Positions 1 to 64,000 of a DNA stretch of 64,000 bases are shown piece by piece. The stretch is from contig NZ_KB913035.1 of the NCBI RefSeq assembly GCF_000384255.1, forward strand, positions 372,001 to 436,000. The letters run 5' to 3'. The notes under the pieces are model-generated. The model did no database searches. It saw only the letters and a list, made by a program, of their open reading frames with translations, and had not been told where the DNA came from. The position numbers and the translations under genes are program-made. The DNA comes from Methylotenera mobilis 13. GTDB lineage: Bacteria > Pseudomonadota > Gammaproteobacteria > Burkholderiales > Methylophilaceae. Positions within the stretch are counted from its first letter, which is position 1. Each line of letters begins with the position of its first letter.

Positions 1-218
1 TGGGCATAAATACCTGCATAATAAGGATGCTCATCGGGATCTAGCCGGTTCGTAAAAAGCTCAATAATGCCATTGCCGCCATATTGGCTTGGTGGGAGGC
101 TGATGTTATGAATCACAATCAAACTGATTTCTGCATTAGGGCGTGCATCAAAATTAGGTGATGCGATTTGTTGCGCATGCGCCACGAAACCATCATTATT
201 TATAGCGTAATTTTCCAT
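1..218 (-). CDS. ampD: 1,6-anhydro-N-acetylmuramyl-L-alanine amidase AmpD (5' part only)
   Basis: The gene runs off the left edge; only the first 72 codons are present. The N-terminus starts MENYAINNDG and contains VIHNISLPPSQYGG followed by ELFTNRLDPDEHPYY, which is the characteristic AmpD amidase_2 block; the His in VIHN is the first zinc ligand of the family. AmpD is a cytoplasmic zinc amidase that removes the stem peptide from anhydro-muropeptides during peptidoglycan recycling. The catalytic C-terminal half lies outside the window. It is divergent from the antiporter gene that starts at 296, so the 77-bp gap between them should carry both promoters. Confidence 0.9.
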   Translation of the reverse strand, partial: MENYAINNDGFVAHAQQIASPNFDARPNAEISLIVIHNISLPPSQYGGNGIIELFTNRLDPDEHPYYAGIYA

Positions 219-295
219 GATTGCTAATTTTATGCTGACTTCAGTTTAAAATGCCAACATTAATGAAGCGATGCTTCAAATAAAAGGAAATTTAA

Positions 296-1297
296 ATGGT
301 ATTTTTAGAACTGTTAGTGATGCTTATTGTGATTTTGATTGCCGCTGAGGTGTTTACCAATGCACTTGAGCATTTAGGTGAGAAATTGGGCATCTCAGAA
401 GGCGTAACAGGATCTCTATTCGCGGCGGTGGGCACTGCGTTACCAGAGACCTCAGTACCTTTACTTGCGCTGTTAGCGGGCACACAAAATGCTGCGACTA
501 ACGAAGAAATTGGTGTGGGTGCTATCTTGGGTGCGCCTTTGATGTTAGCAACGCTTTCTATTTGCCTCATGGCAGTTTCAGTATGGCGCCGGAGAGGTAC
601 ACAAGGGCATCTAAGACCAGAGCGTACTGGGTTAGCACGTGATCTTAACTTTTTTATTATCGCATTTAGCTTTGCTGCAGTTGCTATGTTTGTGCCGCAC
701 AGTCTAAGTGTTGTGCGTTACGGTTTGGGCTTTTGCATGGTACTGATTTACTTTGTCTATGTCATGTTGACATTACGTGCATCAAAATCACTTGTTGAAG
801 ACGGGCACGCGACTGAAGCTGGTGGTGAGATGTTCTTATGTAAGTTGGGTCTACCAAACAATATGGTAGTTATCTCTGTGCAGTTGTTCTTGGGTTTGGC
901 GCTACTAGTGGCTGGTGCTAAGGGCTTTATCGGTGGTGTAGAAGAAGCTTCCCATTTGCTTGGTATTTCAGCATTGTTACTCTCTCTGTTGATTATTCCA
1001 ATTGCAACTGAGCTCCCAGAAAAAGTGAATAGTATTTTATGGATACGCAAAGGTAAGGACACGCTAGCGTTTGGCAACATTACAGGTGCGATGGTGTTTC
1101 AGGGCACATTGCTACCAGCGATTGGTATTATGCTTACCCCTTGGGAGCCTCGTCGTGAAGTATTGTTAGGGATTGTCTTAACACTAGTTGCGGCGATATG
1201 GCTACGCTACTTGGTGCAAAAAGGTGGATTGCGTGTTTGGCACTTGTTAGTGAATGGCGCTATCTATGTCACTTATCTGTTCTTGGTGTTGGCATAG
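296..1297 (+). CDS. Sodium/calcium exchanger family membrane protein
   Basis: This is a 333-residue polytopic membrane protein with two halves, each carrying an alpha-repeat-like motif: GTALPETSVPLLA near residue 50 and IATELPEKVNSI near residue 240. Such paired acidic motifs inside membrane helices define the CaCA (Na+/Ca2+ exchanger, PF01699) superfamily, in which they bind cation. The hydrophilic loop around residues 160-185 separates the halves. The start ATG follows a purine-rich AAAAGGAAA about 8 bases upstream. The transported cation cannot be read from sequence; Ca2+/H+ or Ca2+/Na+ exchange is the family expectation. It is convergent with pilR and ends just before a strong terminator hairpin. 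Confidence 0.85.
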   Translation: MVFLELLVMLIVILIAAEVFTNALEHLGEKLGISEGVTGSLFAAVGTALPETSVPLLALLAGTQNAATNEEIGVGAILGAPLMLATLSICLMAVSVWRRRGTQGHLRPERTGLARDLNFFIIAFSFAAVAMFVPHSLSVVRYGLGFCMVLIYFVYVMLTLRASKSLVEDGHATEAGGEMFLCKLGLPNNMVVISVQLFLGLALLVAGAKGFIGGVEEASHLLGISALLLSLLIIPIATELPEKVNSILWIRKGKDTLAFGNITGAMVFQGTLLPAIGIMLTPWEPRREVLLGIVLTLVAAIWLRYLVQKGGLRVWHLLVNGAIYVTYLFLVLA

Positions 1298-1313
1298 AAC
1301 GTTGATTGTCTTG

Positions 1314-1346
1314 CTAATGCTGCGCCCATGTTGGGTGCAGCATTAG
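1314..1346. terminator. Bidirectional hairpin between antiporter gene and pilR
   Basis: The arm CTAATGCTGC at 1314-1323 pairs perfectly with GCAGCATTAG at 1337-1346, and the stem continues inward (one G-U pair, then CCC/GGG) to a 5-base loop, giving about 14 pairs. On the plus strand it is followed by TTTGGT. It lies between two convergent genes and can serve both. Confidence 0.75.
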
Positions 1347-1365
1347 TTTGGTCAGTTTGATGAAT

Positions 1366-2763
1366 TTAGTGATCTTCTGCATCGGACTCTAAGTCTAGGT
1401 CACTATCTTTGGTGAGACCAAGTTTCGCAAGCCGATAGCGTAATGTGCGGAATGTCACGCCTAGCAGTTTGGCAGCAGCCGTTTTGTTGTTATTCGTTTT
1501 ATCTAGGGCCTGAATAATGGCCTTTTTTTCTACCTCTTCAAGGTAGTCAGTCAGATTGATTTCATTGGAGTGATGACTGTCAAACATAACATTAGGAATG
1601 TTAGTCGGTGCATCTAGACTTCCCTCCGTCAGTACGTCCTCAACGTTAATCGTCTCTCCATCACATAGTGCAAGCGCACGTTCTAGCATGTTTTCTAATT
1701 CGCGCACATTGCCTGGAAATGCTAGGCTAGAAATATAAGTGTGTGCTTTAGCGTCAATCTTAGGTGTTGCGATATCTTGAGCTTGGCACAGCTTATTGAG
1801 TAACATTTCGGTGAGTAGCGGAATGTCAGTAGGCCGGCAGCGTAGGGCTGGCATCTTAAGTTGAATCACGTTAAGCCGGTAATACAAATCTTTTCTAAAT
1901 TGGCCTGTATCCATCATTTCGGTTAAGTTTTTATGCGTCGCACTAATAATACGTACATCGACGGCGTCTTCATTTGTACCACCTACCATCCGGACTTTTT
2001 TCTCTTGAATCGCTCTTAGCAACTTTACTTGCATTGCAAGCGGCAAGTCAGCAACCTCATCTAAAAATAATGTTCCACCGTTAGCGGCTTGAAATAAACC
2101 TTCTTTATCTTGATTTGCTCCCGTGAATGCCCCTTTTTTATATCCGAAGAACTCACTCTCCATTAAATTTTCAGGAATAGCACCACAGTTAACAGCAATA
2201 AAGGCACCATCGGCACGCGAGCTGTTTTGGTGGATAAGTTTAGCCGCCAGTTCCTTTCCGCTACCAGATTCGCCGCTGATGTAAACCGGCGCTTGGCTAC
2301 GAGATACTTTTGCAATCATGTTACGCACGTATTGAATTTGCTCAGAATTGCCAATCATTTCTAAGGTGTTAGGTGTGTTTTGAGCAGTCCTTGCACTCAG
2401 CTTGAGCGCAGACTCAATCACGGGGCGTAGTTGTTTCAGTGAGATTGGTTTGGCGAGATAGTCAAAAGCACCAGCTTTGAGTGCAGAAACAGCATTGTCC
2501 GCACTGGCATGAGCGGTAATCACTGCTACTGGTAAGCCTAGGTGAAATTCATTAATATAGTTAACAAGGTCAAGACCAGTGCCATTCGGCATTTGCATGT
2601 CAGTTAAACATAGCGCGTAGGAGCGTTGCTTGAGCATGGCCTTAGCCTCCTCTAAACTACTTGCGCTATATGTTTCAACATCCATACGCTCTAGCGTCAT
2701 CGCAAGCAGTTCGCGAATGTCGGTTTCATCATCTACAATTAAGCAGCTAGGTCTTTGTTGCAT
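1366..2763 (-). CDS. pilR: Sigma-54-dependent response regulator PilR
   Basis: The 465-residue protein has three domains. An N-terminal receiver (residues 1-120) has the acidic pair D11/D12, phospho-acceptor D55 in LTDMQMPNG and the conserved K in AKPIS. The AAA+ domain has Walker A GESGSGKE (164-171), an intact GAFTGA loop (211-216) that contacts sigma-54, and Walker B LFLDE (232-236). A Fis-type helix-turn-helix lies at the C-terminus (NNKTAAAKLLGVTFRTLRYR). PilR with PilS classically activates pilA and type IV pilus genes. Its gene lies 32 bases downstream of pilS. All motifs needed for ATP-driven open-complex formation are present, in contrast to the NtrX-like regulator at 40945. Confidence 0.93.
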   Translation of the reverse strand: MQQRPSCLIVDDETDIRELLAMTLERMDVETYSASSLEEAKAMLKQRSYALCLTDMQMPNGTGLDLVNYINEFHLGLPVAVITAHASADNAVSALKAGAFDYLAKPISLKQLRPVIESALKLSARTAQNTPNTLEMIGNSEQIQYVRNMIAKVSRSQAPVYISGESGSGKELAAKLIHQNSSRADGAFIAVNCGAIPENLMESEFFGYKKGAFTGANQDKEGLFQAANGGTLFLDEVADLPLAMQVKLLRAIQEKKVRMVGGTNEDAVDVRIISATHKNLTEMMDTGQFRKDLYYRLNVIQLKMPALRCRPTDIPLLTEMLLNKLCQAQDIATPKIDAKAHTYISSLAFPGNVRELENMLERALALCDGETINVEDVLTEGSLDAPTNIPNVMFDSHHSNEINLTDYLEEVEKKAIIQALDKTNNNKTAAAKLLGVTFRTLRYRLAKLGLTKDSDLDLESDAEDH

Positions 2764-2795
2764 ACTAAAATATTGCCCTTTGACGGATTGCGGTA

Positions 2796-4400
2796 TTAGT
2801 TGATTGTTTGTAATTGAAGAATAAAGGCACTGCCTGAATCTAGTTTTTGGTAACTTAGGCGCGAACCATTTGCTTCTGCAAGTTCACGTGAAATGTAGAG
2901 GCCTAAGCCATTTCCTGTCGTTTTTGTTGTGTAAAAAGGTTCAAATAGCTTGTTACGATTCTCTTCTGCAACACCCTCACCATCATCAATGATTTCTAAG
3001 TTTAAACCAGCTCTTCCATTTTTTGCACAGTTTAACTTTAAGCTACCCACCTGTTTCTGGCTATGCTCCCAGCCATTTTTACACAAATTCCACAAAATTT
3101 GCATCAAATGGCGCTGGTCATAAGCAATGAATAAGTTGTCTTTAAATGATGGTATTTGAAAATGTGAAGCAGGTATCTTTTCTACAGCACAGAATTGGGT
3201 ATAAAAATCGAGAATGAATTGGTTAAGCGATAACCTTTCTTGGTTGGTGCGGTCACGGCGATTGAGCTCAAGCACATCTTTGATGATTTGATCAATGCGT
3301 TGGATATTGTCCGCAATAATTTGCAACATCCGTTTGTTCTGTACGTTAAAGTCTTCTTCTTGTAGCAACTGATTGGCATGGCTAATCGCGCTGAGTGGGT
3401 TGCGTATCTCGTGTGCGATGTTGGCTGTCAGTCGTCCAAGTGCTGCCAATTTTGATTGTTGTGCGGCGGACTGTATTTGACTCCAGTCTTGAATAAAAAT
3501 AACGGCACCGTACAGACGACTGTCATGGTTAATTGGCTCTAATCTTAGTTTTAACTCTTTATTGTTAATTGAAATGATGAGGTTTTCACTGATGTTCTCT
3601 GCATGCATCCATCGTGTAAATACATGCGCGATTTCTATCGCACTATCACTGAGTTTTATGGTTTCTTCATCATCCACTTTCTTACGCGTAAGTAGTGGCA
3701 TTGCTTGTGAGTTGTGATGGTGAATATTCAGAAACTGGTCAATGACAATCACCCCATCCTGCATTTCTTCGGTGATAAGCGCATTTACCTGTGCCAAGTT
3801 TTCAAGATCAATCCCACGCGCAGAAGCCAGCGCTTCACTTTGCGTCATGCGTTTAGCAAAGCTATATCCCAACCAGGCGGTCGCAAAGCAACTCAAGCTC
3901 AGCATGGCGGGTTGGCTGTACCCTGAAATAGGCAACATCCACTTGGCTATTTGATAACTTTGTTCTAGTAGTAAGCCGATGGTAGCAATCGCTGCATAAA
4001 ACAGCGCTAAGCGTCCATTGCTAATTAGGCTGGCTGTAACGATGGTGATGATTAATAGTAGCCCTAAACCACTTTGTATGCCGCCTGCAGCATGCATAAT
4101 GAAAATGATAAAGAATATATCAATAATAATTTGTACTGGGTTGAAAAAGACCAGAGCCGATGATCTGACAGGAGCGACAAGCAGTAAGGTGAAACTGAAC
4201 AGGGAGTAAGCTAAGGATAAGCTAAAGAATAAAGAGGCATCTTGGGTTTCTCCCCAGTTCTCTTGCCCAACATATAAGGAAAATAATACAAAAATTAAGC
4301 TTAATATGAGCCGAAAGACATTGATAATACGAATCGTACGCGCTTGCAGTGATAACTCACTCTGTGCGGTAATATTTTGATAGAGGATATTATCATTCAT
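2796..4400 (-). CDS. pilS: Membrane sensor histidine kinase PilS
   Basis: This 534-residue protein begins with about six transmembrane segments (residues 28-185), followed by a PAS-like region (210-310) and a kinase core. The H box is LGRLTANIAHEIRNPLSAISHA, with the phospho-accepting His in the AHEIRNP motif. The N box (LWNLCKNGWEHS), G1 (DDGEGV) and G2 (TGNGLGLYIS) ATP-binding motifs are all present. The six-helix N-terminus without a large periplasmic domain matches PilS, which in Pseudomonas senses pilin in the membrane. It is the first gene of a pilS-pilR pair; no pilus structural gene lies in the window. Confidence 0.92.
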   Translation of the reverse strand: MNDNILYQNITAQSELSLQARTIRIINVFRLILSLIFVLFSLYVGQENWGETQDASLFFSLSLAYSLFSFTLLLVAPVRSSALVFFNPVQIIIDIFFIIFIMHAAGGIQSGLGLLLIITIVTASLISNGRLALFYAAIATIGLLLEQSYQIAKWMLPISGYSQPAMLSLSCFATAWLGYSFAKRMTQSEALASARGIDLENLAQVNALITEEMQDGVIVIDQFLNIHHHNSQAMPLLTRKKVDDEETIKLSDSAIEIAHVFTRWMHAENISENLIISINNKELKLRLEPINHDSRLYGAVIFIQDWSQIQSAAQQSKLAALGRLTANIAHEIRNPLSAISHANQLLQEEDFNVQNKRMLQIIADNIQRIDQIIKDVLELNRRDRTNQERLSLNQFILDFYTQFCAVEKIPASHFQIPSFKDNLFIAYDQRHLMQILWNLCKNGWEHSQKQVGSLKLNCAKNGRAGLNLEIIDDGEGVAEENRNKLFEPFYTTKTTGNGLGLYISRELAEANGSRLSYQKLDSGSAFILQLQTIN

Positions 4401-4449
4401 CGTTATTTCTTGCGCTTGATGTATGGCTTAAATTTAATCGGCATCGGTG

Positions 4450-4683
4450 CTATGAAGCATCTGATTTGATATGCGCTTTGGTACAGTAAAATTTACCATC
4501 AACTAAAAATGCCTCAGAGCGCGGTAAGTGCACATGGCATTGATCACACTCCACCATATTCTCAATATTGGTTTCTTCCTGATTTTTCTGTGCTGGGGAT
4601 TTATTTTGATTGGTACTTAAGCCACGTTTAATCAGTTGAATGACTAACCAAATGACGATACCCCAAAAAATTAGCTTCCACAT
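4450..4683 (-). CDS. Small PP0621-family membrane protein with Cys/His motif
   Basis: This 77-residue protein has one N-terminal transmembrane helix (MWKLIFWGIVIWLVIQLI) and a C-terminal metal-site-like pattern: CDQCHVHLPRSEAF, then GKFYCTKAHI. The CxxC...H...C...H arrangement is typical of the PP0621 family of short proteobacterial proteins, often found next to pilS/pilR. Its function is unknown; zinc binding is inferred from the ligands only. It lies 49 bases upstream of pilS on the same strand and may be the first gene of that transcription unit. Confidence 0.8.
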   Translation of the reverse strand: MWKLIFWGIVIWLVIQLIKRGLSTNQNKSPAQKNQEETNIENMVECDQCHVHLPRSEAFLVDGKFYCTKAHIKSDAS

Positions 4684-4995
4684 AATATAAAGTTGCTCTT
4701 GTCTTGATCATTAAATTTAGATTGTAACTAAAAGCGCCAGTTTCGTTTGATTTTTCATGAATATACGTTTACTAGCTCTAGCTGCCTCAATTAAACAGTT
4801 GGAATAAGTGTATTGTGTTTCAGCTGTCATATCTACACTCAACATCTAAATCTAAGCCATCAGAGGGCTCAGTAGTAAATCCAGTAGAAAATACAAACCT
4901 GATATACTTAAGCCTAAACATGCAATTCAGTTTGAGCATGACATTCGCTTCACAGTATAAAATACCAATCTAAAATATGGCGTTTAATTTTTAAC
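4684..4995. other. Divergent intergenic region with promoter for the sigma operon
   Basis: This 312-bp AT-rich gap separates the PP0621-family gene (minus) from the ECF sigma gene (plus). I found no ORF of credible coding character and no structured RNA. It contains one good plus-strand promoter candidate (4932-4961). Confidence 0.6.
4932..4961 (+). promoter_or_regulatory. Candidate sigma-70 promoter of the ECF sigma operon
   Basis: TTGAGC (4932-4937) and TATAAA (4956-4961) are 18 bp apart and lie 35 bp upstream of the sigma factor ATG. This looks like a housekeeping promoter rather than an ECF autoregulated one, although an ECF motif cannot be excluded without knowing its consensus. Confidence 0.5.
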
Positions 4996-5592
4996 ATGGC
5001 AACACCCAAGGAACTCTCTGACTTTCTCGCAGCGACAGAGCGGCGTGCATTTAAACAGACGGCTTATGCGGTCAGAGATGATCATGCTGCGCTTGATATC
5101 GTGCAGGATGCTATGATGAAACTGGCCGATAAATACGGCGCTCAACCTGTTTCAGAGTTCCCCATGCTGTTTCAGCGTATTTTACAAAATACGATGCGTG
5201 ATTACTGGCGTAGGCAAAAAGTGCGTAACCTGTGGACCACCCTCTTGTCATCATTCGGCGGCAGTGCTGATGACAATGAAGACCGTGATCCACTTGATAC
5301 GATAGACGTGGGCGATGATGGTGACGAGCCTTCAGTCCAAATTGCACGTAGTCAAACAATTGCATTGATAGAGCGGGCATTAGAAAAACTACCAGCACGT
5401 CAACGTGAAGCGTTTGTGCTGCGTTACTGGGAGGAGATGGACGTGGCAGAGACAGCGGAAATTATGGGATGCTCCGATGGTAGCGTTAAAACACATTGCT
5501 CACGAGCGGTGCATGCTTTGGCTGTGGAGTTACGTAAGCAAGGGTTAGATAAGCTGGGCTTGTCGAATGTTACCTTAAATGGACCTAGATAA
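4996..5592 (+). CDS. ECF-type RNA polymerase sigma factor
   Basis: A 198-residue sigma-70-family protein of two-domain ECF architecture. Region 2 spans about residues 10-85 (DDHAALDIVQDAMMKLADKY, then MRDYWRRQK). Region 4 spans about 130-180, with LPARQREAFVLRYWEEMDVAE and the helix-turn-helix MGCSDGSVKTHCSRA. The linker (85-120) is acidic. It is followed after 24 bp by a DUF3619 gene and then by an overlapping DUF3106 gene, an order I recognise from other betaproteobacteria. ECF genes are commonly followed by their anti-sigma gene; DUF3619 is the candidate here by topology. The regulon is unknown. Confidence 0.88.
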   Translation: MATPKELSDFLAATERRAFKQTAYAVRDDHAALDIVQDAMMKLADKYGAQPVSEFPMLFQRILQNTMRDYWRRQKVRNLWTTLLSSFGGSADDNEDRDPLDTIDVGDDGDEPSVQIARSQTIALIERALEKLPARQREAFVLRYWEEMDVAETAEIMGCSDGSVKTHCSRAVHALAVELRKQGLDKLGLSNVTLNGPR

Positions 5593-5616
5593 TGGCTCGA
5601 AAAATAGGAGCGAGCA

Positions 5617-6063
5617 ATGAAAATTGATGACAACAAACATATAGATCAACAAGCATCTTTGGACGCAAACGTAGAAGATCAAATAGCTCGCAATATTGTT
5701 GAGTTGCTAGATAGTCGCGCGCAGAAATTACGCGATGAGCATTCGTTGCGTTTGGCAGAAGCACGTAGCCTAGCGATAGGTAGATTAGTCAGTCAGGAAG
5801 CGCAATTGGCCGCTAGCCATAGCATCCACCGGAGTGGGCACACCTTGCAATGGTTTGGTGGGCGTTTCGGACATTATTTTGAGCAGCATCGCATTTTTTC
5901 CACCTTGTTGGTGGTGTGCGTGATGTTGTTAACTTTTTTCGCTGTACAACAGTTTAGTGTTAATCATCAAATAGAAAATAGCGATGCATTCTTGTTGGCC
6001 TCTGACTTGCCACCAGAAGCATACGCAGACAAAGGATTTACTGCATGGCTGGATACCAATTGA
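5617..6063 (+). CDS. DUF3619 family protein, single-pass membrane protein
   Basis: This 148-residue protein has a charged N-terminal part (1-92) starting with a segment matching DUF3619 (NVEDQIARNIVELLDSRAQKL and the LAEARSLAIGRL block), one transmembrane helix at about 93-113 and a short 35-residue tail. With two Arg/His-containing stretches before the helix, the N-terminus is probably cytoplasmic and the tail periplasmic. That topology, and its position directly behind an ECF sigma gene, is what a membrane anti-sigma factor would look like. I see no zinc-binding anti-sigma HxxxCxxC motif, so this role is inference. It overlaps the next gene by 19 bp. Confidence 0.8.
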   Translation: MKIDDNKHIDQQASLDANVEDQIARNIVELLDSRAQKLRDEHSLRLAEARSLAIGRLVSQEAQLAASHSIHRSGHTLQWFGGRFGHYFEQHRIFSTLLVVCVMLLTFFAVQQFSVNHQIENSDAFLLASDLPPEAYADKGFTAWLDTN

Positions 6064-6488
6064 GGCTTAAAAGTTTAGTTTTTGCGTTCGCGCTGTTTGT
6101 CTCTGGCGTTTCAGTCGTTAAGGCAGCTGACGTATCTTGGGCTGAGCTTAATGATGCACAGCGACAAGTGCTAAATCCACTGGCTTCTGAGTGGGATACG
6201 TTGCGCCCATGGCAACGTGAAAAAATGCTCGATATCGCCAGTGACTACCCGAAAATGAATGCTGACAAACAAGCTTTGGTTAAAAAGCGCCTGACTAACT
6301 GGAGCCGGATGACGCCTTATGAGCGTGAGAATGCTAGAAAAAGGCATCAGCAATTCAACGCCTTGTCTGCTGATAAAAAAAGTGAGCTACGTAAGAAATG
6401 GCTAGAGTACCAACAGCTACCTGAGTCTGAGCGAGCTAAATTACGAGCAGAATCGCCAGATACCTATACTGATGCAGATTTGAACTAA
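6045..6488 (+). CDS. DUF3106 family secreted helical protein
   Basis: A 147-residue protein with a signal peptide (LVFAFALFVSGVSVVKAA, predicted cut near residue 27-28). The mature part consists of about five repeats of roughly 20-22 residues of the form W-x-x-L-x-x-x-x-R: WAELNDAQRQVL, WDTLRPWQREKML, YPKMNADKQALV, WSRMTPYERENA, FNALSADKKSEL, YQQLPESERAKL. This is the DUF3106 pattern. It resembles short-helix periplasmic sensors in layout, but no function is established that I know of. Its start overlaps the end of the DUF3619 gene and is preceded by AAAGGA, so translation is probably coupled. Confidence 0.85.
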   Translation: MAGYQLRLKSLVFAFALFVSGVSVVKAADVSWAELNDAQRQVLNPLASEWDTLRPWQREKMLDIASDYPKMNADKQALVKKRLTNWSRMTPYERENARKRHQQFNALSADKKSELRKKWLEYQQLPESERAKLRAESPDTYTDADLN

Positions 6489-6491
6489 ACA

Positions 6492-6547
6492 TTCGGCGCT
6501 GTTTTTTTAATCACAGTTTATACTGTATTTAAAAAAACAGCGCCGAA
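6492..6547. terminator. Long perfect inverted repeat, bidirectional terminator-like
   Basis: The 19-bp arm TTCGGCGCTGTTTTTTTAA (6492-6510) is repeated exactly inverted at 6529-6547 around an 18-base centre. Within that centre ACAGT (6513-6517) can pair with ACTGT (6522-6526), extending the hairpin. The T7 and A7 tracts are inside the arms, so each strand ends a GC-rich block in a T run. It separates the DUF3106 gene from the RDD gene. Confidence 0.7.
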
Positions 6548-6558
6548 GTATCTATTGT

Positions 6559-6999
6559 ATGAACCCTCAACAACACGCCACTATTTTGTCGAAAAACCAA
6601 GCCCCAAGTTTAATTAAGTTATGCGCATGCATGGTCTATGAACTGCTTACTATCATTGCACTGTGCATTGTATTTGCAGGGATATTTTATGGCATATTCG
6701 GTGACGCAACTGAAGGTGTTAGACGACTATTTCAGCAGGTCTTTTTGTGGGCGATTTTAGGAATCTACTACCTCTGGTGTTGGACTAAAAGCGGCCAGAC
6801 AGTAGCTATGCAAGCTTGGCATATCAAAGTAGTGACTCAAGATAATGCACCACTTTCTATGCAGATGGCGTTGAGGCGCTATGTGCTAGCTAGCTTAAGC
6901 TTAATGTTATGTGGTCTAGGCTTTTTGTGGGTAATAGTCGATAAGGATCGGTTGTTTTTGCATGATCGTTTGCTTAAATGCAAGATCATCATTGCCTAA
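6559..6999 (+). CDS. RDD family membrane protein
   Basis: This 146-residue protein has three hydrophobic segments (about residues 25-50, 68-80 and 112-130) and the family features YYLWCWTKSGQTVAMQAWHIKVV and KDRLFLHDRLLKCKII. The first-helix RDD signature is degenerate (LIKLCACMVYELL), with the leading Arg replaced. The role of single RDD proteins is mostly unknown; some members are ion transporters. It sits behind the inverted repeat at 6492-6547 and is convergent with lptG, so it is probably transcribed separately from the sigma operon unless the hairpin is leaky. Confidence 0.82.
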   Translation: MNPQQHATILSKNQAPSLIKLCACMVYELLTIIALCIVFAGIFYGIFGDATEGVRRLFQQVFLWAILGIYYLWCWTKSGQTVAMQAWHIKVVTQDNAPLSMQMALRRYVLASLSLMLCGLGFLWVIVDKDRLFLHDRLLKCKIIIA

Positions 7000-7051
7000 T
7001 ACCATATCAATCCCCCCCCTTAAGATTTGCTAATGTGTGATTGGCTTTAGT

Positions 7052-8122
7052 TTACCTACGGTCGATTTGTCTTAACATAGCAAGCCCAGCTAACAGGAAT
7101 AGTGCTGTTGGTGTAATAGCACTGAATGCAGGCGCCCAGTCGTTTAGCAAACCCAGATGAACAAAGGTTCGGTTAAGAATCTGGTATAAAACACCAAGCA
7201 TGATCCCGATAAATATTTTAGTGCTGGCGCCTGTTGCACGTTGCTGTATAAATGCAAACGGTAGTGCCAATATCACCATGACTAGGCTGGCAAGCGGATA
7301 CACTAACTTGGCCCACAGTGCCATTTCATAGCGTGTCGTTTTTTGCTTATTAATTGATAAATGATCAATATATGCATATAAGTCCCATGCAGACATTTTC
7401 TCGGGGAGCACTAATAAAACATTCAATAGTTCTGGGCGTATCAGTGACCGCCATGTTGCCTTGTCTAGATGCTTGACGTAGTTGTTGTCTTTTTCAAAAT
7501 GGGTTTGTGATACAGATTTCAAATGCCATTGATTATCTTCAAAAAGTCCTTTTTCTGCATGGCTCACAGTGCGCAGGTTGAACTGATTGTCGAACTCATA
7601 AATATGAATGTTCAACAACGTTGTATCGGCCAATACTTCTTCTACATTTACAAAGCTGCGCCCATCTTTGACCCATAGTCCTGACATGAAGTCTTGCACA
7701 ATCACAGAGTCTGTAGCCCTGATGCGCAGGCGCTGTGCCATTTTTTCACTAAGTGGCGTAATGAGTTCGCCGATAAGAAAAGTGATGAGTGTAAATATTA
7801 AACCCACTTTTAGTAGCGTAGTGGCAAGGCTATAAAGCGAAATGCCGCTCACCCTCAGCACAACTAACTCAGAATGTCGCGCAAGCTGGCCTAGACTGTA
7901 CATACAGCCAACAAGCACCGCTACCGGCATCACATCATAGATATGGCCAGGCGCGCTAAGCATGACAAATAGTATCACTTTACCTAGGCCATAATTGCCC
8001 TGACCTAGACTCTCAAGCTCTTGTATCAGATCAAAGAATGAAAACATGGCAATGAGTGCCAATGTAATGAGCAGCACATTGACTGTAATTTCTTTGAGTA
8101 AATAGCGTGTAATGATTTTCAT
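7052..8122 (-). CDS. lptG: LPS export ABC transporter permease LptG
   Basis: A 356-residue YjgP/YjgQ-family permease. There are three transmembrane helices at the N-terminus (to about residue 110), a periplasmic beta-jellyroll-like domain (about 125-260) and three helices at the C-terminus. The opening MKIITRYLLKEITVNVLLITLALIAMFSFFDLI and the tail ending MLRQIDRR fit LptG. With LptF and the ATPase LptB (encoded at 53737 in this window) it forms the inner-membrane complex that extracts lipopolysaccharide. It lies 22 bp downstream of lptF. Confidence 0.93.
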   Translation of the reverse strand: MKIITRYLLKEITVNVLLITLALIAMFSFFDLIQELESLGQGNYGLGKVILFVMLSAPGHIYDVMPVAVLVGCMYSLGQLARHSELVVLRVSGISLYSLATTLLKVGLIFTLITFLIGELITPLSEKMAQRLRIRATDSVIVQDFMSGLWVKDGRSFVNVEEVLADTTLLNIHIYEFDNQFNLRTVSHAEKGLFEDNQWHLKSVSQTHFEKDNNYVKHLDKATWRSLIRPELLNVLLVLPEKMSAWDLYAYIDHLSINKQKTTRYEMALWAKLVYPLASLVMVILALPFAFIQQRATGASTKIFIGIMLGVLYQILNRTFVHLGLLNDWAPAFSAITPTALFLLAGLAMLRQIDRR

Positions 8123-8144
8123 AAAAAGATCGCTGGCTAACTAG

Positions 8145-9269
8145 TTAGCTTGATAAGGCGGATGAAGGACGTTTTTTTAGCCAGCGCATTGAGAATATAC
8201 TCGGGAGTATCGGTAGTTGGCGTCCGCGTCGATAGAACATGTAAATGGTGAGTAGTAAAAAGAATAAATGCACGGGCCATAAGCCAACCAGTGTGTTGAG
8301 TTTTCCTTGAGCAACCCAAGCCTGAAAGATGCTCAGTAGGTTGTTATAAATGATGTAAATAATTAAGGCGAGTACAAAGTTAGCTGAGCGCCCAGCACGA
8401 GGGTCCAAGGCGCTTAATGGTATAGCAAGCAGGCATAAAATCAATGCGGAGATTGGAATTGCGATGCGCCATTGTAACTCTGCATTATTGGTGCTATTGA
8501 TTGAGTCGACTAGCTCACTCGTGGGTTTTGATTGGGTGCTAGGAGGCCTTTCTTTAGCCTCATTCGCTTCAATACGAATCGCATACTTCTCAAATGCTGT
8601 CGTTGAGAACTCTGCACTCCCCCTCGAGCCCTCATAGCGTTTACCGTTTTCCATTAGCACAAAATTATCACCGTTTTTTTCGGTGTAGCGACTACCTTCA
8701 GCAGCAACAATCACGCCTAATTTCTGATGTTGTAAGGTTTGTACAAAAATGTTTTTGACAACATTACCTAGCTCATCAAAGCTTTCCATAAAAAATACAC
8801 GCTCTCCATTGGCTGATTCTTTAAATACACCCGGACTAATGGTGGCTAGGTCATCACGCGATTCTAGTTGAGTTCTGTAGAGCTCACCTTTACTTGTGGC
8901 CCATGGCATGACAAAAAGGCTAAGAATCAGAATAAACAATATCACAGGAAAAATGAAAGTCAGTACTGGGCGAACCCAGTGGTTGAGACTAAGCCCACCA
9001 CTAAACCAAATGACCATTTCTGAATCACGATACCAGCGGGATAATGTCATTAATACCGCTAAGAACAGTGCAAGCGAGAGTACCATAGGTAGAAATTTCA
9101 CCATGTTAAAGCCTAACATGGTGGTGATTGCATCGTTAGGCAGAATGCCTTTAGCTGCAAGGCGAACTAAGTTGCCAGCACGCTGTGCGATAACAATTCC
9201 AATTAAAATAAGGAAAGCACCTGCTGCGGTTGAAATTAATTCTTTTATTAATGAGTGCCTAAAAAGCAT
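8145..9269 (-). CDS. lptF: LPS export ABC transporter permease LptF
   Basis: A 374-residue permease partner of LptG, with the same 3+3 transmembrane architecture and a periplasmic domain at about residues 125-265 (FKESANGERVFFMESF). The start MLFRHSLIKELISTAAGAFLILIGIVIAQRAG is typical of LptF. The motif ALDPRAGRSANFVLALIIYIIYNNLL in the fifth helix region is highly conserved in the family. It is transcribed away from pepA; the lptF-lptG / pepA-holC divergent arrangement is common in beta- and gammaproteobacteria. Confidence 0.93.
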   Translation of the reverse strand: MLFRHSLIKELISTAAGAFLILIGIVIAQRAGNLVRLAAKGILPNDAITTMLGFNMVKFLPMVLSLALFLAVLMTLSRWYRDSEMVIWFSGGLSLNHWVRPVLTFIFPVILFILILSLFVMPWATSKGELYRTQLESRDDLATISPGVFKESANGERVFFMESFDELGNVVKNIFVQTLQHQKLGVIVAAEGSRYTEKNGDNFVLMENGKRYEGSRGSAEFSTTAFEKYAIRIEANEAKERPPSTQSKPTSELVDSINSTNNAELQWRIAIPISALILCLLAIPLSALDPRAGRSANFVLALIIYIIYNNLLSIFQAWVAQGKLNTLVGLWPVHLFFLLLTIYMFYRRGRQLPILPSIFSMRWLKKRPSSALSS

Positions 9270-9437
9270 ATGATGGACTGAAAACCAATTTATTTACGAC
9301 TATGAATTACGTGTAAAACACGCGATAATTTAATCAAACTTAACATGATGAGTGATTTACTAACATTTGATTGAATTTATGCTGATTGCTAAAGCTCTAT
9401 TGTAGAGTAGTTAACTTTAATGCAGCGATGAATCTGT

Positions 9438-9462
9438 TTTAAATCTGCACTTTAAATCTGCA
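9438..9462 (+). repeat. Two 12-bp direct repeats in the lptF/pepA divergent region
   Basis: TTTAAATCTGCA occurs at 9438-9449 and again, exactly, at 9451-9462, a period of 13 bp, 51 bp before the pepA start. It could be a tandem operator or a simple duplication. No known regulator consensus was recognised. Confidence 0.6.
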
Positions 9463-9512
9463 TTTAGGCAAAAAATTCAATGCAATAACAACAATATCAA
9501 GGATGTAATACT

Positions 9513-11024
9513 ATGGAATTTAGCATAAAAACGAGCGTAGCGGAAAAACAGCATCATCATTGTGTGGTTGTTGGTGTGTATGAGGGGCGTGAATTGTCGG
9601 ATGATGCACAAAAAATTGATGCATTGTCGGGTGGGTATGTGAGTAAGGTGCTTCAGCATGGAGATTTAGAGGGTAAGCTAGAGTCGACCTTGATGTTGCA
9701 TCAAGTGCCGGGAGTGCAAGCAGATCGTATTTTGTTAGTTGGTTTAGGCAAAAAAACTGAGTTTAAAGAAAAGCAGTACTGCAAAGCGGTGCGTGCTTCA
9801 GTGAAGGCTTTGAGCACAATTAGTGCAGATGAGGTGCTGATAATGTTGGCTGAGTTGTCGGTCGGTGAGATGACAACACGTAAGAAAGTGTCGCATCTTG
9901 TAGAAACGGCATTAGATGCTACTTATCGCTTTGAGGCAATTAAACGCAAAAAAGAGGCTTCAGAAGAAAAAGAGTCAAAAAAAGGCATTAAAGTATTAAA
10001 TATACAAATAGCCGATGCGACTGACCTTGCTGAGGCTAAATCTGGTTTAGTGGATGGTAAGGCAATTGGTGATGGTGTCAGTCTAACTAAAGACTTAGGT
10101 AACTTACCGCCAAATGTCTGTACACCTACCTATCTTGCAGAGCAAGCACAGGCGTTAGCTAAGACTTACGGATTAACTGTTGAAGTGCTGGAGCGTGAAG
10201 CTATGCAAAAATTAGGCATGGGTTCGTTTCTAGGGGTTGCGCAAGGTAGTGAAGAGCCACCTAAATTAATTGTATTGCAACACTTAAAAGGTCATCAAGA
10301 TCAGAAGCCTGTGGTGTTGGTTGGTAAGGGTATCACTTTTGATACGGGAGGTATTTCATTGAAGCCTGGTGCTGAAATGGATGAGATGAAATACGATATG
10401 TGCGGCGCAGCGACGGTACTCGGGTTGTTCAAAACAATCGCAGAAATGGACTTGCCGCTGAATGTCATCGGGGTGATTCCAACCTGCGAGAATATGCCTG
10501 ATGGTCGTGCAACAAGGCCAGGAGATGTGCTCACTAGTATGTCAGGTCTAACCATTGAGGTGTTAAACACTGATGCAGAGGGGCGTTTGATTTTATGTGA
10601 TGCATTAACATATGCAGAACGCTTTGAGCCAAGCGCCGTAGTCGACATTGCAACACTCACAGGTGCATGTGTGATTGCATTGGGACATCATGCAACTGGT
10701 TTGTTCAGTAATAACGATAGCCTTGCTAAAGAGCTATTGCAGGCAGGTGAGCAAGCGCTAGATCGTGCATGGCATATGCCAATGTGGGACGATTATCAGC
10801 CACTATTGGATAGTAATTTCGCTGATATTGCCAATATTGGCGGCCGTGCGGCTGGTAGTATCACCGCTGCTTGTTTCTTGTCTCGCTTTACTAAAAAGTA
10901 TGATTGGGCACATTTGGATATCGCTGGTACCGCTTGGAAGTCAGGTAAAGAAAAGGGCGGTACTGGTCGGCCAGTGCCTATGCTGACCGAGTTTTTAGTT
11001 AGCCGTGCGCGTAAGAGTAGCTAG
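9513..11024 (+). CDS. pepA: Leucyl aminopeptidase PepA
   Basis: A 503-residue M17 aminopeptidase. The C-terminal catalytic half carries the two signatures GKGITFDTGGISLKPGAEMDEMKYDMCGAA (about residues 270-298) and NTDAEGRLILCDALTYAE (about 350-367), which hold the ligands for the two metal ions and the catalytic Lys/Arg. The N-terminal domain is the usual macro-like domain. It is a cytosolic hexameric peptidase, and in E. coli also a DNA-binding accessory factor in Xer recombination. It is followed by holC after 40 bp. Confidence 0.95.
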   Translation: MEFSIKTSVAEKQHHHCVVVGVYEGRELSDDAQKIDALSGGYVSKVLQHGDLEGKLESTLMLHQVPGVQADRILLVGLGKKTEFKEKQYCKAVRASVKALSTISADEVLIMLAELSVGEMTTRKKVSHLVETALDATYRFEAIKRKKEASEEKESKKGIKVLNIQIADATDLAEAKSGLVDGKAIGDGVSLTKDLGNLPPNVCTPTYLAEQAQALAKTYGLTVEVLEREAMQKLGMGSFLGVAQGSEEPPKLIVLQHLKGHQDQKPVVLVGKGITFDTGGISLKPGAEMDEMKYDMCGAATVLGLFKTIAEMDLPLNVIGVIPTCENMPDGRATRPGDVLTSMSGLTIEVLNTDAEGRLILCDALTYAERFEPSAVVDIATLTGACVIALGHHATGLFSNNDSLAKELLQAGEQALDRAWHMPMWDDYQPLLDSNFADIANIGGRAAGSITAACFLSRFTKKYDWAHLDIAGTAWKSGKEKGGTGRPVPMLTEFLVSRARKSS

Positions 11025-11064
11025 TTGTCGTTACAAAGCGAAGTATTAACAATGGCTACGAAGC

Positions 11065-11487
11065 ATGACTAAAATCGAATTCTTTTTTAACGTTCCAGAC
11101 AAATTAGCTAAGGTTGCAGACCTTTGTAGTAGAGCAGTTGTTAAGGGACGTAAACTCACTGTTTTTACGCCAGATGACGCGATCTCCATGCGCATTCAGG
11201 AAATGCTTTGGCAACACTCGCCAACAAGTTTTTTGCCGAGTGCTTGTCCGAAAGCGCCTGATGAGAATGATGCTCCAATTTTGCTAGATAAGGATGGAGA
11301 GCATCTTCTACAGGATGATATTTTGATTAATTTAAAAGTGGGGCATCCACCATTTTTTAGTCGATTTAAATATTTGGTTGAGCTGGTTGGTGTGGATGAA
11401 GAGGATAAGGCCTCCGCACGAGCAAGGTATAAGTTTTATCGAGATCGCGGCTATCAGATCAAATCGACTGATGAGTCTGCTACTTAG
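11065..11487 (+). CDS. holC: DNA polymerase III subunit chi
   Basis: A 140-residue HolC protein: MTKIEFFFNVPDKLAKVADLCSRAVVKGRKLTVFTPD at the N-terminus and DDILINLKVGHPPFFSRFKYLVELVG in the middle fit the chi family. Chi links the clamp-loader to single-strand-binding protein at the replication fork. The order pepA-holC is conserved; valS, which often follows, does not follow here and is replaced by the gene at 11529. Confidence 0.92.
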   Translation: MTKIEFFFNVPDKLAKVADLCSRAVVKGRKLTVFTPDDAISMRIQEMLWQHSPTSFLPSACPKAPDENDAPILLDKDGEHLLQDDILINLKVGHPPFFSRFKYLVELVGVDEEDKASARARYKFYRDRGYQIKSTDESAT

Positions 11488-11528
11488 ATTGTTTGCAAAT
11501 AGGTGTGGTTGAGAGGATGTTAATTTAA

Positions 11529-12599
11529 ATGCAAGAACATGATGATATTCCACTGTTAACAGAGGTGCATGCTTTGCCGGCGCAGGCTTTGGCTACTACA
11601 TTTAATGTCACCCCCGACTTAATTGCAGCGATTGCAGCCGAAATCAGGCCACAAATCGTGAGTGAAGTTGAGGCGTCAATCGCACAAAAGATTAAAGAAG
11701 ATGTGCGACAAGCATTGTTAGAGCACCTGCCAAATCAATCAGCTAACATAGAAGCAAATCAGACAGATGCCTTGAGTGAATTGACACAACAGAACAATCA
11801 ATTTGTTCAGCAAGTACTACAGTCGCAACAAGACGCAGAGAATACATTAAGGAACCAAATCGGTGCGGAGTTGATGAGTGCGAAGCAAGCCATCATGGAG
11901 CAAACGTCTGTGTTTGTGGATAGAACACGTGCTGACTTTGCAACAGAGATACCAAAGATGGTGCATGCTAATGTAGATATCATTAAGGCAGATTTGGCGC
12001 AAAGCTTAACGCAAATGCAATCGCAAGTCGTGATTGATGTACAGCAAAACTTAACTGCAACACTGCCTAAATTAGAGCAAACCTTAACCGATGAGTTGCA
12101 GGCATCATTGCAAAGTTTAGAAAGAACGACAGTAGAAAACGCTGCACATGAGTTGCAGGATAAAATTTCAAGGCTACATGAAGATATACTCGCTCAGCAT
12201 AAAGCTAATTTGGCGCAAGATTTGGCAAGTATTTATAAGGAGCTAACGCAGCATACGCAGTCCGAGTTAAGTATTTATTTGGATGCAATTCAATTGCAAT
12301 CGCAGCAAGCACTTCAGCAGAAGCTAGGGGATACTTTCCCTGCGCTTTATGAGGAACTCTCTAATCAATTAACCGCAACGCTAAAAACAGATTTTCTGGC
12401 ACTGGCTGAGCGTGCTAAAAATGATTTTATACAAGGCCTGAATGCAGAGTTGCCTAGTACAGAGCAAGCTTTGGCTAATAAAGTGCTAGAGGTGTTGACG
12501 GCTGAAATGCCAAGATTAGAGCGTGAGTTGGCTACAAATATTAAGACTGAAATTGTAAAGACTGTTGAATCTGTACGCTTGGTGTTTTCCGCCTCTTAA
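11529..12599 (+). CDS. Uncharacterised long helical repeat protein downstream of holC
   Basis: No function recognised. This 356-residue protein has no signal peptide or membrane helix and is almost entirely Ala/Gln/Glu/Leu-rich, so long amphipathic helices or coiled coils are expected. The N-terminus (EHDDIPLLTEVHALP) resembles short motifs seen at the start of betaproteobacterial DUF2486-type proteins encoded next to holC; this link is weak recollection. A prolyl motif of the form acidic/Thr-hydrophobic-Pro recurs: IPKMVHANV (P142), LPKLEQTL (P180), FPALYEEL (P271), LPSTEQAL (P309), MPRLEREL (P328). Spacings are 38, 91, 38 and 19, pointing to a unit of about 19 residues. It probably belongs to the pepA-holC transcript. 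Confidence 0.75.
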   Translation: MQEHDDIPLLTEVHALPAQALATTFNVTPDLIAAIAAEIRPQIVSEVEASIAQKIKEDVRQALLEHLPNQSANIEANQTDALSELTQQNNQFVQQVLQSQQDAENTLRNQIGAELMSAKQAIMEQTSVFVDRTRADFATEIPKMVHANVDIIKADLAQSLTQMQSQVVIDVQQNLTATLPKLEQTLTDELQASLQSLERTTVENAAHELQDKISRLHEDILAQHKANLAQDLASIYKELTQHTQSELSIYLDAIQLQSQQALQQKLGDTFPALYEELSNQLTATLKTDFLALAERAKNDFIQGLNAELPSTEQALANKVLEVLTAEMPRLERELATNIKTEIVKTVESVRLVFSAS

Positions 12600-12606
12600 T
12601 GGATGC

Positions 12607-12635
12607 AAGGCTTGAAGTCATGATGCTTCAGCCTT
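12607..12635. terminator. Terminator-like hairpin after the repeat-protein gene
   Basis: AAGGCTTGAAG (12607-12617) pairs with CTTCAGCCTT (12626-12635) with one bulged base and an 8-base loop, followed by ATTTAAAA. It lies between two convergent genes. Confidence 0.55.
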
Positions 12636-12696
12636 ATTTAAAACATCCCATTAACTGCGCACGCGATTGTTCTTGTCGGCTTCTTTCTAGTCAAAG

Positions 12697-13077
12697 TTAA
12701 GAGTTAATCAGGGTTTCGTAAGCTTCAGCAGAAAGCAATTGTTCAGCGTCTTTGTCATTGTCTGCTTTGAACTTGAATATCCAAGTGTTATAAGGCTTGT
12801 CGTTGATTTGTTCTGGTGAATCAATCGCAGATTGATTCACTTCAACCACTTCTCCGTTAATCAGTGCGTGTAGGTCTGAACCTGTTTTGACGGACTCTAC
12901 CAAGCCGCATGGCTGCTCTGCTGTTAATCGAGTACCTATCGTGGGTGCTTCAACAAATACAATGTCCCCAAGTAGGTTTTGCGCATAATCTGTGATGCCT
13001 GCTTCCCATAGACCATCTGCTGTAGATTTTACCCACAAATGTTGAGGACTGAATAACAAAGATTGTGGCGTTTGCAT
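12697..13077 (-). CDS. gcvH: Glycine cleavage system H protein
   Basis: The start at 13077 gives a 126-residue protein, MQTPQSLLFSPQHLWVK..., the usual H-protein length; the open frame extends further upstream without H-protein character. The lipoyl-lysine motif is GLVESVKTGSDL with K64. GITDYAQNLLGDIVFVEAP and the C-terminal EAYETL region are also typical. H protein shuttles the aminomethyl group between the P, T and L proteins and also serves in lipoate transfer. No gcvT, gcvP or lipoate gene is nearby, so this is a stand-alone copy. The ribosome binding site is weak (AGAG). Confidence 0.9.
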   Translation of the reverse strand: MQTPQSLLFSPQHLWVKSTADGLWEAGITDYAQNLLGDIVFVEAPTIGTRLTAEQPCGLVESVKTGSDLHALINGEVVEVNQSAIDSPEQINDKPYNTWIFKFKADNDKDAEQLLSAEAYETLINS

Positions 13078-13253
13078 GCTAGTTGCTCTGTGTTTTTTAA
13101 TTAATATTGACTTAAATTTTAACGTAAATTGGGCCAAAATTGATTTATTTTTAATCACGACGATGGTTAACTGAATTATCCTTAAAAATAATGATGACAA
13201 AGCTAAAGTTTTTATATAGTATTGTGCTGTAACTCCATGAGATATAAGCCATT

Positions 13254-14258
13254 ATGAAAAGTACGTTGCGAAAGTTTATTCTAGTCTACATCAGCTTAGC
13301 GCTTAGCTTAGCGCCTGTGGCCGCGGATGCCGCAACTGACAAAAAGCATAGGCAGGCTTCAAAGCAGTCCAAATCTTCAAGTAAATACAAAGCGGTCAAA
13401 TATAAATCTAGTTCTATCCGTGTCAAAACTCGCTTGCCTGCTCGCAAGGCGATTGCTTCCGTTGATCATTACGATGGTACTACTCCCCTGAAATTAGCAT
13501 CTGCCAAAGCGTTGGTGATTAATCAACTGACGGGTGAAGTCTTGTTTGCTAAAAATACTAATTTACCTACACCAATTGCATCTGTGACCAAGTTAATGAC
13601 TGCAATGGTGATGTTAGACGCGCATTTGCCGATGGATGATTTGCTTTATATCTCGGATGAAGATGTGGATTATCTTAAACATACCACTTCAAGATTAAGT
13701 GTCGGCACAATGTTAACGCGTGGTGAGTTGCTACAATTAGCGTTGATGGCCTCAGAAAATCGAGCAGCGTCTGCGCTAGGGCGTAATTATCCAGGTGGTC
13801 CCAATGCATTTGTAAAAGCAATGAACCAAAAAGCAAGATTGTTGGGAATGAATGCGACAAGATTTGTCGATGCAACAGGTTTGGATAGCAATAATGTATC
13901 AACCGCAGAAGATTTGGTAAAAATGGTGGATGCTGCATATCACTATCCTGAGATTCGTCAGGTAAGTACGTTGCCATCGCAGGAAATTACGTTGTATGGA
14001 CGCCAGAATCCGCTTAATTTTGTGAATACAAATGCTTTAGTGCGTGGCGGTAAGTGGGATATCGGCTTATCAAAAACTGGATTTATTAACGAAGCTGGTC
14101 GCTGTTTAGTGATGCAAGCACATATTTCAGGTCAACCAGTGATTATTGTATTGTTAGACTCGGTAGGAAAACTTACCAGAATTGGTGATGCTAACCGTAT
14201 TCGTAAGTGGGTGGAAAATAACGAGGCCGGCTCTCTAGGGGCCTTTGTGAGTGGTTAA
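13254..14258 (+). CDS. pbpG: D-alanyl-D-alanine endopeptidase, PBP7 type
   Basis: A 334-residue S11 peptidase with a signal peptide (cleavage near residue 26, ADAA). The three active-site motifs are intact: S110-V-T-K113, S168-E-N170 and K275-T-G277. PBP7 enzymes cut DD-crosslinks in the murein sacculus in the periplasm. Between the signal peptide and the catalytic domain (residues about 29-65) is a Lys/Ser/Arg-rich low-complexity linker that could bind anionic polymer or the wall; this is unusually basic. It is a single-gene unit ending at a strong terminator. Confidence 0.9.
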   Translation: MKSTLRKFILVYISLALSLAPVAADAATDKKHRQASKQSKSSSKYKAVKYKSSSIRVKTRLPARKAIASVDHYDGTTPLKLASAKALVINQLTGEVLFAKNTNLPTPIASVTKLMTAMVMLDAHLPMDDLLYISDEDVDYLKHTTSRLSVGTMLTRGELLQLALMASENRAASALGRNYPGGPNAFVKAMNQKARLLGMNATRFVDATGLDSNNVSTAEDLVKMVDAAYHYPEIRQVSTLPSQEITLYGRQNPLNFVNTNALVRGGKWDIGLSKTGFINEAGRCLVMQAHISGQPVIIVLLDSVGKLTRIGDANRIRKWVENNEAGSLGAFVSG

Positions 14259-14312
14259 TCCATATCGCGTAATAAGGTTTAGATGATAGAGTACTTTGAA
14301 GTACTCAGATAT

Positions 14313-14343
14313 AAAAAATGCCAGTCAGTGACTGGCATTTTTT
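14313..14343. terminator. Bidirectional Rho-independent terminator, pbpG/yggX
   Basis: AAAAAATGCCAGTCA (14313-14327) and its exact inverse at 14329-14343 form a perfect hairpin ending in T6 on either strand. It sits between the convergent pbpG and yggX genes. Confidence 0.9.
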
Positions 14344-14383
14344 GTGGTTAAGCGACAGTAGCGTTATACGAATCTTATTGTGA

Positions 14384-14656
14384 TTACGCTTTCGGTGGCA
14401 CGTATCCGCTTGCCGTGTCTGCACCGTCGCCGAAGAAGTACTTTTCAGTTTGCTCTGCCAAATACTTACGTGCTGAAGGGTCAGCCAAACTTAGACGATT
14501 TTCATTCACAAGCATAGTTTGCTGCTTTAGCCATACCGCCCAAGCTTCTTTTGATACGCTCATGTAAATACGTTTTCCCAACTCGCCTGGGTATGGAGGG
14601 AAATCCAAGCCATCTGCCTCTTTACCCAATTTAATACAATTAACAGTACGTGCCAT
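14384..14656 (-). CDS. yggX: Fe(2+)-trafficking protein YggX
   Basis: A 90-residue protein matching YggX over its full length: [31 protein letters not shown], with the conserved single Cys7, and [20 protein letters not shown]. YggX is a small cytosolic protein that protects Fe-S clusters from oxidative damage and is thought to handle labile ferrous iron. It is a single gene between convergent pbpG and divergent dgkA. Its C-terminal tail ([10 protein letters not shown]) is standard. Confidence 0.95.
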
Positions 14657-14775
14657 GATTGTCCTTTTGTTTAATCTAATCGTGATTGCTTAAACCGTTA
14701 TGATAGCGCATGTTAAAATCTATTCATTAAACTATTAACAATTTAACGTGACGTAATCAATTTTTTAGAAAGTCT

Positions 14776-15201
14776 ATGATGTTAACACCTTCCAATAAGC
14801 CTGTAGAACAGTCGCAAAATTCTAAACATTTAGCAACCAGCCCATTTAAAGGAAAAACTGGTATTCGCCGTTTGATTAATGCATTTGGCTATTCCCTTGA
14901 AGGATTTAAAGCAGCGTTTGTTCACGAGGATGCTTTTCGCCAAGAGGTATTTCTCGCGATTGTTTTGGTGCCCCTTGCTGTTTATTTAGGTGAAAGTCCC
15001 GTTGAGCAAGCTTTGTTGATTGCGAGTGTGTTGTTGGTATTAATCGTTGAGTTGCTTAATTCTGCGATTGAGGCGGCGGTGGACCATACCTCTACTGAGC
15101 ATCATGCGCTTGCAAAGCAAGCTAAAGATATTGGTAGTGCTGCGGTATTTATTGCGTTGCTGATTGTCGCGGTGGTTTGGGGTTTGGTGTTATTTGCTTA
15201 A
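14776..15201 (+). CDS. dgkA: Diacylglycerol kinase DgkA
   Basis: A 141-residue inner-membrane kinase with three transmembrane helices. The active-site signature ELLNSAIEAAVD (about residues 95-106) is intact, and FKAAFVHEDAFRQEV holds the conserved N-terminal-helix residues. It phosphorylates diacylglycerol released by periplasmic glucan or LPS modification. The N-terminus is about 25 residues longer than in E. coli DgkA; ATG codons at 14776 and 14779 are both possible starts. Confidence 0.93.
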   Translation: MMLTPSNKPVEQSQNSKHLATSPFKGKTGIRRLINAFGYSLEGFKAAFVHEDAFRQEVFLAIVLVPLAVYLGESPVEQALLIASVLLVLIVELLNSAIEAAVDHTSTEHHALAKQAKDIGSAAVFIALLIVAVVWGLVLFA

Positions 15202-15213
15202 AAAAATCAAATG

Positions 15214-15255
15214 AGCACAAACCTAGCCTGAGTTTTACTAGACTATGTTTGTGCT
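15214..15255. terminator. Terminator hairpin between dgkA and the TonB receptor gene
   Basis: AGCACAAAC (15214-15222) pairs with GTTTGTGCT (15247-15255); the centre can also pair CTAG with CTAG. TTGTCAT follows on the plus strand. The two genes are convergent. Confidence 0.65.
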
Positions 15256-15283
15256 TTGTCATATCACTAGGTTTAATTGGTAG

Positions 15284-17317
15284 CTAGAAGTCGCCACGTA
15301 GCCCAAATAATATTGATCGTTGACCTTGCATAGAGATGTCTTTTAGAAAGGACGCATGGTCGCGAATTTCTTGGTTAAGTAGGTTGTTGGCTTTTGCAAA
15401 TAGCTCTAAATTCAATTTGGTTGGTAGTTTGTAAGAAACAAGTGCGCTGACATTGGTGTAGCCATCAGTTTTTAACTCGTTCTCAGCGGTGCGATCTTGC
15501 CCAAATGCCTTCAGAACATCCAATCTCGCACCAATGCTATTGTGCTGATAGTGTAGACCAGCACCTAAGCGTAATGGCGCAATTCTAGGCAGGTACTTGT
15601 CATTACGCTCATCTTTGGCGTGAACGTAGTCGCCAAGTAGGTTCAAGTTGAGATGGTCGGCAATGTTGAGTTTTGCTTCAGCTTCTAAACCTTTAAATAT
15701 GGCGGGGACTGCCATAAATTTCGCTTCTGGTAAGAGCTCACCGTCAACATCAATCTCATTCCCTGTACCAAATAGCCCGATGAAGTTGCTAAATCTGGTG
15801 TAATAAGTGCCGACACTAAATGAGTTTTTTGCATCTTTCCAGCGTAGTTGGGCATCAATGCCATTTGAGCGCTCTTTCTTAAAGTCTGCATTGCCTACTT
15901 CAAACTGTCCAGTGGCAACATGAGCACCATTAGCATATAGTTCGAAATAGCTAGGTGCACGCTCGTTGTGAGATAGGTTGCCTGTGAGTGACCAGTGGCT
16001 ATCAATACTATATAAGCCACCGAGTGCGAAACTATTTGGGTTGAAGCTGTTTTGCTGCGCCGCACCAAAATTGGCATGAGTTTTAGCGTCTACCGCAGTG
16101 TGGCCCAGTCGACCGCCGAAGGTGACTTTGTGTTGATCGATGGCCAGTTCTTCATAGACGTAGAGTGCTTGGTTTTGTGTATTGACGCTAGGCACAAAGG
16201 CTTCATCGCCTAATGCTTCGAAATTTGTGTTATTGAACTGATAGCCGACTACACCGTTTAATTGTCCAATCGGGAGATGACCTAATTCAACACTGCTTTC
16301 AATGCCTCTGTTTGTGAACGTGGTGCCTACTTCGCCGTCTTCCAGTTCGCGATGCGCATAGTCAGTATGAGCGATACGAAATTTAACGCGATTAATGATG
16401 CCGCTTAGGTCTGTAAACTCGCTCGCCACATCCCATCGGTCGCTCTGCATGTCGATGCGGACATTCTCTTCAGCCACTACGCCATAATTATTGTTCAGCG
16501 TTGAAAATGAGGCGCCGATATAGCCATTATCAAAGGTTAAAGCTGCACCTAATGCGCCACCATCACCTTTTGCGCTGCTGTTGACTAATTGCCCACGATT
16601 CTCACGGGCAGGGCCGCCAGGCTGCTCACTTTTACGACGAGATACGGCATAGCCTGGAATGTCCAAATCGCTGGTTTCGCGGGTATATGCATCGGCATGA
16701 ATCGCAAATTGGCCGTTGCCGATGTCAATCACTGCCGCACCATTCCGTGTGTTGTCTGGGCCACCAAACCTTGCTTCTGCGCGTCCAGTAATGCCATCTA
16801 ATTGTTCTTTAGGGATGCGGTGGTCAATCGCATTGACCACGCCACCCATTGCACTGCCGCCATATAGTAAAGCTGCGGGGCCACGTACTACATCAATTTG
16901 CTCAATGATCAGTGGGTCGATGCCTACGGCATGGTCAAAGCTTAAGCTCGACGCATCTAAAATGCCAATGCCATTCTGCATGATACGCACACGCTCGCCA
17001 TCTAATCCGCGAATAATTGGACGTGAGGAATTAGGGCCAAATTGAGTTGCGCTGACGCCCGGAATGCCACTAAGCGTGTCGCCTAATGTGCTTTCTCGTT
17101 TCAGCGATAGCTCTCGTCCACTGAGTACGGATACCGGCACAACTAGTGAGTCGGAGCTAACACCTAAAGGGTTGCCTGTCACGGGGACTGTAGGTAAATC
17201 TATCGTCGTATTGGTGTCTGCTGCAATGGATGGTGATGCAAGTGTCATTGCTACAGCAATCAATATAGGTCTAAATACAAATGTGTTAAGCACTTGTACA
17301 TTAGGAGCGTAATGCAT
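15284..17317 (-). CDS. TonB-dependent outer-membrane receptor, ZnuD-like
   Basis: A 677-residue receptor with a signal peptide (cut near SIAAD), a TonB-box-like segment (LPTVPVTG), a plug domain to about residue 170 (PIIRGLDGERVRIMQNG, DVVRGPAALLYG) and a beta-barrel ending in Phe. Segments such as HVATGQFEVGNADFKKERSNGID and FAKANNLLNQEIRDHASFLKD are close to meningococcal ZnuD, the zinc receptor, as I remember it. The long His/Asp-rich extracellular loop of ZnuD is absent here, so the substrate is uncertain. A small secreted Cys/His protein is encoded 65 bp upstream on the same strand. I saw no obvious Zur or Fur box. Confidence 0.85.
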   Translation of the reverse strand: MHYAPNVQVLNTFVFRPILIAVAMTLASPSIAADTNTTIDLPTVPVTGNPLGVSSDSLVVPVSVLSGRELSLKRESTLGDTLSGIPGVSATQFGPNSSRPIIRGLDGERVRIMQNGIGILDASSLSFDHAVGIDPLIIEQIDVVRGPAALLYGGSAMGGVVNAIDHRIPKEQLDGITGRAEARFGGPDNTRNGAAVIDIGNGQFAIHADAYTRETSDLDIPGYAVSRRKSEQPGGPARENRGQLVNSSAKGDGGALGAALTFDNGYIGASFSTLNNNYGVVAEENVRIDMQSDRWDVASEFTDLSGIINRVKFRIAHTDYAHRELEDGEVGTTFTNRGIESSVELGHLPIGQLNGVVGYQFNNTNFEALGDEAFVPSVNTQNQALYVYEELAIDQHKVTFGGRLGHTAVDAKTHANFGAAQQNSFNPNSFALGGLYSIDSHWSLTGNLSHNERAPSYFELYANGAHVATGQFEVGNADFKKERSNGIDAQLRWKDAKNSFSVGTYYTRFSNFIGLFGTGNEIDVDGELLPEAKFMAVPAIFKGLEAEAKLNIADHLNLNLLGDYVHAKDERNDKYLPRIAPLRLGAGLHYQHNSIGARLDVLKAFGQDRTAENELKTDGYTNVSALVSYKLPTKLNLELFAKANNLLNQEIRDHASFLKDISMQGQRSILFGLRGDF

Positions 17318-17382
17318 ATTAATAACCTCAAAAATAAAAACGAGTAATCAGCAGGCGGATAACGTCTGCAGTTATTTAAAAA

Positions 17383-17712
17383 TTAAATACTCGCTATTTG
17401 AGGTGGCGCTCTTGCTGCGTAGGGGCTTGATGAGTAGTGCTGAAAAGGTGCCTGCTGGCTCAGTGTCGCATCTAAGGTAGTTTGGCAGGATGGCGTTGTT
17501 ATAGAGGCAGGTAATACGCCGCTAGCGATTTTTGCATAACTAATACATTGAGCACATTGCTCGGCAACTGTATTTTTTTGCTGAGAGTTTTCATCACTCT
17601 GAGAATGTTTGGCACCATCAGTGATGTGACTAATTTCGTGCGTGGCAACGCCTATCTGCGTGAAAGCAAATACAAGGATAAGCGTTAAATTAATGAGCAG
17701 TCTTTGCAACAT
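17383..17712 (-). CDS. Small secreted Cys/His protein upstream of the TonB receptor (DUF2946-like)
   Basis: A 109-residue protein with an N-terminal hydrophobic signal (INLTLILVFAFTQIGVATHE) and a mature part with HEISH, a nearby His, a CAQC motif (near residue 53) and another Cys (TPSC). Such HExxH...CxxC small proteins occur next to metal-related TonB receptors in betaproteobacteria and resemble DUF2946, but I am not certain of the family. It is in tandem with the receptor gene (65-bp gap), which suggests co-regulation. A role in metal binding or delivery is inferred from the ligands and the neighbour only. Confidence 0.65.
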   Translation of the reverse strand: MLQRLLINLTLILVFAFTQIGVATHEISHITDGAKHSQSDENSQQKNTVAEQCAQCISYAKIASGVLPASITTPSCQTTLDATLSQQAPFQHYSSSPYAARAPPQIASI

Positions 17713-17971
17713 AGTTGCGTATTTTAGCAGGTTTTTAGTATTTGTTTAGTTAAAAAATTAGTGGGTGCTGCAAGATTCAGGCGTACTTCATATTCAAGTC
17801 GTTAAAATATCCAGATGTAAGCCTAATTGATGAAGTGATTAATTTGTCTGTTGCTTGCTAAGCCGTCGTTTTAATACTCCCCAATTTTAAACATGCGCTT
17901 ATAAAACTATTCAACTTCAATACAATCTACTTATACTGTTAACAGAACAATCAATTAAAGAGATTTTGATA

Positions 17972-20578
17972 ATGAGCCTAGAAACTAACGTGACGCCCAA
18001 GACTATTTACCTAAAAGACTATACACCAGCCCCCTATAAAGTAGCGCATGTAAACCTCTCATTTGAATTACTTGAAGACAAGACAATCGTGCAATCAGAG
18101 GTGCAATACATTAAAAACCCTGATTGTGAGTCAACAGTTCTCATCTTAAATGGGCAAGATCAAACGATTCTCTCTGTTGAGATTGATAACATTCCATTTC
18201 ATCGCTACAAAGTTGCTGATAACAAAATGACAATTGCCGATGCGGGTGATCAGTTTACTTTGAGGATTCGTTCGGAAATTGATCCAGCTTCGAATACTGC
18301 GCTGGAGGGTTTGTATAAGTCTCAGGGAACCTATTGCACCCAATGTGAAGCTGAAGGTTTTCGCCGCATTACTTTCTTTCAAGACAGGCCTGACGTGCTA
18401 AGCACCTTTACCGTGCGCATTGAAGGAGATAAAAGTAAATATCCAGTACTGTTATCTAACGGTAATTTAATCGATTCAGGCGAGCTCGCGAACGGGCGCC
18501 ACTTTACGGTTTGGAGTGATCCGTTTCCAAAACCTTGTTACCTTTTCGCTTTAGTTGCTGGTGACCTTATTCGCATTGAAGATTCGTTCAAGACCATGTC
18601 TGGACGTCGTGTTGATCTGCATATTTACGTTCGCACTGGTGATGAGAAACAGTGTGATCATGCAATGCAATCGCTTAAAAAATCCATGAAATGGGATGAG
18701 GAGAAATACGGCCGTGAGTATGAACTGGATTTGTTCAATATCGTAGCCGTGAGTGACTTCAATATGGGTGCGATGGAAAACACCTCGCTCAACATCTTTA
18801 ATACAGCATTGGTACTTGCGCATCAGGAAACCGCGACTGACTCTGACTTTATGAGTGTTGAGGGTGTAGTTGCGCATGAGTATTTTCATAATTGGACAGG
18901 AAACCGCGTCACTTGCCGTGATTGGTTTCAGCTCTCACTCAAAGAAGGATTTACGGTATTCAGAGACCAAGAGTTCAGTGCAGACATGAACTCGCGTGCG
19001 GTGCAGCGTATTGATGATGTTAATTCCTTACGCCGTCTGCAATTTTCAGAGGATGCTAGCCCGTTAGCCCATTCTGTTCAGCCTGATCAATTTATTGAAA
19101 TTAGCAATTTTTACACTAAAACAGTGTATGAAAAAGGGGCGGAAATTATCCGCATGCAGCATACGTTGCTGGGAGAAGAAAAATTCCGCAAAGCGACTGA
19201 CCTTTATTTTGAACGCTATGATGGACACGCTGTTACCTGTGATGACTTTGTGCAGTGCATGGCAGACGCTTCTGGACGCGATATGTCTCAGTTCTTTTTA
19301 TGGTACAAGCAAGCAGGCACGCCGACTTTAAATATTACTAGCCAATACAATGCCGCACAGCAGACATTCACACTCACATTGAAACAATCTCAGCCTGATA
19401 CATCAGGACAGACCGATAAAAAGCCATTGCATATCCCTGTTGCGGTTGGGTTGTTGAGCCAAGAGGGGGCTGAAACGCAAGCAACAAAAATTCTTGAATT
19501 GACCGAACGTGAGCAAAGCTTCACTTTCAATCATGTAAAAACGCGCCCTGTTCCGTCTATTTTGCGTGGCTTTTCTGCGCCTGTGAAATTAATCACAGAT
19601 TTAAGTGATGATGATCTTCGTCTATTGCAGTTAAAAGATTCGGATGGCTTCAATAAGTGGGAAGCAGGCCAAACGCTAGCGCTCCGCACCATTGAGCGTG
19701 TAATGGAAAACAGTGAAGCGAATATCTCACAATATGTAGATGATTTTGGCATGATGATTGACCAAGGTGTTAGCGGAAAGGGCGATAAAGCATTGCTCGC
19801 GCGTGCGCTGACATTACCTGCTATCGCATTCATTTCACAAACGCAGGAGGTGATTGACCCCGCAGCCATCGATCAAGCGCGCACGCATATACTTAAAGCA
19901 ATTAAACGGGCACACAAAGATGCACTCGTGCGTTTGTACGAACAGAATAGAAACACAGGTGAGTTTGCGATATCACCAGAGGCAATGGGGCGCAGAGCGT
20001 TGCAAAATACCGTGCTTGAATTGTTGACCGTAAGCAATGGTACTGGATGTGCTGCGCGCGCCAAGGCACATTATGAACATGCAGATAATATGACAGATAT
20101 TGTCGCGGCGCTATCTTGCCTTTCCGACAGCACGCAGCCAGAACGGGATGAGGTGTTTGCAGATTTTTACCGTCGATTTAATGGCTACCCGTTAGTTGTG
20201 GATAAATGGTTTTCACTACAGGCGATTGCGAACAGAAGTGAAATATTCGATGACTTTGCCAAGCTACGCCACCATCAAGACTTTAATATTAAAAATCCAA
20301 ATCGCGTACGCTCGCTTTACTCGGCATTCGCCATCAATAATCCTGTGAAGTTTCATGATCCAAGCGGTCAAGGTTATGGGCTGTTGAGAGATGTGATTAT
20401 CGAGCTAAATGAAATTAACCCACAAATTGCTGCGCGTCAGGTAGTGCCTCTGCGTGAATGGAGGCGTTACACCCCCACATTACAGTCGCATATGAAAGAG
20501 GCGCTGCAGTCGATTATCGATACCCCGAATCTTTCTAACGATGTATTTGAGGTGGTGAGCAAAAGCTTGAAGGGATGA
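17972..20578 (+). CDS. pepN: Aminopeptidase N
   Basis: An 868-residue M1 zinc aminopeptidase of the bacterial PepN type. Exopeptidase motif GAMEN and zinc motif HEYFHNWTGNR, with the distal Glu in LKEGFTVFRDQEF, are all intact. The C-terminal DUF3458 helical domain runs to the end. I chose ATG at 17972, eight bases after AAGAGA; an in-frame TTG two codons earlier is less likely. It works in cytosolic peptide turnover. A possible promoter (TTCAAC, 16 bp, TATACT at 17932-17937) lies just upstream. Confidence 0.95.
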   Translation: MSLETNVTPKTIYLKDYTPAPYKVAHVNLSFELLEDKTIVQSEVQYIKNPDCESTVLILNGQDQTILSVEIDNIPFHRYKVADNKMTIADAGDQFTLRIRSEIDPASNTALEGLYKSQGTYCTQCEAEGFRRITFFQDRPDVLSTFTVRIEGDKSKYPVLLSNGNLIDSGELANGRHFTVWSDPFPKPCYLFALVAGDLIRIEDSFKTMSGRRVDLHIYVRTGDEKQCDHAMQSLKKSMKWDEEKYGREYELDLFNIVAVSDFNMGAMENTSLNIFNTALVLAHQETATDSDFMSVEGVVAHEYFHNWTGNRVTCRDWFQLSLKEGFTVFRDQEFSADMNSRAVQRIDDVNSLRRLQFSEDASPLAHSVQPDQFIEISNFYTKTVYEKGAEIIRMQHTLLGEEKFRKATDLYFERYDGHAVTCDDFVQCMADASGRDMSQFFLWYKQAGTPTLNITSQYNAAQQTFTLTLKQSQPDTSGQTDKKPLHIPVAVGLLSQEGAETQATKILELTEREQSFTFNHVKTRPVPSILRGFSAPVKLITDLSDDDLRLLQLKDSDGFNKWEAGQTLALRTIERVMENSEANISQYVDDFGMMIDQGVSGKGDKALLARALTLPAIAFISQTQEVIDPAAIDQARTHILKAIKRAHKDALVRLYEQNRNTGEFAISPEAMGRRALQNTVLELLTVSNGTGCAARAKAHYEHADNMTDIVAALSCLSDSTQPERDEVFADFYRRFNGYPLVVDKWFSLQAIANRSEIFDDFAKLRHHQDFNIKNPNRVRSLYSAFAINNPVKFHDPSGQGYGLLRDVIIELNEINPQIAARQVVPLREWRRYTPTLQSHMKEALQSIIDTPNLSNDVFEVVSKSLKG

Positions 20579-20600
20579 TTTTACTAATGTCCTTGTGCCT

Positions 20601-20626
20601 AATATCGTATCTATCAATACGATATT
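20601..20626. repeat. 10-bp perfect inverted repeat downstream of pepN
   Basis: AATATCGTAT (20601-20610) and ATACGATATT (20617-20626) flank a 6-base centre, 22 bp after the pepN stop. No T run follows, so it is a poor terminator; it could be a protein-binding site or an mRNA 3'-end structure. Confidence 0.55.
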
Positions 20627-20755
20627 ACGACGGGTATTGAAGATAATAAGTTTTTACATCCATATCCTAGCAACTCCATATCCGTGCGATTCATCATGTA
20701 GTGCATTTGTAGTGAGGTGTTGGGCTCATCTAGAGCTGGTGTTAAGCATGTAAAT

Positions 20756-20787
20756 AAAAAGCCTTAGTGGTTACACTAAGGCTTTTT
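20756..20787. terminator. Bidirectional Rho-independent terminator, pepN/sodB
   Basis: AAAAAGCCTTAGTG (20756-20769) pairs perfectly with CACTAAGGCTTTTT (20774-20787) around GTTA. A5 and T5 at the ends serve both convergent genes. Confidence 0.92.
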
Positions 20788-20853
20788 GTATGACTTAACT
20801 AACAAACTCAATGACTTACATCTTTTGTCATCTAGTTAAGGTTGATTTTCACA

Positions 20854-21435
20854 TTAAGCAAAGTTTGCTGATGCGAAATCCCAGTTAGCTAAAGATGCTA
20901 AGAATACCTCTACAAATTTAGCACGTGCATTACGGTAGTCGATATAGTAGGCGTGTTCCCATACGTCAATCGTTAGTAATGCTTTATCGCCAGTTGTTAG
21001 TGGTGTACCTGCAGCACCCATGTTAACGATATCTACAGAGCCGTCAGCTTTTTTAACAAGCCATGTCCAGCCAGAGCCGAAGTTGCCAACAGCAGACGCT
21101 TGGAATGCTTTTTTGAACTCGTCGAATGAGCCCCATTTCGCATTGATAGCATCACCTAATGCGCCAGAAGGAGCACCACCGCCGTTTGGTTTCATGCCAT
21201 TCCAGAAGAAGGTATGGTTCCAGATTTGAGCTGAGTTGTTATAAATGCCACCAGAAGATTTCTTAATGATTTCTTCTAGGCTTGAGTTTTCAAACTCGGT
21301 ACCTTTAATCAGGTTGTTTAAGTTAGTCACGTAAGTTTGGTGATGTTTGCCATAGTGAAACTCGATGGTTTCTTCTGAAATGTGCGGTGCAAGTGCATTT
21401 TTCGCGTATGGTAAAGCTGGTAATTGATGTTCCAT
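20854..21435 (-). CDS. sodB: Superoxide dismutase [Fe]
   Basis: A 193-residue Fe/Mn-type superoxide dismutase. The metal ligands are seen in [12 protein letters not shown] (first His), [10 protein letters not shown] (second His) and [13 protein letters not shown] (Asp and His). The Gln in AQIWNH and the GSGWTWLV segment favour the iron form. It is a cytosolic dimer or tetramer that disproportionates superoxide. It is a single gene, convergent with pepN. Confidence 0.95.
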
Positions 21436-21518
21436 GATAGTCCTTTGTTCGTGAAAAAGTCTAAACCGTTATTTTGCCATAATAACACTGTAAATTAGTA
21501 GGGTATTATTGAATTTGG

Positions 21519-22400
21519 CTATTTTTTCTTGGCTCTAGGGTGAGCGCTGTCGTAAATTTTAGCGAGATGCTGAAAGTCTAAGTGAGTATATACCTGCGTT
21601 GTGCTGATGTTGGCATGTCCTAGCATTTCTTGCACTGCGCGCAAATCTTGGCTTGATTGTAAAACATGGCTGGCGAAGCTATGGCGGAGGAGATGCGGGT
21701 GCATATTAGAGTTAACACCTTGTTTAATCGCCCATGACTTGACTCTGTACTGTACCGCGCGCGGTGTTATTCTGCGACCCTGTTGGGTGATAAATACCGC
21801 TTGCGCATCCTCTCCATCAATCGCAATCAATGCACGTGATTGTAGCCACTTCTGCATGGATGCTGCCGCATGGCTCCCTAATGGAATGATGCGTGTTTTA
21901 TTACCTTTACCGGTAACCTCTATCGTCCCCTCGCTAAAGTCTAAGCTGTTGATGTTGAGGTTAACTAGTTCGGCAAGGCGTAATCCTGACGAGTAAAACA
22001 ATTCCAGAATAGCGTGATCTCGAATATCTAAAACACTGTCGCCTTGAATGTCGACAAATTTAACAGCTTGGTCTACAGATAGCGCTTGCGGTAAAGTTTT
22101 GGCGGCTTTGGGTGCGCGCAGCCCAACAACTGGGTTTTGTGTATGTCCGTGGTGATGGATTAAATAGTCATAAAACCCCCTCCAAGCAGAGAGTGCGCGA
22201 GCAATACTTTTGCTACTTAAGTCTCGTGCATGCATCTTACCAATGAAGCGCCTGATTTGCGTATGATCTAGTTCGTTAAGGCTGGCGCCCTCAGCGAGAG
22301 ACTCTAAAAGCAGAATGTCTCGTGTGTAATTTTTACAGGTGAGCTGACTAAGGCCGCGTTCGAAAGTGAGATGCTGAATATATTGGTCTAGATGAAGCAC
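21519..22400 (-). CDS. xerC: Tyrosine recombinase XerC
   Basis: A 293-residue site-specific recombinase. The SAM-like core-binding domain spans residues 1-85 and the catalytic domain follows. Catalytic residues are visible: Arg in SSGLRLAELVNL, Lys in TGKGNKTRIIPL, HxxR in HLLRHSFASH, His in MLGHANISTT and Tyr in TQVYTHLDF. With XerD it resolves chromosome dimers at dif. It is the last gene of dapF-DUF484-xerC, the order found in most proteobacteria. Confidence 0.95.
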   Translation of the reverse strand: MLHLDQYIQHLTFERGLSQLTCKNYTRDILLLESLAEGASLNELDHTQIRRFIGKMHARDLSSKSIARALSAWRGFYDYLIHHHGHTQNPVVGLRAPKAAKTLPQALSVDQAVKFVDIQGDSVLDIRDHAILELFYSSGLRLAELVNLNINSLDFSEGTIEVTGKGNKTRIIPLGSHAAASMQKWLQSRALIAIDGEDAQAVFITQQGRRITPRAVQYRVKSWAIKQGVNSNMHPHLLRHSFASHVLQSSQDLRAVQEMLGHANISTTQVYTHLDFQHLAKIYDSAHPRAKKK

Positions 22401-22419
22401 AGATTAATGAAGATAAGGC

Positions 22420-23115
22420 TTATAGGTTTAATGCAAATAAGTGGTTAAGCAAGCTAGCGGCGACAAGCTCACCAATGTGCTCTAAATAGAGGGTCCCCAT
22501 GCCAGTTTTGAAGCGGTCTTTGTCTTCTGCACCCAAGATGAGTATGCCAAACGGGCGTTGATCTGCTGCCTTTGTGCCTAGTGGAATAATCGCAAAAGAC
22601 TGCAATTTACTGTCAAGTAAGTCACCAAGAATTTCAGGTTTAGTGCCACAGTATGGCTGGGATAAGGACATGACCCATTCGTTAAATGCTTCGCTTACAT
22701 GGGTGAATGTAGGGTCTTGCACAATTGCACTGTTACTTGGTTTAACCCAAATGCGTATCAGTGAGTCTGTGACGGCGAAATCAAGTTTTAAGGTTTCTGC
22801 TATCAGTTGTTGTAGTGCTGTATAGCTTTGTTGATTGAGTAATTTGACACTCAATTGGTGAACTTTTGCACTGGTAGCATCATTCTCTTCTGCATGCACA
22901 ATCATTTGCGCCATCATCGCTTCAATGACACGAATTTTGTCACGCTGAGCTAGTTGCTGACGCTCAGTCAGTGATATGACGCCATTACCATGTGGGTTTG
23001 GCAGCGTAATCTCCGTGAGTAATGTGGCATTTTTCTCGAAAAAGTTTGGATGATTACGTAGGTAATCTTTTACTTGCTCTGCAGAAACCACCTCATGTTG
23101 ATTGTTTGTCATCAT
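22420..23115 (-). CDS. DUF484 family protein
   Basis: A 231-residue cytosolic protein. The N-terminal helical part (VKDYLRNHPNFFEKNATLLTEITLPNPHGNGVISLTERQ) is the conserved DUF484 signature, and a GAF-like domain follows from about residue 95 to the end. Function is unknown; the gene is almost always between dapF and xerC, which suggests a link to chromosome or wall processes without proving it. ATG at 23115 or the adjacent ATG at 23112 can serve as start; the AAGG upstream fits the second slightly better. Confidence 0.92.
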   Translation of the reverse strand: MMTNNQHEVVSAEQVKDYLRNHPNFFEKNATLLTEITLPNPHGNGVISLTERQQLAQRDKIRVIEAMMAQMIVHAEENDATSAKVHQLSVKLLNQQSYTALQQLIAETLKLDFAVTDSLIRIWVKPSNSAIVQDPTFTHVSEAFNEWVMSLSQPYCGTKPEILGDLLDSKLQSFAIIPLGTKAADQRPFGILILGAEDKDRFKTGMGTLYLEHIGELVAASLLNHLFALNL

Positions 23116-23139
23116 CGAACCTTATTTAAATATTATTTA

Positions 23140-23979
23140 TTATATCGTGTCTAAATCTACTTCACCTGTAAATACGGTGATTGCAGGGCCTGTCATCATG
23201 ACAGGCGCATCGGCACCTTGCCATGCTATGCTTAATTCTCCACCGCGGGCAGATACCTTAACAGGGGAGCTTAATTCGCCTAACTGTATACCAGCGACCG
23301 CCGCGGCACAGGCGCCCGTGCCACAGGCAAGTGTTTCACCAGAGCCGCGCTCAAAAACCCTCAGTTTAATATGGTGCTCATCAACAATTTGCATAAAACC
23401 AACATTCACACGTTCAGGGAAGCGCGGGTGGTGTTCAATCGTGCTACCTAAAGGCAAAACGGGTGCTGCTTCTACATCATCAACAACCAGTACTGCATGC
23501 GGGTTGCCCATTGATATTGCAGAAATGTCTAGGCTCTGGTTGTTAACATCCAGTGAATAGCGTTTGGCTACAGACTCGGCAATAAACGGAATTGAGTCAG
23601 GTTTAAATCTTGGAGCACCCATGTTCACAGTGACCAAGCCATGCGCTTCTAATTTGGGGGTGATAATGCCACTGGCGGTTTCAACACTTATTTCAGATTT
23701 TGTGGTTAATCCTTGATCAACCACAAATCGGACAAAGCAGCGTGCTCCGTTGCCACATTGCGAGACTTCGCTACCGTCTGCATTAAAGATGCGATATTTA
23801 AAATCAGCGACCGTTGATGACTCAACCAATAATAGCTGATCAAAACCAATCCCGAATTGGCGGTGGGCGAGCTTGTTGATCGTGTCTGCAGAGAGTGAGA
23901 TGGATTGAGTGATGCCATCAATCACCATGAAGTCATTGCCAGCGCCTTGCATTTTTGTAAATTTAATTATATTAGCCAT
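23140..23979 (-). CDS. dapF: Diaminopimelate epimerase
   Basis: A 279-residue PLP-independent epimerase converting LL- to meso-diaminopimelate for lysine and peptidoglycan. The two catalytic cysteines are in QCGNGARCF and [12 protein letters not shown]. The start is set at 23979 because [17 protein letters not shown] matches the family N-terminus; the open frame upstream of it is not DapF-like. It is divergent from metK and is the first gene of the dapF-DUF484-xerC unit; lysA, which often precedes dapF, is not here. Confidence 0.94.
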
Positions 23980-24181
23980 GTAGATATTGTAATGAGAATA
24001 TATATGTAGAGGTGAAAAAGTCACATTTTATATGTAAGCGCAATCAGCTTTTAACTAGAATCTTTGCATTTTTTAATTGATCAACTTAATTGCTGAACTT
24101 GTCGTTCTTTATTTTTGACTTTCATCGCTTATATGAATGAACCAATTCTACTATCAGCTATCACAGTGAGTTGGTAATGTA

Positions 24182-24210
24182 TTGATAATAAGTAATTTTT
24201 TTCATATAAA
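24182..24210 (+). promoter_or_regulatory. Candidate promoter of metK
   Basis: TTGATA (24182-24187) and TATAAA (24205-24210) are 17 bp apart, an almost consensus sigma-70 promoter. The start of transcription would be near 24217, leaving a leader of about 83 nt before metK. The wider 320-bp gap between dapF and metK contains no other gene or known riboswitch that I could find. Confidence 0.6.
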
Positions 24211-24239
24211 TATTAATTCAGGTACAATTCACCTCCCTC

Positions 24240-24268
24240 AATACTTGCTTCAGCCTTTAGTAAGTATT
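24240..24268 (+). promoter_or_regulatory. Stem-loop in the metK leader
   Basis: AATACTTGCT (24240-24249) pairs with AGTAAGTATT (24259-24268), 10 pairs with one G-U and a 9-base loop, followed by TTATAAACTTTTTTC. It could be a weak attenuator or a stabilising leader hairpin. It does not match SAM-I or SAM-II riboswitch patterns known to me. Confidence 0.45.
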
Positions 24269-24299
24269 TTATAAACTTTTTTCTTTTCAAGGCAGATAA

Positions 24300-25463
24300 A
24301 TGAACGAATATCTTTTTACTTCAGAGTCAGTATCTGAAGGACATCCTGACAAATTAGCAGACCAAGTATCAGACAGTATTTTGGATGCGATTCTGGCACA
24401 AGACCCAACCGCGCGCGTAGCTGCTGAAACTTTAGCCAATACCGGTTTGGTTGTGCTGGCGGGTGAAATTACCACAACAGCAAATGTTGATTATATTAAA
24501 GTGGCACGTGACACGATTAAACGCATTGGTTATGACAATACCGAGTATGGCATCGATTATAAAGGTTGTGCTGTATTGGTGGCTTATGACAAGCAGTCGC
24601 CAGACATTGCGCAGGGTGTAGACGGCGCGCAGGATGATCCGCTAGACCAAGGTGCTGGAGACCAAGGTTTAATGTTTGGTTATGCGGTAGATGAAACCCC
24701 GCAATTGATGCCTCTGCCAATCTGGTTAAGTCATCGTTTGATGGAACGCCAAGCGCAATTGCGTAAAGACGGTCGTTTGCCATGGTTGCGCCCAGACGCG
24801 AAGTCACAAGTGACTGTGCAGTATGTGGACGGCAAGCCATATAAAATTGATACCGTATTGGTTTCTACACAACACGCACCAGAGATGAGTTTGGAAGCTG
24901 TGCGTGAAGCGACGATTGAAGAAATCATCAAACCTATGTTACCTAAAGACTTAATAAAAGGTGACATCAAGTTTTTGGTCAACCCAACAGGTCGTTTCGT
25001 TGTAGGTGGCCCACAAGGGGATTGCGGACTCACTGGTCGCAAAATCATTGTAGATACATACGGTGGTGCAGCGCCTCACGGTGGTGGTGCTTTCTCAGGA
25101 AAAGACCCTTCTAAAGTAGACCGTAGCGCAGCTTATGCAGGACGCTATGTTGCTAAGAATATCGTGGCTGCTGGCTTGGCATCACGTTGCCTAGTGCAAG
25201 TAAGTTATGCAATCGGGGTAGCCAAACCAACTAGCGTGATGGTGGAGACTTACGGTACAGGTAAAGTATCTAACGAAGTGCTGACTCAATTAGTGTTAGA
25301 ACATTTTGACTTACGACCAAAAGGTATCGTGCAAATGCTAGATTTGTTACGCCCTATTTATACGAAGACAGCTGCTTACGGACACTTTGGTCGTGATGAA
25401 CCTGAATTCACATGGGAGCACACCAATAAAGCTGCTGCGTTACGCGCAGCCGCTGGTCTTTAG
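24300..25463 (+). CDS. metK: S-adenosylmethionine synthetase
   Basis: A 387-residue MetK of usual bacterial length. Signatures are [14 protein letters not shown] (ATP/K+ site), [12 protein letters not shown] and [19 protein letters not shown] (P-loop-like). It makes SAM from methionine and ATP. It sits about 1.7 kb upstream of ahcY and metF, so three methyl-cycle enzymes are clustered, though metK has its own promoter and terminator. GGCAG at 24292-24296 is the probable ribosome-binding site. Confidence 0.97.
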
Positions 25464-25500
25464 TCTTCTGTTTTTCTGCTAAAGCCATTGAACAAAAGCC

Positions 25501-25530
25501 CCGCCTTGCTTGCTACAAGGCGGTTTTTTT
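25501..25530 (+). terminator. Rho-independent terminator after metK
   Basis: CCGCCTTG (25501-25508) pairs with CAAGGCGG (25516-25523) around a 7-base loop and is followed by T7. Confidence 0.93.
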
Positions 25531-25644
25531 ATTCAATAGCGGCTAGATTTAATTTAAAAAATAATCATGAAGTAATCGCGGCAATAGTTGAAAGTAATTC
25601 ATCTATTCTAGTTATAATAGTGTTAATTAAATGATTGTCATCAC

Positions 25645-26868
25645 ATGTTAAAAGTCGTTTCTACAAAGCAGGTACGTTTAGGTATGTTTATTCATGAGCT
25701 GAAAGGCTCTTGGATAGATCATCCTTTCTGGAAGAAGGCTTTTAAACTAGAGGATTCGACAGATTTAAAGAAGTTACATGCTAGCGCAATTAAAGAGGTT
25801 GTGATTGACACTTCTAAAGGGCTAGATGTTCTGCAAGAGGTTGCATTAGATAAGCCTAATGAGCAGCAGTTGCCTATTTCTAAACCGATTGAAGAACCAC
25901 AGGCTATTCATCAAACGGCACAGGTTAAGCGTGTGACGGCAGCTGAAGAGCGAGTGCGCGCTAAACAAGTCATTTCCGCTTCAAGAAAAGCGGTCACCTC
26001 CATGTTCAATGATGCCCGCATGGGTAAGGCCATCAAGGCTGAAGCTGCGATGCAATTCGTTGATGATATTGCTGACTCTGTATCTAGAAACGAAGGCGCG
26101 CTCATCAGTTTAGTTCGGCTGAAAACTAAAGATGACTACACTTACATGCACTCGGTAGCTGTTTGCGCATTAATGGTCGCTTTAGGCAAAGAGTTAGGCA
26201 TGTCTGAGTCAGATGTTAAGCAGGCAGGATTAGCTGGGCTATTGCATGACATTGGTAAAGCCGCGGTCCCGATTGATGTCCTTAACAAGCCTGGCGCATT
26301 GACTGATGACGAGTTCTCTATGGTTAAGTTGCATCCAGAGCGCGGGCACGAGTTATTGATTCAAGCAAATATAACGGACCCTGTCACGCTAGATGTGTGT
26401 TTGCATCATCACGAGAAAGTAAACGGCACTGGATATCCACATCGTTTGCAAGGCGATGCGATTAGTTTGTTTGCCAGAATGGGTGCCGTCTGTGATGTAT
26501 ATGATGCAATTACATCAAACAGACCTTATAAAGAAGGCTGGGAACCAGGCGTGTCTCTGCAGCGCATGGCGCAATGGGCTGGGCATTTTGATGATGTCGT
26601 ATTTAAAGCGTTCGTGAAAAGCGTAGGGATATATCCTATTGGCTCTATGGTGAAATTGAAGTCTGGGCGCTTAGCTGTTGTGATTGATCAGAGCCCCAAA
26701 TCTTTATTAACACCGATCGTGAAAGTATTTTTTTCAACCAAGTCTAAAACAAGGTTGCCAGTAGAAGTCTTAGATTTATCTAAAGGTAGTGCGAATGATG
26801 CCATTGTAGGGCATGAGGATCCCGTATTTTGGGGAGTGCATGATGTTGATAAACTATGGGCCGAGTAA
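25645..26868 (+). CDS. HD-GYP domain cyclic-di-GMP phosphodiesterase
   Basis: A 407-residue protein. The N-terminal DUF3391-like domain (STKQVRLGMFIHELKGSWIDHPFW) is followed from about residue 130 by an HD-GYP domain with HDIGKAAVP (HD pair), the downstream HHEKVNGTGYPHRL containing the GYP triad, and DVYDAITSNRPYK. The metal ligands of active HD-GYP enzymes appear intact. It should hydrolyse c-di-GMP in the cytosol; the targets are not evident. It is a single gene between metK and the ahcY riboswitch. Confidence 0.92.
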   Translation: MLKVVSTKQVRLGMFIHELKGSWIDHPFWKKAFKLEDSTDLKKLHASAIKEVVIDTSKGLDVLQEVALDKPNEQQLPISKPIEEPQAIHQTAQVKRVTAAEERVRAKQVISASRKAVTSMFNDARMGKAIKAEAAMQFVDDIADSVSRNEGALISLVRLKTKDDYTYMHSVAVCALMVALGKELGMSESDVKQAGLAGLLHDIGKAAVPIDVLNKPGALTDDEFSMVKLHPERGHELLIQANITDPVTLDVCLHHHEKVNGTGYPHRLQGDAISLFARMGAVCDVYDAITSNRPYKEGWEPGVSLQRMAQWAGHFDDVVFKAFVKSVGIYPIGSMVKLKSGRLAVVIDQSPKSLLTPIVKVFFSTKSKTRLPVEVLDLSKGSANDAIVGHEDPVFWGVHDVDKLWAE

Positions 26869-26929
26869 CAGGCTGAATCCCGATATAAAACAGATGCTTG
26901 ATGCAAATAAATTTGCAGAAAATCCGCAT

Positions 26930-26957
26930 TTGCGCTAAAAACAATATCAAGTATAAT
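26930..26957 (+). promoter_or_regulatory. Promoter of the ahcY operon
   Basis: TTGCGC (26930-26935) and a perfect TATAAT (26952-26957) are 16 bp apart. Predicted initiation near 26964 coincides with the 5' edge of the SAH riboswitch aptamer. Confidence 0.7.
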
Positions 26958-26965
26958 AAGCTCTA

Positions 26966-27127
26966 TTCTGAGGGGCGTTGCGAGACCTGTTAATCATACA
27001 GGCTCCCAGGCTCAGAAAACTGCAGTAAACGACGCTCACCAATATTAACCGTGCCGGGCACGGGATATGGGTGAGATAGATATCTTCCAATAAACACCCC
27101 TTCCCCCCGGTCACACATTCAAGGAAA
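26966..27127 (+). ncRNA. S-adenosylhomocysteine (SAH) riboswitch with expression platform
   Basis: The leader matches the SAH riboswitch. P1 is TTCTGAG (26966-26972) with CTCAGAA (27011-27017). P2 is GAG-a-CCTGT (26982-26990) with ACAGG-CTC (26998-27005). The core GGGGCGTTGCGA and the downstream AACGACGCTCAC (27028-27039), which forms the pseudoknot with the core, follow the family consensus. Downstream, CTCACC (27035-27040) can instead pair with GGTGAG (27070-27075), and CCGTGC/GCACGG (27049-27063) forms an inner hairpin; this alternative uses up pseudoknot bases. A C-rich tract (27096-27108) can face the ribosome-binding AAGGAAAA (27120-27127). By family knowledge, SAH binding turns expression on. 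Confidence 0.93.
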
Positions 27128-27131
27128 ACAC

Positions 27132-28541
27132 ATGAATACTGTGACTGATTTTAAAGATTACGTAATTGCGGACATCAATTTAGCGGCTTTTGGCCGTAAA
27201 GAAATTGCGATTGCCGAGACAGAAATGCCGGGCTTAATGGCAATTCGTGAAGAGTTTGCTAAAGCACAACCACTCAAAGGTGCTCGTATTACGGGTAGCT
27301 TACACATGACGATTCAAACAGCTGTGCTGATTGAAACCTTAAAAGACTTAGGTGCCGATGTGCGCTGGGCGTCTTGTAATATTTACTCTACTCAGGACCA
27401 CGCAGCAGCAGCGATTGCTGCAGGCGGTACACCAGTGTTTGCAGTGAAAGGTGAAACACTGACAGAGTACTGGGATTACACACACCGTATTTTCGAATGG
27501 ACTGATGGTGGCTACACCAACATGATTCTGGATGATGGTGGCGATGCAACTTTGCTGTTACATCTTGGTACCCGTGCAGAAAAAGACTTATCAGTGATTG
27601 CCAATCCAACTTCAGAAGAAGAAACCTGTTTGTTTGATGCAATTAAAGCGAAATTAAAAGTTGATCCAACATGGTACTCAACACGCTTAGCACAAATCAA
27701 AGGTGTTACCGAAGAAACCACGACAGGCGTACACCGTTTGTATCAAATGCATAAAGAAGGCAAGTTGGCTTTCCCTGCCATTAACGTGAACGACTCAGTG
27801 ACTAAATCTAAATTTGATAACTTGTACGGCTGCCGCGAATCTTTAGTGGATGCAATCAAGCGGGCAACGGATGTAATGATTGCAGGTAAGATTGCTATCG
27901 TGGCTGGTTACGGCGATGTAGGTAAAGGTTCCGCACAAGCATTGCGCGCACTATCTGCTCAAGTTTGGGTCACTGAAATCGACCCAATTTGCGCCTTGCA
28001 AGCAGCGATGGAAGGCTATCGCGTGGTAACGATGGATTACGCAGCTGAACATGGCGATATTTTTGTGACAGCGACGGGTAACTACCATGTGATTACGCAT
28101 GACCACATGGCTAAATTGAAAGACCAAGCAATTGTTTGCAACATTGGTCACTTTGATAATGAAATTGATGTTGCTTCACTTGAAAAATACACTTGGGATG
28201 AAATTAAGCCACAAGTTGACCATGTCATTTTCCCTGATGGCAAAAAAATCATTCTGTTGGCAAAAGGTCGTCTGGTTAATTTGGGTTGTGGTACCGGTCA
28301 CCCAAGCTATGTCATGAGTTCTTCATTTGCTAATCAAACGATTGCGCAAATCGAATTGTTTACGCAAACAAGTAAATACCCAGTAGGTGTATATACTTTA
28401 CCTAAACATCTGGATGAAAAAGTAGCTGTATTGCAATTGAAAAAATTGAATGCACAATTGTCAACACTTACTGATGAGCAAGCTGCTTATATTGGTGTGC
28501 AAAAACAAGGTCCATTTAAGCCTGACACTTATCGCTATTAA
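27132..28541 (+). CDS. ahcY: Adenosylhomocysteinase
   Basis: A 469-residue SAH hydrolase of the long proteobacterial type. The NAD-binding motif is [13 protein letters not shown]; the active-site region includes [26 protein letters not shown] and the His/Asp residues around DHAAAAI. It splits SAH into adenosine and homocysteine, relieving product inhibition of methyltransferases. It is the first gene after the SAH riboswitch and is followed by PF04020 and metF genes at 43 and 19 bp. Confidence 0.97.
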
Positions 28542-28584
28542 TCAAAACTGCTTAGTAGTTTAAGCATACAAAAGGAGTTGCCAC

Positions 28585-28929
28585 ATGAAGTTGTTATTGG
28601 TTTGGATATTAAATGCGTTGGCCTTGTTAGCTGTCGCATATTTGTTGCCCAATATTCATGTGGCAAGTTTTTTGACTGCCTTGCTCGCGGCTTTCGTGAT
28701 AGGGTTAGTCAATGTGTTGATTAGACCATTGCTTGTGATTTTAACCCTGCCGATTACCGTACTTACATTAGGTCTGTTTATTTTAGTGATCAATGGAGTC
28801 TTGTTCTATGCCGTAGGGCAATGGCTACAAGGTTTCCATGTTGACACCTTAATGGCTGGCATTCTGGGTGCAGTACTTTACAGTGTGCTTTCATGGCTAC
28901 TAACTGCAACACTGATTGATGATAAATAA
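28585..28929 (+). CDS. Phage holin family 4 (PF04020/YvlD-type) membrane protein
   Basis: A 114-residue protein with four predicted transmembrane helices and the family pattern LLPNIHVASFLTALLAAFVIGLVNVLIRPLLVILTLPITVLTLGLF. Despite the family name nothing suggests a phage. It has a strong AAGGAG ribosome-binding site and lies between ahcY and metF, a placement I recall from other betaproteobacteria. Its function is unknown; the conserved context raises the possibility of a role in the methyl cycle, which is inference. Confidence 0.85.
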   Translation: MKLLLVWILNALALLAVAYLLPNIHVASFLTALLAAFVIGLVNVLIRPLLVILTLPITVLTLGLFILVINGVLFYAVGQWLQGFHVDTLMAGILGAVLYSVLSWLLTATLIDDK

Positions 28930-28948
28930 TTACTAAAAAGAAATAGAA

Positions 28949-29791
28949 ATGAAACCGATTGCTAAAAAGTTCGACCTTAGTTTTGAGTTTTTCCCACCTA
29001 AAACAACAGAAGGTATGGATAAGCTGCGCGAAGCACGTGCGAAGTTAGCCAAATTTAATCCAGAATTTTTTTCCGTTACATTTGGTGCGGGTGGATCTAC
29101 CAGAGATAGAACCATGGATACCGTGCTGGAAATTCAGCGTGAAGGCTATCAAGCCGCACCGCATATCTCCTGCATTTCATCCAGTAAGTCAGAAATTCGC
29201 GAATTGCTACAAGCTTATCAAGCGCAAGGCATTAAGCGCCTAGTCACCTTAAGGGGCGACATACCATCGGGCGAAGTGAGTGCTGGCGATTTTAAATACG
29301 CTTCAGAGTTGGTTGCATTTATTCGTGAAGAAACAGGCAATCATTTTAGTATTGAAGTAGCTGCCTATCCAGAGTTTCATCCTGAAGCGCGTACGCCAGC
29401 GGCTGACTTGTTAAACTTGAAACGAAAAGTGGATGCAGGTGCTAACTCAGCGATTACTCAGTATTTTTATAATGCGGATGCATATTTCCGTTTTGTTGAT
29501 CAATGTGACGCATTAGGCATCAATGTGCCTATCGTACCTGGCATAATGCCGATATATAACATTACACAGTTAGCGCGTTTCTCTAGTGTTTGCGGTGCTG
29601 AAATTCCACGCTGGTTGAAAATGCGTTTAGAAGAGTATGGAGATGATATGGTGTCTCTTCGTGCTTTTGGTATCGACGTTGTCAGCGAGTTGTGTGAAAC
29701 ATTGTTAGCTTGGGGTGTGCCAAGCTTGCACTTCTATACATTGAACCAATCAAATATCATTAGTAATATCATAGAGAATGTTCAAGACTAG
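28949..29791 (+). CDS. metF: 5,10-methylenetetrahydrofolate reductase
   Basis: A 280-residue FAD-dependent MetF. SFEFFPPKT (catalytic Glu region), SVTFGAGGSTRDRT, LVTLRGDIP and NLKRKVDAGANSAITQYFYN are family signatures. It supplies methyl-THF for methionine synthesis from the homocysteine that AhcY releases, so control of both by one SAH riboswitch makes metabolic sense. It is the last gene of the operon, ending at a hairpin. Confidence 0.96.
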   Translation: MKPIAKKFDLSFEFFPPKTTEGMDKLREARAKLAKFNPEFFSVTFGAGGSTRDRTMDTVLEIQREGYQAAPHISCISSSKSEIRELLQAYQAQGIKRLVTLRGDIPSGEVSAGDFKYASELVAFIREETGNHFSIEVAAYPEFHPEARTPAADLLNLKRKVDAGANSAITQYFYNADAYFRFVDQCDALGINVPIVPGIMPIYNITQLARFSSVCGAEIPRWLKMRLEEYGDDMVSLRAFGIDVVSELCETLLAWGVPSLHFYTLNQSNIISNIIENVQD

Positions 29792-29850
29792 AGCATCTTG
29801 GAAGACTAAAGCAGCTTCCTAGGTAGCTGAGTTTAGCTAAATATTGCGTT

Positions 29851-29899
29851 AAAGATTGCACTCATCTTGTCAGAGTCGACTGATGAGTGCTTAATCTTT
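29851..29899. terminator. Bidirectional terminator-like hairpin, metF/smg
   Basis: GCACTCATC (29858-29866) pairs with GATGAGTGC (29882-29890), and outside it AAAGATT (29851-29857) pairs with AATCTTT (29893-29899) across a two-base bulge. The genes on either side are convergent. Confidence 0.7.
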
Positions 29900-29930
29900 G
29901 AGTATAAGTTGTCAGCTAAATGTATTCGCA

Positions 29931-30404
29931 TTAATGTAATGTCGGCTTTTGTTCGTTGAGCAACACATCTTCAATAAATAAATACTCTTTTGTTTTATCT
30001 GGGCCAGATTTACTAGCGCCCCATGTCGTCATCAGCACAATCCAGCGCATTTCTTCAATGCCAATCGTCGCTTGCGGTAGATTCATGGCGAGTTCTAATA
30101 CTAGTTCTCGTTGGGATGTATTCAGTATCTTTGCTTGTACTAGAAATAAAATAAAGCCAATACTTTCACCAGAAATCTTCTTCAGTTCTATTTCTGTGAA
30201 CACTCGGCTATTGGCTGCATCTGCCATTTGAAATAACTCAGGCTTACCAGTCATGGACTCTAACTGATTAAACCAATCGCAAGCACCATTAATGTCTTCC
30301 TCGTCAAAGCCTGCAGCAAACAGCTCTCTTGTTAAGGTGTTGTTGTCCGGCCTAAATTGCGTGTCAATGTAGTTTTCGAACATGTAAACCAAGGCTTCAA
30401 ACAT
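29931..30404 (-). CDS. smg: DUF494 family protein Smg
   Basis: A 157-residue protein of the Smg/DUF494 family: MFEALVYMFENYIDTQFRPDNNTLTRELFAAGFDEEDINGACDWF at the N-terminus and LEEMRW-like GIEEMRWIVLMT near the C-terminus. The function is not established. It lies downstream of dprA, as in many proteobacteria (dprA-smg-topA); topA would be expected next but the metF terminator and gene follow instead. Confidence 0.92.
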   Translation of the reverse strand: MFEALVYMFENYIDTQFRPDNNTLTRELFAAGFDEEDINGACDWFNQLESMTGKPELFQMADAANSRVFTEIELKKISGESIGFILFLVQAKILNTSQRELVLELAMNLPQATIGIEEMRWIVLMTTWGASKSGPDKTKEYLFIEDVLLNEQKPTLH

Positions 30405-30469
30405 AATTATTATCCTTTTTAAATGATTAACTTAAATGAAATGGTTTAACTGATATTTGGAATTAAAAA

Positions 30470-31606
30470 CTACATAATCTTTTGATATTGTCCTCCTGAT
30501 AGACTGGTCACTTTCCCTTCAAGTTCCAGTAACATTAGCATGGATGAAACTTCGGCGACCGTCAAGCCTGTTAGCGTCACTAAACGCTCCAAAGGTGCGG
30601 GGTCGAAGCCCATAGCGTCGAGCAACAGTCGTTCTGTAGGGCTTACAGAGGTGTTGTCGGTTTTCTGATGTTCGTGCGTATGACGTGCTGTTGCAGTTGA
30701 GGCAGTGGCGTCAACCCGAGATTGTATTTTCAACTCTTCAGTAATGTCTTGTAAGCAATCCACCAACTTGGCACCTTGTTTAATCAGTTGGTGGCATCCT
30801 TTAGACATCGGTGAGTGAATTGAGCCCGGAATCGCAAAGATCTCTCTGCCTTGCTCTGCTGCCATTCTTGCAGTGATTTGAGAGCCGCTTTGGATGTTTG
30901 CCTCTACCACCAGGCAGCCAAGACTTAGGCCACTGATAATGCGGTTTCTTTTCGGAAAGTTCTGCGGTTTAGATGGTGTGCCTAATGCAAATTCAGACAC
31001 AATCAGACCATGCTCAACAATTTGGTGTGCGAGCTCACGGTGTTTTGCTGGATATACAATATCTAGCCCTGTGCCCACGACTGCAATTGTTGCGCCATTT
31101 GCTTTAAGTGCACCTCTGTGGGCTGCACCATCAATGCCTAAAGCTAACCCACTGACAATACAAAGGCCATGATGGCATAAGTCATAAGCAAATGCCTCTG
31201 CGTTTTTCTCGCCTTGTACAGATGCATTGCGGCTACCAACGATAGCGATACTTGGCTGATTCAGTAGCGCTAGATTTCCTTTGGCATATAAATAAGGCGG
31301 AGGGTCACTAATTTCGAGTAAAGATTGAGGATACTCACTGTCCGCAAGTGTGACGAGGTGATTGTTAGGAGATAGCAACCATTGTGCAAAGTCGTCGAAA
31401 CTGTCTTGGTCAAAGCCCTTGTTAATCAGACTGGCAATGTTGGCAGAAACAACTTCTTTTAGTTGAGATAGGCTTGCGGAATAGACATTCACTGGACTCC
31501 CAAAAGCTTTGAGTAGGCTGCAGTAGGTTTGGGGGCCTATGCCAGAAATGCTACCCAGGCTTACCCATAGAGACTTTTCCGCAATCTCTTCGCGATTAAT
31601 CGACAT
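30470..31606 (-). CDS. dprA: DNA-processing protein DprA
   Basis: A 378-residue protein. An N-terminal SAM-like segment (SLGSISGIGPQTYCSLLKAFGS) is followed by the Rossmann-fold DNA_processg_A domain with IAIVGSRNASVQGEKNA, SGLALGIDGAAHRGAL and FPKRNRIISGLS, and a C-terminal winged-helix-like DprA_WH domain (LLDAMGFDPAPLERLVTLTGL). DprA loads RecA on incoming single-stranded DNA in transformation. It starts six bases after the LysM gene ends. Confidence 0.94.
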   Translation of the reverse strand: MSINREEIAEKSLWVSLGSISGIGPQTYCSLLKAFGSPVNVYSASLSQLKEVVSANIASLINKGFDQDSFDDFAQWLLSPNNHLVTLADSEYPQSLLEISDPPPYLYAKGNLALLNQPSIAIVGSRNASVQGEKNAEAFAYDLCHHGLCIVSGLALGIDGAAHRGALKANGATIAVVGTGLDIVYPAKHRELAHQIVEHGLIVSEFALGTPSKPQNFPKRNRIISGLSLGCLVVEANIQSGSQITARMAAEQGREIFAIPGSIHSPMSKGCHQLIKQGAKLVDCLQDITEELKIQSRVDATASTATARHTHEHQKTDNTSVSPTERLLLDAMGFDPAPLERLVTLTGLTVAEVSSMLMLLELEGKVTSLSGGQYQKIM

Positions 31607-31612
31607 GCCTTA

Positions 31613-32782
31613 CTATGGGTTATGTATAGAGTCTAAGGTGTTAATTGGCTCATTCGCTTGCATGACTAATCCGTAAGAGATTCGGTCAAATACGCGAAAA
31701 ACCATCATCAAGCCTACACGTTCATCTGGAAGTTTAATGTAGCCAGGTTCGAGTGCTATTGGTGCACTTTCTTTTTTCTCTTTTTCAAAGTTGACAATAG
31801 TTTTGCCATCTTCTCCGCTTGAGACGTCAAAGTTAAGTTCTTTAAGTTTTGGTTTAGCATTTGCCTCGGCCTTAGATGCTTTTTCTTTATCAGCTTTTGT
31901 TGGCTCAGGGTCTTTAATGATTCTGCCATAACGGCTGATTGCCAATACGTGCCCGACTTCTACGCCATCTTGTGAGCCACGGTTAATCGATACGATGCTT
32001 TCTGGACCAGCCTCAGCTAAGCCACCATAAATTTTAAGTAAACGACCATTAATCTGAGTCTCAGGCGCGCGCGGCGTGAAGTTGGTAATCACTTCGTCGC
32101 CGCTTGGTACCAGTCTATCTTTGACGAAAATTTCTTCTTTAGCTTTCACGACTTCTGCCGTGGCTGGTTTTCCAAACTTTTTAACTCTTAGGTCGCCTAA
32201 GTAAGTTGCTTCAACGCCTAACACTTCTTTACTATCTGGGTCAATTAACGAGTCACCTGGGCGATAAATGAACCAGTTAAGGTCAGCGTCCTCTTCAATC
32301 TCATTAATGTAGACGCGCGTGCCTGTGCTTAACACAACACGATTGTCTGGTCCGGCAATGATTCTTGGCGATTCTGCAAGCTGGTCTTTTTCAATAATCA
32401 GTGGTTGACTTAGAAACGGTGTGATGACATTGAGCGGTATAGTGGAAATAGCTGCCTGATCGAGTGGTTCAACAACAACGCCGGGTTCTAATGTGATGGT
32501 TTGGCGTAACAGTTTGAGTTGCGGTTGCCCACTGCTTAAATCTAGTACGATGACATCGCCAGGATAAATTAAATGCGGATTTTTAATTTGGCTACGGTTT
32601 AATTGCCAAACTTTTGGCCATAACCATGGGTCTTTAAGAAAGCGGGCAGATATCCACCATAAGGTATCGCCTTTGACAACAACATGGCGGTCTGGATGAC
32701 CTTCTTTTAGTGCAATTACTTGTGCATTTAGATTGAAGCTTAAGCAACAAAACATGAGCAGCGTTATAATATTGCGAAACAT
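31613..32782 (-). CDS. LysM peptidoglycan-binding domain protein
   Basis: Starting at 32782 gives a 389-residue protein with a signal peptide (MFRNIITLLMFCCLSFNLNAQ). One LysM domain follows at about residues 32-80 (HVVVKGDTLWWISARFLKDPWLWPKVWQLNRSQIKNPHLIYPGDVI). The rest has no recognised fold and includes a Lys/Glu-rich segment near 300-345. LysM binds glycan strands, so it should be periplasmic and wall-associated. In proteobacteria this gene is regularly divergent from def-fmt and upstream of dprA. The longer reading frame upstream lacks a credible signal peptide. Confidence 0.9.
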   Translation of the reverse strand: MFRNIITLLMFCCLSFNLNAQVIALKEGHPDRHVVVKGDTLWWISARFLKDPWLWPKVWQLNRSQIKNPHLIYPGDVIVLDLSSGQPQLKLLRQTITLEPGVVVEPLDQAAISTIPLNVITPFLSQPLIIEKDQLAESPRIIAGPDNRVVLSTGTRVYINEIEEDADLNWFIYRPGDSLIDPDSKEVLGVEATYLGDLRVKKFGKPATAEVVKAKEEIFVKDRLVPSGDEVITNFTPRAPETQINGRLLKIYGGLAEAGPESIVSINRGSQDGVEVGHVLAISRYGRIIKDPEPTKADKEKASKAEANAKPKLKELNFDVSSGEDGKTIVNFEKEKKESAPIALEPGYIKLPDERVGLMMVFRVFDRISYGLVMQANEPINTLDSIHNP

Positions 32783-32965
32783 ATGTTGATGACCTCGGTC
32801 AAAAGTGCTTTTAAAGACATGCGATAGTGTGCAAAACGCACTGGGCACACCGTGAATTTACGTTAAATTTATCACGTAATTCATTAAAGAATCAAGCTTT
32901 TATAGAAAAAGCTGGTGATTCGAGTTTTTTTGAATTTTTGAACACGAAATATTAAAGAGTTTTTT

Positions 32966-33466
32966 ATGGCAATTTTAGATATCCTTAATTATCCTGATCC
33001 GCGTTTACATACGGTGGCTAAGCCGGTTAAAGAGGTGAATGCGACTGTGCGCCGATTAATCGATGACATGGCTGAAACGATGTATGCAGCGCCTGGTATA
33101 GGGTTGGCTGCAACACAGGTTAATCAGCATATCCAGTTGCTGTTAGTTGACACGAGTGAAACCAAAGACCAGTTACAAGTGTTTATTAACCCCAAAATAC
33201 TGGAGCGAGATGGTGAGCAGGTTTATGAAGAGGGCTGCTTGTCGGTGCCTGGCATCTATGAGAGTGTTACCCGTGCGGAAAAAATCTTAGTAGAGGCTTT
33301 AGATAAAGATGGTAAGAAATTTACTTTAGAGGCGCATGGTTTGTTAAGCGTGTGTATTCAGCATGAGATGGACCATCTGCTTGGTAAAGTGTTTGTTGAG
33401 TACTTGTCTCCGCTGAAACGTAACAGAATTAAAAATAAAATGCTCAAGCAACATCGCGGCAAATAG
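32966..33466 (+). CDS. def: Peptide deformylase
   Basis: A 166-residue deformylase with all three family motifs: [17 protein letters not shown] (Cys zinc/iron ligand) and QHEMDHL (two His ligands and catalytic Glu). It removes the formyl group from nascent chains. It is followed by fmt after 20 bp; the pair puts the formyl group on and takes it off. AAAGAG lies just before the start. Confidence 0.96.
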
Positions 33467-33486
33467 ATAAATCAAAGGTTAATGCA

Positions 33487-34449
33487 TTGAAAATTATTTT
33501 TGCGGGAACTCCCGAATTTGCAGTGCCCGCCTTGGCTGCCTTAATTGCGGCAGGGCATGAGGTTGTGATGGTGTTAACACAGCCAGACCGTCCAGCTGGT
33601 CGTGGCATGAAGCTCAAGGCCAGTCCCGTTAAGGTGCTTGCAGAGCAGCATCAGTTGTTTGTGTTTCAGCCAGAAACATTAAAGGATGAGGCTGTTCAAG
33701 CGAGAATTGCGCAGACGAATGCGGATGTGATGATTGTCGCAGCCTATGGATTAATTATTCCAACGGTTGTGTTGCATATGCCAAAACATGGCTGTTATAA
33801 CATTCATGCTTCATTGTTGCCGCGTTGGCGCGGTGCTGCACCAATACATCGATCTATATTGGCTGGCGACGCCCAGACTGGCGTGACGATCATGGAGGTT
33901 GTGCCTGCGTTAGACGCTGGGGCCATGGTGAGCAAAGGGGTTGTGCCGATTACTGAAAGTGATACAACACAGGGCTTGCATGATGCATTGGCTGCTATCG
34001 GAGCTAATTTGATGGTAGAGGCGATGCATGTATTAACCCAAACGGGGCATTTAGACAGTACGCCACAAGATGAGACTTTAGTGACCTATGCACATAAGTT
34101 AGAGAAAGCAGAGTCTGCAATTGACTGGCGAAAAAGTGCTGTTGAAATATCAAGACAAGTGCGTGCGTTTAATCCATTTCCTGTGGCACAAAGTGTTTTG
34201 CGTGGAGAAGTTTGCCGTATTTGGATGGCAACAGTTGCTCCTGAAGTCATCAGTGATGAGCGTTTACTTGATGCTGCGCCTGGCGAGGTGCTAGGCGTGC
34301 ATGATGGGATTTTAGTTGCATGCGGCGAAGGTGTGTTGCGCGTTGCTGAGCTTCAGGCGCCTGGCGGTAAACGATTGAGTGCTCAAGCATTTATACAAGG
34401 GCATGCCTTAAAAGCTGGGGATCGATTTACCTCTAGTCTAGACGGTTGA
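33487..34449 (+). CDS. fmt: Methionyl-tRNA formyltransferase
   Basis: A 320-residue enzyme. IIFAGTPEFAVPAL at the N-terminus, PRWRGAAPI and the catalytic Asn/His/Asp region (YNIHASLLPRWRGAAPIHRSILAGD), then the C-terminal OB-like domain are typical. The start codon is TTG: an ATG five bases before it opens only a two-codon frame. AAAGGT (33473-33478) serves as the ribosome-binding site. It formylates initiator Met-tRNA. Confidence 0.95.
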   Translation: MKIIFAGTPEFAVPALAALIAAGHEVVMVLTQPDRPAGRGMKLKASPVKVLAEQHQLFVFQPETLKDEAVQARIAQTNADVMIVAAYGLIIPTVVLHMPKHGCYNIHASLLPRWRGAAPIHRSILAGDAQTGVTIMEVVPALDAGAMVSKGVVPITESDTTQGLHDALAAIGANLMVEAMHVLTQTGHLDSTPQDETLVTYAHKLEKAESAIDWRKSAVEISRQVRAFNPFPVAQSVLRGEVCRIWMATVAPEVISDERLLDAAPGEVLGVHDGILVACGEGVLRVAELQAPGGKRLSAQAFIQGHALKAGDRFTSSLDG

Positions 34450-34506
34450 TTTTTGTAAAATTGTCACCAGTTTATGTAACAAGAGTACATAAATGAGGAT
34501 GAAAAC

Positions 34507-35367
34507 ATGCTTGGAAATTGGTTAAAAACAGCGGTCTTAATGGCAGCTATCGTTGCCTTATTCGGTATGGTAGGTGCCGCCATAGGTGGCGCAGGCGGCA
34601 TGATGGTTGCGTTGCTGCTTGCGGGTGCCATGAATATCTATGCTTACTGGTTCTCAGATAAGGCTGTATTGAAGATGTATGGGGCGCAAGAGGTGACTGC
34701 GGACAATCTGCAGTTCCGAAGTTACTATCAAATGGTGCGTCAGTTAGCAGAAAATGCGCAGTTGCCGATGCCTAAAGTCTATATCATCAACGAATCTCAA
34801 CCCAATGCTTTTGCTACTGGACGTAATCCAGAAAATGCTGCTGTGGCTGCAACAGCCGGCATCATGCGTATTTTAAGCGAGAGAGAGTTGCGTGGCGTGA
34901 TGGCACATGAGCTTGCGCATGTGAAGAACCGAGATACTTTAATTTCAACCATCTCAGCAACTGTCGCTGGTGCAATTGCTTCTATCGCCCAGTTCGGCAT
35001 GTTATTAGGTGGAGGCCGCGATAACAATGGAGAGCGTAGTTTGAATCCAGTCGTAGGAATATTATTGATGCTACTAGCACCATTGGCCGCATCGTTGATT
35101 CAGATGGCTATTTCGCGCGCACGTGAGTTTGAGGCAGATAAAGCCGGTGCAGAGATTAGTGGCGACCCAAAAGCACTGGCTAGTGCATTAGAGAAAATTC
35201 ATCATTATGCACATCAGGTGACAAACAAAACGGCAGAGGCTCACCCAGAAACTGCGCAGATGATGATTATTAATCCATTATCTGGTATCTCATTTGATCG
35301 TTTATTTAGTACGCATCCTAGCACTGAAGAGCGAGTGACAAGGCTGATGGGAATGGCAACGCACTAG
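34507..35367 (+). CDS. htpX: Protease HtpX
   Basis: A 286-residue M48 membrane zinc metalloprotease. Two N-terminal transmembrane helices are followed by the zinc motif [12 protein letters not shown] and the third ligand in [16 protein letters not shown]. It degrades damaged membrane proteins. It follows fmt by 57 bp on the same strand and precedes a 1.5-kb segment with two minus-strand orphan genes. Confidence 0.94.
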
Positions 35368-35487
35368 TAACTAGTTTTATATTTTTCAGTTTTAAATAGG
35401 CGGAAGCTTTTGATATCGCCTCTAATTTTAAGTTCTACGGTGTTGTGCTGTTCTGCGGCTTGGTTTTTCATAAAAGGACTAAGTCTA

Positions 35488-36189
35488 TCATCTCAAATAA
35501 TGGCCCAACAGAATTGCAGATTTAGCTAGCGGGATAACCGTGAATAAAATAATTGAACCTCTTACAAGGTAGCGCCAAGTTATGCTGGGTGTGTTAGTGG
35601 AACAGCGCCATACGACAATTGCAGCTCCCAAAAAAATTACCAACACAGCCGAGTAGGCCAATGGTGTAAGAATTAGGTCAGCTACCTTGGTTGGTTCAAT
35701 AACATGAGTGCGCCTAAGGATTGCTAGTATTTGATAAACAGTGAGAGATGCAACTGCTGGAAGCGCTATATAGAACACCCAAAAAGCTTTCCAAAGTTCA
35801 AGTTTTCCAGTTAGTGCTAAATCTAGGATTGTTTCTTTTGAGCACTGCTCTTCAGTAGGGTTAGTCTTAGTCAGTTGGCGATATAAAAGCATAGTGGTAA
35901 CGCCAAAGATGGCGGACCACGTTGCTACGAACCAAAGTCCCCAAGAGGCTATCAACCATCCAGTTTCTTTTTGAGTGGTTACTGATTCCGCTAAGAGTAA
36001 GGAAATCTTCTTAAGTACAACGAAGTCCTGAATGTTGTTGATATCATTCGTGAGATTCGGCAAAGATGTGGGTAACGCTGAAATATAAACAATTTTGAAG
36101 ATAAGCAGAGATGCAATTGCTGAAACGAAAGCCCAAGCTGACAACGCTATGAGTATTTGAGATGCTCGTTTGGTAGGTGGCAAGTTCAA
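35488..36189 (-). CDS. Uncharacterised multi-pass membrane protein
   Basis: Not recognised. This 233-residue protein has about five hydrophobic helices (near residues 12-36, 78-104, 135-160, 172-195 and 207-232). A soluble loop at about 38-76 is probably periplasmic or extracytoplasmic, and another at 105-134 carries Cys and acidic residues. There is no motif I can assign. It lies with another minus-strand gene between htpX and rsmB, interrupting what is often a continuous fmt-to-ntrX block. Confidence 0.6.
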   Translation of the reverse strand: MNLPPTKRASQILIALSAWAFVSAIASLLIFKIVYISALPTSLPNLTNDINNIQDFVVLKKISLLLAESVTTQKETGWLIASWGLWFVATWSAIFGVTTMLLYRQLTKTNPTEEQCSKETILDLALTGKLELWKAFWVFYIALPAVASLTVYQILAILRRTHVIEPTKVADLILTPLAYSAVLVIFLGAAIVVWRCSTNTPSITWRYLVRGSIILFTVIPLAKSAILLGHYLR

Positions 36190-36261
36190 AGTGGATTGTA
36201 GTAGGCTGGACTAGGTGACGCCATAAGTGGTTTAGAATATATCAAGCATAAATTGAATTGT

Positions 36262-36330
36262 GTGAGGGCGCAAGCCTCGGAATGGTATGGATATGCGCCT
36301 CACTTGAGAGTGCGCGAAACGCACTCTCAA
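36262..36330. repeat. Two consecutive stem-loops downstream of the His-rich protein gene
   Basis: TTGAGAGTGCG (36304-36314) pairs perfectly with CGCACTCTCAA (36320-36330) around 5 bases. Next to it GTGAGGGCGC (36262-36271) pairs with GCGCCTCAC (36295-36303) with one bulge. Neither has a T run in the minus direction; they may act as a termination or mRNA-stability structure for the gene at 36339. Confidence 0.55.
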
Positions 36331-36338
36331 CGATAGTC

Positions 36339-36791
36339 TTAGTGCTTATCTTTACCTTTTCCGTGACCATTGCCACGTTTGTGGTCATGATTGTCTCTAC
36401 CGTGGTCATCATAGTCTCCACGATGATTGTCACTATGACGTTCGCGATAACGCGGTGCGAAGTCGTCGCGATACCAGCCGTCTTGAACGAAGTAAACTTG
36501 GCGACCGCAGGCGTTGTATCGGTTGCAGTAACGCTTCCAGTTTTTATAATGGCCTGGTGGAACCCTTAGATACATAGGCTCATAGACTTCTACGTGGCGA
36601 TGCACAATGATAGGTTCTCTGTAGATTACCCGCGGTTGTGGATATGGATAGTCGCCAATATCAATCTGTCCATAAAATCCTGGTTGTCCTACACTAATTG
36701 ATACCCCTACGTCAGCTGCAAAGACTGTGCTTGTCGAGGCAAGCATCAATCCAGCAATAAGGATGCGCTTTAAAATGTTAGTTCTGTTCAT
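36339..36791 (-). CDS. Secreted protein with Cys pair and His/Asp-rich tail
   Basis: Function unknown. The start at 36791 has AAGGAG eight bases upstream and gives 150 residues with a signal peptide (ILIAGLMLASTSTVFAAD). The middle has a Pro/Tyr-rich segment and the motif PPGHYKNWKRYCNRYNACGRQVYFVQDGWY (Cys89, Cys95), which I recall from other small betaproteobacterial secreted proteins. Residues 115-150 form a hydrophilic tail with seven His and many Asp, Arg, Gly and Lys, which could bind metal or polyanions. The tail's low complexity and position between htpX and rsmB are notable. Confidence 0.75.
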   Translation of the reverse strand: MNRTNILKRILIAGLMLASTSTVFAADVGVSISVGQPGFYGQIDIGDYPYPQPRVIYREPIIVHRHVEVYEPMYLRVPPGHYKNWKRYCNRYNACGRQVYFVQDGWYRDDFAPRYRERHSDNHRGDYDDHGRDNHDHKRGNGHGKGKDKH

Positions 36792-36926
36792 GAATAACTC
36801 CTTGTGAATCGAAATCATACAACGCACTGGCGTGGCTGTAAGATGACAACATCTTAACAGCTTAACCCTAATTGAGTGGATATCAAGTAAAATCAGTGTT
36901 TTAGCAATTATGAATAGAAACTAATT

Positions 36927-38231
36927 TTGTATATTTCTCAACAAATCGCTGCCGATGCTGTTCATCAAGTATTTTCAGGGCGAAATCTCACTACAGCGCT
37001 GCCTGCGTCACTGTCTAACTTCCCGAATGCTACGCCGCAACAAAAAGGCGCAGCGGCTGATTTAAGTTACGGTACGTTGCGCTTCTATGGTGAAATAGAT
37101 GCTTATTTGAGGGCGTTACTTGAGAAGCCGTTAGACGATGAGCGTATTCATGCCTTATTGTTGGTGGCAATTTATCAGTTGACGCATGATAAAGCGGATG
37201 CGTTTACGGTAGTCAATCAAGCTGTACATGCGGTTAGTCAGCTAAAGAAACCTCCTGTCAAGACTTGGGCAAAGGGTTTGGTGAATGCAATCTTACGTAA
37301 CTTTTTACGACAAAAAGAGCAATTAGCTGCCAAGTCGAAGAATAATGAAGTCGCGAGTTATTCCTACCCTCAGTGGTGGATTAGTAAATTGAAAACTCAA
37401 TATCCAAATGATTGGCAAGGGATGTTAACGGTAGGTAATCAGCATCCACCGATGAGTTTGCGTGTGAATGTACAAAAAATTAGTGCCGTAGATTATTTGC
37501 AATTGTTAGTACGCAGTGAAATTGATGCTGTGCAAGTTGGTGCGCAGGCAGTGGTTTTGACTAAACCAATTGCCGTTGAAAAGATACCTGGGTTCACTGA
37601 TGGAGTCGTGTCTGTGCAAGACTACGGCGCGCAATTAGCTGCGCATTTAATTGATGCTCAAGCTGGAATGCGTGTGTTGGATGCTTGCTGTGCACCAGGT
37701 GGTAAGACAGGGCACATTTTAGAGTTAGCTAATGTACAGATGACGGCTTTAGATAGTGATGAGGTGCGTTTGCAACGGGTGCAGGGTAATTTGGCGCGGC
37801 TAAATTTAAAGGCGAATCTGTTGGTTGGCGATGCCTCTGCAACTGATTGGTATGATGGGTCGCCTTTTGATAGAATTCTTGCAGATGTGCCGTGTACTGC
37901 CTCGGGTATTGTCAGGCGTCACGTTGATATCAAATGGTTAAGGCGAGAGGCTGACATTGCATCTTTTGCCGCTCAACAAGCTAAAATTTTACCAACGTTA
38001 TGGCAGATGCTGGCAAAGGGTGGTAAATTGCTTTACGTCACGTGCTCTGTTTTTAAAGAAGAAAATCAAGATCAAATTGATCAGTTTTTGCAGAAGCATT
38101 CAGATGCAGTCCAGTTACCAATTAATCACATGCTCGATACTACGCACCAAAATATTACCCATATGCAAGGTCAGCTTATTCCTTCTAACTCACATGACGG
38201 TTTCTTTTATGCGCTACTGCAAAAAAATTAA
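36927..38231 (+). CDS. rsmB: 16S rRNA (cytosine(967)-C(5))-methyltransferase RsmB
   Basis: A 434-residue protein. The N-terminal NusB-like RNA-binding domain (about 1-135) is followed by a SAM-dependent methyltransferase with LDACCAPGGKTGHIL (SAM motif), DVPCTASG (catalytic-site PC motif) and YVTCSVFKEENQ (catalytic Cys). The start is TTG; an in-frame stop at 36915 leaves no upstream alternative and no ATG fits. It methylates C967 of 16S rRNA. The next gene starts inside its 3' end. Confidence 0.93.
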   Translation: MYISQQIAADAVHQVFSGRNLTTALPASLSNFPNATPQQKGAAADLSYGTLRFYGEIDAYLRALLEKPLDDERIHALLLVAIYQLTHDKADAFTVVNQAVHAVSQLKKPPVKTWAKGLVNAILRNFLRQKEQLAAKSKNNEVASYSYPQWWISKLKTQYPNDWQGMLTVGNQHPPMSLRVNVQKISAVDYLQLLVRSEIDAVQVGAQAVVLTKPIAVEKIPGFTDGVVSVQDYGAQLAAHLIDAQAGMRVLDACCAPGGKTGHILELANVQMTALDSDEVRLQRVQGNLARLNLKANLLVGDASATDWYDGSPFDRILADVPCTASGIVRRHVDIKWLRREADIASFAAQQAKILPTLWQMLAKGGKLLYVTCSVFKEENQDQIDQFLQKHSDAVQLPINHMLDTTHQNITHMQGQLIPSNSHDGFFYALLQKN

Positions 38232-38778
38232 GGTCATTTTTTGTGTAGTCGCGTTGGTATTGTTTTCAAGTTCGGTGTTTGCTGAAGGCAGTAGTTTACG
38301 TCTTAGAAGTGCAAATCTAACGGTTTATGAAGATGATTATTTGCTGAATGCTGATGCGGAAATCAACTTTGGCTCTGAAATAGAGAAGGCGATTCTTAAA
38401 GGGTTCGTGTTTAATTTTTTGATTGAGTTTCAGTTAGTCACACCTAGCAAGTATTGGTTTGATAATGAGGTCGTCACGACCGTGCAGCAAGTGAGCTTAA
38501 GTTATCATGCGCTTACACGACAATATATTGTGATGCGTAATGATCAGCAACGTGCCTATGCCACCCTAGATGAGGCCGTTGAAGATTTGTCGATAATTCA
38601 GGATATGAAGGTGTTCCAAGAGGTAGATATTGAGAGGGGCGAACGGTATCAAGCAGCTTTGTTAATGCGTTTGGATCAAAAGAAATTACCTAAAGCCCTA
38701 CAGATAGAAGGAATGACTTCAAGCGAGTGGAAAATTAGTTCGCAACGTTTTGAGTGGACGCCTAATTTATTCAAATGA
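38209..38778 (+). CDS. DUF4390 family secreted protein
   Basis: Starting at ATG 38209 gives a 189-residue protein with a signal peptide (KKIKVIFCVVALVLFSSSVFAEG). The rest fits DUF4390: SANLTVYEDDYLLNADAEINFGSEIEKAILKGFVFNF and RQYIVMRNDQQRAYATLDEAVEDL. ATG at 38194 is an alternative. It overlaps rsmB by 23 bp and ntrY by the ATGA at 38775-38778, so the three genes are translationally linked. Its presence just before ntrY is conserved in betaproteobacteria; a role in signalling to NtrY is possible but unproven. Confidence 0.87.
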   Translation: MRYCKKIKVIFCVVALVLFSSSVFAEGSSLRLRSANLTVYEDDYLLNADAEINFGSEIEKAILKGFVFNFLIEFQLVTPSKYWFDNEVVTTVQQVSLSYHALTRQYIVMRNDQQRAYATLDEAVEDLSIIQDMKVFQEVDIERGERYQAALLMRLDQKKLPKALQIEGMTSSEWKISSQRFEWTPNLFK

Positions 38779-40916
38779 AATACATTGTATTTACAAGTGC
38801 ACTACTAGGAGGCTTGCTGCTGTACTTGCTATCAAATGCAAGTGCTAATACTGCGGCATCTGGTGAACACTATACGCTTTTGGTTGCATTAAACATTGCC
38901 TTGGCTGTATTGCTGGTCTTGTTGATTGGTGTTCAGCTGTTTAGTTTGTATCGTAATATCCGTCAGCGTGTGATGGGGAGTCGCTTCACGCTTCGTTTGC
39001 TTGGCTCGTTTGCACTAATGGCGATTATTCCTGGCTTGATTGTGTATCTAGTGTCTGTTAATTTTTTAACACGATCGATAGAGTCATGGTTTAACGTCAA
39101 GGTGGAGTCTGCGTTAGAAGGTGGATTAAATCTTGGCCAGACTGCGCTTGAGATTATGTTAGCTGATGTGAAGGAAAAAGGCGAAAGCATGGCGACGAGC
39201 TTGGCATTTCAGCCTGCCAATACCCACTTCTCCATGCTCAACGATTTGCGCGAGAAGAGTGGGGTTCAGGACGCAACGCTTTTTACGCCACAAGGTGGAA
39301 TTTTGGCGGTATCCAGTGGCGACGCCAGCAGTTTTCTGCCTGACCTGCCGAGTGTGACGCAACTTAGACAGGCGCGCCAGCGAATTTATGGCAACATTGA
39401 GCCGATTAACGGTAAAGGTTTGTATTTGCGTGTATTGATTCCTGTCAGTGTGCAGGATATTTCAGGTGAGATGCGTATTTTGCAGTTGCTACAGCCCGTC
39501 CCTAAGTCGCTAGCAACAACTGCAGAAGCAGTACAGGACGTGTATCAAGATTATCAGCAGCTGTCATATAGCCGAACGGCATTAAGAGAAGTGTTTGCAC
39601 TGACGTTGACGTTAGTGATGATGCTGGCTATGTTTACTGCGGTGGCGATTGCGTTTGTGTTGAGCCGCCGATTATCGGCACCGCTTACCGTGCTGGCAGA
39701 AGGCACTAAGGCAATTGCTAGTGGGGATTACAGTACAATGTTACCTGCACACGGTAAAGATGAGTTAGGCGTGTTGGTGCAGTCATTTAACAGCATGACA
39801 CAGCAGTTGGGTGATGCAACGAAAGCGGCTGATAGAAACCGCGCCCGTGTTGAGGCGGCTCGTGGCTATTTAGAAACTATCTTGGCACATTTGTCTTCAG
39901 GTGTTTTGGCACTCAATGAGCGGAGTGAGTTACGTACCTTTAATGAAGCTACTGTTAACATACTAGGCGTTTCTCTTGAGAGCTATGTTGGGTTCACGCC
40001 GGAAAAAATTATAGAAAAACAGCCTAATCTTTCTAGTTTTTTTCAGACGATTGCAGACAGTATTCAGCAGGAAAATCCACAGAAGAGTACACAAAAGGAA
40101 GAGGTGCAAGTGCAGATAGAATTAGCCACTGCGCACGGTAAGAAAATTATTACATTACGTGGAACGCGCCTGCCGGATGGGGGCTATGTTGCTGTGTTTG
40201 ATGATGCAACTGCGATGGTGCAGGCGCAGCGCGATGCTGCATGGGGTGAGGTGGCGCGACGATTGGCGCATGAAATCAAGAATCCGCTTACGCCCATTCA
40301 GTTGTCAGCAGAGCGTATGGCGCATAAATTACATAACAAATTAGAAGAAGCTGATGCTGAAATTCTACAGCGTTCAACTGAAACTATTGTGAATCAAGTG
40401 GATGCGCTGAAAAAAATGGTGAATGAGTTTAGTGAGTATGCGCGCTCTCCAACCCCTCATTTGGAAAGTTTAGATCTCAATGCGTTAATTAGAGAGATTG
40501 TTTCTTTTTATGATGTACCCAAAATAAATGTTAAGTTAGCACTCACAAACACAGCTTGCCTAATAAAAGGTGATAGCACGATGCTAAGGCAGGTCCTGCA
40601 TAATCTCATGCAGAATGCGCAGGATGCATTAGCATCGACTTTAATGCCAATGATTCAGATTGCAACCTCTGTTGATGACGGTATGCTGATACTCACTGTA
40701 CAAGATAATGGTGGCGGCTTCCCCGATGAGATGATGTTGCATGTGTTTGAGCCTTATATGACGACCAAGCCGCACGGTACTGGTTTAGGCTTGGCGATTG
40801 TTAAAAAAATCATCGAGGAACATAAGGGGAATATTAAAATTGAAAATGTATTATCCAATGAAGCAAATGGATCGGGTGCTATCATTACAATCAGCATTCC
40901 ACTGTTACTCAATTAA
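38775..40916 (+). CDS. ntrY: Sensor histidine kinase NtrY
   Basis: A 713-residue membrane kinase. Two N-terminal helices and a further pair frame an extracytoplasmic sensory region (about 95-280). A helix near 275-300 and a HAMP domain (RRLSAPLTVLAEGTKAIASGDYS) follow, then a PAS domain (about 365-470). The kinase core has the H box ARRLAHEIKNPLTPIQLSAERM, N box RQVLHNLMQNAQDAL, and G1/G2 motifs VQDNGGGFP and GTGLGLAIV. It is the partner of the regulator at 40945. NtrYX systems respond to nitrogen or redox/oxygen status in other bacteria. Confidence 0.92.
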   Translation: MKYIVFTSALLGGLLLYLLSNASANTAASGEHYTLLVALNIALAVLLVLLIGVQLFSLYRNIRQRVMGSRFTLRLLGSFALMAIIPGLIVYLVSVNFLTRSIESWFNVKVESALEGGLNLGQTALEIMLADVKEKGESMATSLAFQPANTHFSMLNDLREKSGVQDATLFTPQGGILAVSSGDASSFLPDLPSVTQLRQARQRIYGNIEPINGKGLYLRVLIPVSVQDISGEMRILQLLQPVPKSLATTAEAVQDVYQDYQQLSYSRTALREVFALTLTLVMMLAMFTAVAIAFVLSRRLSAPLTVLAEGTKAIASGDYSTMLPAHGKDELGVLVQSFNSMTQQLGDATKAADRNRARVEAARGYLETILAHLSSGVLALNERSELRTFNEATVNILGVSLESYVGFTPEKIIEKQPNLSSFFQTIADSIQQENPQKSTQKEEVQVQIELATAHGKKIITLRGTRLPDGGYVAVFDDATAMVQAQRDAAWGEVARRLAHEIKNPLTPIQLSAERMAHKLHNKLEEADAEILQRSTETIVNQVDALKKMVNEFSEYARSPTPHLESLDLNALIREIVSFYDVPKINVKLALTNTACLIKGDSTMLRQVLHNLMQNAQDALASTLMPMIQIATSVDDGMLILTVQDNGGGFPDEMMLHVFEPYMTTKPHGTGLGLAIVKKIIEEHKGNIKIENVLSNEANGSGAIITISIPLLLN

Positions 40917-40944
40917 ACAACACACTTATTGATACAAAAATCGT

Positions 40945-42261
40945 ATGGCATCAAAACATATTTTAGTGATTGACGATGAAATAGGAATACGCGAACTGTT
41001 GCGTGATATCTTGCAAGATGAAGGTTATCAGGTGCAGTTGGCGGAAAACGCCGCCACTGCGCGTGCTATGCGTTTGCATGAGCGTCCCGATGTGGTGTTG
41101 CTCGATATCTGGATGCCTGATTGTGACGGCATTAGTTTGCTGAAAGAGTGGGCGAATAGTGGTTTGTTGACTATGCCGGTGGTGATGATGTCTGGACATG
41201 GCACGATTGATACCGCGGTGGAGGCGACCCGTATTGGTGCCTTTGATTTTCTAGAGAAGCCTATTGCGCTACAAAAACTGCTTAAAACAGTGGCTACTGC
41301 ATTGAAGCATAGCGAGCAACTACCCAAGTCAGAGATGAATTTGATTAGTTTGGGTAAAAGCCCTATTGTTGTTGCCCTAAATGAGCGTTTGGACAAAATT
41401 GCTTCTAGCTCGAGTGATGCGCCTAGCCCAGTTTTGTTGATCGGGCCTGTTGGATGTGGGGCTGAATTGTGCGCGCGCTTTTTGCATAATACCAATACGC
41501 CATGGCTAGAGTTGGTTGAATATAGTCAGCTTGTGACGGCGCCGCTAGATGTACTAGCCTCTGCCAATGATGGGGTGGTCTATCTACCGGAAATTGCAGA
41601 GCTTAATAAAACCGAACAAAAAGGTTTGCTGCTTTTGATTACAAAAGCTGAGAAATATAATGTGCGTGTCATCTGTGGAACTAGCCACAACTTGCAGAAA
41701 TTACAAGCCGAAGGCCTTTTTGACCATAATCTGTTACAAATTCTATCCGCTGTCTCATTGCGGGTGCCAGCATTAGAAGAGCATAAGGAAGATATTCCTG
41801 ATTTAGTGGTGACAATTGCTAACTTGCAGTTTGAGCTTGCTAATGTGCCTTACCGTGAGTTTGACATTGCTGCATTAAATGCTTTACGTAATGCTAATTG
41901 GCCCGGCGATATCGCACAATTGGATGCTGTGGTGCGTAATCTGATTCAAACCAGTTTGGGTGATAAGATCACTTTAGATGATGTTAACAGGGTGATGCAT
42001 CAGTTTGATGGTGGGTTGCAACCTGAAACTAAGACGACTGTTGTGGCTACATTGAATGGTGCTAGACATTCAAGTCTAGACATAGAGACTAATCTCAATC
42101 AGCCCTTGCGTGAAGCGCGAGATGATTTTGAGCGACTGTATTTTAATTACCATATTAAGTCGGTTGCTGGGAATATGAACAAGCTGGCTGAGGTTTCAGG
42201 GCTAGAGCGTACACACTTGTACCGTAAACTTAAGCAACTCGACGTGAAAATCAAAGGGTAA
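40945..42261 (+). CDS. ntrX: NtrX-type response regulator with degraded AAA+ domain
   Basis: A 438-residue protein. The receiver domain (1-120) is intact: D10/D11, phospho-acceptor D54, K in LEKPIAL. The central AAA+ domain is degenerate: the Walker A position reads GPVGCGAE (167-174), with Ala in place of the essential Lys. The GAFTGA loop that touches sigma-54 is missing. The Walker B position reads VVYLPE (Pro for the catalytic Asp). The C-terminal Fis-type helix-turn-helix (MNKLAEVSGLERTHLYRKLKQL) is intact. It should therefore be phosphorylated by NtrY and bind DNA but not drive sigma-54 opening by ATP hydrolysis. Compare intact PilR at 1366. Confidence 0.9.
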   Translation: MASKHILVIDDEIGIRELLRDILQDEGYQVQLAENAATARAMRLHERPDVVLLDIWMPDCDGISLLKEWANSGLLTMPVVMMSGHGTIDTAVEATRIGAFDFLEKPIALQKLLKTVATALKHSEQLPKSEMNLISLGKSPIVVALNERLDKIASSSSDAPSPVLLIGPVGCGAELCARFLHNTNTPWLELVEYSQLVTAPLDVLASANDGVVYLPEIAELNKTEQKGLLLLITKAEKYNVRVICGTSHNLQKLQAEGLFDHNLLQILSAVSLRVPALEEHKEDIPDLVVTIANLQFELANVPYREFDIAALNALRNANWPGDIAQLDAVVRNLIQTSLGDKITLDDVNRVMHQFDGGLQPETKTTVVATLNGARHSSLDIETNLNQPLREARDDFERLYFNYHIKSVAGNMNKLAEVSGLERTHLYRKLKQLDVKIKG

Positions 42262-42389
42262 GCTTCTATTTTTAGCATTGCATGCTACGCAAGCAATCGC
42301 ATGATGATGCTACCTAGTCCTCTAGAATGCATGACACCATTGCGATGGCTTCAATGATGGGGCATGCTTACGATAGCGTTTATAAAATA

Positions 42390-43016
42390 ATGGCAAAAGA
42401 AAACTTACAACATATTCGTCAGTTAGTGGCACAGCAGGCCGCGCGCATGATGGCAGAAGATGGCATATCAGATTATGCCTATGCTAAAAAGAAAGCTGGG
42501 CGGCAATTAGGTGCATTGGAGAGTAGCAGCCTGCCATCTAATGCCGAGGTGGAGGAAGAGCTTAAGCTTTATAACGCATTGTATTTAAGTGAAGAGCAGC
42601 CAGAGAACTTACGTGACTTACGCAAGAATGCGTTATTTACAATGCAGATGTTAGAAAGGTTTAACCCGTATCTCACTGGGCCAGTATTGGATGGTACAGC
42701 AGGCTTGCTATCAGAAACCCATATTCATTTATTTGCGGACAGCATAAAAGAAGTTGAGATGTTTCTACTTAACCAGCAGATTCCCTTTGATGTAAACGAG
42801 AAATCTTATCGCATTATGAATGATGGTAAGCGTGATAAAAGAGGTGATGGTCGTAAAACCGTGCCTGTGTTTACATTGGAAATGGATACGGGGCTGATTA
42901 AGTTGAGTGTATTTGAGGTAGATGATATTCGTGTGCCGACCAAGCGTGCAACAGATGGCAGTAACGCTGATCGGGTAGGTATCGACGAATTAAAGGCTTT
43001 GATTGCTGCAAGTTAA
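42390..43016 (+). CDS. Uncharacterised cytoplasmic protein between ntrX and hemB
   Basis: The protein begins MAKENLQHIRQLVAQQAARMMAEDGISDYAYAKKKAGRQLG, a pattern I recall from betaproteobacterial proteins of about 200 residues, sometimes labelled nucleotidyltransferase-like and sometimes mislabelled as a Mur ligase. The part GPVLDGTAGLLSETHIHLFADSIKEVEMFLLNQQIPF is the best-conserved block. No signal peptide or membrane helix is present. ATG at 42390 was chosen because it starts just before the conserved helix; an in-frame ATG at 42327 is possible, and neither has a clear ribosome-binding site. Function unknown. Confidence 0.75.
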   Translation: MAKENLQHIRQLVAQQAARMMAEDGISDYAYAKKKAGRQLGALESSSLPSNAEVEEELKLYNALYLSEEQPENLRDLRKNALFTMQMLERFNPYLTGPVLDGTAGLLSETHIHLFADSIKEVEMFLLNQQIPFDVNEKSYRIMNDGKRDKRGDGRKTVPVFTLEMDTGLIKLSVFEVDDIRVPTKRATDGSNADRVGIDELKALIAAS

Positions 43017-43082
43017 GTAAGCGCTCACCTATGTGGCGTTTACTCAACTTGAATGACTGAAATCATTAACTTTTGAGAATTG

Positions 43083-44081
<999 letters not shown>

Positions 44082-44157
44082 TCAGTAAAAAAGTAACTTT
44101 GCCATCAGTGTGTTCGGGGCAGCGTTCTTTGTTGTATATGTATTCTAAATAATTGTC

Positions 44158-44946
44158 TTAAGCGAACACTTTTGCAAGCTCGGCGCCTGGGTCTGGTTGT
44201 CGCATAAATGCTTCCCCCACCAAGAAAGTGTGTACATTATTTTTACGCATAAGCGCGACATTTTCTTGGGTGAAAATACCCGATTCAGTGACGACGATTT
44301 TTCCTTCTGGAATGCGTGCCAATAGGCCTAGGGTCGTATCTAAAGTGACATCAAACGTACGCAAATTACGGTTGTTGATGCCAAGTAGAGGGGTATTGAG
44401 TTGCAACGCAAGGTCTAATTCCTCACCGTTATGGACTTCTACTAAAACCGCCATACCTAAGCTGTGGGCAATTGATTCTAGTTCACGCATTTTGGCTAAA
44501 TCAATGGCTGCAGCAATCAGTAAAATACAATCAGCACCCATCGCCCGTGCTTCGTAAACTTGATACGGATCTATCATAAAGTCTTTGCGTAGCACTGGTA
44601 ACTGACATGCGGCACGGGCTTGTTTTAAATACTCTGGTGAACCTTGAAAATACTCTACGTCAGTAAGTACTGACAAGCATGCTGCGCCGCCTTGCTCATA
44701 GCTTGTTGCAATCTCGGCTGGTTTAAAATCTGCACGTATCACACCTTTTGATGGGCTGGCTTTTTTGATCTCAGCAATCACTGCAGCTTGTTTGTTCGCA
44801 ATTTTTGTGCGGATGCTACCAACAAAGTCTCTTACTGCAATGGCAGACGCGGCTTCTGCCTGTACGGCCTCAAATGGTTTTTTGATTTTCGCGGCAGCAA
44901 CCTCAAGCGTTTTAGTTGCAATGATTTTATTTAGAATATCTGACAT
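44158..44946 (-). CDS. trpC: Indole-3-glycerol-phosphate synthase
   Basis: A 262-residue monofunctional TrpC barrel. Conserved pieces are [15 protein letters not shown] (catalytic Lys), [52 protein letters not shown] and VTESGI. It makes indole-glycerol phosphate in tryptophan synthesis. It is separated from trpD by a lipoprotein gene and a short stretch of 15-bp tandem repeats. Confidence 0.96.
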
Positions 44947-44962
44947 ATGCTTTCGCTATTAC

Positions 44963-45007
44963 ATTAATAAGTGAATTGGTAATAAATGTACTGGTAGTAA
45001 ATGTATT
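44963..45007 (-). repeat. Three 15-bp tandem units between lipoprotein gene and trpC
   Basis: GGTAATAAATGTACT (44978-44992) and GGTAGTAAATGTATT (44993-45007) are near-identical (13 of 15), and 44963-44977 is a more diverged copy (about 10 of 15). They fill the gap just upstream of the trpC start on the minus strand. Next to them TAGGAGC (45012-45018) and GCTCCTA (45022-45028) form a small hairpin. Confidence 0.65.
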
Positions 45008-45034
45008 GGTTTAGGAGCAAAGCTCCTAGCGTCT

Positions 45035-45493
45035 TTATTGGTATTTCTGGTTGTTGTGCATTACCCATCCGCCTTCATGGTCGCCTTTAGGCGCATGGTG
45101 GGTCCAGTGCATCACCCCACCTTTTGGATTATATACATACTCACCATTAAACGAAATTGTATCGCCTACTTGTAAAGGTATCCTTGGTGCTAGGTCTATA
45201 TTGTGTGCAAATAACAAGGTTTGCTTAGTGTTGATTTTAACTAGAAACTTTTGGTGTTTTGCACCTTTGTTATCATCGGGTAACAGTTTGATGACAACAC
45301 CAGTGCCAGTGACTTGCACATCGCTTAGTTTTGAGGCAAAAGCTTGTTCAATACTAGCATTGCTGGCCGCAGCTAGGTCTGTATGTTCTGCAATTGGAAG
45401 TTGCTGGGTATCGCTGGCGCTTGGCTGATTGCAGCCAAATAAAGTAAATGCTAAGCCAAGTGCGATGAGCCAGTATTTAGCATCAACTCTCAT
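45035..45493 (-). CDS. DUF3465 family lipoprotein inside the trp cluster
   Basis: A 152-residue protein with a signal sequence ending in the lipobox LFGC (Cys21). The mature part matches DUF3465: KHQKFLVKINTKQTLLFAHNIDLAPRIPLQVGDTISFNGEYVYNPKGGVMHWTHHAPKGDHEGGW, probably a small OB-like beta domain. Its first codon overlaps the trpD stop (ATGA at 45490-45493), so it is translated from the trp message. DUF3465 has no known role in tryptophan synthesis; its insertion between trpD and trpC is odd. Confidence 0.87.
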   Translation of the reverse strand: MRVDAKYWLIALGLAFTLFGCNQPSASDTQQLPIAEHTDLAAASNASIEQAFASKLSDVQVTGTGVVIKLLPDDNKGAKHQKFLVKINTKQTLLFAHNIDLAPRIPLQVGDTISFNGEYVYNPKGGVMHWTHHAPKGDHEGGWVMHNNQKYQ

Positions 45494-46506
45494 GCGTTTG
45501 ACGTACTGATGAGCGCCTGTAGTTTTTGCATTGCCTTTCCACTATCTAACATGGCTGCAGCAGTTTTAATGCCATCTGCTAACGTAGATGCGATGCCTGA
45601 AACATAAATTGCAGCCCCTGCATTAAGCAATACAATGTCTCTGGCTGGGCCTGTTTTCCCAGCGAGTAAATCTAGAATCATGTCCTTAGATTTTTGCGCA
45701 TCATTCACTTTAATACTGCTTAGGTCGTGTAAATCTAAGCCAAATTGGGTTGGATTCACTGTGTATTCATGCACTTCACCATTTTTAAGTTCAGCCACAT
45801 GGGTGTCGCCTGTGAAAGAGATTTCATCCATGCCGTCAGCACCGCATACCACCATCACATGCTCGCTACCCAGTTGCTTGAGCACATGCGCTAATTTAGC
45901 GGTTAAGTCTGGTGAAAATACACCCATGACCTGGCGTTTAGCGTTGGCTGGGTTGGTGAGAGGGCCAAGCAAGTTGAACAGCGTACGAATGCCAAGCTCG
46001 CGACGTATTGGCGCGGCGTGTTTCATTGCGCTATGGTGATTGGGTGCGAACATAAACCCTAAACCCACTTGATTAACTGAATTTGCCACTTGCTCAGGAC
46101 TTAAGTTCACGTTAACGCCCAGCGCCTCTAATACATCTGCGCTACCGCAAGTGGATGAGACTGAGCGACCACCATGTTTAGCTACTTTTGCGCCAGCGGC
46201 TGCCGCAACAAAGGCACTCACAGTAGAGATGTTAAAGGTTTGTATGCCATCACCGCCTGTGCCACAGGTGTCTACTAGATGATTCGCATCTTGAATATTC
46301 ACTTTGGTTGAAAGTGCGCGCATGACGCTAGCGGCAGCTGCAATTTCATCTACCGTTTCACCTTTAATCCGTAACGCGACCAATACACCAGCAATCTGTG
46401 CTGGCGTCAGTTCGCCAGCCATGACTTGATGCATTAAGCTTTGCATTGTCTCAAAGCTTAAGTGTTCGCCCTTGATTAATAGGTTTAGCGTTTGCGCATA
46501 ACTCAT
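45490..46506 (-). CDS. trpD: Anthranilate phosphoribosyltransferase
   Basis: A 338-residue TrpD. DTCGTGGDGIQTFNIST (phosphoribosyl-pyrophosphate-binding glycine-rich loop), AKHGGRSVSSTCGSADVLEALG and GPLTNPANAKRQVMGVF are the standard motifs. It transfers phosphoribose to anthranilate. It lies four bases after trpG and overlaps the lipoprotein gene, so trpG-trpD-lipoprotein-trpC form one unit. Confidence 0.97.
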   Translation of the reverse strand: MSYAQTLNLLIKGEHLSFETMQSLMHQVMAGELTPAQIAGVLVALRIKGETVDEIAAAASVMRALSTKVNIQDANHLVDTCGTGGDGIQTFNISTVSAFVAAAAGAKVAKHGGRSVSSTCGSADVLEALGVNVNLSPEQVANSVNQVGLGFMFAPNHHSAMKHAAPIRRELGIRTLFNLLGPLTNPANAKRQVMGVFSPDLTAKLAHVLKQLGSEHVMVVCGADGMDEISFTGDTHVAELKNGEVHEYTVNPTQFGLDLHDLSSIKVNDAQKSKDMILDLLAGKTGPARDIVLLNAGAAIYVSGIASTLADGIKTAAAMLDSGKAMQKLQALISTSNA

Positions 46507-46510
46507 TGGG

Positions 46511-47074
46511 TTAAGCTTTCAAGAAGTTATTTAAAAGCGCGTGACCATGTTCGGTAAGAATAGACTCAGGGTGAAACTGTACCCCCTCAACAGCAAGCGT
46601 CTTATGGCGAACGCCCATGATTTCGCCATCATCTGTCCATGCTGTAATTTCCAAGCAATCTGGCAAGGTTTCTTTTTCAATGACTAATGAATGGTAGCGT
46701 GTAGCCGTGTACGGGTTAGGGAGCCCCTTAAATACACCAATATCTTTATGATTGATGAGCGAGGTTTTGCCATGCATCAATTGCTTGGCATGGATGATGT
46801 TGCCACCAAACGCTTGACCAATACTTTGATGGCCTAAGCAAACACCTAGCAAAGGTATCTTGCCTGCAAACTCTTTGATGAGTGGTACGCTAATGCCAGC
46901 TTCGTTAGGTGTGCAAGGGCCTGGTGAAATCACAATATGGTCAGGCTTAAGTTCTGCAACCTTGGCTAAATCAATTTCATCATTACGGTAAACCAATACC
47001 TCTTCACCAAGCTCACCTAGATATTGCACCAAGTTGTAGGTGAATGAGTCATAGTTGTCGATCATTAGCAGCAT
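46511..47074 (-). CDS. trpG: Anthranilate/aminodeoxychorismate synthase glutaminase component
   Basis: A 187-residue class-I glutamine amidotransferase. [20 protein letters not shown], the nucleophile Cys in [15 protein letters not shown] and the His/Glu pair in [12 protein letters not shown] are intact. It supplies ammonia to TrpE, and in many bacteria also to PabB. trpE is not adjacent; the gene upstream is thiO, 179 bp away. Confidence 0.95.
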
Positions 47075-47253
47075 GTTCTGTCCTAATTTACTTGCTGGCT
47101 TTCCATCCGTGAAAAGCCTTGTATTATCAGCACTATTTTACCAACGCTTAAAATTTACGTATAGGTAAATACGCTAAATTACTGAAAAGATATTATATAT
47201 ACTTGCTTGCTGATTCTACGTCGCCGCACCAATAAGGCTTGGGCATGCTTGAA

Positions 47254-48339
47254 TTAGTAAGCGCAGGCGTAGGGCGTTGCATCTATGCTTGGTTTTTCTT
47301 CTGATATGATGGCTGCAATTAACTTCGCACTGGCTGGCGCCATGGTAAGCCCGTATCTAAAATGCCCAGTGTTTAAAAACAGATTTTTGATAGTCGGATG
47401 CGCGCCTATGGTTGGAAGGTTCTCAGGGGTGCCTGGACGTAAGCCGCTCCAGTGTTTGATAATGGGCTGGCCTTTTAATTCTGGCATAATGGTTTCAGCT
47501 TTTATCCGTAACTCTTCACGCACATCTTCTGTCACCCCGTTATCAAAACCAACATCTTCAAGTGTACTTCCTGCCAACAAATAGCCATCTAAGCGAGGAA
47601 TCATGTAGAAGCCTTCTCTGTACACCATTTGCTCTAGATTCTTAATGGGCTTGTAAAGCAATATTTGTCCACGCATTGGCTTGATGTTGAGCTTTGCGCT
47701 GGTTTCTTTCAGTAAATCGAAACTCCATGCACCAGAGGTGACCACAAATTGATCTGCGCTGAGTTTCTCACCGCTTGTCGTTTGCCACTCATTCAGTTCT
47801 TGCATCTCTTCTAGAGGCATAAGTTGAGTATGTTCAAGCATCGTTACATTGTGTTGCTCTAACCATTTACGCATGCCCTGCATCAAGTAAGGTGGGCGTA
47901 TTTGGCATACGGTAGGCAACCATAGTCCATCTTCGCCGCTTGGTGATTGCACACCAAAAGCGGCAGCTTTTACTGGCTGGAAGCTAAGCTGGTTTTGCTG
48001 GCACCATGTTTTAGCCGCCTCGAGGTCAAACTTAGGGAGCAATAAAAAACCTGACTGTGCAAAATCGGATGGAAAGCCTGTTTCGTGTTCTAGTTGCTGA
48101 GATAATGAACGGTAAAAGTCAGCGCTGTTGTGCGTTAAGGTATTGACCGCTTCTGAATACAGCCATGGCAGTAATGGAAAAATAATGCCGCCGCCGGCCC
48201 AAGAAGACTCACCTGAAGTTTGGCTGGCAATTTGATTTCGCTCAACAATCGTGACGCGATGGCCTTTGTTAATTAACTCCATTGCGGTCATGCAGCCGAC
48301 AATGCCACCGCCGATAATCATGGTGTGTTGTTTAGACAT
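47254..48339 (-). CDS. thiO: FAD-dependent amino-acid oxidase, ThiO-like
   Basis: A 361-residue DAO-family flavoprotein. The Rossmann motif MIIGGGIVGCMTAMELINKGHRVTIVER binds FAD; GESSWAGGGIIFPL and the C-terminal HWSGLRPGTPENLPTIGAHPTIKNLFLNTGHFRYGLTMAP match glycine oxidases. ThiO makes dehydroglycine for the thiazole of thiamin; other glycine/D-amino-acid oxidases have similar motifs, so the substrate is not certain. It lies 22 bp after the antiporter gene; no thiG/thiS is in the window. Confidence 0.82.
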   Translation of the reverse strand: MSKQHTMIIGGGIVGCMTAMELINKGHRVTIVERNQIASQTSGESSWAGGGIIFPLLPWLYSEAVNTLTHNSADFYRSLSQQLEHETGFPSDFAQSGFLLLPKFDLEAAKTWCQQNQLSFQPVKAAAFGVQSPSGEDGLWLPTVCQIRPPYLMQGMRKWLEQHNVTMLEHTQLMPLEEMQELNEWQTTSGEKLSADQFVVTSGAWSFDLLKETSAKLNIKPMRGQILLYKPIKNLEQMVYREGFYMIPRLDGYLLAGSTLEDVGFDNGVTEDVREELRIKAETIMPELKGQPIIKHWSGLRPGTPENLPTIGAHPTIKNLFLNTGHFRYGLTMAPASAKLIAAIISEEKPSIDATPYACAY

Positions 48340-48361
48340 TTAATCCTCAACTTTTAAAGCT

Positions 48362-50347
48362 TTATTTGTTAGCGACACGACCCATTAATAATGCATTCTC
48401 TGCATTGGTTAAACCTGCTGGCTGTCCTAGTAGTACAACTACATCACCTTCAGCGAGCAAGCTCTCATTAGACATAGGTGCGCCTTTGGCATTGGGGCGG
48501 CGGATATTTTTAATGCTGACATCAAAGCTATCCAATTGCATATCGTCTAGGCATCTGCCAATCGCGTATGCACCTGCTGTAATGATGACCGAGTGAAGTC
48601 TAACCTCTTGTTTAGTGAGGCCTTCATTTTCTGTGTCTGAGATACCATGAAAGTAGCCCTTAAACATACTGTAACGCTCTTCACGAAACATTCTGATGCG
48701 TTTAACCACGCGATTTAATGGTACGCCAAGTAGCATCAGTGCATGCGAAGCTAGCATGAGGCTGCCTTCTAAAATCTCAGGCACTACCTCTGTTGCACCG
48801 GCCTGACGTAAGATTTCCATATTAGAGTCATCCACAGTACGAACGATGACTGGTAGTTGCGGGTAGCTTTCCTGTGCAATATGCAAAATCTTCATCGCCG
48901 CGCGGTTGTCTGCATAACTAATGATGAGAGCTTTAGCTCTTGCAGCCCCTGCCGCTTCTAGTACGACACGTCTTGCAGCATCACCAAACATCACGTTTTC
49001 ACCTGCTGCGGCTGCGTCCAACACTCTAGAGGGATCAATGTCTAAGGCTACGTAAGGGATGTTTTCTTCTTTCAAGAAGCGGCCGAGGTATTGACCGCTG
49101 CGGCCGTAGCCGCAAATCACTACGTGGTTATGCAAGTGTTTGCTGCCTTCGTCAATTTCTTCAATAATTTGGCCGCTGTTGCGGGTGTAGCTGCGTGCCA
49201 AGCGGCGAGCAATGCGGCCATTATACTGAATCAGGAACGGTGCAATTACCATAGAAAGCAATGCCGCAGCCAAGGTGACTTGTAGTGCGGGGCCCTCAAT
49301 CAGTTTTTGCTCAGCGCCTAACGCTAAAATCACAAAGCCAAACTCACCAGCTTGCGCAAGAATAATACCAGTACGTATCGCCACGCCGATTTCGTATTTA
49401 ACAAACCGAACCACGGCGGTCACAATCACGGCTTTGAATAAAATGAATCCGAATAGGGTGAGTAGTATTACGCCAATATGATGAATAATTTCTGTAATGT
49501 TCAGCAGCATGCCCACGCTAATAAAAAATAGCCCTAACAATATGTCGCGGAATGGTCCGATATCAGACTCCACTTGGTAGCGATATTTAGTTTCAGAAAT
49601 TAACATGCCAGCAACAAACGCACCTAACGCGTAAGATAGTCCAGCTGTTTTAGTGGCAAAAGCCACTAATAAAGTCACCATTAATACATTCATCACAAAT
49701 AATTCACGTGAGCGTTGGCTGGCAACCAGATTAAACAAGGGGTTGATCAGCCATTTGCCTACGGTAAACAGGAATAGCAACATGCCAATCGCTTTGAGTG
49801 TGGCCAATCCGAGTACATCAAATAGATTGGCGTTTGCGGCGCCAAGTGCTGGAATTAATACCAAAACGGGAACAACAATAATGTCCTGAAATAACAGTAC
49901 GCCAATACTTAAGCGACCGTGTCTTGAGTTGAGGTCTATGCGCTCAGCGAGAATTTTTGAAACAATTGCGGTGGATGACATGGTCAGTGCGGCACCAATC
50001 ACAAACGCGGCAGGCCAGCTGACACCTATTAGTTTGGCAATGCACATGGTGAGCGCAAGGGTAATAAACACTTGCGCTCCGCCAAGCCCTAATACTTTTG
50101 TCCGCATTGCATAAAGCTGAGGTAGGCTGAATTCTAGGCCGATGCTGAACATCAGGAACACAATACCGAACTCTGCAAATTCACGACTCGCTTCGTCATC
50201 TGGAAGCACGCCAAACGTGTGTGGCCCTAGTGCCAGACCCACTAGGAAGTAAGCCAGCATGGCGGGTAGCTGTAGCTTGCGGAAAAGCGCAACAGCAAGC
50301 ACTGAGCTGATGAGCAGCGTTATAATTAAAGGAAGTGTGCCTGACAT
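48362..50347 (-). CDS. CPA2-family K+/H+ antiporter with TrkA-N and TrkA-C domains
   Basis: A 661-residue protein. Residues about 1-385 form a 12-helix Na+/H+-exchanger domain (LVGLALGPHTFGVLP, VLLFQDIIVVPVLVL). A TrkA-N NAD-binding domain (HNHVVICGYGRSGQYLGRFL) follows, and then a TrkA-C domain near the end (MQLDSFDVSIKNIRRPNAKG). This is the KefB/KefC-like or YbaL-like layout. Glutathione control cannot be judged; no KefF/KefG-type partner gene is adjacent. It is divergent from kdsD across a 310-bp gap. Confidence 0.88.
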   Translation of the reverse strand: MSGTLPLIITLLISSVLAVALFRKLQLPAMLAYFLVGLALGPHTFGVLPDDEASREFAEFGIVFLMFSIGLEFSLPQLYAMRTKVLGLGGAQVFITLALTMCIAKLIGVSWPAAFVIGAALTMSSTAIVSKILAERIDLNSRHGRLSIGVLLFQDIIVVPVLVLIPALGAANANLFDVLGLATLKAIGMLLFLFTVGKWLINPLFNLVASQRSRELFVMNVLMVTLLVAFATKTAGLSYALGAFVAGMLISETKYRYQVESDIGPFRDILLGLFFISVGMLLNITEIIHHIGVILLTLFGFILFKAVIVTAVVRFVKYEIGVAIRTGIILAQAGEFGFVILALGAEQKLIEGPALQVTLAAALLSMVIAPFLIQYNGRIARRLARSYTRNSGQIIEEIDEGSKHLHNHVVICGYGRSGQYLGRFLKEENIPYVALDIDPSRVLDAAAAGENVMFGDAARRVVLEAAGAARAKALIISYADNRAAMKILHIAQESYPQLPVIVRTVDDSNMEILRQAGATEVVPEILEGSLMLASHALMLLGVPLNRVVKRIRMFREERYSMFKGYFHGISDTENEGLTKQEVRLHSVIITAGAYAIGRCLDDMQLDSFDVSIKNIRRPNAKGAPMSNESLLAEGDVVVLLGQPAGLTNAENALLMGRVANK

Positions 50348-50657
50348 ATTGTCTTTATTGGGAGCGGATTTTTATTGTTGAATTATTAGGTTGTCTATTG
50401 TTTCACAAAGCACATCGAAACGATAAATATCTTAGTCGATTTTACGTAATTTTTTGTAAATATTGTGAGCCAATAGCAAAAACTATGCCTATGGGTAATT
50501 ATTTTTAGTTATTTTTGGCAATATTCCCATATTAGACATGCTTTAGGCTTTATCACTAAAGCATTCCCTTTTATACTAGTTGCTTAAATCTTTAATTGTT
50601 ACAAAGTGATTACGTAAATGATTAAAGTGTAGATAAAATTTGAGTGTAGATAAATTT
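50348..50657. other. Divergent intergenic region antiporter/kdsD
   Basis: This gap is AT-rich and has no credible ORF. It holds a perfect 9-bp hairpin (50538-50564) and a 17-bp tandem duplication right before kdsD (50626-50659). I recognise no riboswitch. Promoters for both sides are expected but I could not pick one confidently. Confidence 0.6.
50538..50564 (+). terminator. Hairpin in the kdsD upstream region
   Basis: ATGCTTTAG (50538-50546) pairs perfectly with CTAAAGCAT (50556-50564) around a 9-base loop and is followed by TCCCTTTTAT. As it lies in a divergent region it is either an attenuator/end of a small transcript or a fortuitous palindrome. Confidence 0.4.
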
Positions 50658-50659
50658 AT
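50626..50659 (+). repeat. 17-bp tandem duplication at the kdsD start
   Basis: AGTGTAGATAAAATTTG (50626-50642) is followed directly by AGTGTAGATAAATTTAT (50643-50659); the first 12 bases are identical. The second unit ends in the ATG chosen as start, while the first contains an in-frame TTG. Confidence 0.7.
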
Positions 50660-51683
50660 GGCGCAGTCATCACAGATTAAAACCTCACAATTGTCACGCG
50701 AGCTGAAATCGGTAGATCAAACACAAACGCTAGCATTGGCAAAAGAGATTCTGCAACTAGAGTCAAGCGAGATTGATGCATTGGCGCACCGTTTAGATCA
50801 TCGCTTCAGTGAAGCAGTTTCCCTGATTTTGCAATGCAAAGGGCGTGTAGTCGTCAGCGGTATGGGTAAGTCCGGACATATTGGCGGTAAAATCGCTTCT
50901 ACACTGGCGAGTACAGGTACGCCGGCTTTTTTTATGCACCCGGCAGAAGCGAGTCATGGTGATTTAGGAATGATTACAGCTGGGGATGTGGTCATTGCGC
51001 TTTCCAACTCAGGTGAAAGCGATGAGATTTTAGCCATTATTCCTCCATTAAAGCGCTTGGGTGCGAGCATTATTGGTATTACTGGAAATGATGCGTCAAG
51101 CTTGGCAAAAGCGGCAGATGTTCATTTGAGTGCGCATGTGAGTAAAGAAGCTTGCCCGCTTGGATTGGCACCAACTTCAAGTACAACCGTTGCATTAGCC
51201 CTCGGCGATGCCTTGGCGCTGTGTGTGTTGGATTTACGTGATTTCACTGCTGAGGATTTTGCGAGGTCTCACCCTGGCGGTAGTTTGGGACGCCGTTTGT
51301 TGGTAAGAGTCAGTGATTTAATGCGCACGGGTAGTGATGTACCTCATGTGCCGGCTCAGGCAAGCTTGGCTGAGGCTTTGCTCGAAATGTCACGCAAGGG
51401 CTTGGGATTGACTGCGGTGATCGATGCTGAAAATAAGCCGATTGGTATCTTTACCGATGGTGATTTAAGGCGTGCTTTTGAGCAAAATGTAAATGTGATG
51501 ACTTCTAAGATTCTTGATGTGATGCACCCAAATCCCAGTACGATTCATCAAGATCAGCTTGCGATTTCTGGGGTTGAGGTCATGGAGCAACGTAAGATTA
51601 ATGGGTTGCTAGTCGTGGATGATGGTGGTTATTTGGTCGGTGCATTGAATATGCATGACCTGTTATTGGCAAAGGTGGTCTAG
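50658..51683 (+). CDS. kdsD: D-arabinose 5-phosphate isomerase KdsD
   Basis: A 341-residue protein. The SIS domain (about 35-195) has VSGMGKSGHIGGKIASTLASTGTPAFFMHPAEASHGDLGMI and ALSNSGESDEI; the C-terminal half has two CBS domains. It makes arabinose 5-phosphate for Kdo of LPS. I used ATG at 50658; TTG at 50640 would add six residues and lies in the duplicated unit. It abuts kdsC, so precursor isomerase and final phosphatase are made together. Confidence 0.94.
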   Translation: MAQSSQIKTSQLSRELKSVDQTQTLALAKEILQLESSEIDALAHRLDHRFSEAVSLILQCKGRVVVSGMGKSGHIGGKIASTLASTGTPAFFMHPAEASHGDLGMITAGDVVIALSNSGESDEILAIIPPLKRLGASIIGITGNDASSLAKAADVHLSAHVSKEACPLGLAPTSSTTVALALGDALALCVLDLRDFTAEDFARSHPGGSLGRRLLVRVSDLMRTGSDVPHVPAQASLAEALLEMSRKGLGLTAVIDAENKPIGIFTDGDLRRAFEQNVNVMTSKILDVMHPNPSTIHQDQLAISGVEVMEQRKINGLLVVDDGGYLVGALNMHDLLLAKVV

Positions 51684-52244
51684 GTGAGTGTGTTGCAAAA
51701 TAATGCAGCCCTAACCGAGCGTTTGAAAAACATTCGGTTATTGGTGTTGGATGTCGATGGGGTAATGACTGATGGTGGGCTCACTATTGGTGACGATGGC
51801 CAAGAGTATAAAACCTTTCATGCGCATGATGGCTTAGGTATGAAACTATTGAAAGCAACAGGCGTTAACTTGGCTATTATCACTGGGCGTACTTCAGAGG
51901 TCGTTAAAAAGCGTGCTGAAAGCACGGGCGTGGCGCATTTTTATCAGGGTGCGGAAGATAAGTTGGCTGCGTTGCAAGATTTAATGAAGTTGAGTGGTTT
52001 AGAAGCTACTCAATGTGCCTTTATGGGGGATGATGTTGTAGATTTGCCGCCAATGCTGAAATGTGGCCTAGCGATTGCCGTGCCTGATTCGCCAGATTTG
52101 CTACTCAAGCATGCGCATTATGTGACAAAAAAACAAGGTGGCAGAGGGGCTGTGCGTGAAGTGTGTGAGTTGATTATGCAGGCGCAAGGCACTTTTGATG
52201 GACAAATGGCACGCTTTTTAACACAAGCTAGTATTTCTAATTAG
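51684..52244 (+). CDS. kdsC: 3-deoxy-D-manno-octulosonate 8-phosphate phosphatase
   Basis: A 186-residue HAD phosphatase of the C0 type. LVLDVDGVMTDGGLTI holds the nucleophile Asp and acid/base Asp; HDGLGMKLLKATGVNLAIITGRTS and FMGDDVVDLPPMLKCGLAIAV hold the other loops. It dephosphorylates Kdo 8-phosphate. Translation starts with GTG directly after the kdsD stop codon. Confidence 0.95.
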   Translation: MSVLQNNAALTERLKNIRLLVLDVDGVMTDGGLTIGDDGQEYKTFHAHDGLGMKLLKATGVNLAIITGRTSEVVKKRAESTGVAHFYQGAEDKLAALQDLMKLSGLEATQCAFMGDDVVDLPPMLKCGLAIAVPDSPDLLLKHAHYVTKKQGGRGAVREVCELIMQAQGTFDGQMARFLTQASISN

Positions 52245-52312
52245 GTGGAGAGTAGCATCTGCATGGTTAAACAGTTAATGCAATCTAGTCTCAACGGGGT
52301 GGGTGTTTAGGT

Positions 52313-53020
52313 ATGCAACTAGGCACGAAATCTGCGATTGTTTTCCCTTTAGCGTTATTGCTATTGTTAGCATTGCTCACATTTTGGATAGATAAGTCGG
52401 TTCAGCCTCAGTTACCTAAGTTGGATGGCAGTAGTCGTCACGATCCAGACTATATGATGAGTAACTTTGAGACGACAAAGACTGATATCAATGGAGCGCT
52501 GCGATACAAATTAGCGGCAGCTGAGATGAAGCATTTTCCTGACGTGGATACCACAGATTTGATTAAGCCACGTTTTACACAGTTTGCTAAGGATAAACCT
52601 TATACTAAGTTACAAGGTGACACTGGTAATATTTCCAGCGATGGTGAGCAAGTTGAAGTGTTTGGTAATGTGCTGGTCATGCGGGAAGCTTTTGGTGATA
52701 AGGGGGAAATGACGGTAGAAACAGATTACCTTAAAATTTTACCAAATGAAGAGTATGCGACGACAGACCGCCCTGTGGTCATTAAACAAGCGCCTGGCAC
52801 AGTTGTGTATGCGACAGGATTAATTTACGAAAAAAACCAGCAAACCGTCACTTTATTGCACAAAGTGCGTGCACATTATGAGCGGCCAGTAGCGAAAGCG
52901 AAAAAAACATTGACATCAGATCAAAAGAACATTCAGCAGCCTAAGGTGGGTAAGCCCGCTGTGACGGTTCAATCAGACAAACCAAATAACAATGCGCGCA
53001 TTCGGAGACGCTATGAATAG
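52313..53020 (+). CDS. lptC: LPS export system protein LptC
   Basis: A 235-residue protein with one N-terminal membrane anchor (SAIVFPLALLLLLALLTFWID) and a periplasmic domain to about residue 190 (DPDYMMSNFETTKTDINGALRYKLAAAEMKHFPD). It hands LPS from LptBFG to LptA. Compared with the usual ~190 residues it has a basic C-terminal tail of about 40 residues rich in Lys, Gln and Arg. Its last codons overlap the lptA start. Confidence 0.9.
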   Translation: MQLGTKSAIVFPLALLLLLALLTFWIDKSVQPQLPKLDGSSRHDPDYMMSNFETTKTDINGALRYKLAAAEMKHFPDVDTTDLIKPRFTQFAKDKPYTKLQGDTGNISSDGEQVEVFGNVLVMREAFGDKGEMTVETDYLKILPNEEYATTDRPVVIKQAPGTVVYATGLIYEKNQQTVTLLHKVRAHYERPVAKAKKTLTSDQKNIQQPKVGKPAVTVQSDKPNNNARIRRRYE

Positions 53021-53699
53021 GCAGCTTTTCATGATTAAAATTAATAGATTATTGACTCTTTTGTTATCTGGTATCTTGATGTTAGGCCTTAGTGGTCGTG
53101 CGTGGGCGGAGGCAGCAGACCGTGATAAGCCGATTGACCTTGAGGCAGATACCATGAAAGTGGATGATGCTAAACAAATTAGCACATATGCGGGCAATGT
53201 GATTTTAACGCAAGGTACGTTGGAAATTCATGCAGACAAGCTGGTTGTGCGCGAGGATAAAGAAGGGTTTCAACACAGTACTTCTTTAGGTAACCCTACT
53301 ACTTTCAGACAAAAGCTGGAGGGTAAGAATGAATACATTCAAGGTAGTGCACAGCGTATTGAGTACGATGGACGTATGGATAAAGTGCAGTTATATACGA
53401 AAGCATGGGTGAAGCGCGGTGAAGACGTTGTACATGGTGATTACATTATGTACGATGCAAACGCAGAGTACGCTGAGGTGATTGGCGGTAGTTCTCAGAA
53501 CGCCACCGCTGGTACAGGTCGTGTCCGTGCGGTGATTCAGCCTAAAAACAAAAAGGCGCCTGTTGAGATTAAGCCAGTTGCTCCACCTAGTAAAGCGAAG
53601 CCTGATAGCTCTAATGGTAGTGGCACTATTCCAACAGTAAAAGACTCAAGGTTCAGCCGTACTTTAGAAGTCAGTAAAAGTGCGGGCAATGCTCAATGA
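53013..53699 (+). CDS. lptA: LPS transport periplasmic protein LptA
   Basis: The start at 53013 follows a GGAG and gives a 228-residue protein with a signal peptide (LLTLLLSGILMLGLSGRAWAEA). The OstA-like beta-jellyroll spans about residues 30-165 (PIDLEADTMKVDDAKQISTYAGNVILTQGTLEIHADKLVV). It bridges the periplasm between LptC and LptD. About 50 residues at the C-terminus (from NKKAPVEIKP on) are Pro/Lys/Ser-rich and not part of the fold. An upstream in-frame ATG (52992) is less likely. Confidence 0.92.
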   Translation: MNRQLFMIKINRLLTLLLSGILMLGLSGRAWAEAADRDKPIDLEADTMKVDDAKQISTYAGNVILTQGTLEIHADKLVVREDKEGFQHSTSLGNPTTFRQKLEGKNEYIQGSAQRIEYDGRMDKVQLYTKAWVKRGEDVVHGDYIMYDANAEYAEVIGGSSQNATAGTGRVRAVIQPKNKKAPVEIKPVAPPSKAKPDSSNGSGTIPTVKDSRFSRTLEVSKSAGNAQ

Positions 53700-53736
53700 T
53701 TATTCAAAATAATAACTGCATGATAAGTGAACAATA

Positions 53737-54459
53737 ATGAGCGAATTAATTGTAGAAAATCTACGTAAATCTTACGGTGCGCGCACGGTTGTGCAAGATA
53801 TCTCTTTATCGATTAAAAGCGGTGAGGTGGTTGGCTTGTTGGGCCCGAACGGTGCGGGTAAAACTACTAGCTTTTATATGATTGTTGGTTTGGTCTCCCT
53901 AGATGCAGGCAGAATCGGCTTGGATGGGGCAGATTTGAGCCGTATGCCAATTCATATGCGCGCAAGAATGGGCTTGTCGTATTTGCCACAAGAGGCATCG
54001 ATCTTTCGCAAATTAACGGTGTCCGAAAATATTTTAGCAATTTTACAATTGCAGGATATTTCAGAAGAGGAAATGTCTGAGCGTCTAGAGTCTTTGCTTG
54101 AAGAGTTACATATTACGCATATACGTGACAGTGCTGCGGTTAGTTTGTCTGGTGGTGAGAGACGTCGTGTAGAGATTGCTCGTTGTTTGGCATCTGATCC
54201 CAGCTTTATTTTATTAGATGAACCATTTGCAGGTATTGATCCAATTGCGGTGATTGATATTCAACAAATTATCCGTTTTTTAAGCTCTCGTAATATTGGC
54301 GTGTTAATTACTGATCATAACGTGCGTGAAACATTAGGGATATGTGACCGCGCTTATATTGTGAACCAAGGACATGTGTTTGCATCGGGTGTTCCAAGTG
54401 AAATCGTTGCGAACGAAAGCGTAAGAGAAGTATATTTAGGTAAAGATTTCCGCCTATGA
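53737..54459 (+). CDS. lptB: LPS export ABC transporter ATP-binding protein LptB
   Basis: A 240-residue ABC ATPase with Walker [10 protein letters not shown], signature [13 protein letters not shown], Walker [13 protein letters not shown] and switch His in ITDHNVRET. It powers LptF and LptG, encoded at 7-9 kb. Its stop overlaps the rpoN start (ATGA at 54456-54459). The lptA-lptB-rpoN order is the standard proteobacterial one. Confidence 0.97.
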
Positions 54460-56039
54460 AGCAAGGTTTACAACTTAAATTTTCACAGAATCTATCACTG
54501 ACCCCGCAGTTACAGCAGGCGATTCGTCTATTGCAGCTTTCAACGTTGGAGCTCAATCAAGAAATTGATGTGTTGATGCAAACCAATCCATTGCTAGAGC
54601 GAGGTGATGACACTGAAGATGAGTATGGCAATGAAGTTGAGTCGGTGGTTGAGGGCGCCGATTCAAATGCGCAAAGTGCAGAAGCTGTTAGCGATACTGA
54701 TAAATTAGAGTCTGACGCGTTTGATGCAGAGTATCAAGAAGCTGGGCATGAGTTTAGTGGCTCAGAGCCTTCCTTATCTAGTACTACAGAGCAGACAGAG
54801 TCTGCAGAGTTTGAAGTCACAAGCAACGAGTACGCGGATACCTTCTCTGCTGAGTTTGGTGATGAATTCGATGAGTTTTCAAATGGCAGTCGCTGGGATG
54901 AAAATACCATGCCAGCGGATGATGATAGCGATTTTAAACCGCAAGAAACGTTGCAAACGAGCTTGCGTGAGCATTTGCTTTCTCAGTTAAAACTGATGCC
55001 ACTATCAGAGCGCGATCAGTCACTTGCCTTAATGTTGGTAGATAGTATCAACGATGATGGTTATTTAGAACAGTCGCTAGAAGAAATTGCTGAGCTGATG
55101 CCTGAAGAGTTGGAGATTGATACGATTGAGCTACAAACTGCGTTGCGTCACGTTCAACACTTAGATCCAGCAGGTGTAGGTGCGCGTAGTCTAAGTGAGT
55201 GTTTACTTTTGCAACTTGAGGTGTTGCCTAAATTTACGCCACATTTAACCTTGGCTAATTTAGTGGCAAAGCATTATCTGCCGGTATTAGCGTCGCGTGA
55301 TTTTGTGAAGCTACGTAAAGAGTTAGGCTGTGATGAATCCACCTTAAAGCAGGTGCAGCAATTAATTACCAGTTTAAACCCGCGTCCTGGCAGTGCTTTT
55401 AGTCATATAGGTTCAGAGCACTATATACAGCATGAAGTGATTGTAAAAAAAGTAAAGGGTATATGGATTGCAAGTTTGAATGACAGTGTGATTCCTAAAC
55501 TTAAAATCAATCAGCTGTATGCCGGAATTTTGAAGCGTAACCGTGATAGCTCTAGTCAGTATTTACAAAGCCAAATGCAAGAGGCCAAATGGATGATTAA
55601 AAACATCCAGCAACGGTTTTCTACCATTTTGCGAGTATCGCAAGCGATTGTGGATAGACAGCGTAATTTTTTAGAGTATGGTGAAGTCGCCATGCGGCCA
55701 CTAGTGTTAAGAGAAATTGCGGATGAGCTTGATTTGCATGAGTCAACAATCTCGCGTGTGACGACTAATAAATATATGCTAACGCCTCGTGGGATTTTTG
55801 AGCTCAAATACTTTTTTGGCAGTTCAGTTGCGACAGATACTGGCGGTACTTGTTCTGCAACCGCAATTCGTGCGTTGATTAAACAGTTGGTAGACCAAGA
55901 AAATCCTAAGAAGCCATATTCAGATAATCAGATTACTGACTTACTGGCAAAGCAGGGGATTGTTGTCGCAAGGCGCACGATTGCAAAGTATCGTGAGTCA
56001 ATGAACATTGCACCAGCAAGCTTAAGAAAAACGTTATAG
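54456..56039 (+). CDS. rpoN: RNA polymerase sigma-54 factor
   Basis: A 527-residue sigma-54. Region I (1-48) is the Gln/Leu-rich activator-interaction region; core-binding and DNA-binding domains occupy 165-460; the RpoN box is [11 protein letters not shown] near the C-terminus. Region II (residues about 50-160) is unusually long and very acidic with only one Lys and one Arg before 161, making the protein about 50 residues longer than E. coli RpoN. PilR in this window is an intact partner activator. Confidence 0.96.
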
Positions 56040-56184
56040 CTTGATTGTTGAAATCTGCGCAAAAAATTGTTGTATTCCTTGCCACAGACCTAATGAAAAG
56101 TTGTAAACTGAAACTGTTCTGTAAGTCTTAATCACGAATCTCTAAGAATTAATATTTGCGGAATATTTTCAAAAGGAGCAAGTC

Positions 56185-56511
56185 ATGAATTTACAATTAA
56201 CAGGTCATCATTTAGAAATAACGCCCGCTTTGCGTGACTATGTCACAAGCAAACTAACTAAAATCAGCAATCACTTTGATCATGTGATCGATGTCAAAGT
56301 GACCATGAGTGTCGAAAAGCTGGCTCAAAAGGTTGAAGCTACACTGCATGTGCCTGGTAATGATTTACACGCAGAATGCCAAGATGAGAATATGTATAGC
56401 GCAATCGATATGTTGACCGACAAGCTGGATCGTCAAGTGGTGAAACATAAAGAAAAAAATGCGGATCATCACAAAGCGAATGGTGCAGTTAAGCATCAAA
56501 ACATTGACTGA
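56185..56511 (+). CDS. hpf: Ribosome hibernation promoting factor
   Basis: A 108-residue HPF/YfiA-family protein of the short type. MNLQLTGHHLEITPALRDYVTSKLTKISNHFDHVIDVKVTMSVEKLAQKVEATLHVPGNDLHAECQDENMYSAIDMLTDKLDRQVVKHKEK is typical. It binds the 30S subunit in stationary phase. It has a good AAAGGAG ribosome-binding site and its usual place after rpoN. Confidence 0.95.
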   Translation: MNLQLTGHHLEITPALRDYVTSKLTKISNHFDHVIDVKVTMSVEKLAQKVEATLHVPGNDLHAECQDENMYSAIDMLTDKLDRQVVKHKEKNADHHKANGAVKHQNID

Positions 56512-56546
56512 GTTTTTAGTATTTAATTCTTTTTGTTACCTTAAAT

Positions 56547-57488
56547 ATGGCTCAATTCAACGTCGCTGAGCTATTCAAAGAAACCCGCCGTAAACTCAAA
56601 TTAAGTTGGGTTGCAGGACTCAACGGCGGGGCAAATACTCTCACTAGCGAAACAGTTACTAAACCATCCCTAGCACTGATAGGCCATCTTAACTTTGTAC
56701 ATCCAAATCGGGTGCAAGTGTTAGGTTGTGCTGAGATGGATTACCTGACCAAGTTGCCGACTGCTGACGCAGAGCGCGCAATTAACAATCTGTTTTCTAC
56801 CGACTTGGCGGCAGTCATTGTTGCTAACGGTGAGAACGTAATCGATATATTATTAGCAGCGGCCAATCTTCACAACGTCCCATTATTTACCTCTACACTT
56901 CGTAGCCCCGAGCTCATGGATATTTTGAGCCACTTTTTGGCGCAAGCAATGGCTGAGACTATCAGCGTGCATGGCGTATTTATGGAGGTTCAGGGTTTTG
57001 GTGTGCTGATTAAAGGTGAGGCAGCTATTGGTAAGAGTGAGCTTGCATTAGAGTTGATTTCACGCGGGCATCGCCTGATTGCTGATGATATTGTTGATTT
57101 CTTCAGAATATCGCCTGAGCGTATTGAAGGACGTTGCCCTGCTTTGCTGCAGGACTTTCTCGAGGTTCGTGGCCTGGGGATTTTAAATATACGCGCCTTA
57201 TTTGGTGATAACGCAGTTAAGCCTACCAAGCCGTTGGATTTAATTATTCAACTAGAGAAAGCAGATTTGCAAACTTTGCAGATGCTGGACCGACTAAGTA
57301 TTAAAACGCAGCATGAAGAAGTGTTGGGGTTAAAAGTAACCAAGGTACATATTCCGATTGCGGCCGGGCGAAATATTGCTGTGTTAGTCGAAGTTGCCGT
57401 GCGTAATCACATGCTATTGTTGCGAGGTATCAATGCAACGAAGCAATTGATGCAACGTCAACAGCGTGCAATGAAGCAACACAAGTAA
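56547..57488 (+). CDS. hprK: HPr kinase/phosphorylase
   Basis: A 313-residue HprK. The P-loop is GEAAIGKSELALEL, followed by LIADDIVDF, and the family signature LEVRGLGILNIRALFG is intact. It phosphorylates HPr on Ser46 and removes that phosphate. The target Ser46 is present in the HPr encoded at 58855. It precedes rapZ by 24 bp. Confidence 0.95.
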   Translation: MAQFNVAELFKETRRKLKLSWVAGLNGGANTLTSETVTKPSLALIGHLNFVHPNRVQVLGCAEMDYLTKLPTADAERAINNLFSTDLAAVIVANGENVIDILLAAANLHNVPLFTSTLRSPELMDILSHFLAQAMAETISVHGVFMEVQGFGVLIKGEAAIGKSELALELISRGHRLIADDIVDFFRISPERIEGRCPALLQDFLEVRGLGILNIRALFGDNAVKPTKPLDLIIQLEKADLQTLQMLDRLSIKTQHEEVLGLKVTKVHIPIAAGRNIAVLVEVAVRNHMLLLRGINATKQLMQRQQRAMKQHK

Positions 57489-57512
57489 TTCTCTATTAGG
57501 GCTTATCAATAC

Positions 57513-58364
57513 ATGAAACAATTGATTATTGTCACAGGTCTTTCTGGGTCAGGAAAGAGTATTGCGTTACGTGCGCTTGAAGATAGCGGGTATTACTGTA
57601 TTGATAACTTACCTGCAACCATGTTGGCCACGATTGCTGATCATTTAGATGCTGACCATAAACGCATTGCCATCAGTATTGATAGCCGTAGTATTGCCAT
57701 TGAAACCCTGCCAGTGCATATCAATCAGCTGAAGTCAAAAAACATAGATGTGCAGGTGTTGTTTTTGGAGTCAAATGTTGAAACCTTGGTTAAAAGGTTT
57801 AGTGAAACAAGACGTAAGCATCCGCTTAGTAAAGACGCCATTACTTTGGCGGAAAGTATCGCACTAGAGCGTGACTTACTGGGTGGTTTGGGTAGTCTTG
57901 GGCATGTGATTGATACTAGCTATTTGAGTGCCAATACATTGCGCGGCTGGGTGAAAGAGGTGGTGTCGATAGAGCATGCAGGGTTAACATTGTTGTTTAC
58001 CTCGTTTGGGTTTAAACATGGCATACCATTGGATGCTGATTTTGTGTTTGATGTGCGTTGCTTACCTAATCCACATTACGACCCTGCTTTGCGCGACTTG
58101 ACCGGGCGTGATGAGAAGGTGCAAGACTTTCTAAAAGATCATGCAACGGTGACGGATATGATGCATGATATTAGAAATTATGTCGAGAAATGGTTACCAT
58201 GTTTTGTGTTGGATAACCGTAGCTATTTGACTGTGGCAATTGGCTGTACTGGTGGTCAGCATCGCTCTGTGTTTTTGGTGGAACAACTAAGTCAATATTT
58301 TAAAGATAAGCAGAAGGTGTTAACACGGCACCGCGAGTTAAAGTTAGACCAAGAGTTAAAATAA
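57513..58364 (+). CDS. rapZ: RNase adapter protein RapZ
   Basis: A 283-residue protein. Walker A GLSGSGKSIALRALED and the C-terminal NRSYLTVAIGCTGGQHRSVFLVEQL block are characteristic. In E. coli RapZ brings GlmZ RNA to RNase E and so controls glucosamine-6-phosphate synthase; this role is not established in betaproteobacteria. Its last codons and stop lie within three 18-bp tandem repeat units. Confidence 0.94.
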   Translation: MKQLIIVTGLSGSGKSIALRALEDSGYYCIDNLPATMLATIADHLDADHKRIAISIDSRSIAIETLPVHINQLKSKNIDVQVLFLESNVETLVKRFSETRRKHPLSKDAITLAESIALERDLLGGLGSLGHVIDTSYLSANTLRGWVKEVVSIEHAGLTLLFTSFGFKHGIPLDADFVFDVRCLPNPHYDPALRDLTGRDEKVQDFLKDHATVTDMMHDIRNYVEKWLPCFVLDNRSYLTVAIGCTGGQHRSVFLVEQLSQYFKDKQKVLTRHRELKLDQELK

Positions 58365-58388
58365 AACCAGGAATTAAAATAAACAGGA
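58335..58388 (+). repeat. Three 18-bp tandem units across the rapZ stop codon
   Basis: Units 58335-58352, 58353-58370 and 58371-58388 share the core GA(G/A)TTAAA(A/G)T and are 18 bp each. The first two encode repeated K-L-D-Q-E-L-K-like residues at the end of RapZ; the third is non-coding and ends 13 bp before the next start. Confidence 0.65.
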
Positions 58389-58401
58389 TTGATAGTAAAC
58401 G

Positions 58402-58824
58402 ATGATAGGTATTTTGATTGTGACGCATGGCACATTGGGTGAGAGCCTGATCTCGTGCGCAAGCCATGTGTTGGGTGGTGAACCTGCACAAATTGCATCA
58501 TTAGCAGTCGGTGGGAAAGATGACCCAAGTGTTGTCTTGCCCAAAGCACTTAATATGGTTGAGCGGTTAAACAGCGGCGACGGTGTGTTGGTTCTGTCAG
58601 ATATGTACGGCGCAACACCATGTAATATCGTGGTTAAGCTTTTGCAGCCAGATGTAGTTGCTGGTGTTGCTGGCGTTAGCTTGCCTATGTTAGTGCGAGC
58701 AATGACTTATCGGCATGAGCCGCTGAGCGTTGTTGTAGAAAAAGCCATTAGTGGCGGCCGTGAAGGTGTAGTGCAGTTTACTAGCCAAGAATGTAAGCGT
58801 TATGAGCAAGATTCTTCCAATTAA
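58402..58824 (+). CDS. PTS mannose-type EIIA domain protein
   Basis: A 140-residue EIIA(Man)-fold protein. The phospho-accepting His is H9 in GILIVTHGTLGESLI, and the conserved VLVLSDMYGATPCN motif follows. It receives phosphate from HPr. No EIIB, EIIC or EIID gene is present, so it probably works in regulation and not sugar uptake, as is usual for this cluster in betaproteobacteria. Confidence 0.92.
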   Translation: MIGILIVTHGTLGESLISCASHVLGGEPAQIASLAVGGKDDPSVVLPKALNMVERLNSGDGVLVLSDMYGATPCNIVVKLLQPDVVAGVAGVSLPMLVRAMTYRHEPLSVVVEKAISGGREGVVQFTSQECKRYEQDSSN

Positions 58825-58854
58825 TAGAAATTAAAAATAACTAGGTCCATTAGC

Positions 58855-59124
58855 ATGATTAGTAAAGAGCTGGAAATTATTAATAAATTAGGCTTGCACG
58901 CGCGTGCATCTACCAAACTCACGCAAGCCGCTGGCAAGTTTGCGAGTGAGGTGTGGATTACGCGAAATGGTCGCCGCGTGAATGCCAAAAGCATTATGGG
59001 GGTAATGATGCTGGCTGCTGCAAAGGGTTCCATCGTAACGTTGGAAGCGAATGGTACTGATGAAATTGTTGCAATCGATACATTGGTGTCGCTTATTAAT
59101 AGCCGTTTCGGTGAGGATGAATGA
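58855..59124 (+). CDS. ptsH: Phosphocarrier protein HPr
   Basis: An 89-residue HPr with the EI phosphorylation site His15 (KLGLHARAST) and the HprK site Ser46 (RVNAKSIMGV). It passes phosphate from EI to EIIA. It overlaps the start of ptsI by four bases. Confidence 0.96.
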   Translation: MISKELEIINKLGLHARASTKLTQAAGKFASEVWITRNGRRVNAKSIMGVMMLAAAKGSIVTLEANGTDEIVAIDTLVSLINSRFGEDE

Positions 59125-60887
59125 GTAGTTTGACGAACCCTAGCTTCAGTATTCATGGCGTTGCTGTATCTAGCGGCATTGCTATTGGACAGGCGCATCT
59201 AGTTTCTAATGCGTTGTTAGAGGTCGTCCATTATCAGTTACCTAAACATTTAATTGAAACTGAAATTGATAGATTCAGCGAGGCGATCGCAACTGTTAAG
59301 ACTGAGTTAGAGCAAATTAATCATAGTTTACGTAAAAATGCACCAGCAGAGTTAAGTGCGTTTGTAGGTACGCACTTGATGATGTTAGAAGATAAATCTT
59401 TAACAGAAATTCCTAAGGATATTATCCGAAACGAGCAGTGTAATGCTGAGTGGGCAATCAAGCTGCAAATGGATGATATCGTTGAGCAGTTTGAGCAAAT
59501 TGAAGATGTGTATTTTAGAGAACGTAAACAGGATGTTGTACAAGTCGTAGAGCGCATTATTAAAGCCTTATTGGGACATCCTAGCCAGCTAAGTACAGAG
59601 CAGCAAATGAGTGCAGTGAGTCAGGAAAGAAAACTGATTTTAGTCGCACACGATATTTCACCAGCAGATGCTATCCAGTTTAAGCAGCATAATTTTGCAG
59701 CATTTATTACGGATGTTGGTGGGGTGACTTCACACACCGCTATTTTGGCGCGCAGTCTTAATATTCCATCGATTGTTGCTTTACAGCGCGCACGTGATTT
59801 AATCAATGATGGCGAACTGATTATTGTTGATGGTCATTTGGGCATTGTGATTGTCAGTCCGTCAAAAGAGATTTTGGCTGAGTATAAATTACGTCAAGAC
59901 CAGTGGGAGTTAGAGCAGCAAAAACTTAAGCGCATCAAGAGCACGAAGGCAGTCACTATTGATGGCGTCAGTATTGATTTATTAGCGAATATTGAGGTGC
60001 CAGAGGATGTGGCGGCAGTGAAGCTTGCGGGTGCGACTGGCATTGGCCTATATCGAACAGAGTTTCTTTTCATGAATCGGCACGATACACCGGATGAAGA
60101 GGAACAGTTTGTTGCATACAAGGCTGTGGCTGAGGCGATGAAAGGTGCGCCGGTTACTATTCGTACCTTGGACTTAGGTGCAGATAAGCAGGCTAATTCT
60201 GACACCGCTGTAAATTGCGCAAATCCAGCCTTAGGCTTACGTGCAATACGTTTATGCTTATCAGAGCCGCAAATATTTCATACACAATTGAGAGCGCTGT
60301 TACGTGCCTCTCATTTCGGCAATATTAAGATTTTAATTCCTATGCTTTGCACGCTATCTGAGTTGCGCCAAACTAAGCTGTTGCTAGAGCGTGCAAAACA
60401 AAGTTTACGTAAAGAGAGTCTTCCATTTGATGAAAATATTGCACTAGGTGGCATGATAGAAATTCCAGCAGCAGCCATTAATGCAGAAGCGTTTGCCAAT
60501 GAGTTGGACTTTTTATCCATAGGTACTAACGATTTAATTCAATACACATTGGCAATTGATCGGACTGATGATTCTGTTGCGCATTTATACAATCCTTTGC
60601 ATCCATCCATATTGAAATTGATTTCAATGACGATAAAAGCAGGTGCTAAGCTTGGTAAACAAGTGTCTGTGTGCGGCGAAATGGCGGGTGACCCAAGATT
60701 TACTAAGTTGCTTTTAGGGATGGGGTTGCAGCAATTATCTATGCATCCGTCACATATTCTTAGCATTAAACAGCAAGTGCTACATAGCCAGCTCGCGGAG
60801 TTGAAGATGCAAGCACGTAAAGTGTTAGGCCTCACCGATATAGAAAAAATTGAACTCAGCTTGATTAAATTTAATCAGATTCATTAA
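59121..60887 (+). CDS. ptsI: Phosphoenolpyruvate-protein phosphotransferase (enzyme I)
   Basis: A 588-residue enzyme I. The active-site His is in DVGGVTSHTAILARSLNIPSIV. The PEP-binding barrel has TGIGLYRTEFLFM, RTLDLGADK and the C-terminal FLSIGTNDLIQYTLAIDR and VCGEMAGDP signatures. It transfers phosphate from PEP to HPr. No GAF domain is present, so it is the general EI type rather than PtsP. Confidence 0.96.
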   Translation: MSSLTNPSFSIHGVAVSSGIAIGQAHLVSNALLEVVHYQLPKHLIETEIDRFSEAIATVKTELEQINHSLRKNAPAELSAFVGTHLMMLEDKSLTEIPKDIIRNEQCNAEWAIKLQMDDIVEQFEQIEDVYFRERKQDVVQVVERIIKALLGHPSQLSTEQQMSAVSQERKLILVAHDISPADAIQFKQHNFAAFITDVGGVTSHTAILARSLNIPSIVALQRARDLINDGELIIVDGHLGIVIVSPSKEILAEYKLRQDQWELEQQKLKRIKSTKAVTIDGVSIDLLANIEVPEDVAAVKLAGATGIGLYRTEFLFMNRHDTPDEEEQFVAYKAVAEAMKGAPVTIRTLDLGADKQANSDTAVNCANPALGLRAIRLCLSEPQIFHTQLRALLRASHFGNIKILIPMLCTLSELRQTKLLLERAKQSLRKESLPFDENIALGGMIEIPAAAINAEAFANELDFLSIGTNDLIQYTLAIDRTDDSVAHLYNPLHPSILKLISMTIKAGAKLGKQVSVCGEMAGDPRFTKLLLGMGLQQLSMHPSHILSIKQQVLHSQLAELKMQARKVLGLTDIEKIELSLIKFNQIH

Positions 60888-60902
60888 TGAAAGGATGCTG
60901 AC

Positions 60903-61244
60903 ATGAGTAACGTGATATTAGTACCAAGTAATGACGATAAGAACATCGCCACTATTACACACTTGAGCGGCATTTTATTTTCGTTTATTCCTTCTTTGAT
61001 CGTCTGGTTGCTCAAAAAAGATGACAACGAGTATTTGTCGGCGCAGGCCAAAGAGGCATTGAATTTTCAGCTTACTATTTTGTTGGCGCAATTTGTAGCG
61101 GGAATTCTGATTGCAATACTAGTAGGTTTTTTATTGTTAGGCATTATTTGGCTATTTAATGTTGTTTTATGTATCGTTGCCGCCATCTCAACTAGCAATG
61201 GAGAAACCTATCGTTACCCATTGTGTCTACGTCTTATCAATTAA
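60903..61244 (+). CDS. DUF4870 family membrane protein
   Basis: A 113-residue protein with about three hydrophobic helices. DKNIATITHLSGILFSFIPSLIVWLLKKDDNEYLSAQAKEALNFQLTI is the DUF4870 signature. Function unknown. It starts 15 bp after ptsI and may be cotranscribed. Confidence 0.87.
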   Translation: MSNVILVPSNDDKNIATITHLSGILFSFIPSLIVWLLKKDDNEYLSAQAKEALNFQLTILLAQFVAGILIAILVGFLLLGIIWLFNVVLCIVAAISTSNGETYRYPLCLRLIN

Positions 61245-61280
61245 TGTTGTACTAAATTAACGCTGTGCTAAGGATTTTTT

Positions 61281-63305
61281 GTGTCAAACCCATTATTACA
61301 TTTTGCAGGCTTACCCAAATTTAACGAAATCAAGCCGGAGCATGTTGGGCCTGCTGTTGATGCTCTAATTGCTGAAGGGCGTGCTTTAGTTGAGGAACTT
61401 GCTACTAGCAAAGAGGCTCCCACATGGTATAACTTTGCTGTCAAACTAGAAGATCATAGTGAAAAATTGGGTCGCTCATGGAGCCAGGTTGGTCATATGA
61501 ATGCGGTGGTGAATAGTCCTGCATTGCGCGAAGCGTATAACGACAACTTGGCAAAACTCACTGATTTTTACAGTGACTTGTCACAAGATGAGCGTTTATA
61601 TGCGAAGTTTAAAGCGATTCAGGCCAGTGCGGAATTTGCAAACCTCACCCCTACGCAACAAAAAATTATCAATAACGAAGTACGTGACTTTAAATTAGGC
61701 GGCGCTGAGTTACCTGCTGAGCAAAAAGCCCGTTTTAAAGAAGTCAGCGAAGCCTTGTCTAAGTTGAGTAGTCGGTTTGAAGAAAACATCATGGACAATA
61801 CCAACGATTTTAAACATCTCGTTGAAAATGTTGCTGATTTAGCTGGCTTGCCAGAAGACGCAATCGAAGCCGCCAAAGAAGCCGCAACAGCTGATGGTAA
61901 AGAAGGTTATCAGTTTAGTCTGCACTTTCCATCTTATATGCCAGTGTTGCAATATGCAGATAATCGCGCGCTACGTGAAACCATGTACCGTGCTTATGCC
62001 ACACGCGCTTCAGAATTGAGCAAGCCAGAGTGGGATAACACAAGCTTAATTGGCGATATTCTCAAACTCAAGCGCGAAGAAGCGCAAATGCTCGGCTTTA
62101 GCAATTTTGCAGAGCTTTCACTCGCCACCAAGATGGCAGATAGTCCTAAACACGTGACAGAGTTTCTCAACACGTTAGCAAAGCGCGCCAAGCCGTATGC
62201 GCAAAAAGATATGCACGAACTAATAGAATATGCCGCTAAACTGGGCATTGCCGACATGCAAGCTTGGGATGTTGCCTATGTGAGTGAGAAGCTACGTGTT
62301 GAAAAATACGCGTTCTCAGATCAAGAAGTTAAACAATACTTCCCAGAAAATAAAGTGCTGGCTGGTTTGTTTAAAGTCACCGAAACCATTTTTGGCGTAC
62401 AAGTGCGCAAAGTTGATGCCCCTGTATGGCATGCGGATGCAAGTTTTTATGAAATTACGGACAGTGATAATCAGCCTGTTGCTTATTTCTACTTAGACCT
62501 CTATGCGCGCAACCATAAACGCGGTGGTGCATGGATGGATGAATGCATTAGCCGTCGCCAGAAAGAAAGTGGTGTTGAGTTGCCAGTGGCGTATCTGACC
62601 TGCAATTTCTCAGCACCTGTTGGCGGCAAGCCGGCCTTATTCACGCATGATGACGTCATCACCATGTTCCATGAGTTTGGTCATGGCCTGCACCATATGC
62701 TAACGCAAGTGGATGAATACGGTGTATCTGGGATTAAAGGCGTGGAGTGGGATGCAGTAGAACTGCCAAGCCAGTTTATGGAAAACTTCTGCTGGGAATG
62801 GGATGTTTTACGCCATATGACGGCTCATGTAGAAACTGGCGCGCAATTGCCGCGCGAATTGTTCGACAAAATGGTGGCGGCTAAAAATTTCCAAGCCGGT
62901 ATGCAAACCGTTCGTCAAATAGAGTTTTCACTGTTCGATATGCGCCTACATGGCGAGTTTGACCCAAACGGTAAACAGACTGCTTTAGATTTAATCGAAC
63001 AAGTGCGTGATGAAGTCGCTGTAGTTCGCCCACCTAAATGGAACCGATTCCCCAATAGCTTTAGCCATATCTTTGCAGGCGGCTATGCTGCTGGGTATTA
63101 CAGCTATAAATGGGCAGAAGTGCTATCAGCCGATGCTTATAGCCTATTTGAAGAGATGGGTGTACTTTCAGGTGAAGCAGGTAAACGCTTTAAAAATGAA
63201 GTGCTGTCAAAAGGCGGTTCGCGCCCAGCGATGGAGTCATTTGTGGCGTTTAGAGGTAGGGAGCCGAGTATGGATGCACTTTTGCGTCATAATGGCATGG
63301 CTTAA
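61281..63305 (+). CDS. prlC: Oligopeptidase A
   Basis: A 674-residue M3 metallopeptidase. The zinc motif is FHEFGHGLHHMLTQV with the downstream Glu in VEWDAVELPSQFMENF. It starts with GTG; MSNPLLHFAGLPKFNEIKPEHVGPAV is the expected N-terminus. It degrades oligopeptides, including cleaved signal peptides, in the cytosol. It is the last gene before a long gene-free stretch. Confidence 0.96.
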   Translation: MSNPLLHFAGLPKFNEIKPEHVGPAVDALIAEGRALVEELATSKEAPTWYNFAVKLEDHSEKLGRSWSQVGHMNAVVNSPALREAYNDNLAKLTDFYSDLSQDERLYAKFKAIQASAEFANLTPTQQKIINNEVRDFKLGGAELPAEQKARFKEVSEALSKLSSRFEENIMDNTNDFKHLVENVADLAGLPEDAIEAAKEAATADGKEGYQFSLHFPSYMPVLQYADNRALRETMYRAYATRASELSKPEWDNTSLIGDILKLKREEAQMLGFSNFAELSLATKMADSPKHVTEFLNTLAKRAKPYAQKDMHELIEYAAKLGIADMQAWDVAYVSEKLRVEKYAFSDQEVKQYFPENKVLAGLFKVTETIFGVQVRKVDAPVWHADASFYEITDSDNQPVAYFYLDLYARNHKRGGAWMDECISRRQKESGVELPVAYLTCNFSAPVGGKPALFTHDDVITMFHEFGHGLHHMLTQVDEYGVSGIKGVEWDAVELPSQFMENFCWEWDVLRHMTAHVETGAQLPRELFDKMVAAKNFQAGMQTVRQIEFSLFDMRLHGEFDPNGKQTALDLIEQVRDEVAVVRPPKWNRFPNSFSHIFAGGYAAGYYSYKWAEVLSADAYSLFEEMGVLSGEAGKRFKNEVLSKGGSRPAMESFVAFRGREPSMDALLRHNGMA

Positions 63306-63338
63306 ACCATCGTCTTCGTCGCTATAAGTTGTTGCTTC

Positions 63339-63392
63339 GGCCATTTTTCCGCGTTTCTATATAATATTATATGTAGTACTTGAAAAATGGCC
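63339..63392. repeat. Nested inverted repeats after prlC
   Basis: GGCCATTTTTC (63339-63349) has an exact inverted copy GAAAAATGGCC (63382-63392). The 32-base centre contains the perfect AT palindrome ATATAATATTATAT (63359-63372). Each strand has a T5 run inside an arm, so it may act as a terminator. Confidence 0.6.
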
Positions 63393-63436
63393 TTGCGCCT
63401 AGTCTAGCTTAGAGGCTGATTGTCTAAAATTGATGG

Positions 63437-63462
63437 GCCGCGAAGGTGTATTCCTCCGCGGC
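63437..63462 (+). terminator. GC-rich hairpin in the prlC downstream region
   Basis: GCCGCG (63437-63442) pairs with CGCGGC (63457-63462), extended inward by AGG/CCT past a mismatch, and followed by ATTTCACTTATATT. It is a possible second terminator. Confidence 0.45.
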
Positions 63463-63786
63463 ATTTCACTTATATTACTTGTCCAAATAAGCCAAGTAGC
63501 GTGCGCAACTTGTTGCCCACGCGCACGTGCTCTCCGCAAGTGTATTTTGTTGTACCTAATCCTGACAAACCTACAAAAACATTTACAAAAATTATCTTTT
63601 TCATCAATTGTGTCACGTAATGTTTTGGGTCATTGTCATTGCGCAAAAATAGTTCGCTTGTGTAATTGTGTATGATGAATAAGTTGTGCTTCAGGTTGGC
63701 ATGACCAGCGATGATGCGCTGTCTTGTAATTTATGTAGCTATAAACATTGTGGGCAAAGAAGTTGCTCACCCTAAGAGAATTTAAT

Positions 63787-64000
63787 ATGCAACACGACTT
63801 CTGGCACCAAAAATGGCAAAAAAACGAAATAGGCTTTCACTTACCTGAAGCTAATCCGTTATTGGTCGCACACCTCTTCAGCCTTAATTTGAAACATGGT
63901 TCCCGGGTATTTTTACCTCTCTGTGGCAAAACATTGGATATTGCTTGGTTACTTGCACAAGGCTATCGCGTTGTCGGTGCCGAGCTAAGCGAAATTGCCA
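63787..64000 (+). CDS. tpm: Thiopurine S-methyltransferase (5' part only)
   Basis: The gene runs off the right edge; 71 codons are present. MQHDFWHQKWQKNEIGFHLPEANPLLVAHL and RVFLPLCGKTLDIAWLLAQGYRVVGAELSEIA match the TPMT family, with the SAM-binding LPLCGK motif. Bacterial members methylate thiopurines and, in some species, selenium or tellurium oxyanions. The C-terminal half is outside the window. Confidence 0.92.
   Translation, partial: MQHDFWHQKWQKNEIGFHLPEANPLLVAHLFSLNLKHGSRVFLPLCGKTLDIAWLLAQGYRVVGAELSEIA

Follow-up and report, generated by a model that had tools for sequence, protein, structure and literature searches.

An ECF sigma factor–DUF3619–DUF3106 operon of Methylotenera mobilis 13 as a candidate sigma/anti-sigma/periplasmic-partner switch

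Does an operon that combines an ECF sigma factor with two DUF proteins, one in the membrane (DUF3619) and one secreted (DUF3106), connect the cell envelope of Methylotenera mobilis 13 to transcription? We analyzed a 64,000-nucleotide stretch of this genome (the window; positions 372,001 to 436,000 of contig NZ_KB913035.1), for which a first-pass annotation had proposed that the three genes mirror sigma/anti-sigma/sensor sets such as CnrH-CnrY-CnrX. In our assessment the operon is probably a switch of this general kind, in which DUF3619 would inhibit the sigma factor and DUF3106 would dock on the DUF3619 tail. Such systems are already known; the new point is the peptide-like tail of DUF3619 with DUF3106 as its probable partner.

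Layout and conservation of the three-gene operon

The host genome comprises 2.80 Mb in a single contig, and the named loci closest to the window triad are those of Methylotenera. All three genes exist as annotated, each with a score above its family cut-off (Table 1). The sigma factor reached 278 bits with NCBIfam NF006550 (cut-off 173) and matched both Pfam PF04542 (25.6 versus 24) and PF08281 (67 versus 25.7). It is a short protein with regions 2 and 4 and without region 3, in line with ECF membership, and ECF sigma factors headed its Foldseek list. At the N-terminus of DUF3106, a signal-peptide-like segment ending in ...VKA-A was read by eye. The genes had been described as overlapping, which applies to DUF3619 and DUF3106 (19 bases) but not to the sigma factor and DUF3619, whose stop and start codons are 24 bases apart; in most other loci examined, the latter two genes overlap by 4 bases.

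Table 1 Features of the operon and its flanks (window coordinates)
Feature	Position	Strand	Details
Extended -10-like element TGATATACT, probably the operon's housekeeping promoter	4900-4908	+	Shared among nearest loci
ECF sigma factor, NF006550/PRK09047 subfamily	4996-5592	+	198 aa; regions 2 and 4
DUF3619 single-pass membrane protein, putative anti-sigma factor	5617-6063	+	148 aa; 113.6 bits versus cut-off 22.2
Cytoplasmic motif R-L-x-x-A-R-x-x-A-L, putative sigma-binding helix	5749-5778	+	DUF3619 residues 45-54; from alignment
Transmembrane helix	5893-5949	+	DUF3619 residues 93-111; N-inside by charge
Periplasmic tail motif D-A-F-L-L-A-S-D-L-P-P-E-A-Y-A-D-K-G-F-T-A-W-L, putative DUF3106 docking peptide	5983-6051	+	DUF3619 residues 123-145; from alignment and joint decay
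DUF3106 secreted helical protein, putative periplasmic partner of the DUF3619 tail	6045-6488	+	147 aa; 114.3 bits versus cut-off 24.3
DUF3106 signal peptide	~6045-6128	+	
DUF3106 domain	6138-6446	+	
RDD-family membrane protein	6559-6999	+	Pfam match; 3' of DUF3106

Conservation of the gene order, suggested earlier as a check, was followed in 150 genomes sampled within the order of the window (nine weak DUF3106 stretches were omitted from the triad count) and in 274 genomes at class level (81 DUF3106 stretches after removal of weak second stretches within a gene). Within the order, 109 genomes had the sigma factor above cut-off, 107 had DUF3619 (E ≤ 0.001) and 109 had DUF3106. Sigma factor and DUF3619 occurred together in 106 genomes, the sigma factor alone in 3, DUF3619 alone in 1 and neither in 40. 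The exact order sigma–DUF3619–DUF3106 was present at 105 of the 111 sigma-subfamily stretches, and the six others include a paralogous locus of the window genome itself and a sigma fragment split between contigs (G385). In G277, both partners are absent by the family models, yet a DUF3619-like gene is there; G274 and G367 have DUF3106 together with a DUF3619-like gene not recognized by the family model, and G335 has DUF3619 without DUF3106.

At class level, DUF3106 was located ≤2.5 kb downstream of 60 of 64 above-cut-off sigma copies, and of 68 of 75 copies with at least 100 bits. The sigma–DUF3106 gaps (392–832 bases) leave space for a middle gene. Of the 75 loci, 71 yielded a middle frame, and in 70 of these frames a hydrophobic stretch is clear. 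Counted in reverse, 68 of the 81 DUF3106 stretches lay downstream of such a sigma factor and 13 did not. DUF3106 was also present at 76 of 80 named loci. The three genes thus form a strongly conserved unit: with both sigma factor and DUF3619 in 106/150 genomes and 105/111 exact triads, the arrangement is far beyond chance. The switch reading proposes a role for two DUFs that are common in the window's order.

Conserved order might also mean that the three genes merely share an operon and that DUF3106 has no regulatory link. An RDD gene, for which no link is known, is likewise a frequent neighbor (65 of 80 named loci have a match ≤2.6 kb downstream of the sigma factor, and another 4 are too short to tell), and the docking of DUF3106 is something that we infer. 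Across the class, however, DUF3106 accompanies the sigma factor, whereas a profile derived from five RDD proteins, applied mostly to 1.8 kb of flank, detected RDD at just 2 of 68 triads. Together with the gene fusions and the joint decay of tail and DUF3106 described below, this renders mere operon sharing extremely unlikely.

Individual loci deviate from the common layout. L267 and L277 have RDD after the sigma gene, with no DUF3619 or DUF3106 detected in between. L158 (G185) has its sigma gene divided into two overlapping frames, one for region 2 and one for region 4, and also contains the middle gene and DUF3106.

DUF3619 as the candidate anti-sigma factor

DUF3619 had been annotated as a single-pass protein with ~92 residues before the membrane helix, in agreement with residues 93-111 being its sole hydrophobic stretch. 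An N-in/C-out topology is indicated by charge, the N-terminal side being more positive in 106 of 112 window-type DUF3619 sequences (2 ties). This set excludes L193, L175, L195, L210, L257, L267 and L277, which have fused, wrong or missing frames. In its cytoplasmic part, L31, L46 and R50 are conserved in 112/112 sequences, A53 in 111 and R45 in 89.

The classic zinc anti-sigma motif had been reported as missing, and indeed the sequence holds no H-x3-C-x2-C. The Pfam scan of the window protein returned no anti-sigma domain and no zf-HC2 (PF13490) match, comparison of the DUF3619 sequence profile with the PDB gave no credible relative (none below E 0.4), and a plasmid search with DUF3619 gave no match. 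The Pfam DUF3619 model itself reaches just 23 of the 274 class genomes. By profile comparison, the middle genes at other class-level loci (L152, L153, L132, L084, L085 and L141 excluded) are nevertheless homologues of DUF3619: whole proteins matched with a probability of 99.0% (E 2e-17), cytoplasmic parts with 97% and tails alone with 11%, while all 72 column-shuffled controls remained below 1%.

Four of the 71 picked class-level middle genes (L126, L131, L140 and L155) do carry H-x3-C-x2-C, N-terminal to a membrane helix and to a tail resembling those of other middle genes, and in this motif they are like zf-HC2 proteins. When three of them were scanned with zf-HC2, L126 scored 22.8 (above the cut-off of 22.2), L140 18.5 and L155 18.1 (both below). 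These zinc-type genes matched the other middle genes at 98.6% for whole proteins, 95% for tails and 1.9% for N-terminal parts; compared directly with DUF3619, the values were 89.8%, 7.5% and 0.9%. Because the same operon position bears a zinc anti-sigma motif in some lineages, we consider DUF3619 most likely to be the anti-sigma factor of the operon's sigma factor. No other argument for this role is stronger, yet the link is indirect, since the zinc-type genes match the others via the tail and DUF3619 does so mainly via its N-terminal part.

Instead of inhibiting the sigma factor, DUF3619 could anchor it to the membrane or serve as its co-activator. Such a role would accommodate a window protein that has no zinc motif, Pfam anti-sigma domain or solved relative, a cytoplasmic part unlike that of the zinc-type genes, and a fold of the pair that is not confident (see below). 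It would leave the zinc anti-sigma motif in same-position genes of the same operon to be accounted for, and a membrane gene directly 3' of an ECF sigma gene generally fits an anti-sigma factor. We regard an anchor or co-activator as very unlikely and retain the anti-sigma reading.

Structure prediction of the complex was another suggested check. Sigma factor and DUF3619 were folded as one read-through chain with alignment A4, in which 66 of 67 DUF3619 rows were well placed; alignment A2 was discarded as its DUF3619 rows sat on the sigma part. The sigma regions were well modelled, and DUF3619 showed its membrane helix plus two cytoplasmic ones (residues ~6-36 and 40-67); the sigma contact, however, was not confidently placed (pTM 0.45). 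Confidence in the cytoplasmic helices was mostly 72–80 with the sigma factor versus 75–91 without it (different protein and alignment). The fold model thus neither supports nor refutes binding between sigma factor and DUF3619. Class I anti-sigma domains are described in PMC7406223 as a bundle of three helices plus a fourth one that contacts the sigma factor, against which the two helices modelled here (pTM 0.45) stand. CnrY has a class II domain, which wraps around the outside of the sigma factor (PMC8103513), as does NepR; the two modelled helices are compatible with such a short-helix embrace, the contact again not being confident (pTM 0.45). From zf-HC2 proteins, the window DUF3619 differs in its missing motif and in a cytoplasmic part modelled as two helices.

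The DUF3619 tail and its candidate partner DUF3106

Beyond the membrane helix, DUF3619 has only ~37 residues, with the consensus D-A-x-L-L-x-x-D-L-P-x-x-A-Y-x-D-x-G-F-x-x-W-L. Conservation in the 112 sequences is high, with L127 in 112, P132 in 109, D123 in 107, A135 in 106, and L131 and D138 each in 104. At L193 and L199, DUF3619 and DUF3106 are fused in a single frame with DUF3106 after the tail; the L193 fusion has 319 aa and both Pfam domains above cut-off. Both fusions occur in one genus and may reflect a single event. They place DUF3106 on the tail's side of the membrane and link the two proteins directly.

In addition, tail and DUF3106 decay together. With held-out tail profiles, the fifth percentile among 110 window-type loci with DUF3106 was 30.7 bits, and the lowest score was that of L197 (5.2 bits), which has a poor tail with DUF3106 present. 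Four loci without DUF3106 had tail scores of 2.7, -2.0, 13.2 and 18.0; the cytoplasmic parts of the same four scored 58.9, 23.6, 47.8 and 50.4, versus a minimum of 26.0 in loci with DUF3106.

The Nitrosomonadaceae, the family of G335, amount to a natural DUF3106 deletion experiment. Among 81 genomes, assigned to the family by similarity to named Nitrosomonas loci, 65 had DUF3619 and 51 had DUF3106. The Pfam match of DUF3619 extended to model position 127 or beyond in 49/49 genomes with DUF3106 versus 3/16 without (Fisher p 3e-11, kinship ignored). We then scored 38 loci, 22 with and 16 without DUF3106, one of the latter (G493) being impossible to score. Tail scores were 44.2–61.4 in 22/22 loci with DUF3106. 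The 15 scored loci without it did not exceed 38.3, whereas the cytoplasmic part of DUF3619 was mostly retained there. Eleven of these 15 tails are acidic and extended to 101–158 residues (L318, L320-L324, L326-L329 and L331), many of them repeating a tail-like motif similar to V-D-D-L-S-x-x-A-x-I-D-N; two are short and degenerate, and two are retained.

On the sigma factor tree, DUF3106 changes 7 times by parsimony and at least 3 times by well-supported branches. Of the independent pairs, 3 are well supported, and among these the tail follows DUF3106 in 2.9 on average and never goes the opposite way (p 0.25). An exception is the clade of G432, G486 and G493 (the last placed there by sequence), which retains the tail without DUF3106; in G432 and G486, the cytoplasmic part is poor instead (16.6 and 19.2). 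The joint decay is therefore strong in counts and modest in independent events, three losses being firmly independent. From the fusions and the joint decay of the tail with DUF3106 loss, we infer that the DUF3619 tail is the docking site of DUF3106. The resulting prediction is sharp, namely that one ~30-residue tail binds one small secreted domain.

Folding DUF3619 together with DUF3106 gave a confident DUF3106 domain (blocks at 86–97); the tail blocks were at 74, 86 and 66 with DUF3106 versus 63, 78 and 77 in the model without it, which says nothing clear on docking. The best Foldseek hit of DUF3106 was uninformative (E 2.8). A second fold comparison, in which CnrX and RseB were not among the structures listed, placed CpxP at rank 11 with Z 2.3, within noise for helical proteins. 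The DUF3106 sequence profile found no credible relative in the PDB, and its Pfam scan (E ≤ 1) returned only DUF3106 itself and one KRAB chance match.

CpxP/Spy (LTXXQ) proteins are, like DUF3106, small, secreted and helical, which raises the question of whether DUF3619 is the anti-sigma factor while DUF3106 is an effector chaperone in the manner of Spy/CpxP. It would then perhaps feed back on DUF3619 under stress only, and the signal would be sensed elsewhere. The position of the DUF3106 gene, last in the triad, and the weak appearance of CpxP in the fold comparison accord with an effector. The fusions and the decay of the tail without DUF3106 point instead to a standing partnership, and DUF3106 has no LTXXQ-type Pfam match at E ≤ 1. 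An effector role thus appears unlikely, though not negligibly so.

We therefore favor the switch with DUF3106 as the standing partner. In the proposed mechanism, DUF3619 would reside in the inner membrane and its cytoplasmic N-terminal helices would hold the ECF sigma factor inactive, while the C-terminal periplasmic tail would dock secreted DUF3106, as the fusions and the joint decay suggest. An envelope change would alter the contact between DUF3106 and the tail, and the signal would cross the membrane either directly or by cutting of DUF3619. The freed sigma factor would then transcribe its regulon. In this scheme, DUF3106 may act either to keep the sigma factor off or to activate it. Gene order, zinc-motif middle genes, fusions and joint decay all favor this part of the earlier proposal, whereas the analogy with CnrH-CnrY-CnrX is supported for the layout only.

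Known systems, the paralogous operon and the genomic surroundings

CnrH-CnrY-CnrX of Cupriavidus metallidurans combines an ECF sigma factor, a membrane anti-sigma factor and a periplasmic partner in one operon with the gene order cnrYXH. The window operon resembles it in layout, comprising ECF sigma factor, membrane protein and periplasmic partner, but differs in gene order (sigma–DUF3619–DUF3106). Sequence searches with DUF3106 (Pfam at E ≤ 1 and the PDB profile comparison) showed no link to CnrX, a periplasmic sensor with a metal-binding fold; fold comparison was uninformative, and the scanned neighbors are not cnr efflux genes.

RpoE-RseA-RseB (AlgU-MucA-MucB) is similar to the window operon in its sigma factor, membrane anti-sigma factor and periplasmic protein. 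RseB binds the periplasmic part of RseA, as stated in PMC8103513. DUF3106, however, is small and helical and had no MucB_RseB match at E ≤ 1, and DUF3619 differs from an RseA-type system by the short stretch beyond its membrane helix. A further candidate for comparison, RpoQ of C. metallidurans, was set apart because its described surroundings differ, with gig genes and one putative anti-sigma gene (PMC7019866, PMC13192273).

In the open-licence literature, we found no paper naming DUF3619, DUF3106, PF12279, PF11304 or PRK09047, and none of the titles and abstracts listed by broader queries dealt with this operon. The supplementary group descriptions of a large ECF classification may already list DUF3619 as a putative anti-sigma factor.

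The window genome contains a paralogous operon outside the window (L109, G000:C1:1440326-1441932, minus strand). Its order is sigma factor, single-pass middle protein, small exported protein and DUF3106, and its sigma factor is 43% identical to that of the window over 173 residues. A small, unannotated exported protein is often located between the middle gene and DUF3106 at other class-level loci as well (e.g. L087, L092, L115 and L120). The motif L-E-F-L-G-x-W-E...D-G-x-W-x-D-P was detected by pattern at 24 of 67 loci, with more recognized by eye among loci that have room for the gene. The window locus has no such room, with 74 bases from the DUF3619 stop codon to the DUF3106 domain. One small exported protein scanned against Pfam (from a query with an out-of-frame start) gave no match.

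The acidic-aromatic motif of the exported protein suggests a resemblance to the DUF3619 tail. A widespread peptide-docking envelope switch can be envisaged, in which DUF3106 binds the ~30-residue tail of a minimal anti-sigma protein and, at many other class-level loci, the exported protein (L-E-F-L-G-x-W-E) competes for it. If this rather improbable extension were true, the ratio of free peptide to DUF3106 would set sigma factor activity. A separate oddity is L200 (G405), a 248-aa frame that at its C-terminal end is similar to DUF3619 in the membrane helix and the tail (17.4 bits, which is below cut-off). Its long N-terminal part looks like a degenerate sigma factor (no Pfam match), and DUF3106 and RDD follow the frame.

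Upstream of the operon, the promoter search (alignment and two patterns) found TGnTATACT or TGTTATAAT within 200 bases of the sigma gene at 19/19 nearest loci (L207-L225). Genome-wide, AAACCTGATATACT had a single occurrence with up to 1 mismatch allowed. As the element is housekeeping-like and single in the genome, no regulon was derived from it. Rfam gave no match. Genes of the PilS/PilR two-component type (1366-4400, minus strand) and for a PP0621-family protein (4450-4683, minus strand) are located divergently upstream of the sigma gene.

The interval between DUF3106 and RDD contains a perfect inverted repeat with arms of 19 bases (6492-6510 and 6529-6547), the RNA of which (6492-6547) folds at -35.4 kcal/mol (z -9.3). 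It is not a typical terminator on account of the G+C at its stem base. A 17-base part of the repeat arm has one other occurrence in the genome, with 2 mismatches. Elsewhere in the window, a 674-aa frame (61281-63305) gave a weak DUF3106 match (23.8 bits) that probably arose by chance; by its motif, read by eye, the frame resembles an M3-type oligopeptidase.
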